The notes beneath the pieces are model-generated. The model saw nothing but the letters and a program-made list of their open reading frames with translations. It ran no database searches and had not been told where the DNA came from. A program made the translations under genes and the position numbers. Shown here in pieces: positions 1 through 41,870 of a stretch of 41,870 bases of DNA. Position 1 is the stretch's first letter; every line of letters starts with the position of its first letter. The DNA comes from an uncultured bacterium (lineage in GTDB: Bacteria > UBP6 > UBA1177 > JAKLFG01). The stretch is taken from positions 1 to 41,870 of the forward strand of contig CALMRE010000115.1 in NCBI GenBank assembly GCA_937871295.1, written 5' to 3'.

Positions 1-1
1 C

Positions 2-121
2 GAGCCGAAGCCCGAGCCGAAGCCCGAGCCGAAGCCCGAGCCGAAGCCCGAGCCGAAACCCGAACCTAAACCGAAACCGGAACCGGAGCCGAAACCGGCG
101 CCGAAACCGGCGCCGAAAAAA
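2..121 (+). repeat. 12-bp in-frame tandem repeat (EPKP-coding)
   Basis: Four perfect copies of the 12-bp unit gagccgaagccc (2-49) are followed by about six degenerate copies up to 121. The array may continue to the left of the window. It encodes a Glu-Pro-Lys-Pro linker that decays into KPEP and APKP variants. Copy number could change without a frameshift because the unit is four codons. Confidence 0.9.
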
Positions 122-748
122 GATGATGATGATGAATTCAATAAGCTGTTCGAGGACGACGACGAGAAACCGAAAAAGCCCTTCAAGCCCAACATGAAGA
201 TCGTCGCGGCGATAGCCGTTATCGCCGGTCTGGTGCTCATATCGCTTCTCCTTTTCAGCGGCGACGGCGACAAGGTGGAGGCGGAACGCTCTCCCGATGT
301 TCCCGCGGTCGATACCGAACAGCCTGCCCCGGCTCCCGCTCCCGCGGTGAAGCCGGTTCCGGCCGAAACGGCAAAGAGCGATCTGGTCAAGGAGCAGGAG
401 GCGCAGATGCAGCGTCCGGCGCCGAAGGAGACGCCGAGAAAGGCGGTCCCCGCTCCGAAGCAAACGGCGCCTAAACAGGCCGCGCAGGCGGCGGGCGGCG
501 GCGCGCGCGGATTCATCAAGAAAGGGTGGGCGCTTCTGGACGGCGGCGAGAACGACGGCGCGATAGAACTCTTCCAGAAGGCGGTCGAAGTGGATCCGTC
601 CGCCGGCGAGGCCTACTACGGTCTTGGCTCGGCCTATCAGGCGAAAGGACAGAACGGCAAGGCGAAGGAATACTACAAAAAAGCGCTCGGCGCGCGGCTC
701 AAGGCCTCCGACAAGGCCGATATCCAGAGCATTCTGAACAATCTATAA
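2..748 (+). CDS. Membrane-anchored TPR protein with EPKP linker (5' partial)
   Basis: The reading frame is open from the left edge, so the N-terminus is missing. What remains is, in order: an EPKP-type Pro/Lys/Glu linker, an acidic stretch (DDDDE at 122-136, then EDDDE), a basic KKPFKP segment, one transmembrane helix (about 197-260), a Pro/Ala/Lys-rich linker and a C-terminal TPR region (about 505-740, GWALLDGGENDGAIELFQKA and the following repeat). The ATG at 194 lies just before the membrane helix and is probably internal, because coding continues upstream in the same frame with the same low-complexity style. The order suggests a cytoplasmic N-terminal domain and an extracytoplasmic TPR; the Ser/Thr kinase at 37309 has a comparable plan, so a missing kinase domain is possible but not shown. 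The alpha-2-macroglobulin gene starts 42 bp downstream and is probably co-transcribed. Confidence 0.85.
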   Translation, partial: EPKPEPKPEPKPEPKPEPKPEPKPKPEPEPKPAPKPAPKKDDDDEFNKLFEDDDEKPKKPFKPNMKIVAAIAVIAGLVLISLLLFSGDGDKVEAERSPDVPAVDTEQPAPAPAPAVKPVPAETAKSDLVKEQEAQMQRPAPKETPRKAVPAPKQTAPKQAAQAAGGGARGFIKKGWALLDGGENDGAIELFQKAVEVDPSAGEAYYGLGSAYQAKGQNGKAKEYYKKALGARLKASDKADIQSILNNL

Positions 749-790
749 AGCGATCGTTCCGTTACGGTCTTTTGCAGAGGGGGTCTGGTC

Positions 791-3700
791 ATGAACGGCA
801 GACATGTGCTTCTTCCCGTGCTTCTGATGATGTTCGCCGTTTCCTGCGGCGGGGCGAAAGGGACCGCGACGGCGCCCGATCCGCAGATACTGCCCGACGA
901 ACTGACACCCGATATCGATTTCACCGCCCCCGACCATTATGATGATCATGCCGCCGACTGGCAGAAGGTCGCGGCGGCCGAGAAGGAAGGGAAACCGCGC
1001 ACGGCGCTTGAGACGGTGGCGGTGATACTCGACACGGCGCGCGCCTCTCACAATGTGCCGCAGATCGTGAGGGCGCTCGTAGAGCGGACGAAGTTCGAAC
1101 AGCGCATCGGCGAGAAACAGCCCTCCGCCCTCATCGCCGAAATGGAAAAGGAAATAGCGACGGCGCAGTTTCCCGAAAAGAACCTGCTCCACTCCATCGC
1201 GGCCGATCTGTACGAGAACTATTTCCAGATGAACCGCTGGCGTTTCTATGAACGGACCGACACCACGGTGACCGAGAGCGACATCGCGACATGGAGCCTG
1301 CGCAAACTGATGGACCGTATCGCGGCGCATCATCACGCCGCGCTCGCGAACGCTCCGAAACTGCGCGAGATAAAGATAGAACTGCTGGACGAGGTGCTGA
1401 CGAAAGGGACGCGGGCGCGGACGCTGCGGCCGTCGTTGTATGATCTCATCGCCCACCGCGCCGTCGATTTTTTCATGAACGACGAAAGCAGTATCGCCCA
1501 GAGTGCGACTCCGTTCGAGGTGGCGAACACCGACTATCTGATGCCCGCCGAACGGTTCGCCCTCCTGCCGATACCGGCCACCGACAAAAGCGCGGCCGCA
1601 TGGCATGCTCTGACGATATTGCAGGACCTGACCCGCGCCCATCTGCGCGACAGGGATACGGCGGCGCTCATTGACATCGAGCTCAAGCGGCTCGCCTTTG
1701 TCCGCGGCATCGCGGTATTCGACAAGGTCGACGATCTTTATGAAAAGACGCTGATGCTCATGGAACAGCAGTACGGGTCGCAGCAGGCGGCGGCGAACAT
1801 CGGCTACGAACTGGCGCGGCTGTGGCGCGAGCTGGGGAACAAATGGCGCGAAGGGATGCCGGAGAGCGGCAAGAGGGGGCTTGCGCAGGCGCTCGAGAAG
1901 TGCGGCGTGGTATCACTCAAATGGCCCGACAGCGAGGGGGACAAACTTTGCAAAGCGCTTTCCTCTGAAATGACCCGCAAGTTCATACAGGTGCAGTCCG
2001 AACCGGCGGTCGCCCCCGATCAGCCGTCGCTCGCGTTCCTCAAATACCGTAATGTCAAGACGCTCTATTTCCGTACCGTGAAACTGACCGCCGCGCGGGC
2101 CGATGAACTGACGGCGCGCTACCATTACGGCGGCGAGAGTACCGAGAAGACGGCGAAGGAACTGGCGCTGCTGTCGCCGCGCCACGAATGGCAGGTGCCG
2201 CTCCCCGACGACGGCGATCTGCGCGAACATCGGGTCGAGGTGCCGGTCCCGCCGCTCGAACGGGGCGATTTCGCGCTCCTGTGCGGCACCGATCCGCAGT
2301 TCTCCTTCGAGAAGAATTCCCTCAACTGGGTCATCCTCCGTTCTTCGCGCATCGCCTTCCAACACCAAGTGAACGCCCTGCAGATAGAATTTTTCGTCGC
2401 CGACCGGTCGACCGGCCGCCCTATTCAGCAGGCGAAAGTCGAGGTGTATGAAACGACCTACGATTATTCCAGTTCCCGCTACAAGGAACGGCTCGTTGCG
2501 AGCGGTATGACCGATAAGGACGGCATCATGCACACCGGAATGCCGCAGGGGCGGTACTACAACCACGGTCTAACGGCGCTCGTCACGCAGGGGGGCGACC
2601 GCCTGAAAAGCGCCTTCTGGAGCTATCCGTACCGCAACGACCGCCATGCCGTCACCCGGACCTATTTCTTCACCGACCGCGCCATCTACCGGCCGGGGCA
2701 GACGATCTACTTCAAAGGGATAACCATTCAGCACGATGCGGCGGGGATGCCGACGCTCGTCAAAGGGCGCGGCGATACGGTCGAATTCTATGACGCGAAC
2801 CACCAGAAAGTGGGGAGCCTGAACCTGACGACCAACGACTACGGCAGTTTCCACGGCAGTTTCACCGCGCCCAGCGGTGCGCTCAACGGCCGGATGATGA
2901 TCCGCAGCAAGAACGGCAATCACACCGTTTCGGTCGAGGAGTACAAGCGGCCGCTGTTCGAGACGGGACTCGACGCCCCCAAGGGGAGTTACCGGCTCGG
3001 CGACGAGGTGACGGTCGAAGGTTTCGCGAAGTCTTACGCCGGATCTCCGCTCACCGACGCCAAGGTACAGTGGTATGTCGAGCGCGAGGTGCGATTCCCG
3101 TACTACTTCGGCTGGTGGGGCCGCAGCTGGTTCTACGACCTGTGGAACGGCAAAAAGGCGATGATCGGCAAAGGGGAGACGGTGAGCGGTCCCGACGGCC
3201 GCTTCTCGATCCGTTTCACCGCACGGCCCGACAAGCAGATACCCAAGGAGGAGCAGCCCTATTTCTCCTACCGTATCCACGCCGAGGTGACCGACATCAA
3301 CGGCGAGACCCATCCGGCCGAGCGGTTCGTGCAGGCGGCCTACAGCGCGCTCAATCTTTCTATCGGCGGCGCGCAACAGGGGTTCAGCGGTACGCCGTTC
3401 GAACTGGAACTGGCCACCACCAACATGAGCGGTGAGCTGGAGCCGGCGAAAGGAACGGTGACCATTGCGCGGCTGAAGGATGCCGAACGGCTTCTGCGCA
3501 AACGGCTCTTCTACGAACGGCCCGACCGCTACTTGCTCGACAAGGCGGCCTTCATCAAGCAGTTCCCGCATGACCCCTACGGCGATGAAGATACGGCGGA
3601 GCGGCAGAAAGATAAGGAATATCTGCGCCAGCCGTTCGATACCGCCGCCGCGAAAAAGATGACGGTAGAGCCCAAGGATTGGCCCGCGGGCGATTACCTC

Positions 3701-6700
3701 ATCGAGGCGACCGCGCAGGACAAGTTCGGCCAGCCGGTCGTGACGCGCCGCATCATCCCGGTGCGGGCCGTTGCCGACGCTCCCTTCACGCGGCCGCTCT
3801 ACGAGAATATCTTCGTCGCGAAAGATATGTATGAACCGGGCGAGACGGCGGAACTGGTGCTTGCTACCGGCGCCGACGCGGTGACGGTGGTGCTCGACAT
3901 CCTGCGGGACGAGAAAGAGGAGCGGAGCATCGTCACGCTCGACCGCTCGCAGAAGGTGATCCGTATCCCGGTGACCGAAGCGGACCGCGGCAACATCGCC
4001 TTCCGGTGGCTCTATCTCAAGCACGGCCGCAGTTATATGGGAATGCGGACCATCACCGTGCCGTGGAGCAATAAGCAGCTCAAGTATGAATTCCTCTCGT
4101 TCCGCAGTACCCTGCAACCGGGCGAGAAGGAGCAGTGGCGCATCAAGATAAGCGGTCCGAAAGGGGAGGCGGTGGCGGCCGAACTGGCGGCGACGCTTTA
4201 CGACGGATCGCTCGATGCCTTCCTGCCGCACAGTTGGTACTTCAGCCTTTTCCCGAACCATTATTATCGTTATCAGTGGCTCACCAACGAGGGTCAGCAG
4301 ATCCGGTACGCGACGCCGATCGAACGCGACTGGAACACCTATGTCCCGTGGCCGTCGCTGACCAGCGACGAACTCAACTACTTCGGTATGTACCTCGGCG
4401 GCGGCTACCGCTACAAGAATGCCGGGTACTACAACCGCGGCGTTGGCGGCGCGGCGCGGATGGCGTTGGCCGAAACGGCGGCCGACGAGGCGGAGGAGAC
4501 CGTCACCGCGACACCGGCGGCGCCGATGGCGAAACCGACCGCGGTAAAGGCCGACAAGAAAATGCTCAGCAGGAACGCGGGCGACGGCGATACCCGCTAC
4601 GAATTCGATGATGCGAACATCGCCGGCGAACTGGCGGCGCCTTCCGCGCCGCCGGTCCAGATACGGAAGAACCTGCAGGAGACCGCCTTCTTCTATCCGC
4701 AGTTGATGACCGACGAGAAGGGGGAACTGACCGTCTCCTTCACCGTTCCCGAGGCGCTGACGACTTGGAAAATGCTCGGGCTCGCCTACACCAAAGAGCT
4801 CGCCTCGACGATACTCAGGAACGAACTCAAGACGCAGAAGGAGATCATGGTCGCCCCCAATGTGCCGCGCTTCCTGCGCGAAGGGGATCGTCTTGTCCTG
4901 TCGGCGAAGATCAGCAACATGACCGACGCGGTGCGTGATGGCATGGCCGAACTGAAGTTGATGGATGCCCGGACGATGAATGATATCACCGCCGATTTCG
5001 CCATTCCCCAGAAAGAGGCGTCGTTCAGCGCCCCCGCCAAGGGGAACGCGGCGGTGCAGTGGCAGATAACGGTGCCCAAACGGACCGACCCGGTCGTCTG
5101 GCGCATCGTGGCCAAGGCCGGGGATAAGGGCGACGGCGAGGAGAACACCCTGCCGGTCCTCTCCAACCGGATGCTCGTCACCGAGACCCTGCCGCTTCCC
5201 ATCAATGGCAAGGAGACGAAGAACTTCACCCTGCAAAAACTGAAAGAGAACACCTCCCAGAGCCTCTCCAACCACCGCCTCACGCTTGAATTCACCTCGA
5301 ACCCGGCGTGGTATGCGGTGCAGGCGTTGCCGTACCTCATCGAGTATCCCTACGAGTGCGCCGAGCAGGTCTTTTCGCGCTACTATGCCAACAGCCTCGC
5401 GTCGCACATCGTGAATAAGAACGAGAAGATCGCGAAGGTTTTCGCCCAGTGGAAGGGGACCGCCGCGCTTGACTCCAACCTGATGAAGAACGAGGAACTC
5501 AAGTCGGCGCTCCTGCAGGAGACGCCGTGGGTGCTCGACGGACAGAACGAATCGGCCGCCAAACGGCGGGTGGCGCTGTTGTTCGACCTCAACCGGATGG
5601 GCAATGAACTCAAGAGCGCCTTCAACAAACTGCGGCAACTGCAGGTATCGAGCGGCGGCTGGCCGTGGTTCCCGGGACTGCCCGAGGACCCCTATATCAC
5701 TCAGCATATCACCGCGGGACTCGGCAAACTCAAGAAACTGGGCGTCGCGACCGGTCCCGACATCGAACGGATGACCCGCGCGGCGGTCGGCTATCTCGAC
5801 CGGCAGATGCAGCGCGAATACGAGGAACTCCTGCGCGCCAAGGTCGACATGCAGAAACAGCACATCTCCTATATGGAACGGCACTATCTCTACACTCGCA
5901 GTTTCTTCGTCGAGGTGCCGGTGGCCGAGAGGCATCAGGTCGCGTTCAATTATTGGAAAGGTCAGGCGGCGACCTACTGGGTCGATGAGACCCCCTACAT
6001 GACGGGGCTTACCGCGACGGCGCTGTTCCGTTTCGGCGACACGGCGACCCCGGCGAAGATGGTCGCGTCGCTCAAGGAGCGGGCGATCTATTCCGACGAA
6101 CTCGGGATGTACTGGAAGGAGAACATGGGGGGCTACTACTGGTTCCAGTTCCCCATCGAGACGCAGGCGGCGCTCATCGAGGCGTTCGAAGAGGTGGCAA
6201 AGGATCGCGCCTCGGCCGATAAGATGAAGACTTGGCTCATCAAGATGAAGCAGGTGCAGAACTGGCGTACCACCAAGGCGACCGCCGACGCGGTCTATGC
6301 GCTGCTGTACGGCGGCGGCGACTGGCTTGCCGGAACGAAACTCGCCACCGTCACGGTCGGCGGGAAAAAGGCGGGACCGGCCGAAGGGGAACCGACGCCC
6401 GAGGCGGGGACCGGCTATTTCAAGACCTCGTGGCCCGGCGCGCAGGTGACCCCGGCGATGGCGCAGGTGACGGTCCAGAACCCCAATCCGGGACCGGCGT
6501 GGGGCGCCCTCTACTGGCAGTATTTCGAGGAACTCGATAAGATAACCGCGGCGCAAAGCCCGCTCTCAATTGAGCGGCAGATACTGCGCGAAAAACGGAC
6601 CGACAGCGGCGCGGTGTTGGAACCGATCACCGGTGAGACACCGCTCAAAGTGGGCGACAAGTTAGCGGTGCGGCTCGTCCTGCGGGTCGACCGCGATATG

Positions 6701-6979
6701 GAATACCTGCACCTCAAGGATGCGCGTCCGGCGGGGACCGAGCCGGTCGATGTGCTGTCGGGACACGACTACCGCGACGGCCTCTGGTTCTACCGCGTCA
6801 CCAAGGATGTATCGACCAACTTCTTCATTCACCGCGCGGTGAAGGGGACCTATGTGCTGGAATATCGTCTCACGGTGACGCTCGCCGGGAACTATTCGGC
6901 CGGCATCGCGACGGCCCAGTGCATGTACGCCCCCGAATTCGCCGCCCACAGCGCCGGACTCAGACTCACCACGCAGTAG
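791..6979 (+). CDS. Alpha-2-macroglobulin family lipoprotein
   Basis: A 2062-residue bacterial alpha-2-macroglobulin, a periplasmic or surface protease trap. The N-terminus is a lipoprotein signal with lipobox AVSC (Cys19). Macroglobulin-type beta domains follow, including the diagnostic DRAIYRPG at about 629-636 and a second MYEPGE element. A low-complexity Ala/Glu/Lys-rich stretch at about 1225-1290 could be the bait region. The A2M domain is around 1300 (FFYPQLMTDEKGELTV). The thioester domain carries CAEQ at 1523-1526 within YPYECAEQ, and a GGWPWFPG helix-hairpin motif lies near 1622. In the family the Cys and Gln form the internal thioester that traps the attacking protease, so the protein should be active as a trap. 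At over 2000 residues it is longer than the YfhM-type proteins of enterobacteria. No pbpC (PBP1C) gene, the usual partner of that type, is adjacent; the upstream neighbour is a TPR membrane protein. The start has a GAGGGGG ribosome site. Confidence 0.95.
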   Translation: MNGRHVLLPVLLMMFAVSCGGAKGTATAPDPQILPDELTPDIDFTAPDHYDDHAADWQKVAAAEKEGKPRTALETVAVILDTARASHNVPQIVRALVERTKFEQRIGEKQPSALIAEMEKEIATAQFPEKNLLHSIAADLYENYFQMNRWRFYERTDTTVTESDIATWSLRKLMDRIAAHHHAALANAPKLREIKIELLDEVLTKGTRARTLRPSLYDLIAHRAVDFFMNDESSIAQSATPFEVANTDYLMPAERFALLPIPATDKSAAAWHALTILQDLTRAHLRDRDTAALIDIELKRLAFVRGIAVFDKVDDLYEKTLMLMEQQYGSQQAAANIGYELARLWRELGNKWREGMPESGKRGLAQALEKCGVVSLKWPDSEGDKLCKALSSEMTRKFIQVQSEPAVAPDQPSLAFLKYRNVKTLYFRTVKLTAARADELTARYHYGGESTEKTAKELALLSPRHEWQVPLPDDGDLREHRVEVPVPPLERGDFALLCGTDPQFSFEKNSLNWVILRSSRIAFQHQVNALQIEFFVADRSTGRPIQQAKVEVYETTYDYSSSRYKERLVASGMTDKDGIMHTGMPQGRYYNHGLTALVTQGGDRLKSAFWSYPYRNDRHAVTRTYFFTDRAIYRPGQTIYFKGITIQHDAAGMPTLVKGRGDTVEFYDANHQKVGSLNLTTNDYGSFHGSFTAPSGALNGRMMIRSKNGNHTVSVEEYKRPLFETGLDAPKGSYRLGDEVTVEGFAKSYAGSPLTDAKVQWYVEREVRFPYYFGWWGRSWFYDLWNGKKAMIGKGETVSGPDGRFSIRFTARPDKQIPKEEQPYFSYRIHAEVTDINGETHPAERFVQAAYSALNLSIGGAQQGFSGTPFELELATTNMSGELEPAKGTVTIARLKDAERLLRKRLFYERPDRYLLDKAAFIKQFPHDPYGDEDTAERQKDKEYLRQPFDTAAAKKMTVEPKDWPAGDYLIEATAQDKFGQPVVTRRIIPVRAVADAPFTRPLYENIFVAKDMYEPGETAELVLATGADAVTVVLDILRDEKEERSIVTLDRSQKVIRIPVTEADRGNIAFRWLYLKHGRSYMGMRTITVPWSNKQLKYEFLSFRSTLQPGEKEQWRIKISGPKGEAVAAELAATLYDGSLDAFLPHSWYFSLFPNHYYRYQWLTNEGQQIRYATPIERDWNTYVPWPSLTSDELNYFGMYLGGGYRYKNAGYYNRGVGGAARMALAETAADEAEETVTATPAAPMAKPTAVKADKKMLSRNAGDGDTRYEFDDANIAGELAAPSAPPVQIRKNLQETAFFYPQLMTDEKGELTVSFTVPEALTTWKMLGLAYTKELASTILRNELKTQKEIMVAPNVPRFLREGDRLVLSAKISNMTDAVRDGMAELKLMDARTMNDITADFAIPQKEASFSAPAKGNAAVQWQITVPKRTDPVVWRIVAKAGDKGDGEENTLPVLSNRMLVTETLPLPINGKETKNFTLQKLKENTSQSLSNHRLTLEFTSNPAWYAVQALPYLIEYPYECAEQVFSRYYANSLASHIVNKNEKIAKVFAQWKGTAALDSNLMKNEELKSALLQETPWVLDGQNESAAKRRVALLFDLNRMGNELKSAFNKLRQLQVSSGGWPWFPGLPEDPYITQHITAGLGKLKKLGVATGPDIERMTRAAVGYLDRQMQREYEELLRAKVDMQKQHISYMERHYLYTRSFFVEVPVAERHQVAFNYWKGQAATYWVDETPYMTGLTATALFRFGDTATPAKMVASLKERAIYSDELGMYWKENMGGYYWFQFPIETQAALIEAFEEVAKDRASADKMKTWLIKMKQVQNWRTTKATADAVYALLYGGGDWLAGTKLATVTVGGKKAGPAEGEPTPEAGTGYFKTSWPGAQVTPAMAQVTVQNPNPGPAWGALYWQYFEELDKITAAQSPLSIERQILREKRTDSGAVLEPITGETPLKVGDKLAVRLVLRVDRDMEYLHLKDARPAGTEPVDVLSGHDYRDGLWFYRVTKDVSTNFFIHRAVKGTYVLEYRLTVTLAGNYSAGIATAQCMYAPEFAAHSAGLRLTTQ

Positions 6980-7001
6980 CTTCCGGCCTGCTGAAGACCA
7001 C

Positions 7002-7030
7002 TTGACATCAAACCGGTCGGTCGGTACAAT
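7002..7030 (+). promoter_or_regulatory. Sigma70-type promoter for the DUF4160/DUF2442 pair
   Basis: TTGACA (7002-7007), a 17-bp spacer and TACAAT (7025-7030). It lies in the gap after the A2M stop codon and about 32 bp before the ATG at 7062, which has a GGGAGGAAGGG ribosome site. The pair therefore appears to be transcribed independently of the A2M gene. Confidence 0.85.
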
Positions 7031-7061
7031 GCCGAAGCATAGTTGATGGGAGGAAGGGACG

Positions 7062-7319
7062 ATGCCCGAGATCAGCAGATTCCTTGGAATGGTTATCTTC
7101 ATGAACTTCAATGATCACAACCCGCCGCACTTTCATGTGATGTATGGCGACTATCATGTCACCGTCGAAATACAGACGGGAGTCGTCGAGGGGAAATTTC
7201 CCAAACGGGCGCTTGCGTTGATACTGGAGTGGTATGAGCAGCATAGAGAGGAACTGCTGGATAACTGGAACGCCATCAAGAGTGACGGTACTTTTAGAAA
7301 AATACAGCCGTTGGAGTGA
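7062..7319 (+). CDS. DUF4160 family protein
   Basis: 85 residues, recognised as DUF4160 by its opening (PEISRFLGMVIFMNFNDH) and the NPPHFHV motif with conserved His residues, followed by a predicted beta strand and a helix (ALALILEWYEQHREELLDNW). Its biochemical function is not known. DUF4160 genes are commonly found directly next to DUF2442 genes, as here, where the two are separated by 3 bp. This two-gene layout resembles a toxin-antitoxin-like module, but neither partner has a recognisable toxin active site and I assign no activity. The pair has its own strong promoter. Confidence 0.9.
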   Translation: MPEISRFLGMVIFMNFNDHNPPHFHVMYGDYHVTVEIQTGVVEGKFPKRALALILEWYEQHREELLDNWNAIKSDGTFRKIQPLE

Positions 7320-7322
7320 GCG

Positions 7323-7580
7323 ATGTTGTTAAAGATAACCAAGGCTGAGTATGTCGGTGACTATCGCCTGAAGGTCACTTTCAACACTGGCGAGATACGG
7401 GTGGTCGACATGGAGTCCACCGTGATGAACGACCAACGCGCCATTTTCCAATCACTTCGCGACAAGGCATTCTTCAAACGATTCACGGTCGATTTCAATA
7501 CGGTGGTGTGGGAGAACCAGTTGGATATCGCTCCCGAGTACCTTTATGAAAAAGGCGTCGCGGTCAACAAGGCCGCGTGA
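7323..7580 (+). CDS. DUF2442 family protein
   Basis: 85 residues of the DUF2442 type: an N-terminal beta sheet (ITKAEYVGDYRLKVTFNTGE), a helix around FQSLRDKAFFKRF and the family's closing WENQLDIAPEYLYE segment. It begins 3 bp after the DUF4160 stop codon and is certainly in the same transcript. Members are often read as the partner of DUF4160 and may mediate binding or neutralisation, but this is inference from synteny. No DNA-binding helix-turn-helix is evident in this short form. Confidence 0.9.
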   Translation: MLLKITKAEYVGDYRLKVTFNTGEIRVVDMESTVMNDQRAIFQSLRDKAFFKRFTVDFNTVVWENQLDIAPEYLYEKGVAVNKAA

Positions 7581-7601
7581 ATCGGATCCGTTCCCCTCAT
7601 T

Positions 7602-7630
7602 TTGCATTTTGCGTTTCTCTTTGCTACAAT
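7602..7630 (+). promoter_or_regulatory. Predicted promoter for the RelA/SpoT-like gene
   Basis: A weak -35 (TTGCAT, 7602-7607), a 17-bp spacer and a good -10 (TACAAT, 7625-7630). The ATG at 7657 follows with GAGGTGA as ribosome site. The -10 context (gcTACAATg) closely matches the promoter at 7025. Confidence 0.65.
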
Positions 7631-7656
7631 GTCCCGGCTCTTAACGAGGTGACCCG

Positions 7657-8823
7657 ATGGATCAGAAAGAACGGCTGATTGAGACCTTCGCGACCTTCCC
7701 GCACGAACTGATGGATGTCGTCCTTTCCAACAAGTCCTTCATCGACATCAACGGACTCTCCATCGAGTCGTACGAGGAGGCGCACCTCTACCTCAAGAAC
7801 TACGGCTACGATCTCGATAACGCCGTTCATGCCGAACAGGTCCGCTCGATCCTGAGCGAGGCGAAGTCGTTCATCCAGACCTATCTGCTCGAAGACCCCG
7901 AGGGGCAGACCCCGACGCTCGCCATCCCGCCCAATGTCCTGTGGGAGGACGATCCGCGCAACTTCCTGGTGCTCGCCTCCGAGAAGACCCGTTCCATCAC
8001 CCAGCGCTGGGCCTGTGCCGTTCTGCGGGTCGCCCACACCATCACCCATGTCGAGAACGACCTGTCGAAATACTTCTTTCAGGGGATCAAGAAGCAGATC
8101 TTCGCCCGCTTCATGACCCACCTCAATGTCAACAACAAGGGTGAGTATTTCATCGGCCGCGGTCGTAGCCAGATACGGCTGAAACTCTTCGAGATGAAGA
8201 GCGAGAAGACGAAGGAAAGCCTCATCATGAAACTCCTCCATAAGAAGGAGAATGTGACGGCCGATGTGTTCGACCGGGTCGGGGTGCGCATCGTGACCAA
8301 CGATAAACTCGATGTGCTGCTCGTGCTCAAGTACCTCGCCGAGAACCATGTGGTGTCGTTCGCCAACATCAAGCCGTCGCGGACCCGCAACAACCTCATC
8401 GACCTCGAGAAGTTCCTCGACGGCCTTGTCCGCTTCAAGGACGAGGACCTCACCGGTTGGTCCGAAGAGCAGGTGCGCGAATACTTCAAACCGTTCCTCG
8501 CCTTCGACAAGGACAAGGCGGCCGAGCAGGAGGAACAGATCCGCGAGAACAATCCCTACTCCTCGACGCAGTACACCTCCATCCAGCTCACGGCGCGCCA
8601 GCTCATCACGATACAGGACCCCTTCAGCATCAACCTCGCCTACAAATTCTTCTTCCCCTTCGAGATACAGATACTCGACCACGAATCGTTCGTCGAGAGC
8701 CGGACCGGCCGCGCGAGCCACGACGAATACAAGAAGAGTCAGATCATATCGGTGCGTCAGCGGGTGCTCGAGAATGTGCTCCGCTACCACGCCCGCAAAA
8801 AATGGCAGGAAGTGCGGAACTAG
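7657..8823 (+). CDS. Divergent RelA/SpoT-fold protein (TIGR04552-like)
   Basis: 388 residues; soluble, with no signal peptide. From memory it resembles an uncharacterised family known mainly from Deltaproteobacteria (TIGR04552-type); I could not check this. The sequence shows the skeleton of a (p)ppGpp synthetase domain: K186/K192 within KESLIMK at the place of the RSH GRPKHIYSIYKK segment; FDRVGVRIV with D206 matching the metal-binding Asp of FDLIAIR; SSTQYTSIQL (302-311) at the place of YQSLHTTV; FEIQI with E336 matching the catalytic Glu of EVQIRT; then a GRASHDEYK helix like AEYGIAAHWLYK. An all-helical region of about 150 residues precedes it; no HD hydrolase motif, TGS or ACT domain is visible. 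So it may make or bind a hyperphosphorylated nucleotide, or be a nucleotidyltransferase with another substrate. The PfpI gene follows after 13 bp and is likely co-transcribed. Confidence 0.75.
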   Translation: MDQKERLIETFATFPHELMDVVLSNKSFIDINGLSIESYEEAHLYLKNYGYDLDNAVHAEQVRSILSEAKSFIQTYLLEDPEGQTPTLAIPPNVLWEDDPRNFLVLASEKTRSITQRWACAVLRVAHTITHVENDLSKYFFQGIKKQIFARFMTHLNVNNKGEYFIGRGRSQIRLKLFEMKSEKTKESLIMKLLHKKENVTADVFDRVGVRIVTNDKLDVLLVLKYLAENHVVSFANIKPSRTRNNLIDLEKFLDGLVRFKDEDLTGWSEEQVREYFKPFLAFDKDKAAEQEEQIRENNPYSSTQYTSIQLTARQLITIQDPFSINLAYKFFFPFEIQILDHESFVESRTGRASHDEYKKSQIISVRQRVLENVLRYHARKKWQEVRN

Positions 8824-8836
8824 CAGGGAGGGACCG

Positions 8837-9394
8837 ATGGGAAAAGTGCTGACCGGCAAAAAGATACTCATGATCGTCGCGCCCGAACGGTTCCGCGACG
8901 AAGAATACGCCGTGCCGCACGCCCATTTCACGGGACGCGGGGCGCAGGTGACCGTCGCGAGCCTGAAAAAAGGGACCGCCACCGGCATGTTCGGGGCGAA
9001 GGCCGAGGCGACCGTGACGCTCGCCGAGGTGAGAACGGCCGACTACGATGCGGTGGTGTTCGTAGGCGGGGCGGGCGTGCCGACCGTCCGCGCCGAGCCG
9101 CGAGCCGTCGAGATAGCGAAAGAGGCGCAGGGGCACCCGGTGCTCGCCGCCATCTGCTGGGCGCCGACGATACTCGCCAAGGCGGGGGTGCTCTCCGGGA
9201 AGAAGGCGACCGTCTGGAAAGGGGACGACGCCGAATACGGCATGACCACCGATGCAATGCTCGAGAGGAGCGGCGCGGATTTCACCGGCGCGGAGGTGAC
9301 GGTCGACGGCAACATCGTCACCGGTAACGGGCCGGCTGCCGCGCAGAAGTTCGCCGAAGCGGTGGAAAAGAAACTCGCGGGAGCCGCCAAATAA
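8837..9394 (+). CDS. DJ-1/PfpI family protein
   Basis: 185 residues with the class I glutamine amidotransferase-like fold of DJ-1, PfpI and YhbO. Seen: an acidic pair at E22/E23 after the first strand (KILMIVAPERFRDEEY), the VFVGGAG glycine turn, and a nucleophile elbow AAICWAPTILA with Cys107, followed by AGVLSGKKAT. PfpI proteases normally have Cys-His (AICHG); here the His is Trp, so the protease-type catalytic pair is absent and a chaperone, deglycase-like or hydratase-like role is more likely. The start at 8837 is chosen for its AGGGAGGG ribosome site and because homologues begin at this KILMIV strand; the longer open frame upstream overlaps the previous gene and is a shadow. Confidence 0.9.
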   Translation: MGKVLTGKKILMIVAPERFRDEEYAVPHAHFTGRGAQVTVASLKKGTATGMFGAKAEATVTLAEVRTADYDAVVFVGGAGVPTVRAEPRAVEIAKEAQGHPVLAAICWAPTILAKAGVLSGKKATVWKGDDAEYGMTTDAMLERSGADFTGAEVTVDGNIVTGNGPAAAQKFAEAVEKKLAGAAK

Positions 9395-9397
9395 TTC

Positions 9398-9425
9398 TTT
9401 ACACGGGCGAAATATCCGCTATAGT
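9398..9425 (+). promoter_or_regulatory. Predicted promoter for the lipoprotein at 9494
   Basis: TTTACA (9398-9403), a 16-bp spacer and TATAGT (9420-9425). It starts 4 bp after the PfpI stop and leaves a leader of about 60 bases before the ATG at 9494. Confidence 0.65.
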
Positions 9426-9493
9426 AAGGCGAAGTTGTATCTCTTTGACAGTAGGAACTATTTGAATATCGTAGGCTTTTTGCGGAGGAAGGT

Positions 9494-10507
9494 ATGAAGA
9501 AGGTCGCGCTTTTTATCGTTGCGGCGGCGCTCGCGCTCACGGCGATGGTCTCCTGCAAGTTCGAGAAACCCATCGAGGAACGGCTCAACACCTACATCCA
9601 GAGCTACCTCTACGCCGTTCGTGACGGCAAGGCTGAAGAGGTCTACAACACGATGCTGTCGGCCAAGATGAAAGAGGTCTTCACGCCGGAGGACTGGAAC
9701 GAGTATGTCTCCCGCGTTTACAAAGGGAAGATCGGCGCCGAACTCCGTACCGCCTACGCCACCATCGTCAAGGAGAAATCGACCGGCGACTTCATCGAGG
9801 CGACCGGCCGTACCTCCAACATGGGCCGCATGGGCACCGTCATGAATCAGGACGAATCGCTCATTTTCCAGGTCCACGTCGTCAACGAGGGCGGTCAGTT
9901 CAAGATCGAACAGTCCGAAGATATGATGGCCCTGCAGGAAGATAAGGACGCCCAGAAGCGGCTCGACGAACTGCTGGAGAACTATCAGGGGCTGGTGAAA
10001 CTCGAGGATGTCGCGGTGGTGCCGATGCAGCAGCGTATCGGCTGGGCGATGGTCTCCGGCGTCATTCTCAACGCGAGCGCCGACCTTGATATGGTCCGCG
10101 TCGGGGTGAAGGTCCGCCTCAAGGATTCGGCGGGCGATGTGATCTACGTGCAGAAATTCTTCCCGGTGCTCGATGTCCGCTACGAGGGGCTCCGCACCAG
10201 CGTTCTGCCCGGCGATTCCAAATTCTTCCAGACGCCGATAAAGGATATCCCGGTCGATTGGGACAAGAGCCAGCCGCCCGACTTCCAGTTCTATCTGATC
10301 GACGGCAATATCATCTCGGAAGAGGATCTCAAAAAAGAGGTCGTCGACCGCGACAAGATGCGCAAACTGGTCGAGGAGACGCGCAAAGGCGATGAAGAGG
10401 CGCGCCGCCAGATGAACGAGCAGTGGGACAAGGAGAAACGGCTCAAGGCGAAGATCAAGGCGATGCAGGATCGCCGCGCCCAGCAGCCCGCCGAAGAAAA
10501 GAAGTAG
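9494..10507 (+). CDS. Predicted lipoprotein with FxLYD-like beta domain
   Basis: 337 residues. The signal peptide ends in a lipobox (MVSC, Cys21), so the mature protein is lipid-anchored. Residues about 25-155 look like an NTF2/DUF4878-like alpha+beta domain (helical YIQSYLYAVRDGKAEEVYNTMLS, then strands). Residues about 170-260 form an Ig-like beta sandwich (GVILNASADLDMVRVGVKVRLKDSAGDV) similar in style to FxLYD domains. The C-terminus (about 280-337) is a highly charged Lys/Glu/Arg helix, probably coiled coil. The function is unknown. The ATG is preceded by GGAGGAAGG. A C2-type lipoprotein with a folded head and a charged tail could be a structural or sensor component of the envelope. Confidence 0.85.
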   Translation: MKKVALFIVAAALALTAMVSCKFEKPIEERLNTYIQSYLYAVRDGKAEEVYNTMLSAKMKEVFTPEDWNEYVSRVYKGKIGAELRTAYATIVKEKSTGDFIEATGRTSNMGRMGTVMNQDESLIFQVHVVNEGGQFKIEQSEDMMALQEDKDAQKRLDELLENYQGLVKLEDVAVVPMQQRIGWAMVSGVILNASADLDMVRVGVKVRLKDSAGDVIYVQKFFPVLDVRYEGLRTSVLPGDSKFFQTPIKDIPVDWDKSQPPDFQFYLIDGNIISEEDLKKEVVDRDKMRKLVEETRKGDEEARRQMNEQWDKEKRLKAKIKAMQDRRAQQPAEEKK

Positions 10508-10587
10508 TTTGCCGGTCGTCTGATATGCCCAGCAATAACATAGTATTATCTGGTCATCAAGACGATTAAGTTGACAGGGGTTTCGCT

Positions 10588-10908
10588 TTGTGGTACAAAA
10601 CCGCCGCTTTAACGGTTCTTTTATTTTTGAGTGCTGAGGTATTCGCCAACCGCGATATCTACATCGTCTGGCTGCCCGGGAACGCCGTCAAGAAAGCCGA
10701 GAAGGTATACACCATACCGCTCGATTTCGACGGCGCGGTAAAAAAGGTGCGCCAACGGATAGAGCAGGACCCGATGGTCCGGTCCGACATCCTCCTCAAC
10801 GAGAGCGGGTTCAGGATCTACGCCTTCTACAACCTGCGTGAATCGAGCGGCTGGCGGAAACTGTTCCTTATAGAAGAAGACGGCAAAGTGACCGCCCGGT
10901 TCTTCTAG
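10588..10908 (+). CDS. Small exported protein, function unknown
   Basis: 106 residues reading from a TTG codon. The TTG is supported by a good signal peptide (MWYKTAALTVLLFLSAEVFA, cleavage after Ala20) and by AGGGG about 8 bases upstream. The mature part of about 86 residues has alternating strands and one amphipathic helix (FDGAVKKVRQRIEQ) and no cysteine; I do not recognise a family. The stop codon is only 4 bp before tRNA-Gln, so the mRNA 3' end would be set by tRNA processing or the tRNAs have a promoter inside this gene. A TTGACA/TACAAA match overlaps the start codon (see rejected items). Confidence 0.7.
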   Translation: MWYKTAALTVLLFLSAEVFANRDIYIVWLPGNAVKKAEKVYTIPLDFDGAVKKVRQRIEQDPMVRSDILLNESGFRIYAFYNLRESSGWRKLFLIEEDGKVTARFF

Positions 10909-10912
10909 AAGG

Positions 10913-10986
10913 TCCGGGATCATCTAATGGCAGGATTACGGATTCTGACTCCGTCAGTCTAGGTTCGACTCCTAGTCCCGGATCCA
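10913..10986 (+). tRNA. tRNA-Gln (anticodon CTG)
   Basis: Acceptor stem TCCGGGA (10913-10919) pairs perfectly with TCCCGGA (10976-10982). D arm ATC/GAT, anticodon stem ACGGA/TCCGT with loop TTCTGAC (anticodon CTG), T arm CTAGG-TTCGACT-CCTAG, discriminator T and an encoded CCA. The U1-A72 pair is typical of bacterial tRNA-Gln. Confidence 0.96.
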
Positions 10987-11003
10987 TTTTTCCCATATGA
11001 GGC

Positions 11004-11078
11004 GACCCCTTCGTCTAGTGGTCAGGACGCTGGCCTCTCACGTCGGTAACGGGGGTTCGAATCCCCCAGGGGTCGCCA
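11004..11078 (+). tRNA. tRNA-Glu (anticodon CTC)
   Basis: Acceptor stem GACCCCT pairs with AGGGGTC (11068-11074). The D arm TCGTCTAGTGG is typical of tRNA-Glu, the anticodon loop is CTCTCAC (CTC), the T arm is GGGGG-TTCGAAT-CCCCC, the discriminator is G and CCA is encoded. The anticodon stem has two G-U pairs. It lies 17 bp after tRNA-Gln and is followed by a T run (cattctttttc). Confidence 0.96.
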
Positions 11079-11098
11079 TTCTTTTTCACGAAATCTTT

Positions 11099-12793
11099 TC
11101 AGAACCACTTTTCGTAGGTGATGCCGCCTATGGTGGCGCTTCCTTTGGCGAAGTGGATGTTCATCGTGTCGGCGAGGAGGGTGTCGGCGGCGGCGGGGGT
11201 GACGATGACCTTTTCGCGGTTGGTCTCGGCGACGAGCCACTTGCCGTCCCAGCGGATCTGGAATTCGGGGAAGCGGATCCTCTCGGCCATCCCCTTGGGC
11301 ATCGATTTCGGGCGGTAGCCGCCGATGAAGGCGGCCACCCCGGCGGGATAGTTCGTCTCGGGGGGGCGCCGGAATACCATGATCGGGAAGCCGTACTCCT
11401 CGAGTTGTACCGACAGTACCGCCGCGACCGAGCCGTCGGGCTGTTCCCGGAGTTCGATGTAGTATTCCTTCATCCAGAAGAAGAGTTGTTTGACGAGCCG
11501 GAACCGGTTCTTCGATACCGGCGCCAGCGTCATCTCCTGATTTCCCATCGTCACCAACGGTGTGTCTCCCGCCATCGTCACATCGACCGCGAAGCCGTTG
11601 CCGACATAACGGCCGGCGCAGTTGCGCAACCGTTCGATGTCGCTTTTCTCCATCGGGCGGGTCTCCGGCAGGGCTGAGGGTTTCATGCCGTGCAGGAGAC
11701 CGAGAAGGGTGACGGCGCGGCTGGCGGTCTTGGGGGCGCCGAGGATGAACGAATCGGTATTGCCCAGCGCGATGAACCCGGTCTTGCGGTCGGGAAGGGC
11801 CGCGATGACGGTGACGAAGCCGTCCATGCTGCCGATGGCGGCGATGTTCTTTTCGGCGATGGGGAAGTAGTCGGCGTAGTAGCCCAGCGCGCTTTTGAAG
11901 GCAAGGTCGTCGGGGTTGCCGGGGTACTGGTTGGAGAAGAGCTGTTTGAGCGATGCGTCGTTGAGGATGCGCCCGCTCCCGGTCCAGCCGCCGTTGAAGA
12001 GCGCCTGCATGAAGCGCGACAGATCGTAGACGGTCGATATGCCGCCGGCGGTGGCGCGCGACCGGCACGAGGGATTCTCGAACCGCTTGACCTTCTTGTC
12101 GCGCAGAATGAAACCCTTCCCGGCGGTCGGGTCGGCGCAGTTCTTTCCCGCGAGCCGGCTGTCGTTCATACCGAGCGGCAGGAAAAGGTTGTTCTCGAAC
12201 AGGGAGTCGAGACTTTTTCCGCTCACCCGTTCGATGAGGTGGCCGATGACCTCATAGTCGAGCATGCTGCGGAGGTAACGCGTCCCCGGCTTGGCGATGG
12301 GGTGTTCGTTCTTCAGGTATTCGAACAGCGGCGCACGGTCGTCGTTCTCGCGGTACCATTCGATGGGAAGCCCCGAGTGGTTCGAGAGGAGATGTCGCAC
12401 CGTGATCCCTTTCTCGGCGCCGCCGCGCAATTTGAATTCGGGCAGATATTTCTTCACCGGATCGTCGAGTTTCACCTTGCCGCGTTCCGCCAGTTGCAGG
12501 ACGATGGTGGCGGTCCACAGCATCGTCAGTCCGCCGATGCGGTAGGGGGTGTTCAGCGCCGCCGGCTTATTGTGCGCCGCGTCATCGTAGCCGAAGGCTT
12601 TCTGCCAGAGTATGCTGTTGTTGTCGAAGACCGCCGCGACCGCGCCGTGGACATCGTAGGCATTCATTTCCTTGCGTATCGTGGCGTCTATTTCGGCGAA
12701 GGCTTTCTGTTTCTGCGCGTCGGACGGAGCGGGCGAGAGCGTTGCCGTCAGGAGGACCGGCAGAAGAAGAAAAAGAAAAGGGCGTATCTTCAT
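11099..12793 (-). CDS. Serine-hydrolase (class C beta-lactamase fold) homologue lacking its catalytic motifs
   Basis: 564 residues. A signal peptide (MKIRPFLFLLLPVLL) is followed by a beta-lactamase/penicillin-binding-like domain recognisable from LQLAERGKVKLDDPVKKYLPEF, the ITVRHLLSNHSGLP motif and ERVSGKSLDSLFENNLFLPLGM, and by a C-terminal beta-rich extension of about 170 residues as in lipocalin-tailed members. The motif that should read IGSVTK reads IGGLTM: the nucleophile Ser is Gly88 and the general-base Lys is Met91. The YxN motif before DYEVIG is replaced by RSM (175-177). Both changes would abolish acyl-enzyme chemistry, so this is a predicted pseudo-enzyme, probably a binder of peptide or peptidoglycan ligands. 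The start is set by the signal peptide and by the TGATG overlap with the upstream gene; there is no Shine-Dalgarno, so translation is probably coupled. Confidence 0.88.
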   Translation of the reverse strand: MKIRPFLFLLLPVLLTATLSPAPSDAQKQKAFAEIDATIRKEMNAYDVHGAVAAVFDNNSILWQKAFGYDDAAHNKPAALNTPYRIGGLTMLWTATIVLQLAERGKVKLDDPVKKYLPEFKLRGGAEKGITVRHLLSNHSGLPIEWYRENDDRAPLFEYLKNEHPIAKPGTRYLRSMLDYEVIGHLIERVSGKSLDSLFENNLFLPLGMNDSRLAGKNCADPTAGKGFILRDKKVKRFENPSCRSRATAGGISTVYDLSRFMQALFNGGWTGSGRILNDASLKQLFSNQYPGNPDDLAFKSALGYYADYFPIAEKNIAAIGSMDGFVTVIAALPDRKTGFIALGNTDSFILGAPKTASRAVTLLGLLHGMKPSALPETRPMEKSDIERLRNCAGRYVGNGFAVDVTMAGDTPLVTMGNQEMTLAPVSKNRFRLVKQLFFWMKEYYIELREQPDGSVAAVLSVQLEEYGFPIMVFRRPPETNYPAGVAAFIGGYRPKSMPKGMAERIRFPEFQIRWDGKWLVAETNREKVIVTPAAADTLLADTMNIHFAKGSATIGGITYEKWF

Positions 12794-15700
12794 CAGGGGG
12801 CCGTTATCGTGACATCGTCGAGATAGACGAAGCCGCCGGTGTAAGTGGAGGTGGTGCCACGATAAAGACGGAAAGAGATACGCAAGTAGGCGGCCGAAGC
12901 GGGAGCCGGACATGCCAACGAATAGGTTTGCCAGTTTGCTTGGTCGCTGGTATAGGAGTTTTCCAAGGTTTGCGAAAGGTACACTTTGCTTGCGTCATAA
13001 TAATTGCAGAAGAATCGAGCTTTCGTGTCGGCATGGTCGTCATAAAAGAACGCGGTGACCGCGTATGTTGTGCCGGCAGAGACGGCAATATAATCGGTCA
13101 TGAAATCGGTGGCTGCATTGTCATCCGCATTCCGCGTCAGTTTGACCGAGGCGCTTCCGCCGTGAACGGTCGTCGTTTCCTTCGCGACGCCGACGCCGCT
13201 GTCGGCGGTCCATGAATCGGGCGTTGTGCCGTCGGTCCACTGTTCGAAGTCGCCGTTCTGGACCGTCAGGCCGGAGCCTTCGCAGTAGTGAGTGGTCAGG
13301 TTACAGGTCGGCGTCGGTTCGGCGCAGTCGCCGTCGCCGGTACAGCGGCCCGCCGTGAGCACGCAGGTATCGACGGCGCATTCCTCCCACTCCTCGCAGG
13401 TACCGCTGCCGCAGAGAACCGCCGTTTCAACCATGTCGTCCGCATCGCGCGGTTCCAGTTTCGAATCGTCATAGGTGAAATGGAGGATGCCGGTGATCGA
13501 ATCGTAGTCGTCGCCGACCGTCGGCATCGTGTAGGTATACAGTTGGTCGTCGATCCGCAGGCCGCCCGTCACGGCAAATTCGCCGAAGCCGAGCGAGATA
13601 TCGGTGACCGTGACATTCTCGACCGTCACGAGGACCGCGTTGTAATCATCGGCGTACTGGTCTCCCGTCGCGATGTCGGCCGGATCGGTCACGATCACGG
13701 GGGTCGGCAGATCGTTGCCCGAACTGAGCACCGTTATCGCGGAGACATCGGTGAGTTCGAGCAGGCCGTAATAGAGGGTAAGGGTGGCGGAGATCTCGAC
13801 GATGTCGCCTACCGCCGGCGCGGCGGAGTAACTGTAGACATAGATGCCGCTGAACGAGTAGCCGAGCATGATATCCTGATCCTCTTCCGGTATCTGCAGG
13901 AAAAAGTTGGTGCCGTCCAGCGCGGTCACCACGCCGGTGGTCTCGACCGGGTTGCCCGGAAGGATGGTGCCGTCCTTGAGGTCGTAGATAGGGATGATGC
14001 CGCACGAGCCGAACATCGGGTTGGGGGTCGCCGGGCAGAAGTCGCAGACATTACCGGAACCATCGAGATCGCCGTCCTGCTGATCGGGATTGGCGTCATA
14101 GGGGCAGTTGTCCGACGCGTTCGGGATACCGTCGCCATCCTTGTCGTTCGGGTCGACCGTCGGGTCGTTGCCTAGCGGCGTCGGATCGCAGAGGTCGCCC
14201 TCTCCGTCGGTGTCGGCGTCGGCCTGTATGCCGCCGTCGACCGGCCGTATCGGGTTGAAGAGGGTCGGGCAGTTGTCGGAGCCGTTGAGGATGCCGTCGC
14301 CGTCGAGATCGTCGCCGGTCGGTCCGGCGTAGGGACGGGTATCGTCGCTCGAGGTCCGCAGCGGCGTGCAGGTCGGTTCGTCGACCGGTTCGTCGCAGAA
14401 GAAGAGGGCGTACGCGGTGCTGTTGGCCGCGGCGAGTTCCGCGAGGGTCTTTCCCGTTTCGCGTTGGATGCAGGCCGTTTTCCCGATAGCGCAGATGGTG
14501 AGTTCCTCGCAGCCGGTCTGACCGCCGGGCACCGCCGCCATCAGAGCGGTGTCGCCGTAGAGCGGCTCTCCGCCGCGCAGGACGAGCGCGACGCCGTCGA
14601 CATTCGCGTCGATGATCGCTTGATAGGGATCGTCGACGTAGCCGGCGCCGTTGAAGATCGCGATGTCGGCCACCTTGCCCACCTGCAGAGAGCCGGTCAG
14701 CTCGGCGACCCGGAACAGCGTCGCGTTGTTTATCGTAGCCATTTGCCAGAGGGCGCGGGAATCGAAATAGTGGTCGAGATGAGCGCCGTTGTAGTGGTCG
14801 GCGCACTTGAGTTCGCGCAGCATGTTCATCGAGCCGGAAGCGCTCCAGTCGGTCCCCATGCCGATCAGCACGCCGAGCCGGTCGAACAGCGTCACCGGCG
14901 CGGTATTGCCGTAAAGCGATATGTTTGAACGCGGCGACCAGACCAGCGCGGTTCCCTCCTGCGCGAGTAGCTGCGCGTCGGCCGCCTTGAGCCCGACGAG
15001 GTGGACAAAGGCGCTGTTCGCCGCGGTGAGGTCCACGCCGCCGTTCGCGGCGCTCGAAAGACAGAGGAATTCGTTGCGCGCCTCGGCGTCGATCCCCTCG
15101 GAGACGTGGGGGAAGTAGCAGTCGCTGTTCAGGACCGAGGGGTAGTCGATGCCCGGATAGGCGCAACCGCTCGCCAGCAGGGTGCCGTCCGAATCGCCGA
15201 GCGGGAAGGTATTGTAATCGACCTCGGCAAAGGCGAGTCCCTCGATATCGGCGGCGCGGTCGATGTTGCGCAACAGGCCGGGCACCGAACCTGAACCGGC
15301 CATTACGGTGGTCCCCGCCATGACATTGCGCATCTCGCCCCACCACATCTGTTCGTTGCTCGCGCCGCCCGGCACCGTCAACTTGGTATGTTCCCGTATC
15401 CCGATGCGCCAATCGTGCCGATGATCGAACCGTTCGGTCCCCCACAGGCCGGGCTTGTTCTGGGTATAGGTCAAGTGGTCGTGGGCATTGATGAGGGCGG
15501 GGGAGATGACCCCTTCGGCGCATTCGACGATGGTCGCGGCGGCATATCCGGGCTCGGCCGAACAGTCGCAGCCGACGCAGAGGATGTCGCCCGACCCGCC
15601 GACGAGCACCTCGCCGCCGCGGTATATCCGGTCGTGGCCGAGTATGACGCCGCGCAGGAGCAGATCGTCCGAACCGCCCGTGCCGGTGCAGAGTCCGTCG

Positions 15701-16983
15701 GCGGGCGGCGCGATCTCGGCGCAGAGCGTCTCGGCATAAACACCGTCATCGTCGGGCAGAAGTCCGTCTTCATCAGCCGTCGTGTCCACATCGTCCATGT
15801 CGTCCACTGCGTCCACATCAGCCATGCTGTCGCTATCGACCGTGTCCACATCGACCGTCGTATCGGCATCGGCGATCACATCCACATCGGTCGCCGTCGC
15901 GACGACCATATCGTCCAGTGAGCGCGGCTCCAGTTTCGCGTTATCGAACGAAAAATGCATAATGCCGGTGATCGATTCGTAGTTCGTTCCGACCGTCGGC
16001 AGGGTGTAGTAATAGAGTGTGTCGTCGATCCGCAGGTCGTCGGTGACGCTGAATTCGCCGAAGCCGAAGGTGGTCGTATCGAGCACCGTGACCTCTTCGA
16101 CCGTCACCAGCACGCCGTTGTAACTCTTCTCCATCGCGCCGCCGGTGGCGACCGCGTCGGGCAGAACGGTGACCGGTGTCGGGACGAGTCCCGGCGCCAG
16201 CGGGGTGATGGCGGTGATCGTCGCGAGTTGCAGCGCGTTGTAGTAATTCTGCACCGTTCCCGCGACGCTGACGAAGTCGCCGACCGCCGGGATGGTGAGC
16301 CCCGAGGTGTTGGTGGTGTAGACATAGATGCCGCTGTAGGTGTAGCCGAGTATCGCGTCGTGCTCCGCCTCGGGGACCTGCACGAAGAACGAGTAGGTCG
16401 TCGCGCCGGTCACGATCCCTTCGATGACCGTGGCGGTGCCGGGCGTTATCTCGCCCAGTTTTATCTTGTAGATGGTCGCCTTGTCGGTCGAGTCGGTGTC
16501 GACATCGACGTCGGGCAGAAGGCCGTCCACATCAGTCACGGTGTCCACATCGTCCATTTCGTCCACCGTGATGTCGGACCCGTCTGACAGGTCTGACAGG
16601 TCCGACTGATCATCGTCGGTGACCACAGCGTCCACATCAGTCAGGGTGTCCACGTCAGTCGGATCTTCCTCAGTCGCGGTTTCCAGTTCTGTCTCGGTGT
16701 CCTCGTCAGTCGCGGTGTCCACTTCGTCCACATCAGTCACGCTGTCGTCACCGACCGTATCCACCTCAGCCGCATCGTCCTTTATGTCTTCCCCGTCCTT
16801 TAGGTCCTTTTCGTCACTTATGTCCTTTTCTCCCTCTTCCCCCTCTTCATCCACCCATGCGATGATATCGTCATCGACCGCGGCGGTATCGATATCCTTT
16901 CTGATGACCTTGACGCCGCTGTTCTCGCACCCGATGGTGAGCAGCAACGCCGCCGCCGAACCGATGATAACGAAAAGACGCAT
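12793..16983 (-). CDS. Mosaic lipoprotein: OB-like domains, amidohydrolase, TSP3 repeats and C-terminal beta-sandwich
   Basis: 1396 residues. Order: lipoprotein signal (LLTIGC, Cys19); Asp-rich low-complexity linker with DVDT/DVDA units (about 25-165); OB-fold-like domain 1 (about 169-360); second DVDT linker (about 365-412); amidohydrolase domain (about 415-850); calcium-binding thrombospondin type 3 repeats (about 890-985, DLDGDGILNGSDNCP style); OB-like domain 2 (about 996-1185), a near copy of domain 1; a Cys-rich EB-like module (about 1195-1235); a C-terminal carbohydrate-binding-like beta sandwich (about 1237-1396, NGDFEQWTDGTTPDSW). The amidohydrolase has the metal motif HDH (H501, H503), a later VH (H661), PRSNISL and GTDWSASGS with D712, as in the imidazolonepropionase/TRZ-ATZ group, so it may be an active metallohydrolase; the substrate is unknown. 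It is anchored in the envelope, probably surface-exposed. The start has GGAGGG and a TATAAT promoter. Confidence 0.9.
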   Translation of the reverse strand: MRLFVIIGSAAALLLTIGCENSGVKVIRKDIDTAAVDDDIIAWVDEEGEEGEKDISDEKDLKDGEDIKDDAAEVDTVGDDSVTDVDEVDTATDEDTETELETATEEDPTDVDTLTDVDAVVTDDDQSDLSDLSDGSDITVDEMDDVDTVTDVDGLLPDVDVDTDSTDKATIYKIKLGEITPGTATVIEGIVTGATTYSFFVQVPEAEHDAILGYTYSGIYVYTTNTSGLTIPAVGDFVSVAGTVQNYYNALQLATITAITPLAPGLVPTPVTVLPDAVATGGAMEKSYNGVLVTVEEVTVLDTTTFGFGEFSVTDDLRIDDTLYYYTLPTVGTNYESITGIMHFSFDNAKLEPRSLDDMVVATATDVDVIADADTTVDVDTVDSDSMADVDAVDDMDDVDTTADEDGLLPDDDGVYAETLCAEIAPPADGLCTGTGGSDDLLLRGVILGHDRIYRGGEVLVGGSGDILCVGCDCSAEPGYAAATIVECAEGVISPALINAHDHLTYTQNKPGLWGTERFDHRHDWRIGIREHTKLTVPGGASNEQMWWGEMRNVMAGTTVMAGSGSVPGLLRNIDRAADIEGLAFAEVDYNTFPLGDSDGTLLASGCAYPGIDYPSVLNSDCYFPHVSEGIDAEARNEFLCLSSAANGGVDLTAANSAFVHLVGLKAADAQLLAQEGTALVWSPRSNISLYGNTAPVTLFDRLGVLIGMGTDWSASGSMNMLRELKCADHYNGAHLDHYFDSRALWQMATINNATLFRVAELTGSLQVGKVADIAIFNGAGYVDDPYQAIIDANVDGVALVLRGGEPLYGDTALMAAVPGGQTGCEELTICAIGKTACIQRETGKTLAELAAANSTAYALFFCDEPVDEPTCTPLRTSSDDTRPYAGPTGDDLDGDGILNGSDNCPTLFNPIRPVDGGIQADADTDGEGDLCDPTPLGNDPTVDPNDKDGDGIPNASDNCPYDANPDQQDGDLDGSGNVCDFCPATPNPMFGSCGIIPIYDLKDGTILPGNPVETTGVVTALDGTNFFLQIPEEDQDIMLGYSFSGIYVYSYSAAPAVGDIVEISATLTLYYGLLELTDVSAITVLSSGNDLPTPVIVTDPADIATGDQYADDYNAVLVTVENVTVTDISLGFGEFAVTGGLRIDDQLYTYTMPTVGDDYDSITGILHFTYDDSKLEPRDADDMVETAVLCGSGTCEEWEECAVDTCVLTAGRCTGDGDCAEPTPTCNLTTHYCEGSGLTVQNGDFEQWTDGTTPDSWTADSGVGVAKETTTVHGGSASVKLTRNADDNAATDFMTDYIAVSAGTTYAVTAFFYDDHADTKARFFCNYYDASKVYLSQTLENSYTSDQANWQTYSLACPAPASAAYLRISFRLYRGTTSTYTGGFVYLDDVTITAP
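15773..15900 (-). repeat. DVDT-coding repeats, second linker
   Basis: Imperfect repeats of the gtccacatcg type (plus-strand reading) encode DVDT, DVDA and DMDDVDT on the minus strand. They form a flexible Asp-rich spacer between the first OB-like domain and the amidohydrolase. Confidence 0.8.
16495..16850 (-). repeat. DVDT/DEDT-coding repeats, N-terminal linker
   Basis: Imperfect 9-21 bp repeats (gtccacatcagtc and variants on the plus strand) encode an acidic linker after the lipidated Cys, with a short DLSDLSDGSD variant. It probably holds the protein away from the membrane and may bind calcium. Confidence 0.8.
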
Positions 16984-17008
16984 GATACCCTCCGGTAAAG
17001 AACGGGCG

Positions 17009-17037
17009 ATTATACCGATTTATTTGGAGAGACGCAA
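17009..17037 (-). promoter_or_regulatory. Promoter of the mosaic lipoprotein gene
   Basis: On the minus strand: TTGCGT (17037-17032), a 17-bp spacer and a perfect TATAAT (17014-17009). It lies between the apbE stop and the lipoprotein start, so the lipoprotein/pseudo-hydrolase pair has its own promoter. Confidence 0.8.
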
Positions 17038-17038
17038 C

Positions 17039-17995
17039 CTAATATTCGAAAAGCTGAAGATCTTCGCCGGTCAGCATGAACACCTTGAGATCAAGACGCT
17101 TTTTCATCTTCGCGATATATTCCTTATCGCGCCAGCCGACCGACAGCGCGGTGGCGAGCGCATCGGCGGTCATGCAGTCGGGGGCGATGACGGTGACCGA
17201 GTGGGCCCCTTCGACCGGGTTGCCGGTCGCCGGGTCGATGATGTGCGAGAACTTTTTGCCGTTCTTCTCGAGATAGCGTTCGTAGTCGCCCGAGGTCGAC
17301 ATGCTGGTACAGCCGTCCATCGGCGTCTCGAAGGTCCTGATGAGTTCGTCCTTCTGGAGCGGATTGCGGATGCCGACGGTCCACGGTTTCCCGTATTTGC
17401 TGCCGCAGACCACCAGTTCGCCGGTATAGTTGATGAGGAAGTCCTTGCGTCCCGCCTTCTCCATGAGGCGGCGCGTCTCATCGGCGGCGTACCCGGCCGC
17501 TATCCCGCCGAAGTCGAGCTTTACCCCCTCTTTCTTGAAGGCGACGGTATTTTTCGCGCAGTCGATCACGAGGTTGTCGACGCCTACCAGCGGCAGATGC
17601 TTCCGCACCTCGTCGGGGTTCGGCACCTCGTTGCGGTGAAGATCCCACAGGAAGCCCTCGCTTTTGTAGGTGATGTCGAATTTGCCGCCCGTCTCGCGGG
17701 TGAAGAAGGCCGCCGCGTCGAGCAGTTTGCAGTACCAGCCGGGGACCTCGATCGGCCCGATGTGGGCACCGGTGTTGAGTTTAGAGGTGATGCTTTTGTC
17801 GCTGTAGTAGTTGAGGTCGCGTGAAAAGGTGGTCACCTGTTTGACGATCTCCTTTTCGAGTCCGGCGTCCTGCGGCCCGGTGTAGGAGACGGTCAGGTCG
17901 CCGCCGAGCCCCTTGAACGAGAAGGTGTTGGGCGGTTTGGAGCAGGCGGCAACGGTGAAGAAGAGCAGAAGAGAAAGAAGAAAGATGCGTTTCAT
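17039..17995 (-). CDS. apbE: FAD:protein FMN transferase (ApbE), lipoprotein form
   Basis: 318 residues from the chosen ATG. ApbE moves FMN from FAD onto Thr/Ser of periplasmic flavoproteins such as NqrC/RnfG subunits. Seen: a lipobox (VAACS, Cys18), ITSKLNTG and FDITY near the flavin site, DFGGIAAGYAAD (usual DLGGIAKGYAVD, with the Lys replaced by Ala), STSGDYERY, HIIDPATGNPV and the metal-binding D-ALATALSVG helix. Length fits the family (about 320-350). The ATG at 17995 is preferred over the GTG at 18004 because GGAG lies 8 bases before it, while at the GTG it would touch the codon. It starts 5 bp after the alr stop, so the two are one operon. No Nqr, Rnf or other flavinylation target is in this window. 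Confidence 0.93.
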   Translation of the reverse strand: MKRIFLLSLLLFFTVAACSKPPNTFSFKGLGGDLTVSYTGPQDAGLEKEIVKQVTTFSRDLNYYSDKSITSKLNTGAHIGPIEVPGWYCKLLDAAAFFTRETGGKFDITYKSEGFLWDLHRNEVPNPDEVRKHLPLVGVDNLVIDCAKNTVAFKKEGVKLDFGGIAAGYAADETRRLMEKAGRKDFLINYTGELVVCGSKYGKPWTVGIRNPLQKDELIRTFETPMDGCTSMSTSGDYERYLEKNGKKFSHIIDPATGNPVEGAHSVTVIAPDCMTADALATALSVGWRDKEYIAKMKKRLDLKVFMLTGEDLQLFEY

Positions 17996-18000
17996 GTGCT

Positions 18001-19161
18001 TCACTCCACCACGAAGCGCGGGATGTGACTTCCGATGCGCGAGACCATCTCATAGTTGATGGTGCCGGCGAGTTCGGCGAGCGTTTCGGCCTTTATCTCC
18101 TGCGACCCCTGACGGCCGAGCAGGACCACCTCGTCCTCCAGTTTCACGCCGGGGATATCGGTGACATCGAGCACGGTGAGGTTCATCGCGATGCGGCCGC
18201 GTATCGGCGCGCGCTGGCCGCCGACGAGGGCGTAGCCGCTGTTCGAAAGTTTGCGGTCGTAGCCGTCGGAATAACCGATGGGAAGTATCGCGATGCGGGT
18301 CGGCCGGGTCGTCTGGTAGGAACACCCGTAGCCGATATATTCGCCGCTCTGGAGTGTCTTGAGTTGCGCGATGCGCGTTTTCCAACTCAGCACCGGATGG
18401 AGGATGTGGTCGGCGCCGTTCCCGTTGGCGGTGAGGTAGGAAAGGTAGGTCTCCTTCGAGGGCCACAGACCGTACTGGGCGATGCCGACGCGGACCATGT
18501 CGAAGTGCGTCTTGGGGAAGAGTATCGTCGCGGCCGACGAGGCGAGATGCCGTTCGAAAGCCGGTATCCCCGCCTTTTTCACCGCATCGCACAGTTCGTC
18601 GAACCGGGCGAGTTGGCGCATGGCGTAGGTATGATCGGTGGTGTCCTCGATGTTGGCGAAATGGCTGTAGACCGCCGCGAGTTCGAGGTGCGGCGAGCGT
18701 TTCAGCAAGGAGAGCACCGCCGCTATCTTCTCGGCCGCCACTCCCTGCCGGTTGGTGCCGGTCTCGACCTTGAGGTGGACCTTTATCGTTTTTCCGGCTG
18801 CGGCCGCCGCCGCTTCGAGCGCCGCGAGATGCTCCTCGTTGTAGGCGACGCACTCGACGCCCTGCGCCGGTACCTCGCCGCACCGCGCGATCGGCACCGG
18901 GCCGAGGAGCAGTATCGATTCAGTGAAACCGGCCTGCCGCAGGATCGCCGCCTCGTCGATGGTGTGGACGCAGAACTGCGTGACGCCGTTATCGCGGGCG
19001 AGTCCCGCCGTTTCGGTGATGCCGTGGCCGTAGCCGTTCGCCTTGATGACCACCGCGAGCCGTGAACGGTCGCCCAGAAGCCGCCGGAAGAAGGCGATGT
19101 TGGAGCGGTAGGCGGAGCGCGAAAGCTCCAGCCACTGATACTGTCCGGCGGTCGCGGTCAT
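18001..19161 (-). CDS. alr: Alanine racemase
   Basis: 386 residues. A PLP enzyme that makes D-alanine for peptidoglycan. The N-terminal TIM barrel has AVVIKANGYGHG with K40 as PLP lysine; the C-terminal domain has the ATRIAILPIGYSDGYDR-like segment, and the catalytic tyrosine is expected in the GYGCSYQTTRPTR segment ahead of it. RGRIAMNLTVLDVTD near the end contains the usual MxxT/D motif. Length is normal for Alr. The ATG has AAGGAG 11 bases upstream. A promoter precedes it, and apbE follows 5 bp after its stop. Confidence 0.96.
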   Translation of the reverse strand: MTATAGQYQWLELSRSAYRSNIAFFRRLLGDRSRLAVVIKANGYGHGITETAGLARDNGVTQFCVHTIDEAAILRQAGFTESILLLGPVPIARCGEVPAQGVECVAYNEEHLAALEAAAAAAGKTIKVHLKVETGTNRQGVAAEKIAAVLSLLKRSPHLELAAVYSHFANIEDTTDHTYAMRQLARFDELCDAVKKAGIPAFERHLASSAATILFPKTHFDMVRVGIAQYGLWPSKETYLSYLTANGNGADHILHPVLSWKTRIAQLKTLQSGEYIGYGCSYQTTRPTRIAILPIGYSDGYDRKLSNSGYALVGGQRAPIRGRIAMNLTVLDVTDIPGVKLEDEVVLLGRQGSQEIKAETLAELAGTINYEMVSRIGSHIPRFVVE

Positions 19162-19190
19162 GGGTCCGATTCTCCTTCAAAAGCCTCGCC

Positions 19191-19218
19191 ATTATATGCG
19201 TCCACCCCCCCAAGGCAA
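19191..19218 (-). promoter_or_regulatory. Predicted alr promoter with a C7/G7 tract in the spacer
   Basis: On the minus strand: TTGCCT (19218-19213), a 16-bp spacer and TATAAT (19196-19191). The spacer contains a run of seven identical bases (19205-19211, C on the plus strand). Confidence 0.65.
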
Positions 19219-19268
19219 ATTTATGGGGAATGAAACGGTCGCGCGCGCGGTTACTGGTCGGTAAAAAG

Positions 19269-19297
19269 TTGACTCTACGGGGGAAACTCACTATAGT
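19269..19297 (+). promoter_or_regulatory. Promoter of the lysS-lol-bamA operon
   Basis: TTGACT (19269-19274), a 17-bp spacer and TATAGT (19292-19297), about 30 bp before the ATG at 19327. It diverges from the alr promoter. No other good promoter is evident until endA, so it may drive all seven genes to 27402. Confidence 0.8.
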
Positions 19298-19326
19298 GGC
19301 CCGTTTTTGCTTATGTGGAGGCTGTG

Positions 19327-19773
19327 ATGAAAAAACTTATTATTTCCGCTGTTCTAGCCCTTTTCGTGATAGTTGCGGCTATCATGATCTACACCTATTC
19401 CCGCGACAAAGACGCCGATAAGGCGACATCCGCCGAAAGCGAGTGTGTAGATGACGGGCAGGGTTCCTGTAGCGATACCGCCAAAAAAATGAAAATGGAG
19501 AAGCGGCGCACGCTGAAGATGGATCCCCGCCGTTTCACCCTGAACCGCGACCTGCTCAACGGGACGGTCCGCAAGCAGTTGCAGGATGAGGGGAAACTGC
19601 CGCCCGACGACCCGAAGAAAGAGCAGGAGCAACAGCCGCAGCAGGCGCCGTCGCCGGAGACCAAGCCGCAGCCGGAGCCGTTGAAGGTGTCGCCCAATCT
19701 GCGGGTCAAGGTCCCGATGAAGATGCTGCGTCCCGCCGCCAATAACGATGCCGAGAAGGAAGTCACGCAATGA
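19327..19773 (+). CDS. Small membrane-anchored protein, function unknown
   Basis: 148 residues. One N-terminal membrane helix (KKLIISAVLALFVIVAAIMIY) is followed by an acidic segment with a Cys pair (ECVDDGQGSC), a basic region, a Gln/Pro/Lys/Glu-rich linker (EQEQQPQQAPSPETK) and a short conserved-looking end (VSPNLRVKVPMKMLRP). No family recognised. The ATG at 19327 is chosen over the in-frame GTG at 19315 because GGAGG sits 5 bases before it. Its stop overlaps the lysS start (ATGA), so it is co-translated with lysS, at the head of the envelope operon. Confidence 0.8.
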   Translation: MKKLIISAVLALFVIVAAIMIYTYSRDKDADKATSAESECVDDGQGSCSDTAKKMKMEKRRTLKMDPRRFTLNRDLLNGTVRKQLQDEGKLPPDDPKKEQEQQPQQAPSPETKPQPEPLKVSPNLRVKVPMKMLRPAANNDAEKEVTQ

Positions 19774-21296
19774 ACGAACAGAAAACCGCTCCGGTACCCC
19801 CGCAGATCGACGAGAACGAGGTCATTCAGCGCAAGAAGGAAAAGATACAGGCGCTCCGCGATCTCGGGCGCAACCCCTACGACAACACCTTCCGCCCCGA
19901 TACGCAGGTGGCCGCCTTCCGCGCCGCCTGTGACGGCATTCCCAAGGAAGAACTGGAGAAACCGGGTAAGCCGCAGAGGTTCGCGCTCGCCGGCCGCGTC
20001 ATGGCGCTCCGGATGATGGGGAAACTCGCCTTCGGACACCTCAAGGACGAAACGGGCCGCCTGCAGGTGGTCTTCACCAAGGAATACCTCGGCGAGGGAT
20101 TCGATTTCTTCAAGAAGTTCATCGACATCGGCGACATCGTCGGCGTGACGGGCGAAGCCTATGTCACCAAGACGGGCGAACTGTCGCTGCTGGTGCACGG
20201 CGTTCATCCGCTCACCAAGAATGTCCGGCCGCTTCCCGAGAAGTTCCACGGCCTGACCGATAAGGAGACCCGCTACCGTCAGCGGTACCTCGATCTGATC
20301 ATGAACGACGAATCGCTCGAGGTCTTCCGGAAACGGGTGAAGATCGTCAACTTCGTCCGCGACTGGATGAACCGCGCCGACTTCCTCGAGGTCGAGACGC
20401 CGATGATGCATCCGCTTGTTTCGGGCGCCGCAGCGCGCCCCTTCGTCACCCACCACAACACGCTCGACATGCAACTCTACATGCGCATCGCCCCGGAATG
20501 CTATCTCAAGCGGCTGCTGGTCGGCGGGATGGGGAAGGTCTACGAGATCAACCGTAACTTCCGCAACGAGGGGATATCGATCAAGCACAACCCCGAGTTC
20601 ACGATGATGGAGTTCTACTGGCCCTACGCCACCTACACCGATCTGATGTCGTTCACCGAAGAGATGATATCGTCGCTTGCCGTCGCGGTGACCGGCGGTA
20701 CGAAAGTGACCTATCAGGGGCGCGAGATAGAGTTCGCCGCGCCGTGGAAGCGCCTGACCATCGAGGAGAGCCTCGTGGAGCACGGCGTCTGCACCGCCGA
20801 GGAGGCGAAGACGCGTGACGGCCTTATCGCGGCGGCCCTCCGTCACGGGATGGACAAGGATCACATCGGCACGATGAGTTACCATAAACTGCTCGTCGAG
20901 ATCTTCGAGGAGAAGGTCGAGGAGCATCTGTGGCAGCCGACCTTCATTACCCGCTATCCCACCGAGGTGTCGCCCCTCGCCCGGCGCAACGACGCCGAAC
21001 CCGACTACACCGACCGGTTCGAGTTCTTCATCGCCTGCCGCGAGATCGGCAACGCCTTCTCGGAACAGAACGATCCGCAGGCGCAGTACGAGGCCTTCGC
21101 CAAACAGGTCGAGGAGAAAAAGAAGGGGAACGCCGAGGCGGTCGACATGGACACCGACTACATCCGCGCACTCGAATACGGCATGCCGCCGGCGGGCGGC
21201 GAAGGGGTCGGCATCGACCGTCTGGTGATGCTGCTCACCGACGCCCCCTCCATCCGCGATGTCATACTTTTCCCGCTCCTGCGGTCGGAACAATAG
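19770..21296 (+). CDS. lysS: Lysyl-tRNA synthetase (class II)
   Basis: 508 residues. Charges tRNA-Lys. An OB-fold anticodon-binding domain (about 70-165) is followed by the class II catalytic core: motif 1 around FLEVETPMMHP, motif 2 EINRNFRNEGISIKHNPEF, a typical GAAARPFVTHHN lysine-site segment and motif 3 GVGIDRLVMLL. Length is normal. It starts inside the stop of the preceding small gene (ATGA). Its location directly upstream of lolC/E is common in Deltaproteobacteria. Confidence 0.98.
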   Translation: MNEQKTAPVPPQIDENEVIQRKKEKIQALRDLGRNPYDNTFRPDTQVAAFRAACDGIPKEELEKPGKPQRFALAGRVMALRMMGKLAFGHLKDETGRLQVVFTKEYLGEGFDFFKKFIDIGDIVGVTGEAYVTKTGELSLLVHGVHPLTKNVRPLPEKFHGLTDKETRYRQRYLDLIMNDESLEVFRKRVKIVNFVRDWMNRADFLEVETPMMHPLVSGAAARPFVTHHNTLDMQLYMRIAPECYLKRLLVGGMGKVYEINRNFRNEGISIKHNPEFTMMEFYWPYATYTDLMSFTEEMISSLAVAVTGGTKVTYQGREIEFAAPWKRLTIEESLVEHGVCTAEEAKTRDGLIAAALRHGMDKDHIGTMSYHKLLVEIFEEKVEEHLWQPTFITRYPTEVSPLARRNDAEPDYTDRFEFFIACREIGNAFSEQNDPQAQYEAFAKQVEEKKKGNAEAVDMDTDYIRALEYGMPPAGGEGVGIDRLVMLLTDAPSIRDVILFPLLRSEQ

Positions 21297-22607
21297 ATGC
21301 GTTTTGAGTTCTTCGTAGGGCTCCGGTATCTCTGGAACACCCGGCGCACCCGCTTTCTGTCGCTGATCACCCTCATTTCGGTGCTCGGCATCGCCATCGG
21401 GGTGGCGGCGCTGGTGACGGTCCAGTCGATCATGGACGGCCTGCAGAACCAGATGAAGCGCTCGATACTCGGGTCGAAGGCCCACGCGCTGGTGTCGACC
21501 GCCGAAGGGACCGTATCCGACTGGGCGCCGCTTGTCGAAAAACTGCGCGCCGTGCCGGGGGTGACCGGCGTCACGCCGATGGTCACCACCGAGGTCATCC
21601 TTTCGGCCCGCGAGGAGGTGCTCGGCGGCATCGCCAGCGGGGTGGATGTCGCGACGGTCGGTTCGGTCATACTCCTTCCCGATCAGATGAGAACGGAGAA
21701 CAGCGACATCGCCTGTCTTGCCTCCCCGGCCAACTGTCCCGATCTGTTCAAACGCCGCGGAATGGACCCGCGCGTCGCTTTCGAGGAGGACCTCCTGCCC
21801 GACCGCGCCCGCGATCTGCCGCCGGTGGTCATCGGCAAGGAGATGGCCCGCTTCTTCAGCCTGCGTCCCGGCGATATCCTGACGGTCATCAGCCCGACCG
21901 GCGGCGGCATGGGGCCGACCGGCCCGCTCCCGCTGTCGAAGAACTTCCGCGTGGCGGGCACCTTCTTCACCGGGATGTACGAATACGACCTCAACTACGT
22001 CTATATGACCCTTACCGCCGCGCAGGCTTTCTTTTCGATGAACGGCGCGGTCAGCACGGTGGCCGTGAAGATCGCGGACCTCTACGACATAGACCGTCTT
22101 GGGGCGCGGATACGGGATGCCGCCGGTCCCGGCTACACAGTGAAGACCTGGAAGGAGATGAACAAGAATATCTTCAACGCGCTCAAGATGGAGAAGATCG
22201 TGATGTTCCTCATCCTCGGGTTCATAGTGCTCGTCGCGTCGTTCAACATCGTGGCGACCCTCCTGATGCTGGTGCTCGGCAAGACCCGCGAGATAGCGAT
22301 ACTCAAGACGATGGGGGCCGACAACCGCGCCATCATGACGCTGTTCGTCTTCGACGGCTTCGTGCTCGGCGTTGTCGGGACCCTGCTCGGCCTCGCGATA
22401 GGTTTCGGCGCCTGTGTCTGGCTCGACGGCATGAAACTCGGTTTCGCGCAGGATGTCTATTACCTGACCGATCTGCCCGTCGAGATGTCGGCGGGACTCT
22501 TCGGACTGGTCGCGCTCGCGGCGCTTCTGGTCTCTTTCGCGGCGACGCTCTATCCCAGCCGTTATGCCGCGCGGATCCGCCCGGCCGACGGTCTGCGGTA
22601 CGAGTAG
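21297..22607 (+). CDS. lolC: Lipoprotein-releasing ABC permease, first paralogue (LolC/E)
   Basis: 436 residues. Inner-membrane subunit that releases lipoproteins to LolA. A first membrane helix (SLITLISVLGIAIGVAALV), a large periplasmic domain, then three helices of the FtsX type near the C-terminus (IVMFLILGFIVLVASFNIVATLLMLV; DGFVLGVVGTLLGLAIGFGA; LFGLVALAALLVSFAATLYP) and the typical ending ADGLRYE. The periplasmic domain contains C140-x6-C147 (CLASPANC), at the same positions as in the next gene. The ATG directly follows the lysS stop. The lolC name is by position; LolC and LolE cannot be told apart here. Confidence 0.93.
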   Translation: MRFEFFVGLRYLWNTRRTRFLSLITLISVLGIAIGVAALVTVQSIMDGLQNQMKRSILGSKAHALVSTAEGTVSDWAPLVEKLRAVPGVTGVTPMVTTEVILSAREEVLGGIASGVDVATVGSVILLPDQMRTENSDIACLASPANCPDLFKRRGMDPRVAFEEDLLPDRARDLPPVVIGKEMARFFSLRPGDILTVISPTGGGMGPTGPLPLSKNFRVAGTFFTGMYEYDLNYVYMTLTAAQAFFSMNGAVSTVAVKIADLYDIDRLGARIRDAAGPGYTVKTWKEMNKNIFNALKMEKIVMFLILGFIVLVASFNIVATLLMLVLGKTREIAILKTMGADNRAIMTLFVFDGFVLGVVGTLLGLAIGFGACVWLDGMKLGFAQDVYYLTDLPVEMSAGLFGLVALAALLVSFAATLYPSRYAARIRPADGLRYE

Positions 22608-22616
22608 GAGGGCCGC

Positions 22617-23918
22617 GTGAAGTTCGAAACGCTCGTCGGCCTGCGCTACTTCAGGAACACCAAACGGTCGGGCGCCTTGTCGCTCATCACCCTGATATCG
22701 GTCGTCGGGATGATGCTCGGCGTCGCGGCGCTCATATCGGTCCTGTCGGTCATGGACGGCTTCCTCTCCGAAATGAAGACCAACATCCTCTCCTCGACGG
22801 CGCACGCCCATTTCCACAAACTGGTCGGCCGTTTCGAGGAGTACGAAAAGCTCGCGAAGGATATCCGGCAGGTGGAGGGGGTCGCCGGCGTCACGCCCTC
22901 GGCGATGAACGAGGTGATGATCTCGGCCAACGGCAAGATAACCGGCGCCATAGCCAACGGCATCGAAGTGGCCACCATCGGCGAGGTGATAGAACTGCCG
23001 CGCCAGATACTGCCCGGCAAGGGGAGTCTTGCGTGTCTCGAAGACCTGACCAAGTGCCCCGACTACGCCAAGGCGGCGGTCGAAGAGGATCTGCTCGCCG
23101 ACGAGGGGGAGGCCCCGCAGAGGCTGCTTCCGCTCGCGATGGGCCGGGACATGGCGGAACATCTGCGCGTGGCGGCGGGCGACGTAGTGACGGTCATCAG
23201 TCCGCTCGGCGGCGGCATAGGGCCTACCGGGCCGGTGCCGGTCAGCCGCTCGTTCGTGGTGGTGGCGCTTTTCCACACCGGGATGTACGACTATGATTTC
23301 AAGTTCGTCTATCTTTCCCTGCCCGACGCGCAGGAATTCTTCTCGGCGAAAGGGATGGCGAGCTATCTCAACATAAAGGTGCGCGACATCTACCGGGTCA
23401 AGGAGGTGTCGAACCGCATCATGCACCTCGTCGGCGGGTTCCCCTACGGGATACAGGACTGGCAGGACATGAACAAGACCACCTTCAAGTTCCTCGAGAT
23501 GCAGAAGATCGTCATGTTCATCATCCTCATCGTGATCATTCTGGTCGCCTCCTTCGGTATCATATCGACGCTGGTGATGCTGGTGATGGGAAAGGTGCAG
23601 GAGATAGCGATACTCAAGGCGATGGGGGCCGACGACCGGATGATACGGCGCATCTTCATGCTGGACGGCCTGCTGGTGGGCGCCGCCGGGACGATAGCGG
23701 GGGCGCTGCTGGCGGTCATGGTCTGCCTGACGCTCGAACAGATAGAATTCCCGCTGGCCAAGGATATCTATTTCTTCAACAAACTGCCGGTCGAGATGTC
23801 GCTCATGAGTTTCGGCATCGTGGCCGCGAGCGCGCTTTTGATAAGTTTCCTCGCGACGCTCTACCCGGCGTGGAAGGCGTCGCGGCTGTCGCCGTCGGAA
23901 GGTCTACGGTACGAATGA
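22617..23918 (+). CDS. lolE: Lipoprotein-releasing ABC permease, second paralogue (LolC/E)
   Basis: 433 residues, clearly paralogous to the previous gene along its whole length (GLRYF-NTKRSGALSLITLISVVGMMLGVAALISVLSV at the start, SEGLRYE at the end). Same topology of 1+3 membrane helices. It also has C140-x6-C147 (CLEDLTKC) in the periplasmic domain, followed by PD. It starts with GTG, with AGGAGGG 4 bases upstream overlapping the previous stop. Two different permeases plus LolD would form the LolCDE heteromer. Confidence 0.93.
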   Translation: MKFETLVGLRYFRNTKRSGALSLITLISVVGMMLGVAALISVLSVMDGFLSEMKTNILSSTAHAHFHKLVGRFEEYEKLAKDIRQVEGVAGVTPSAMNEVMISANGKITGAIANGIEVATIGEVIELPRQILPGKGSLACLEDLTKCPDYAKAAVEEDLLADEGEAPQRLLPLAMGRDMAEHLRVAAGDVVTVISPLGGGIGPTGPVPVSRSFVVVALFHTGMYDYDFKFVYLSLPDAQEFFSAKGMASYLNIKVRDIYRVKEVSNRIMHLVGGFPYGIQDWQDMNKTTFKFLEMQKIVMFIILIVIILVASFGIISTLVMLVMGKVQEIAILKAMGADDRMIRRIFMLDGLLVGAAGTIAGALLAVMVCLTLEQIEFPLAKDIYFFNKLPVEMSLMSFGIVAASALLISFLATLYPAWKASRLSPSEGLRYE

Positions 23919-23925
23919 GGTCGTT

Positions 23926-24594
23926 ATGATGCTTGCCCTGTCGCACATCGCAAAGAGTTACACCATCGAGGGGAGGACCATACCGGTCCTCCGGGACGTG
24001 AACCTCGAACTGCCTGCCGGGGCGCGGATGTCGCTCATCGGCAAGAGCGGCGCCGGGAAATCGACGCTCATCTCCCTCATCGCGACCATAGAGCGGCCCG
24101 ATGCCGGTACCCTGCGCATCGGCGGCGAAGATACCGCCGCGATGAACGACCGGAAACTCAGCCGGTTCCGCAACGCGATGGTCGGTATCGTATTCCAGTT
24201 CCACCACCTTCTGCCCGAATTCACCGCGCTGGAGAATGTGGCGATGCCGCTCCTGATCGGCCGCCGCGTGAGTGAGGCGTTCTCCGAGGCGCGCGCCATG
24301 CTCGGCCGCGTCGGCCTCGCCGACCGGCTGGAGCACAAACCGGCCGAACTGTCGGGCGGTGAGCAGCAGCGGGTCTCCATCGCGCGGGCCCTCATCATGC
24401 GCCCGAAAGTGCTGTTGCTCGACGAACCGACCGGAAATCTTGACGAAGAGACCGGTCTCATTATCCTCGACCTCGTGCTGTCGCTTGCCGACGAGCATAA
24501 GCTCACGACGCTCTTCGTGACCCACAACAAGAGTTTCGCGCGCCGGATGGAACGAAACTATGAACTGAAGGACGGCATGCTATGGCCTCTGTGA
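23926..24594 (+). CDS. lolD: Lipoprotein-releasing ABC ATPase LolD
   Basis: 222 residues, the usual length. Powers lipoprotein extraction by the LolCE permeases. Walker A GKSGAGKST (about 44-52), Q-loop FQFHHLLPEF, ABC signature LSGGEQQRVSIARAL, Walker B VLLLDEPTGNLD and the switch His in FVTHN. The FHHLLPEFTALENV segment is typical of the LolD/MacB group. It starts 7 bp after lolE, and its 3' end overlaps bamA by 13 bases. Either Met1 (23926) or Met2 (23929) could initiate. Confidence 0.96.
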   Translation: MMLALSHIAKSYTIEGRTIPVLRDVNLELPAGARMSLIGKSGAGKSTLISLIATIERPDAGTLRIGGEDTAAMNDRKLSRFRNAMVGIVFQFHHLLPEFTALENVAMPLLIGRRVSEAFSEARAMLGRVGLADRLEHKPAELSGGEQQRVSIARALIMRPKVLLLDEPTGNLDEETGLIILDLVLSLADEHKLTTLFVTHNKSFARRMERNYELKDGMLWPL

Positions 24595-26906
24595 GGATAC
24601 TTCTCGCGCTCGTCGCCGTTCTGGCGGCGCTCCCCGTTTCGGCGGTCGAGATAAAACAGGTGGCCGCCGAAGGGTGCGCCCGCACCGAGTGCTCCCTGCT
24701 GACCAAGCCGTTCGAAGGGAAGAGCGCCCTGACCGAAGGGGAACTCGACGTCATCCTGCGCTCCTTCTACGCCTCGAAACTCTACCAGCACGTCGAGCTC
24801 CGCTACGACCTCGACACGAGCCTCCTGCGGGTGGTCGTGGTCGAACAGCCGGTCGTTTCGTCGGTCGTCATCCGCGGCTACGATAATGTGGATCTCGAGG
24901 ATATCGAGAAGGTGATCGATCTCAAGAAGAACGAACTGGTGAGCCTCGACAAGATACGGCGCAACCTGCAGAAGATAGGCGATCTCTACAAGGAGAAAGG
25001 CTATCTCATGGTGCGCACGGCGCATGAACTGACCGTGAACGAAAAGAACAACGAGGCGGCGCTGGTCATCTCCATCATCGAAGGGGAACGGTCCCGCGTC
25101 CGCAAAATAACGGTATCGGGCAATGTCTTCCTTTCCGACGACTTCATCAAGGAGCGGCTCAACACGCAGGAGGAGGGGCTCTTCTCGTTCTTCAAGGACG
25201 AGGCCTACAAGAAGGAACTGCTCGAAGAGGATCAGGCCCGCATCATGTATCTCTACAACGAAGAGGGCTTCGTCAATGTCCGCGTCTCGCGCCCCATCGT
25301 CACCATATCGCCCGACCGGAAGGATGTCTACATCAATTTCATCGTGACCGAAGGTGAACGCTACAAGGTCAAAACGGTGACGGTGGCCGGCGACACGCTC
25401 GACAAAGGGGAGTACCCGGTCTACGAACCGCGGCTTACGAAAGAGAAATGGTACCGGCACACCGACCTCATCGCCGATCTCGACGCGCTCAAGACCTTTT
25501 ACGGCGACGAGGGCTATCCCTTCGTCACCGTCATGCCGGAGCGCATCCCGAACGACAAGGACAAGACGCTCGAGGTGACCTACCATGTCCAGAAGGGGAA
25601 AAAATGCAAGGTCGAGCGGATAGAGATGACCGGTAACGACCGCTCCCGCGACAAGGTCATCCGGCGCGAGATGCGGCTCTACGAAGGCGAACTCTACACC
25701 TACTCGGGCCAGAAACACAGCGAGAACCTTATCCGGCGCACCGGTTTCTACGACGAGGTGACCATCACCCTCAAGGAAGGGAGCGACCCCGAACTGGTCA
25801 AGGTGATCGTCAAGGTCAAGGAGCGCAAGAGCGGCACCTTCAATGTCGGCGCCGGTTTCAGTTCGTTCGAAAGTTTCGTCTTCAACGCCCGCGTGGACCA
25901 GAACAACTTCCTCGGGTTCGGCCAGACCATCAGCCTCGTATCGCAGTTCTCGGCGATGCGGCAGGAGGTCAACCTGTCGCTGTTCGAACCCTACTTCTTC
26001 GACTACAATGTCTTCATGAGCACCAGTTTCTACTTCGTGAAGTTCGACTACTCGTCGCTTGACTCCTCCTACTACGCCGACTACGAGGACAACCGCCTCG
26101 GCTACAGCCTCATCTTCGGCTACCCGATCACCGACAGCCTGTCGGTCTCGGGCGGCTACCGCATCGACAAGGTGTGGCTCAAGGGGGGCGCCAAGGACCA
26201 GATGCAGTTCATGTTCCGCGATATGCTGACCAGTTCGGTCCTCGCCCGTCTCACGTGGGATTCGCGCAACGACCGCATGTTCCCCACCAAAGGCATCTAC
26301 AGCAGTCTGGGCATCGAGATGTCGCCGCGCATCTTCGGTTCCGACGACGACATCCTGACGCTCGACTTCAACTTCCGCTGGTATCAGCGCCTCTTCTGGG
26401 AACTCATCTACAAGGTCAATATCACGGCGGGCTGGAAAAAGGATTTTTCGGGCAACCGGCTCCCGGTGTCGGAGCGGTACCGTCTCGGCGGCCTGTTCTC
26501 GGTACGCGGCTATCCCTACAACTCCATCGGCCCCGCCGAGGGTCTGCGCATCGTCGACGACCCGGGCGACCCCACCAGTTCGACCTATTCCTACACCATC
26601 GGCGGCGACAAACAGGTCATCATGAACAACGAACTGGAAGTGCCGATACTCAAGGAGATGCGGCTCAATCTGGTCGCCTTCCTCGATGTCGGGAACGCCT
26701 TCAACGAGGATGAGAACCTGTTCTACATCAACAACAAGGGTCACAACAAATACGGCCTGCCGCTCGCGATGTTCTGGAGCGCCGGGTTCGGGATACGGTG
26801 GGTGACGCCCATCGCGCCGCTGTCGTTCGAATGGGGCTTCCCCATCACGCCGCGGCCGGGCGACCCGGTCTACATGTTTGAATTCAACATTAAGAACTCG
26901 TTCTAG
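24582..26906 (+). CDS. bamA: Outer-membrane protein assembly factor BamA
   Basis: 774 residues. Inserts beta-barrel proteins into the outer membrane. Signal peptide (about 1-21, ALPVSA), five POTRA-type repeats (about 22-420, each with a helix-loop such as IRRNLQKIGDLYKEKGY), then a 16-stranded barrel (about 430-774) with the conserved VRGY of loop 6 (SVRGYPYNSIGP) and the terminal aromatic residue (NIKNSF). The first POTRA has an extra Cys pair, C32-x4-C37. The start overlaps the last 13 bases of lolD in another frame. ompH follows 10 bp downstream. Confidence 0.97.
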   Translation: MASVRILLALVAVLAALPVSAVEIKQVAAEGCARTECSLLTKPFEGKSALTEGELDVILRSFYASKLYQHVELRYDLDTSLLRVVVVEQPVVSSVVIRGYDNVDLEDIEKVIDLKKNELVSLDKIRRNLQKIGDLYKEKGYLMVRTAHELTVNEKNNEAALVISIIEGERSRVRKITVSGNVFLSDDFIKERLNTQEEGLFSFFKDEAYKKELLEEDQARIMYLYNEEGFVNVRVSRPIVTISPDRKDVYINFIVTEGERYKVKTVTVAGDTLDKGEYPVYEPRLTKEKWYRHTDLIADLDALKTFYGDEGYPFVTVMPERIPNDKDKTLEVTYHVQKGKKCKVERIEMTGNDRSRDKVIRREMRLYEGELYTYSGQKHSENLIRRTGFYDEVTITLKEGSDPELVKVIVKVKERKSGTFNVGAGFSSFESFVFNARVDQNNFLGFGQTISLVSQFSAMRQEVNLSLFEPYFFDYNVFMSTSFYFVKFDYSSLDSSYYADYEDNRLGYSLIFGYPITDSLSVSGGYRIDKVWLKGGAKDQMQFMFRDMLTSSVLARLTWDSRNDRMFPTKGIYSSLGIEMSPRIFGSDDDILTLDFNFRWYQRLFWELIYKVNITAGWKKDFSGNRLPVSERYRLGGLFSVRGYPYNSIGPAEGLRIVDDPGDPTSSTYSYTIGGDKQVIMNNELEVPILKEMRLNLVAFLDVGNAFNEDENLFYINNKGHNKYGLPLAMFWSAGFGIRWVTPIAPLSFEWGFPITPRPGDPVYMFEFNIKNSF

Positions 26907-26916
26907 GGAGGTACCG

Positions 26917-27402
26917 ATGAAACAGTTCATTATCGCCGCCATCCTGTTTTTGGCGGTCCCCGCCTTCGCCCTCAACGTCGCGTGCGTGGACATGAAGAAG
27001 GTGTGGGAGAACTCCAAGGAGATAAAAGCCGAAAAGGCCAATCTGGAGAAGATGCTCAAGAAGACGCAGGACGATCTGAAGAAGAAAGAGGCCGATCTCA
27101 AGGCGCTGCAGGAGCGGGCGATGAAAGAGGCGCAGGTGGCCACACCCGAGGCCAAACAGGCGATGCAGGAAGAGTTCCAGAAGAAATACCTCGAGTTCCA
27201 GGAGCTCTACCAGTCGAGCCAGAAGATGCTTCAGGAGAAGGACTACACGGCGCAGGCATCGTTCATCGAGAAGGTGCGCAAGATAGCGACCGAGATAGCC
27301 AAGAAGAAGGGCTACGATCTGGTCCTCGCCAAGGACAATGTCCTGTTCATGCAGGAAAAGTTCGACATCACGCAGGATGTCATCGGCGTCATCAATAAAT
27401 AG
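26917..27402 (+). CDS. skp: OmpH/Skp family periplasmic chaperone
   Basis: 161 residues. Signal peptide (MKQFIIAAILFLAVPAFA), a short strand with VACVDMKKVWENS, then a long charged coiled coil (about 45-125, Lys/Glu/Gln-rich) and a return strand (YDLVLAKDNVLFM). This is the tentacle architecture of Skp, which carries unfolded outer-membrane proteins to BamA. The start has AGGGAGGT. In most related genomes lpxD, fabZ and lpxA follow; here the operon ends and endA follows. Confidence 0.93.
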   Translation: MKQFIIAAILFLAVPAFALNVACVDMKKVWENSKEIKAEKANLEKMLKKTQDDLKKKEADLKALQERAMKEAQVATPEAKQAMQEEFQKKYLEFQELYQSSQKMLQEKDYTAQASFIEKVRKIATEIAKKKGYDLVLAKDNVLFMQEKFDITQDVIGVINK

Positions 27403-27430
27403 ATCCCTTTCCTTTGCCGTCGGCACGCCC

Positions 27431-27459
27431 TTGACTTTGTCCGGCCGATAGCGGACAAT
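27431..27459 (+). promoter_or_regulatory. Promoter of the endonuclease I gene
   Basis: TTGACT (27431-27436), a 17-bp spacer and GACAAT (27454-27459). The -10 ends only 6 bases before the ATG at 27466, so transcription is predicted to begin at or next to the start codon. Confidence 0.7.
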
Positions 27460-27465
27460 GACCGC

Positions 27466-28242
27466 ATGAAACGGTTTTTCATCGTATGCGTCTTGGCGCT
27501 TCTGGTCGCCTTCTTCTGGGAGCGGATCGCTCCCTTTCTGCCGACGGCGATGGTATCGCCCGAGCGGCCGGTGCGCGACTTCGACGAGGCGAAGAAACTG
27601 CTTCTGGAGAAGGTCTACTACGACCACCGCGAAGACCTTTACTGCGGCTGTCCCTTCGACGAGAAGAAACGGATAGACCTTGCCGCGTGTGGCTACATTC
27701 CGCGCAAAGATCCCCAGCGGGCCGCCCGCATCGAATGGGAGCATGCCGTCCCGGCCCACGCCTTCGGCCAGAGCTTCGCCGAATGGCGCGAAGGACATCC
27801 CGACTGCGTGGACAAGAACGGGCGCCCATTCAAAGGTCGGAACTGCGCGCGGCAGGCTTCCGACCGTTTCCGTCAGATGGAGGCCGATATGTACAACCTC
27901 TACCCGGCGGTGGGCGAGGTCAACGGCGACCGCTCCAATTTCTCGATGGCCGAGATCCCCGGCGAAGTGCGTGAATACGGCGCCTGCGATGTCGAGATAG
28001 CCGACCGCAAGGTGGAGCCGCGCGAGGCGGTCCGCGGACTTATCGCCCGCACCTATTTATATATGGAAGAGGAATATCCGGGGCGCGGCATCCTGTCGGA
28101 CAAGAACCGGAAACTCTTCGCGGCGTGGGACGGGCTCTATCCGGTCACCGACTGGGAGTGCGAACGGATGCGCCGCATCGAAGCGATACAGCAGAACGAG
28201 AACCGGGTGCTGAAAAGCGCCTGCGCGAAGGCGGGGCGTTAG
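27466..28242 (+). CDS. endA: Endonuclease I (EndA/Vvn family)
   Basis: 258 residues. A secreted or periplasmic Mg-dependent DNase of the beta-beta-alpha metal superfamily. N-terminal membrane-targeting segment (FFIVCVLALLVAFFW), then the catalytic core: EWEHAVPA with general base H93, and MEADMYNLYPAVGEVNGDRSN with N144 as metal ligand. The YYDH and CGC-xxx-C elements and several Cys residues (60, 62, 75, 114, 127) agree with the disulfide-rich Vvn group. No Shine-Dalgarno is seen before the ATG, and the promoter places the transcript start at the codon, so the mRNA is probably leaderless. Confidence 0.93.
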   Translation: MKRFFIVCVLALLVAFFWERIAPFLPTAMVSPERPVRDFDEAKKLLLEKVYYDHREDLYCGCPFDEKKRIDLAACGYIPRKDPQRAARIEWEHAVPAHAFGQSFAEWREGHPDCVDKNGRPFKGRNCARQASDRFRQMEADMYNLYPAVGEVNGDRSNFSMAEIPGEVREYGACDVEIADRKVEPREAVRGLIARTYLYMEEEYPGRGILSDKNRKLFAAWDGLYPVTDWECERMRRIEAIQQNENRVLKSACAKAGR

Positions 28243-28308
28243 TCGCAGCAGGTTGACTTTCGCGATCGAATAAGGGAGAACACGATAGCGACGGTAAAGG
28301 GAGGCGCT

Positions 28309-29529
28309 ATGTCACCTAAGAAATTCTTGCGGCTCGGGCTCGGCTCGTGGATACTCGTCGCGATGCTTGCCGGCATCGTGGCGGGCTCGCTCCTCGGAGA
28401 GCGGGCATCGGTATTGCAACCGCTGGGAGTGCTCTTTATCCATCTGATCAAAATGCTCGTTATTCCGCTGGTGGCCTTCTCCATCGTCACCGGCGCGGCG
28501 AGTATCGGCAACACCGGTAAGGCGGGGAAGATCGGTATCGGCACCTTCGCCTACTATCTTGCCACCACCGCCGTCGCCGTTTCGCTGGGACTGGCCTTCG
28601 GCCTCATCTTCGAGCCGGGGGTCGGGGTCGACAGCGACAGCATCCGTGCGCTATTCTCCAATGAATACGCCGATAAGGGGAGCGTCCCCGGTTTCTGGGA
28701 GACGATCTACGGGTTCATCCCGCAGAATCCCTTTGCGGCCTTGAGCGGCGGCAACATCCTGCAGGTCCTTTTCTTCTGCCTGTTCTTCGGCTTCGGTCTG
28801 TCGGCCCTCCCGGCGGCGAAAAAAGAACCGCTGGTGGCGCTCCTTTCCAGCGGTACCGATATCCTGCTCTGGATGATCATGAAAGTTATGCTCCTCGCGC
28901 CGCTGGGCGTTTTCGGGCTTATGGCCGATGCGGTCGGCACCTTCGGTTGGGAGATATTGGGGCGTCTCGGCCTGCTCTTCGCGATCTATGTCTGCGCCCT
29001 GCTGATACAGACCTTCGGCCTGTATTCGCTTTTCATAAAGCTCTTCAGCGATTTTTCCCCGTGGCGGTTCATCAGGACCATCAGCAAGGTGCAGATGGTG
29101 GCCGCTTCGACCAGTTCCAGCATGGCGACCTTGCCGGTCAATATGAAGGTCTGCGAGGAGGAGCTGGGACTCTCCCCGGCGACCACCTCGTTCGTATTGC
29201 CGCTCGGCGCCACGATAAACATGGACGGCAACGCCATCTATTACGCGCTCGCCGCCGTCTTCTTCGCGCAACTGTTCGGGATCGAGTTGTCGTTCGCCCA
29301 GATGGTCGCCATTCTTTTCACCGCGACGCTCGGCAGTATCGGTCAGGCCGGAGTGCCCGGGCCGTCGCTCATGGTGGTGGCGGTGCTGCTCGCGGCGGGG
29401 TTGCCGGTGACGGGACTGCCGCTCCTGTTCGGAGTGGACCGGCTCTTCGACATGCTGCGCACGGCGGTCAATGTGACCGGCGACGCCAGTTGCGCGGTGA
29501 TAATGGACCGTTTCAGCAAAGAAGCGTAA
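28309..29529 (+). CDS. Dicarboxylate/amino acid:cation symporter (DAACS family)
   Basis: 406 residues. Inner-membrane Na+- or H+-coupled uptake of glutamate/aspartate or C4-dicarboxylates. About eight membrane helices; first reentrant hairpin STSSSMATLPVNM, NMDGN (usual NMDGT) in TM7, second hairpin around GSIGQAGVPG, and DRLFDMLRTAVNVTGD in TM8. The substrate-binding Arg/Asp region (RLFDMLRTAVNVTGD) is intact. The second hairpin fits family members, but substrate choice between dicarboxylate and glutamate cannot be settled here. The start has AAGGGAGG upstream. Confidence 0.94.
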   Translation: MSPKKFLRLGLGSWILVAMLAGIVAGSLLGERASVLQPLGVLFIHLIKMLVIPLVAFSIVTGAASIGNTGKAGKIGIGTFAYYLATTAVAVSLGLAFGLIFEPGVGVDSDSIRALFSNEYADKGSVPGFWETIYGFIPQNPFAALSGGNILQVLFFCLFFGFGLSALPAAKKEPLVALLSSGTDILLWMIMKVMLLAPLGVFGLMADAVGTFGWEILGRLGLLFAIYVCALLIQTFGLYSLFIKLFSDFSPWRFIRTISKVQMVAASTSSSMATLPVNMKVCEEELGLSPATTSFVLPLGATINMDGNAIYYALAAVFFAQLFGIELSFAQMVAILFTATLGSIGQAGVPGPSLMVVAVLLAAGLPVTGLPLLFGVDRLFDMLRTAVNVTGDASCAVIMDRFSKEA

Positions 29530-29549
29530 GAGAGACGGAGAGCGGGACC

Positions 29550-30107
29550 CTACTGCTTGCTCATCGTCCGCTTGATCTGGATCTGGCAACCCTCGTAGTC
29601 GCCCATCGTTTTGTCGGGGTAGTTGTCGTCGCCGGCACTCAACGCCTTCAGAGCGGTGCAGTCGCCCTCGAACTTCGCCGTGGCCGACATGGTCATGCTT
29701 CCCGATGAGGCGCTGGCGAAAAGGGCGTAGGTTTGCGGGGAGGACATGTAGACGCGGCAGGAGCCGGCGACGGCGAGGTCGCTTTCGTCACCGGGGATGG
29801 TCATCTTCCCCTTGCTGTAGGCGAACACCTCGGGGTCCTCGCTCTTCACGGTGCAGGCGGCGTCTTCGCAGCCGTAGACCCGCAAATGGGTGGCGTCGGC
29901 CTTTTCGAGGAGTGAATATTCGCCCGCCTCGCCCGGATCCATGTCGGGGAACTTGCAGGTGTCCTTGACCAGATCTACCGCGTCGACGCGCCAGATGCCG
30001 GTCACCTCGTCGATGGTCAGGCTGGTGTCGGCGTTGGTCGATTCGGTGCCGCCGCACGCGGCGATGGTAAGAAGCGCAAAAGCGAAAACGAACAGAACAT
30101 GTTTCAT
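29550..30107 (-). CDS. Small lipoprotein, function unknown
   Basis: 185 residues. Lipoprotein signal with lipobox TIAAC (Cys18), followed by a Ser/Thr-rich linker and a beta-rich domain (GIWRVDAVDL, HLRVYGCEDAAC, KGKMTIPGD) with six cysteines after the lipobox (C51, C80, C85, C117, C150, C174 by count), likely three disulfides. It reads like a lipocalin-type or META-like fold but I cannot name a family. Convergent with the symporter (20 bp apart). The ATG has GGGAGGAA and its own promoter. Confidence 0.85.
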   Translation of the reverse strand: MKHVLFVFAFALLTIAACGGTESTNADTSLTIDEVTGIWRVDAVDLVKDTCKFPDMDPGEAGEYSLLEKADATHLRVYGCEDAACTVKSEDPEVFAYSKGKMTIPGDESDLAVAGSCRVYMSSPQTYALFASASSGSMTMSATAKFEGDCTALKALSAGDDNYPDKTMGDYEGCQIQIKRTMSKQ

Positions 30108-30143
30108 GGATTCCTCCCGTTAATGATCGTTCAGCGACAAGAG

Positions 30144-30172
30144 AATATAGCCGAAATGGAGGAAAAGCGCAA
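30144..30172 (-). promoter_or_regulatory. Promoter of the small lipoprotein gene
   Basis: On the minus strand: TTGCGC (30172-30167), a 17-bp spacer and TATATT (30149-30144). It begins 6 bp after the stop codon of the megL-like gene. Confidence 0.7.
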
Positions 30173-30177
30173 CTTCG

Positions 30178-31374
30178 TCAGATGAGTTTCATCGTCTCGT
30201 CGAGATCGACGATAATGTCCTCGGCCGCTTCGATGCCGACCGAAAGACGGATGAGGCCGTCGGTGATCCCCGCCTTCAAACGCTCTTCGCGCGGGATGGA
30301 GGCGTGGGTCATCGATGCGGGATGCTGGATGAGCGTTTCGCAGTCGCCGAGGCTGACCGCGAGGGTGCAGAGCTGGACATTGTCCATCAGTTTTTTGCCC
30401 GCGTCGAGTCCCCCCTTCACCTCGAAGGCGATCATCGCGCCGAACCGCGACATCTGTTTTTTGGCCAGCGCGTGGTCGGGATGCGAGGCGAGGCCCGGAT
30501 ACCATATCTTTGAAACCTTCGGATGTTTCTCAAGGAACGCGGCTATTTTCTCGGCGTTGTCACAGTGCTTCTCCATCCGGACGGCGAGCGTCTTGATGCC
30601 GCGCAGGAAGAGCCACGCGGTGAAGGGGCTCATGGTCGGGCCGAAATTGTTGAGGTAGTCCTTTTTTATCCGCATCATCAGTTCCTTCGAACCGGCGATC
30701 ATGCCGCCGATGATGTCGCCGTGACCCGAGAGGTATTTTGTCCCCGAATGGATGACGATGTCGGCGCCCAGTTCCAGCGGCCGCGACAGCCACGGGGTGG
30801 GGAAGGTGTTGTCGACCACCAGCGGCACGCCCCGTTTCTTGGCCACGCCGGCCCACAGCGCGATATCGAGTACATCGAGCGTCGGGTTGGCGGGGGTTTC
30901 TATGAAAAGGAAGCGGGTCTTCGCGTCGGTCGCCGCCGCTATTTTCTCCGCATCACGACAGTCGGTCGGCGTCAGGAAGCGCGGCTCCACGCCGAAATCG
31001 GGCATGTGGCGGTTGAACAGCGCGAAGGTGCCGCCGTAGAGCGAACTACAGGCGACGAAGTTGTCGCCGGGGCGGCAGGAGGTCATCGCGACCGCCGCGA
31101 TGGCCGCGAGTCCCGAAGCGGCGGTGAGCCCCGCCTCGGCCCCTTCGATGGCCGCGATCTTCTGGCCCAGCAGGTCGAGCGTCGGGTTGCCGAGCCGCGT
31201 ATAGATGTAGCCCTCGTCGGTCCCGGCGAAACAGCCGGCGCCGTGGTCGGCGTTCTTGAACACGAAGGTCGAGGTGAGATGGATGGGCGGGACCAGATCG
31301 AGCGTCGTCGCGTGATGGCCGTGGATGCCGTGAACCACCGTGGTCGCGGGCGATACTTTTTTGCGGGCGGACAT
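30178..31374 (-). CDS. megL: Methionine gamma-lyase-like PLP enzyme
   Basis: 398 residues of the Cys/Met metabolism PLP family. Methionine gamma-lyases cleave Met to methanethiol, 2-oxobutyrate and ammonia; cystathionine synthases and lyases are close relatives. Seen: LVPPIHLTSTF, GAGCFAGTDEGYIYTRLGNPT, HSGTKYLSGHGD with K213 as PLP lysine, FFF-free SPFTAWLFLRGIKTL, and HPASMTHASIPREER, the last two close to Pseudomonas MGL. The MGL-specific cysteine (Cys116 of the P. putida enzyme, in LYGCTF) is Gly115 here (LYGGTF), which could reduce gamma-elimination of Met or shift specificity to homocysteine, cystathionine or O-acylhomoserine. Start has GGAGGC 4 bases upstream. Confidence 0.9.
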   Translation of the reverse strand: MSARKKVSPATTVVHGIHGHHATTLDLVPPIHLTSTFVFKNADHGAGCFAGTDEGYIYTRLGNPTLDLLGQKIAAIEGAEAGLTAASGLAAIAAVAMTSCRPGDNFVACSSLYGGTFALFNRHMPDFGVEPRFLTPTDCRDAEKIAAATDAKTRFLFIETPANPTLDVLDIALWAGVAKKRGVPLVVDNTFPTPWLSRPLELGADIVIHSGTKYLSGHGDIIGGMIAGSKELMMRIKKDYLNNFGPTMSPFTAWLFLRGIKTLAVRMEKHCDNAEKIAAFLEKHPKVSKIWYPGLASHPDHALAKKQMSRFGAMIAFEVKGGLDAGKKLMDNVQLCTLAVSLGDCETLIQHPASMTHASIPREERLKAGITDGLIRLSVGIEAAEDIIVDLDETMKLI

Positions 31375-31403
31375 GATGCCTCCAAAAGCGGATAACTGCC
31401 CTC

Positions 31404-31431
31404 ACCCTAGCCGATTTTCGGCGCAGGGCAA
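31404..31431 (-). promoter_or_regulatory. Predicted promoter of the megL-like gene
   Basis: On the minus strand: TTGCCC (31431-31426), a 16-bp spacer and TAGGGT (31409-31404), 30 bp before the ATG. The -10 is poor. It diverges from the promoter at 31453. Confidence 0.45.
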
Positions 31432-31452
31432 GTTCTTTCCGGAAACATTTTA

Positions 31453-31480
31453 TTGACAACCGCCTCTTTTTCTGTTTAAT
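31453..31480 (+). promoter_or_regulatory. Promoter of the PxxKW-like gene
   Basis: TTGACA (31453-31458), a 16-bp spacer and TTTAAT (31475-31480), 34 bp before the ATG at 31515. Confidence 0.75.
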
Positions 31481-31514
31481 CCCCCCGCTGTATTTGTGCA
31501 TCATGGAGGATCCG

Positions 31515-31769
31515 ATGAGCACCGAAAAACGCGCCAATATCAACACGATGGTCGCCCGTCTGCCCATCGTCGACCAGTGTGAAGGCTGTGAACGCGTCCG
31601 CGAAGAGAGCGGCGCAAAGGTCTGCTTCAAGTATGCCGAGCCGGCGTTCCACTGGGAGGACGGCCAGATATGCCTGATGGCGACCCATATCAAGAAAGAG
31701 GTGACGGTCGTCAAGAAAGTGGTCAACCCGTTGAAGGCCTCGAAACGGGCGGCCGGAAAGAAGAAGTAG
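31515..31769 (+). CDS. Small Cys-rich PxxKW-like protein
   Basis: 84 residues. Four cysteines (C22, C25, C37, C53: CEGCERV, KVCFKY, GQICLMATH) form a probable zinc-binding knuckle. PAFHW (43-47) stands where the PxxKW motif of a small Deltaproteobacterial Cys-rich family occurs (the Lys is His here), and the Lys-rich end NPLKASKR is similar to that family from memory. No function is known. The ATG at 31515 is preferred to the upstream ATG because GGAGGA lies 4 bases before it. The next gene begins 4 bp after its stop, so the two are co-transcribed. Confidence 0.75.
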   Translation: MSTEKRANINTMVARLPIVDQCEGCERVREESGAKVCFKYAEPAFHWEDGQICLMATHIKKEVTVVKKVVNPLKASKRAAGKKK

Positions 31770-31773
31770 ACAG

Positions 31774-33372
31774 TTGGAACACTTCCAGCTTCTCGCCTTT
31801 CCCGAGCAGTTATCCGCGATAACGCGTAGAAATAATGTGATTCCCGTTATACCGCTCTGGTTCCCGCGCGCCGATCTCAACCGCATCGTGCCGTGGGCCC
31901 GTCGCAGGGAACTGCCCTTCGCGCTTGCCTTCGACCGGGAACGGGTTCCGGCCGACTATTTCCGTCAGGCGCTGACGCTCGCCGACCGGCTGTTCCTGTT
32001 CTCGCCCGAAGAGGTCGAGGCGGCCCGCGCCGCGAAGTTCTCCGGCGAACTGTTCCTTTTTTCCGGCGGTACGATGCTTTCGTGGCCGCAGTGGTACCGC
32101 GACCATGCGGTGCGTCCCGTCGTCTCGGCGCTCCCCAATTGGGAAGCGTCGGCGGGTCTCGATCCGCTCTATCTGGCAACCACCAAGCGCTGTGTCGCCG
32201 AATTCGGCGCCTGCCGGTCGCGCGGCGGGAGTCTCCAGCAGTTCACCTATTGCGATCATCGGTGCCGCGACAAGGTGCACGATCGCCAGTCGGTCGGCGC
32301 CCCCTTTTCTCTGCGCCCCGAATATGTCCATCCGCCCGATGCGGTCGCGTGCGTCGCCTACGATGAGACCGCCCTCAATCCCGCCCTGCCCCGTTCCGCC
32401 AAGCCGGTCGTCCCGATCCTCAACGAGGCGTGGAACCATCCTTGGCCCATCGGTCGCCGCATTCTCACCGAAGCGCATAAGACAAGCGATACCCGCTTTT
32501 ATTTTAATTTGAGTGCCGATGAAAAGCGTCTTTTCGAGGAGGGGTTGTTCGGTTACTGGGGCTATCGCGAGAGTATCTATGACGGCGGCTGGGTGACGCC
32601 GGTGAAGGCGACGCCGTTCAAAGGCCGCCTGTTGCTGACGCTCGCCGCGCCGGTCCGCAAACTGCTGCTGGTGCAGACACACGATGCCGCCTCGCGCGAA
32701 CTGTTCAAGCGGGCGCGTCATCAACTCTACACAATGCCCGAACAGGCGCTCTTCGCGCCGGTGATCACCGAAGAGGAACCGCCGGCGCTACGCATCGCGA
32801 GCCGCAAACAGGTGCGCCTGACCCTCATCCTCGACGATCCCGAACGCAAAACCTTTTTCCGCATCCGCGATATCGACCGCGTGGCGCTCCTCTACGACGG
32901 GACGCCGGTCGGCAAGTTCTTCAACAACTATCTCTATATCCCGTTCCCGCTCACCGACGAGGAGGCCCGGAAGATAGCCTCCCACACCCGACTGCGCGGA
33001 GTGATCGTGCAGGACCGGCTCATGCGGCGGATGTTCCAGATCCTCTTCGCCGGGAGCAAGCGCGAGGTCCTGCTCCATCCGGCGGTGCTGATGACCGACG
33101 AGGAGTCCCCGTCGTACCTCGCGGGCAACGAACAGGTCTTCCGTTCGTGCTATACCTCCGAGCGGCGCAAGGATTATCAGTGGAAAGGCACCGGCATGCG
33201 GCTGGTCAACTACCGCTCGCACTCCTTTTTCTTCAAAGAGGCGCGGCTTCTGCGGGAAGGCGACCTGCCGGAACTGTGGATAGATGTCCTCGGCTGTGAT
33301 GACGATACGGTGCGCGCTCTGAAGGTCCGCGCCGAACGGTTCCTCAAGGAAAAACGCTCCTCCGCCGGGTAG
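31774..33372 (+). CDS. Peptidase U32-like protein with four-cysteine cluster
   Basis: 532 residues. A TTG start codon lies 4 bp after the previous stop, with no clear ribosome site, suggesting translation coupling. The spacing C140-x6-C147-x12-C160-x3-C164 (RCVAEFGAC...YCDHRC) matches the CxxxxxxC...CxxxCR cluster of the U32 family (RlhA, UbiU/UbiV, TrhP), where cysteines bind a [4Fe-4S] cluster in hydroxylation enzymes. The N-terminal 135 residues are a shortened alpha/beta region (RLFLFSPEEVEAARAAKF...) consistent with part of a TIM barrel. Residues about 165-530 have no clear match; PVGKFFNNYLYIPFPL and RSCYTSERRKDYQWKG stand out. I do not assign a substrate. It could be a tRNA/rRNA or quinone hydroxylase relative. 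Confidence 0.7.
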   Translation: MEHFQLLAFPEQLSAITRRNNVIPVIPLWFPRADLNRIVPWARRRELPFALAFDRERVPADYFRQALTLADRLFLFSPEEVEAARAAKFSGELFLFSGGTMLSWPQWYRDHAVRPVVSALPNWEASAGLDPLYLATTKRCVAEFGACRSRGGSLQQFTYCDHRCRDKVHDRQSVGAPFSLRPEYVHPPDAVACVAYDETALNPALPRSAKPVVPILNEAWNHPWPIGRRILTEAHKTSDTRFYFNLSADEKRLFEEGLFGYWGYRESIYDGGWVTPVKATPFKGRLLLTLAAPVRKLLLVQTHDAASRELFKRARHQLYTMPEQALFAPVITEEEPPALRIASRKQVRLTLILDDPERKTFFRIRDIDRVALLYDGTPVGKFFNNYLYIPFPLTDEEARKIASHTRLRGVIVQDRLMRRMFQILFAGSKREVLLHPAVLMTDEESPSYLAGNEQVFRSCYTSERRKDYQWKGTGMRLVNYRSHSFFFKEARLLREGDLPELWIDVLGCDDDTVRALKVRAERFLKEKRSSAG

Positions 33373-33399
33373 CCGTATTCTTTTTTGTTCAGATTTTTC

Positions 33400-33429
33400 T
33401 TGAAAAAAGTCCCCCGACCTGCGTAAAGT
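33400..33429 (+). promoter_or_regulatory. Predicted promoter of iorAB
   Basis: TTGAAA (33400-33405), an 18-bp spacer and TAAAGT (33424-33429), about 45 bp before the iorA start. Confidence 0.55.
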
Positions 33430-33473
33430 GACACGACGAACGGAAAATCGAGTATCACCAGATGGAGGTATCC

Positions 33474-35078
33474 GTGGCCAAGAATGTGATGATGCTGATG
33501 GGGGACGAGGCGATAGCGCAGGGCGCCATCGACGCCGGCGTCTCCGGTTTCTACGCCTATCCCGGCACCCCCTCGACCGAGATCATGGAATATGCGCAGC
33601 ATTCCAAAGATGCCGCCGTCCTCAACATCCACCGGCAGTGGTCGGCCAACGAGAAGACGGCGATGGAGTCGGCGCTCGGGATGTCCTACTGCGGCAAGCG
33701 GGCGATGGTATCGATGAAGCATGTCGGTCTCAATGTCGCGGCCGATCCGTTCGTGAACTCGGGCGTCACCGGCGCCAACGGCGGTATTATCGTCGTGGCG
33801 GCCGACGATCCTTCGATGCACAGTTCGCAGAATGAGCAGGACAGCCGCATTCTCGCTCAGTTCGCCCTCCTGCCGATCTTCGAGCCGGCCAACCAGCAGG
33901 AGGCCTACGACATGGCCTTTGCCGGGTATGAACTGTCGGAAAAATATAAAACGCCGGTCATGCTGCGGATCACCACGCGGCTGGCCCACAGCCGCGCCGG
34001 CGTCGAAATGAAGCCGCGCCTGAAGCAGAATGCGATGAAACTGCCCGAGAACAAGCGGCAGTTCGTCCTTCTGCCGGGGATCGCGCGCAAACAGTACAAA
34101 ACGCTCGTGGCGAATCAGGCGAAGTTCATGGAAGAGGCCGAAAAAAGCCCCTTCAACCGCTACATCGACGGCGCCGACAAGAGCCGCGGCATCATCGCCT
34201 GCGGCATCGCCTACAACTACCTGATGGAAAATTATCCGAACGGCTGTCCCCATCCGGTCCTCAAGCTCTGTCAGTACCCCGCGCCGAAGAAACTGATAGA
34301 GAAACTGGTGAAGGAGACCAAAGAGGTCCTCGTTCTCGAGGATGGTCAGCCGATGCTCGAAGAGTCGCTGCGCGGCCTTTTGGACCGCGATGTCAAAGTG
34401 AAGGGCCGCATCACCGGCGAGTTGCCGCGTGACGGCGAACTCAACCCGCTTTTTGTCCGCCGCGCCCTCGGGATGGCCGACATCTGCGGCGCGCCGGCCC
34501 CCGCCATCGTCGCTCCGCGGCCGCCCGCCTTCTGCGTCGGCTGCGGTCACATCGACGCCTACAACGCCATCAAGCAGGTGGTGACCACCGGCTACGAGGA
34601 CGGCCACGTCTTCGCCGACATCGGCTGTTACACCCTCGCGGCGCTCCCGCCGTTCGAGGTGGTCAATTCGTGCGTCGACATGGGCGCCTCCATCACGATG
34701 GCCAAAGGTGCCGCCGACGCCGGGCTCTTCCCCGCCTGCGCCGTCATCGGCGACTCGACCTTCTGCCACAGCGGCATGACGGGACTGCTCGACTGCGTCA
34801 TCGAGAATTCGAACGTCGTCATCTTCATACTCGACAACTCGGCGACCGCCATGACCGGCGGTCAGGATTCGCACGCGCTGGGCCGACTTGAGGCGATATG
34901 CAAAGGACTCGGCGTCGACGAGAAGCACATCCGCATCGTCAATCCGCTCAAAAAGAATCACGACGAGATGGTGCAGGTCATCAAGGAAGAGATCGAGTAC
35001 AAGGGCGTTTCGGTCATCATCCCGACCCGCGAATGCATCCAGACGCTCGGCAAGAAGAATAAAAAGGGAGGCGAATGA
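33474..35078 (+). CDS. iorA: Indolepyruvate ferredoxin oxidoreductase alpha subunit, short form
   Basis: 534 residues. Thiamine-diphosphate enzyme that decarboxylates aryl-pyruvates to acyl-CoA with ferredoxin as acceptor. Seen: the pyruvate-binding domain start (LMGDEAIAQGAIDAGVSGFYAYPGTPSTEI), FCVGCGH, and the TPP motif GDSTFCHSG...DNSATAMTGG. The C-terminus stops at CIQTLGKKNKKGGE; the two-[4Fe-4S] ferredoxin domain that ends archaeal IorA (about 600-650 residues) is missing. GTG 33474 is preferred to ATG 33462 because GGAGGT lies directly between them (5 bases before the GTG). The iorB start overlaps its stop. Uses: aromatic amino acid or branched-chain degradation, or reverse synthesis of 2-oxoacids. 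Confidence 0.93.
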   Translation: MAKNVMMLMGDEAIAQGAIDAGVSGFYAYPGTPSTEIMEYAQHSKDAAVLNIHRQWSANEKTAMESALGMSYCGKRAMVSMKHVGLNVAADPFVNSGVTGANGGIIVVAADDPSMHSSQNEQDSRILAQFALLPIFEPANQQEAYDMAFAGYELSEKYKTPVMLRITTRLAHSRAGVEMKPRLKQNAMKLPENKRQFVLLPGIARKQYKTLVANQAKFMEEAEKSPFNRYIDGADKSRGIIACGIAYNYLMENYPNGCPHPVLKLCQYPAPKKLIEKLVKETKEVLVLEDGQPMLEESLRGLLDRDVKVKGRITGELPRDGELNPLFVRRALGMADICGAPAPAIVAPRPPAFCVGCGHIDAYNAIKQVVTTGYEDGHVFADIGCYTLAALPPFEVVNSCVDMGASITMAKGAADAGLFPACAVIGDSTFCHSGMTGLLDCVIENSNVVIFILDNSATAMTGGQDSHALGRLEAICKGLGVDEKHIRIVNPLKKNHDEMVQVIKEEIEYKGVSVIIPTRECIQTLGKKNKKGGE

Positions 35079-35662
35079 TGAAGAGCGATATCATACTTTC
35101 GGGCGTCGGCGGTCAGGGCATCCTCTCCATCGCGGCGGTCATCGGACAGGCGGCGGTGTCGGCGGGACTCCACATGAAACAGTCCGAGGTCCACGGCATG
35201 TCCCAGCGCGGCGGCGATGTCCAGTCGCATCTGCGCATCAGCGATAAAGAGGTCTTTTCCGACCTTGTGCCGCACGGCGCCGCCGACATGATACTCTCGG
35301 TCGAGCCGATGGAATCGCTCCGCTATCTCCCGTGGCTTTCCAAGCAGGGGTGGATCATCACCAACTCCCAGCCCTTCATCAACATCCCGAATTATCCCGA
35401 CCAGAAGGCGGTCATCGCCGAAATAGAAAAACAGCCCAAGCACATCATCATCAACGCCGACGAACTCGCCAAGGCGGCGGGCAACTCGCGCGGCATGAAC
35501 ATGGTCATGGCGGGCGCCGCGTCGCTGTTCGTCGACATCCCGCAGGAGAAGATGGAAGGGGCCATCCAGTTCCTCTTCGGCCGCAAAGGCGAAGAGATCG
35601 TGAAGTCCAACATCGCCGCATTCCGCGCCGGCCGCGAGTTCGCCCAGAAGAAACGCGGCTGA
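35075..35662 (+). CDS. iorB: Indolepyruvate ferredoxin oxidoreductase beta subunit
   Basis: 195 residues, the gamma-domain of 2-oxoacid:ferredoxin oxidoreductases (IorB). Starts with the nucleotide-binding-like SGVGGQGILSIAAVIGQAA and the family's HGMSQRGGDVQSHLRI. It has no Fe-S cysteines. ATG 35075 overlaps the iorA stop; ATG 35078 is equally possible and has better spacing (6 bases) from GGGAGG. Together with IorA it completes the two-subunit enzyme. Confidence 0.95.
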   Translation: MMKSDIILSGVGGQGILSIAAVIGQAAVSAGLHMKQSEVHGMSQRGGDVQSHLRISDKEVFSDLVPHGAADMILSVEPMESLRYLPWLSKQGWIITNSQPFINIPNYPDQKAVIAEIEKQPKHIIINADELAKAAGNSRGMNMVMAGAASLFVDIPQEKMEGAIQFLFGRKGEEIVKSNIAAFRAGREFAQKKRG

Positions 35663-35766
35663 CCTCCGAGTCCCCTCCTTTTCCTATCAAGGGTCAAAAA
35701 TAAAGTTCTGCGTATCATTGATTTTGTAGATATGAAAGTATATCTTGTGTGCATAAATGATGTAGT

Positions 35767-35780
35767 AATGATATATCATT
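35767..35780. promoter_or_regulatory. 14-bp perfect palindrome, possible operator
   Basis: AATGATATATCATT is perfectly self-complementary, 21 bp before the ATG at 35801. The half-site ATCATT/AATGAT also occurs at 35714-35719 and 35756-35761. The intergenic gap (35663-35800) is strikingly AT-rich. The palindrome overlaps a possible -10 (TGATAT, 35769-35774) that is 18 bp from TTGTGT (35745-35750), so a repressor site is plausible. Confidence 0.4.
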
Positions 35781-35800
35781 TATATATAGCGAGGTGAACA

Positions 35801-37237
35801 ATGCGGGGTGTGATGAAAAGGTTGACGCCGGTGGTCGGCGCGCTTGCGGTGCTATCGTTCTGGCTTATCGTGAACGCTCAAACGGCGCCCGTGGCGCCGG
35901 ACGAGACGCAGTGCATCGCCACTCCCGATCAGGATGCGGTGCGCACCGAGAAACCGGTCGAGCCGCCCGCGACGCTCTATGTCAGCGGCACGGCGGTCTC
36001 TCTGCGCGATGTCGCATCGACCAAGGGAAAGAAACTCTACATCCTCCAGCGCGGCGACGAACTTACCGCCACCGGCCAGCGGATGAAGAATGAGGAGATC
36101 GACTGGGTGCAGGTAGCGGTCCGCACCAAGCAGGGTGCGCTCACCGGCTGGGTCGACCGGAAATATCTTTCCGACAAGAAGGTCGAAGGACAACTTGCGT
36201 TCGTCAAGACGCTCGACCTCGCGCCGTTCGCCAAGACCAAGGGCTACAAGGACAATCCCCCGGTCAAGACGCGCGGCGTCTACATCACCGTCTATTCGGC
36301 CAGCCCGAAATATATCCGCCGCTTCTTCGATCTTGCCCAGAGCGGTCAGATCAACACCTTCGTGGTCGATGTGAAGAATGTCGAGGGGGAGATACTCTTC
36401 AAGAGCAAGGCGGCCGAAAAACATTTCCCGGCGGCCAACAAGCGGGTCGTCTACAAATCGACCCCCGCCTTCATCTCCGAGGCGCGGCAGAAGGGGATAT
36501 ACCTCATCGCGCGGATGACCGCCTTCAAGGACAACTACTACGCGCTCGCCTATCCCGACCGCGGCATCATGGTGCCGGGGACGAACGAACTGTTGCGCGA
36601 CCGCGACAAACTGGTGTGGGTCACCCCGCACGACCGCCACTACTGGGAATATCTCATCGATCTGTCGCTTGAGGCGGCCGAGATGGGTTTCCACGAGATA
36701 CAATTCGACTATGTCCGCTTCCCCGATCTCAACAAGGAGATGGATACCCGCAACACCAAGGGGGAGACGCGGCCGCAGGCGATACAGAATTTTCTCAAGT
36801 ACGCCTATGAGCGGCTCTCGGAGAAACAGACTTATGTGAGCGCCGACATCTTCGGACTCGTCCCGAGCGTCGCCGACGACATGGCCATCGGCCAGTACTG
36901 GGAGTCGATATCGAATGTGGTGGACTACATCTGCCCGATGATGTATCCGTCGCACTACGCCACCGGTTTCGCGGCGCTCGCGGTCCCCGACAGCGATCCT
37001 TACAAGACGATACGGCAATCGGCGCTCGACTCCCTGCGGCGCAACAGGCGGATCCCGACCCCCGCCATCATCCGGCCGTGGATACAGGACTTCACCGCCT
37101 TCTGGGTCAAGGGCCATATCCCCTACGGCGCCAAGGAGGTCGAAGAGCAGATACGGGCGCTCCGCGAACTGGGCATCGACGAATATCTCCTCTGGAATCC
37201 GCGCAACCGCTACACCCCGATAACCATACAGAAGTAG
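35801..37237 (+). CDS. SH3b plus DUF4015 (putative glycoside hydrolase) exported protein
   Basis: 478 residues. A signal or membrane-anchor helix (VVGALAVLSFWLIVNA) is followed by a bacterial SH3 domain (about 58-125, LYVSGTAVSLRDVAS...GWVDRKYL) and a DUF4015 TIM-barrel domain (about 150-470). The latter shows RGVYITVYSAS, NTFVVDVKNVEGEI, IQFDYVRFPD (an acidic catalytic-type strand) and PMMYPSHY, which are the recurring motifs of this putative glycoside-hydrolase family. SH3b domains bind cell-wall peptides, so the enzyme may act on peptidoglycan or surface sugar. GAGGTGA precedes the ATG at a good distance. Confidence 0.92.
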   Translation: MRGVMKRLTPVVGALAVLSFWLIVNAQTAPVAPDETQCIATPDQDAVRTEKPVEPPATLYVSGTAVSLRDVASTKGKKLYILQRGDELTATGQRMKNEEIDWVQVAVRTKQGALTGWVDRKYLSDKKVEGQLAFVKTLDLAPFAKTKGYKDNPPVKTRGVYITVYSASPKYIRRFFDLAQSGQINTFVVDVKNVEGEILFKSKAAEKHFPAANKRVVYKSTPAFISEARQKGIYLIARMTAFKDNYYALAYPDRGIMVPGTNELLRDRDKLVWVTPHDRHYWEYLIDLSLEAAEMGFHEIQFDYVRFPDLNKEMDTRNTKGETRPQAIQNFLKYAYERLSEKQTYVSADIFGLVPSVADDMAIGQYWESISNVVDYICPMMYPSHYATGFAALAVPDSDPYKTIRQSALDSLRRNRRIPTPAIIRPWIQDFTAFWVKGHIPYGAKEVEEQIRALRELGIDEYLLWNPRNRYTPITIQK

Positions 37238-37253
37238 CCGGTCGATAAAAATG

Positions 37254-37281
37254 TTGCCGAAGCGAAGGGCGCGGATAAGAT
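37254..37281 (+). promoter_or_regulatory. Possible promoter of the kinase gene
   Basis: TTGCCG (37254-37259), a 16-bp spacer and TAAGAT (37276-37281), about 28 bp before the GTG start. Both boxes are weak. Confidence 0.4.
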
Positions 37282-37308
37282 GATCGTGTTGAGTGAACAG
37301 GAGGCGGC

Positions 37309-39276
37309 GTGAGTCTCTGTTACCGTTGCATGGAGGAAAGGGGCGTAGAACAGATATGCCCGAAGTGCGGGTTCGACTCGGCCACGCCTCCCGATGCCGC
37401 CGGCCCGCAACTGCCGCCCGGCACCCCGTTCGCCGAGGGGAAGTACCTCATCGGCCGCGTGCTGGGGATCGGCGGTTTCGGCATCACCTACATCGGCTAC
37501 GACACGCGGCTCAAGATAAAACTTGCGATAAAAGAATACTTCCCGCGCCATCTCGCGAACCGCGCGCTGCCCGACAAACAGGTCCGTCCGCACGACGAAA
37601 AGGCGGAACAGGATTTCAGGGACGGTCTGCGTTACTTCCTGCGCGAGGCGCAGACGGCGGCGAAGTTCGACAGTCATCCGCATGTGGTGGCGGTCAAGGA
37701 CTACTTCGAGGAGCACGGCACCGCCTACATCGTGATGTCCTACATCGAGGGGCGTTCGTTCGGTGATTTTCTCGAAAAGCAGAGTTTCGGCCGCACGACC
37801 TACCGAAAGACCATCGATGTGATGCTGCCGATACTCGATGCGCTCGGGAAGATACACGCCGCCAATCTTCTGCACCGCGACATCAGTCCCGAGAACATCT
37901 ATCTCACGAAGGACGGCACCCCCAAACTGCTCGATTTCGGCGCGGCGCGCTACACCTTCACGAGCCAGACGCAGTCGATGAGTCTGACGCTCAAGGAGGG
38001 CTACGCCCCCATCGAGCAATACAGCAAGAACGGCGAACAGGGCCCGTGGACCGACATTTACGCGGTGGCGGCGACGATGTACCGCGCGCTGACCGGCGCG
38101 GTGCCGCCCGCGGCGCTCGAACGGCTCCATGAGGATACCTTGAAGCCGCCGTCGAAACTCGGCGCCATCATCCCGGCATCGGCCGAGAAGGCGCTCCTGA
38201 AGGCGCTCTCCCTGCGTATCCGCGACCGCTATCAGGATGTCGCCTCGTTCCGTCTCGATCTGGTCACGACGATGCCCAAGCCCGGACTGTCGTCATTATT
38301 CGCCGACTGGCGCGTGGGCGCCGCCGTCGCCGCCGCGGCGGTCGTGGTGGTGCTCGGGGTCAAACTGTTCCTCGATTCGAATCCGGACGAAAAGATACCG
38401 GAAGAGGCGCTCCGTTTCATCGGCAAAGATGCGAACGGCGATCCGCTGCAGCCGGAACAGACCGTTGCGGCCGATGGAAAAAAGCGGTCGGTCGCGCCGC
38501 GTTTCGTGAAGAAACAGCACCCTGCGCCGCCGAAACAGGCCACACAGAAAAAGGAGTCTCCGCGCGCCGAACCGTCGCCCGCGCCCAAGGCGGAGCCGGA
38601 GCCCGCTCCTCAGCCGCAGCCGATCGTGGAGAAACAGGAATCGTCCGGCGATCCGTCGATGCGTTCCATCCGCAAGGTGCAGAACAAGGACGAGGTGTCG
38701 TTCATCAAGGCCTCGGCGCCCAAGGGGAACCCGGCCGACCTGTTCAAACAGGGCTTGGCGCTCGATCGGGCGGGCAATGTCCGCAAGGCGCTCGAATACT
38801 ACGATGCCGCCTGCGAACAGAACTATTCGGTCGCCTGCTATCAGGGAGCGAAGGTCTCGGGCGACAAGCGGCTGTATGCGCAGAGTCGCGCGCTGTTCGA
38901 GAAGGAGTGCGCTGCGGGGAAGGGGTTCGCCTGCACCAACTATGGGACGATGCTCGCGGGCGGCGAGGGGGGAAAGAAAGATATCATGAAGGCGCGCGAG
39001 ATATTCGAGCGCTCCTGTAAACTCGATCAGGCGGTCGCCTGCCTCTCGCTTGCCGGTATGTGGGAAAAGGGTGTCGGTTCGGTGGACGATCCTTATCTGG
39101 CGGCGAAACTCTATAAGCGGGCGTGTGAACTCAACGCGAAAGAGGGGTGCCTGAAGTACGCCGACATCCTTGCCAGCGGCGCCTCCGGGGAGAAGGAGGG
39201 GGAGAAGGCGGCGAAATACTACTATCTGCGCGCTTGCCAGCTCGGTTCTCCGGCCGCCTGCAGGAAGTCGAAGTAA
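37309..39276 (+). CDS. Membrane Ser/Thr protein kinase with zinc ribbon and Sel1 repeats
   Basis: 655 residues. N-terminal zinc ribbon (C4, C7, C17, C20). Protein kinase domain about 45-320: GIGGFGIT P-loop (53-60), IKEYFP with K75, HRDISPEN (189-196; Ser in place of the usual Lys, as in this GGFGITY/IKEYFP subgroup), DFG (209-211) and GYAPIEQY in the activation segment. One membrane helix at about 336-355 is followed by a Pro/Lys/Ala linker and, from about 480, a Sel1-repeat domain with five CxxxxxxxC pairs (ACEQNYSVAC, ECAAGKGFAC, SCKLDQAVAC, ACELNAKEGC, ACQLGSPAAC). Such pairs form disulfides in Helicobacter Hcp proteins, so the domain is probably periplasmic and may sense a ligand, with the kinase inside the cell. 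GTG start, with AGGAGG upstream. No substrate is identifiable. Confidence 0.93.
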   Translation: MSLCYRCMEERGVEQICPKCGFDSATPPDAAGPQLPPGTPFAEGKYLIGRVLGIGGFGITYIGYDTRLKIKLAIKEYFPRHLANRALPDKQVRPHDEKAEQDFRDGLRYFLREAQTAAKFDSHPHVVAVKDYFEEHGTAYIVMSYIEGRSFGDFLEKQSFGRTTYRKTIDVMLPILDALGKIHAANLLHRDISPENIYLTKDGTPKLLDFGAARYTFTSQTQSMSLTLKEGYAPIEQYSKNGEQGPWTDIYAVAATMYRALTGAVPPAALERLHEDTLKPPSKLGAIIPASAEKALLKALSLRIRDRYQDVASFRLDLVTTMPKPGLSSLFADWRVGAAVAAAAVVVVLGVKLFLDSNPDEKIPEEALRFIGKDANGDPLQPEQTVAADGKKRSVAPRFVKKQHPAPPKQATQKKESPRAEPSPAPKAEPEPAPQPQPIVEKQESSGDPSMRSIRKVQNKDEVSFIKASAPKGNPADLFKQGLALDRAGNVRKALEYYDAACEQNYSVACYQGAKVSGDKRLYAQSRALFEKECAAGKGFACTNYGTMLAGGEGGKKDIMKAREIFERSCKLDQAVACLSLAGMWEKGVGSVDDPYLAAKLYKRACELNAKEGCLKYADILASGASGEKEGEKAAKYYYLRACQLGSPAACRKSK

Positions 39277-39279
39277 ATG

Positions 39280-39307
39280 TTGAAAAATTACGTTGTCCCG
39301 TTAGAAT
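39280..39307 (+). promoter_or_regulatory. Predicted promoter of the ClpA-like gene
   Basis: TTGAAA (39280-39285), a 16-bp spacer and TAGAAT (39302-39307), right after the kinase stop. It predicts a transcript starting near 39314, which fits the ATG at 39341 better than the upstream ATGs at 39320 and 39326. Confidence 0.6.
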
Positions 39308-39340
39308 GAACCGGCACCGATGACTATGAGAGGGTTACCG

Positions 39341-41698
39341 ATGGAGGCGCAGGCCAACGACGCGCTCGCGGCGCTGTACGGCGACGCGCTCGATTTCGCC
39401 CAGACGCTCGACGAAGATCTGTCGAGTTTCCATTTTCTCCTTTCCTTCTTCACGATACCGAGCGAGGTGACGGTGCTGTTCGAGGACCTCTCGATCTCCA
39501 CAGCGCTGGTCACCGATACCTTCAAGGAACTGAAACGGCGGCATCAGCGCGGCGCTACGCCGCTCCGTGAACCGGCCGGCATGGTCAGGGAGATCGAGAA
39601 GCGGGCGCTCGGGTTCCTCCAAGGTCCTGCCGACGGCCCCTCGCCGCTTCATCTGCTCCTTGCCATACTCAGCGAGAAACACAGCATCGCCTATCAGATA
39701 CTGCAGGAGATGGGTGTCCAGAGCGAACTGCGCCTCCGCGCCATGAATATTCTCACCAACCCGCCGCGCCGGATACACAACCGCATCCTCGAACTGCTCG
39801 AAGAGACGACCGAACTTCAGCCCGAGCGGGCGCCGCAGACAAAAACGATGGTCAGAGAACAGGAGTCCTCCGCCGGACCGCCCGCCGCCGAAGAGGCCCT
39901 TCCGTCCGTTCCCGCCGCCGCGGCGCCGCAGGCAGGCGCCTTGCCCGAGGTGTTCCGGCAGTTCGGCCGCGATCTCACCGAACTGGCGAAGAACGGTGAA
40001 CTGGAACCGGCCTGCGCCCGCGAAAAAGAGATGGAACTCATCCTCGATATCCTCGGCCGCAAGAAGAACAACAATCCGCTACTGGTCGGCCTCGCCGGGT
40101 CGGGGAAAACGGCCATAGTCGAAGGTCTCGCGTGGCTGCAGCGCGACGGGATGCTCGCCGGCCGCATCATCTGGGAACTCAACCTCTCGGCGCTCGTATC
40201 GGGGACCGAATTCCGTGGCACGCTGGAAAAACGACTGAGCGAACTTATCGCCGAGGTCGACCGGCTGAAAGATACGCTCGTGGTCTTCATCGACGAGATA
40301 CATCTGCTGGGCAGCGATACGCACGAAATGGTGGCGAACATGCTCAAGCCGGTCCTCGCGCGCGGCAACTTCCCCCTCATCGGCGCGACGACCCCCGACG
40401 AATTCAAACGCTACATCGCCAAGGACCCGGCGATGGAACGCCGCTTCACGCTGGTGCCGGTGGCGGAACCCGACGGCGAGGCGCTGGTCGCCATTGCGGC
40501 GTCGGCGGCGCGGTCGCTCTCCTTCTATCACCGTGTCCGGCTCGACGAACCGCAGTTCGTCCGGAATGCCGTGATGCTCTCCAACCGCTACATATCGGGG
40601 CGCAGTCAGCCCGACAAGGTGCTGTCGATCCTCGACACGCTCGGGTCGATATTGCAGCGCGCCGGGAAACCGGAGGCGACCGAACGCGACCTCATGGAGT
40701 TCATCAGCGCCAAGTCGGGGATACCGGTCGACAACCTGCTGGTCGACGGCGCCCGCATCCTGCAGACGCTCCCGGCGCGGCTCGACGCCGCAATAAAGGG
40801 GCAGTCAGAGGCGAAGAAAAAGATAGTCCAGCTCCTTGCCCGCCGTTTCGCCCGTAAGGAGGCGAAACGGCCCATCGCCTCGCTCATCCTCGCCGGCCCG
40901 TCGGGGGTCGGCAAGACCGAGACGGCGCGGCGGCTCGCCGATTATTTCTTCGGTAGCGATCGCCGTATGGTCGTTTTCGACATGAGCGAGTTTCAGGAAC
41001 AACATGCCGTGGCGCGGCTCATCGGTTCGCCGCCGGGCTACACCGGCTATGAGGAGGGGGGCCGCCTCACCGAGGCCTTCCGTCGGGAACCGTATCAACT
41101 GCTCCTGCTCGACGAGATAGAAAAGGCGCACCCCAAGGTGCTCGGCATCCTGCTGCAACTGCTTGACGAGGGGCGCGTGACCGACAGCCGCGGCTTCACC
41201 GTCACGATGGCGCAGGCGATCGTCGTGATGACCACCAACCTCGGCGCCGATGAGTTCACTGCTCCGCGTCTCGGCTTCGGCAACGGCGAGGCCCGCGAGG
41301 AACACGAACCACAGGTGCGCGGCAAGATAGAGAAGTTCCTGTCGCCCGAACTGGTCAACCGCGTCGACGACATCATACTCTTCTCTCCCTTCACCGACGC
41401 CGAACTGCAGGCGGTGACGCGGCATACGCTCGACCGGACGCTGGCCTCACTGCGCGAGAACTACGGCATCACCATAGCCCCCGACGACCCCGACGCCTTC
41501 TCCGCCGCCGTGGCGCGGTCGCTCGGCCCCAAGGAACGGCACTGCGGCGCCCGCGGCGTCCAGCGCTGGATGGAACAGCAGGTCGAGTCGCTCATACTGG
41601 ATGCGGTGGCGGAGGGACCGCTTCCCGAAAATAGCGTCCTTTCGTTCGACGCGACGACGAAACAAGTGGTTCTGCGGGTACGCGTCTCTGCTGTCTGA
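39341..41698 (+). CDS. ClpA-like AAA+ ATPase (double ring unfoldase)
   Basis: 785 residues. N-terminal Clp_N-like helical domain (about 1-140), a Pro/Ala/Glu-rich linker (about 160-200), AAA+ D1 with Walker A GLAGSGKT (250-257) and Walker B VVFIDEIH, and D2 with Walker A GPSGVGKT (519-526), Walker B LLLLDEIEKAH, the SPPGYTGYEEGG pore-loop motif and GARGVQRWMEQQVE sensor-2. There is no ClpB-type middle coiled coil, so it resembles ClpA. Between D2 strands a LGF tripeptide (PRLGFGNG) lies where ClpA/ClpC have the ClpP-docking IGL/LGF loop, so pairing with ClpP is plausible. D1 Walker A departs from the usual GEPGVGKT. No clpS or clpP is in the window. ATG 39341 is preceded by GAGAGGG. TssH (ClpV) is less likely because no type VI secretion genes are nearby. 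Confidence 0.88.
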   Translation: MEAQANDALAALYGDALDFAQTLDEDLSSFHFLLSFFTIPSEVTVLFEDLSISTALVTDTFKELKRRHQRGATPLREPAGMVREIEKRALGFLQGPADGPSPLHLLLAILSEKHSIAYQILQEMGVQSELRLRAMNILTNPPRRIHNRILELLEETTELQPERAPQTKTMVREQESSAGPPAAEEALPSVPAAAAPQAGALPEVFRQFGRDLTELAKNGELEPACAREKEMELILDILGRKKNNNPLLVGLAGSGKTAIVEGLAWLQRDGMLAGRIIWELNLSALVSGTEFRGTLEKRLSELIAEVDRLKDTLVVFIDEIHLLGSDTHEMVANMLKPVLARGNFPLIGATTPDEFKRYIAKDPAMERRFTLVPVAEPDGEALVAIAASAARSLSFYHRVRLDEPQFVRNAVMLSNRYISGRSQPDKVLSILDTLGSILQRAGKPEATERDLMEFISAKSGIPVDNLLVDGARILQTLPARLDAAIKGQSEAKKKIVQLLARRFARKEAKRPIASLILAGPSGVGKTETARRLADYFFGSDRRMVVFDMSEFQEQHAVARLIGSPPGYTGYEEGGRLTEAFRREPYQLLLLDEIEKAHPKVLGILLQLLDEGRVTDSRGFTVTMAQAIVVMTTNLGADEFTAPRLGFGNGEAREEHEPQVRGKIEKFLSPELVNRVDDIILFSPFTDAELQAVTRHTLDRTLASLRENYGITIAPDDPDAFSAAVARSLGPKERHCGARGVQRWMEQQVESLILDAVAEGPLPENSVLSFDATTKQVVLRVRVSAV

Positions 41699-41786
41699 AT
41701 AAATATCCGAGTAAAAACAAAGAAATAATCCATTGTATAAAAAAAATGATAAAAAGAGTTGACAAAAAAAAGCGTCCTGCTACAGT
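41699..41786 (+). promoter_or_regulatory. Predicted rRNA-operon promoter with AT-rich upstream element
   Basis: About 60 bp of very AT-rich sequence (41699-41758) resembles an UP element. It is followed by TTGACA (41759-41764), a 16-bp spacer and TACAGT (41781-41786), then a GC-rich discriminator (ggcgagcgc), the type seen at stringently controlled rRNA promoters. Confidence 0.65.
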
Positions 41787-41870
41787 GGCGAGCGCTTTGG
41801 GCACCTGGGTCACCGCGAGTTCATTGAAAACTGAGCAGCAGCAAAGAGAGAAAGAATAAAGGAACCAACC
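41787..41870 (+). other. Probable rRNA operon leader (16S gene beyond right edge)
   Basis: Non-coding. After the promoter the sequence attgaaaactgagcagcagc (41823-41842) resembles the TTTGAAAACTGAACAG-type leader found upstream of 16S genes and around antitermination boxes. No 16S start sequence is reached within the window, so this is a prediction. Confidence 0.5.

Follow-up and report, generated by a model that had tools for sequence, protein, structure and literature searches.

A probable distant relative of the U32 proteins, restricted to one bacterial order and encoded directly downstream of a DUF6811 gene

Members of the U32 superfamily include TrhP and RlhA (PF01136), which are associated with RNA hydroxylation, and the UbiU and UbiV proteins. 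TrhP is reported to require residues E162, C170 and C177, and RlhA the equivalent positions, with E161 as the glutamate (PMC6599085). The canonical U32 cysteine spacing is given as C-x6-C-x15-C-x3/4-C; UbiU is described with the spacing CX6CX16CX38C, and UbiV, which is purified together with UbiU as a heterodimer, binds a [4Fe-4S] cluster via CXnCX12CX3C (PMC6747719). According to PMC11574389, it is still open by which mechanism the U32 proteins carry out O2-independent hydroxylation and what their cluster does. A branch possessing the cluster cysteines but devoid of the essential glutamate would separate these two roles, i.e., hydroxylation and cluster. Here we describe such a candidate, U32L, encoded in a 41,870-nucleotide stretch of DNA from an uncultured bacterium (the window), and we find that it is probably a distant, order-restricted relative of the U32 proteins, as judged from sequence comparisons.

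U32L resembles TrhP and RlhA in a putative N-terminal barrel segment and in a C-x6-C...C-x3-C-R motif that lies in register with theirs, but differs from both in the x12 instead of x15 gap, in the absence of E162, HxSxQ and KIEGR, in giving no PF01136 match by HMMER, and in its own C-terminal region. With UbiV (E. coli YhbV, U32 family) it has in common the C-x12-C-x3-C spacing and the lack of HxSxQ and KIEGR. However, the fourth ligand of UbiV is the distant C39, whereas the predicted one of U32L is C140, with six residues between it and C147; UbiV has ~290 aa and keeps the glutamate, whereas U32L has 532 aa and has lost it; and the partner gene is ubiU in the one case and DUF6811 in the other. 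In the window, the neighbors of U32L belong to DUF6811 and to POR/TPP families, none being U32. The features of the locus are collected in Table 1.

Table 1. Positions of the features discussed in the text, numbered along the window.
Feature	Coordinates	Strand	Remarks
DUF6811/'PxxKW' Cys-rich small protein	31503..31769 (start 31503 or 31515)	+	PF20657 E 1.4e-22; upstream of U32L
U32L, U32-like protein	31774..33372	+	532 aa, TTG start; homologues in 23/386 genomes
U32L residues 30-172, aligning with the barrel of U32 (PF01136)	31861..32289	+	P 0.003-0.006 in hhalign with the 52 pooled U32 proteins
Codon of L132, site of the essential Glu in U32 hydroxylases (TrhP E162)	32167..32169	+	V 16/L 4 in 20 rows
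Codons of C140, C147, C160 and C164 (C-x6-C-x12-C-x3-C), then R165	32191..32265	+	Predicted [4Fe-4S] ligands; invariant 20/20
U32L residues 407-445, second, short resemblance to the U32 barrel (DAxIVxDxG...LHxSTQ segment), no Cys	32992..33108	+	0/60 shuffles against pooled U32
iorA/iorB-like genes (2-oxoacid:ferredoxin oxidoreductase family domains)	33462..35662	+	Pfam; not conserved with U32L

The U32L open reading frame is a real gene under purifying selection. Its full-length homologues in related genomes exhibit 79%, 63-65% and 31-33% identity, and in six pairs the dN values of 0.02-0.13 stand against dS values of 0.29-1.03. U32L was found in 23 genomes both when 61 genomes were searched with the single protein and when 386 were searched with a profile, and all of the 23 belong to the window's own order. 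No U32L was found in the two remaining genomes of the 25 assigned to this order, G003 (65% complete) and G015 (91% complete), and the viral contigs searched contained no relative. Our alignment A1 comprises 20 of the 21 full-length loci, with L008 left out and the fragments L022-L025 excluded. When compared with Pfam, NCBIfam and PDB sequences, the window protein gave nothing at E<=1, which includes the 368 residues following C164 and upholds the statement of an earlier note on this DNA that the C-terminal ~370 residues match no recognised family. At E<=10, the 20 homologues retrieved from Pfam and NCBIfam only scattered weak matches, none of them U32; the best were DUF1463 in Pfam (E 0.006, in 5/20) and a single NCBIfam match (E 0.025, in 1/20). 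The sole PDB profile match of U32L is a phosphotyrosine phosphatase at E 0.19.

A probable relationship with U32 emerges from profile-profile comparisons with hhalign, for which the set of 72 U32 proteins was thinned to 52. Residues 30-172 are collinear with the barrel of the TrhP-like, UbiU/V-like and pooled U32 sets, with all of the motif cysteines in register. Residues 1-200 score 29.4 against the pooled set (P 0.0034), a value attained by none of 60 column shuffles (mean 14.7, maximum 26.9). After the Cys motif is cut out (residues 1-137), the score is 25.3, again reached in 0/60 shuffles and with the register unchanged. The pooled set gave 0/60 for each of the five U32L segments tested and the single subfamilies gave 0/25, save for three comparisons at 1/25 (TrhP-like with full U32L and with residues 1-260, and UbiU/V-like with residues 330-532). 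Reversed controls score 9-21, and the unrelated TIM barrels DHDPS and HMGL (the latter represented by 16 proteins cut to 330 aa) remain at the background level of 12.5-16.2. As a side observation, HMGL-like enzymes (PF00682, E<=1e-20) occur in 0/28 genomes of the phylum (G000-G027) and in 25/61 of those searched overall. A decoy test was built from 27 families taken from the fetched loci, namely U32L itself, three U32 and 23 non-U32 families. For residues 1-200 the U32 families take places 1, 3 and 17 among the 26 other than U32L, the best of them surpassing 23/23 non-U32 families (30.2 vs. 23.8 for the best non-U32 one), and for full U32L they rank 1, 2 and 8.

Several results set a limit to this kinship. 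The absolute hhalign probabilities between U32L and U32 are low (1.7-9.5%), and no match to PF01136, let alone one above the curated cut-off, was obtained either for the window protein at E<=1 or for 20 members examined by hmmscan at E<=10. Moreover, the comparison of U32 itself with the unrelated DHDPS barrel yields 25.3, which means that a common fold alone can give rise to scores of 25. With the first row as the anchor for the columns, only 12.6 is reached by the UbiU/V-like set against residues 1-200, and for full U32L the TrhP-like (21.7) and UbiU/V-like (22.1) sets fall under the best decoy (24.1). Given the low probabilities, the DHDPS value and these drops, the relationship is distant homology at best. 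The proposal of the earlier note that U32L is a U32 relative, maybe of a new branch, is nevertheless supported by the best and the pooled profile-profile scores, which exceed those of shuffles and decoy families, even without the Cys motif.

All four cysteines of the motif are invariant in the 20 aligned rows, and the remaining three of the window protein are present in 1, 2 and 1 rows. Upon random placement of seven cysteines, the exact U32L spacing arose in 0/200,000 trials and any U32-like spacing (x6, x10-16, x3/4) in 9/200,000. By hhalign, the four align with C170, C177, C193 and C197 of TrhP, and a four-cysteine set of the canonical or an attested variant type, as expected for Peptidase_U32, is found in 20/20 U32L proteins. 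The second gap in the fetched U32 proteins is mostly 15, with rare exceptions such as the x10-x3 arrangement in L167. Since x6 is that of canonical U32 and x12-x3 that of UbiV, the U32L motif appears as a mix of two variants. The match to the U32 Fe-S cluster claimed earlier thus holds as regards the presence and invariance of the motif, but not as regards the gap, which is x15 in the canonical form. By analogy with U32 proteins, we infer that the four cysteines hold a [4Fe-4S] cluster. They might instead bind zinc or play a structural or nucleic-acid-binding role, with the U32 resemblance being convergent, which we regard as improbable. Such a view would accord with the missing HMM-level match, the low hhalign probabilities, the score of U32 against an unrelated barrel and the invariant basic residues near the cysteines (R150, R163, R165 and K167), yet it does not account for a U32 alignment that spans ~140 columns and persists without the cysteines, or for the lower scores of two unrelated barrels and 23 non-U32 families against residues 1-200.

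In contrast to the cysteines, the hydroxylase signature is missing. The position of the essential glutamate, eight residues before the first cysteine, is occupied by V or L in 20/20 U32L proteins and by E in 58/58 U32 proteins, the latter count comprising those of the 72 that fit the motif pattern. Similarly, HxSxQ and KIEGR occur in 0/20 U32L proteins vs. 53/72 and 60/72 U32 proteins, respectively. The replaced glutamate and the absence of both motifs make a hydroxylase of the TrhP type unlikely. We also considered that U32L may be an active O2-independent hydroxylase of the TrhP, RlhA or UbiUV kind, acting with an unusual active site on RNA, lipid or another substrate. The invariant U32-type cysteine set and the purifying selection are in agreement with this, and so is the case of UbiV, which in our alignment also lacks HxSxQ and KIEGR, yet is described as required for hydroxylation (PMC6747719). 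However, UbiV retains the glutamate (the E162 column is invariant in 16/16 rows of alignment A3) that is absent from every U32L protein, and we consider an active hydroxylase unlikely also in view of the prephenate supply.

Chorismate synthase was detected in 22/25 genomes of the order and the CM_2 (type II) chorismate mutase in 20/25. Prephenate dehydratase and prephenate dehydrogenase were each found in 0/25, while 14/14 control genomes were positive for both; the order therefore seems, from its gene content, to make prephenate yet to lack these two enzymes. Other users of prephenate are CmoA and the PheC-type dehydratase. Canonical U32 proteins are encoded by 23/25 genomes, with only one partial match in G003. 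The two genomes without them, G002 and G004 of genus g2, are also the only ones in which neither chorismate synthase nor chorismate mutase was detected, and both keep the U32L-DUF6811 pair. This pattern is consistent with a role of prephenate in serving the canonical U32 proteins while being dispensable for U32L, but it represents one event at most, as G002 and G004 are MAGs of sister lineage (completeness 92% and 83%). The order (G000-G024) may hence offer a natural test of prephenate as a U32 co-substrate. Altogether, in view of the lost glutamate and motifs and of the g2 genomes, the hydroxylase activity suggested in the earlier note is not supported, and U32L is probably not a prephenate-dependent hydroxylase.

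Structure prediction, which the earlier note had recommended, gave a divided answer. The full-length model, based on four sequences, reached a pLDDT of 37.9. That of residues 1-262 attained 50.8, and the blocks covering residues 11-90 averaged 56-78. In the latter model, strands and helices alternate as beta-alpha repeats from residue 23 to 115. Foldseek returned no match at E<=0.001. VIA gave a best Z of 6.3, and none of the 50 matches listed is named U32; going by their names, we take many of them to be TIM barrels, although presumably not the first-listed one. The better-modelled part of the protein is thus predicted as beta-alpha-repeating, but the models are too poor to establish a TIM barrel.

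The C-terminal region raises the question of a second barrel. For residues 330-532, the U32 families occupy places 1, 2 and 4 of 26, and part of residues 407-445 matches one and the same segment of U32 in the TrhP-like, RlhA-like, UbiU/V-like and pooled sets. In the RlhA-like alignment the best match falls on residues 407-435, and the partner of residues 61-120 is the second half of RlhA. It is conceivable, though doubtful, that U32L is an RlhA-like two-barrel protein composed of a cluster-bearing N-terminal half and a cluster-free C-terminal half derived from a second U32 domain; this would be compatible with the explanation that we prefer below. On the other hand, only 27-38 columns align in the 407-445 comparisons, the UbiU/V-like score for residues 330-532 is one of those equalled by a shuffle, and no internal repeat between the two U32L halves was found (hhalign score 12.9). 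As the halves have no mutual similarity, the resemblance at residues 407-445 is only suggestive.

The gene upstream of U32L is a clear member of DUF6811 (PF20657), a Cys-rich protein for which we take 'PxxKW' to be the nickname. We found it directly upstream and on the same strand in 19/20 fetched regions, the 20th (G006) being cut inside U32L by the contig end; in the same genome, contig C198 carries DUF6811 followed by a 45-residue start of U32L (E 0.001). The same order is present in the window and, by coordinates, in G007 and G021, so that U32L follows the DUF6811 gene directly in every case where the contig includes the 5' end of U32L. Translation of U32L starts with TTG in 21/21 loci, which represent five genera; such conservation is unusual for a rare start codon. 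In the f2 loci (17/17), an in-frame stop lies <=8 codons upstream of the TTG, with no ATG in between. In 17 loci measured, including the window, the TTG is located 3-12 nt after the DUF6811 stop; from this proximity we infer that the two proteins are synthesized in a coupled manner and form a complex, and they are probably co-translated partners. The relation is not reciprocal, since outside the order 15 genomes have DUF6811 and none of these has U32L, and inside it G015 has DUF6811 without U32L; DUF6811 therefore does not need U32L.

Compared with other members, the DUF6811 proteins of the order are paired with U32L, carry PxxHW in place of PxxKW and, counted from the window ATG, are devoid of the N-terminal extra cysteines present in 14/15 outside members (the exception is L133). 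Two cysteines are encoded in the open frame that precedes the DUF6811 start in L081-L083, which are f1 loci. Among the DUF6811 copies unlinked to U32L (L146-L148), those of G022 and G018 adjoin a glutamate dehydrogenase family gene and that of G015 a GAPDH-like gene. Outside the order, seven neighboring proteins scanned had no Pfam family in common. In L133 and L145, long ORFs adjacent to DUF6811 were considered as a second pairing and discarded, as they have no Pfam match and appear by eye to be antisense artefacts. A functional link of U32L with the iorAB-like genes was likewise rejected, because they adjoin only in the window and in 2/20 fetched regions (L081 and L083). No paper on DUF6811 or PxxKW was found in a full-text literature search.

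On balance, we lean toward the explanation that U32L is a U32-derived protein which has lost the hydroxylase signature and forms, with DUF6811, a predicted [4Fe-4S] redox or scaffold unit. U32L would be a divergent offshoot of the superfamily, confined to this order, whose N-terminal part retains a beta-alpha barrel segment (by statistical homology) and the four presumptive cluster cysteines, and in which the glutamate, HxSxQ and KIEGR of the prephenate-dependent hydroxylases are missing. Translation from the TTG just behind the DUF6811 stop would couple the synthesis of the two proteins and favor their assembly into a complex, in which the [4Fe-4S] cluster may pass electrons to, or organize, a partner or substrate. 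The nearest working model would be UbiV, a heterodimer partner of UbiU that likewise does without HxSxQ and KIEGR. Only tentatively do we propose the more specific scenario that the U32 barrel was re-purposed, with the glutamate gone and the cluster put to use in a prephenate-independent two-protein metal unit with DUF6811. If true, this would be, to our knowledge, the first non-hydroxylase [4Fe-4S] branch of the U32 superfamily and would provide the first function for a DUF6811 protein. U32L in any case gives DUF6811 a testable partner.

Among the other U32 genes of the order, we noted a divergent one at locus L246 (G000:C238:7000-16000, 1053-7529), encoding a 423-aa protein with a PF01136 match at E 2e-9. 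Our full-text search found no paper joining U32, hopanoid and squalene. The gene lies between those for a squalene-hopene cyclase and a fused chorismate mutase-DAHP synthase, and two squalene/phytoene-synthase-like ORFs were recognized by eye in its vicinity, an organization which suggests a hopanoid cluster in which a U32 enzyme has a prephenate supply of its own.
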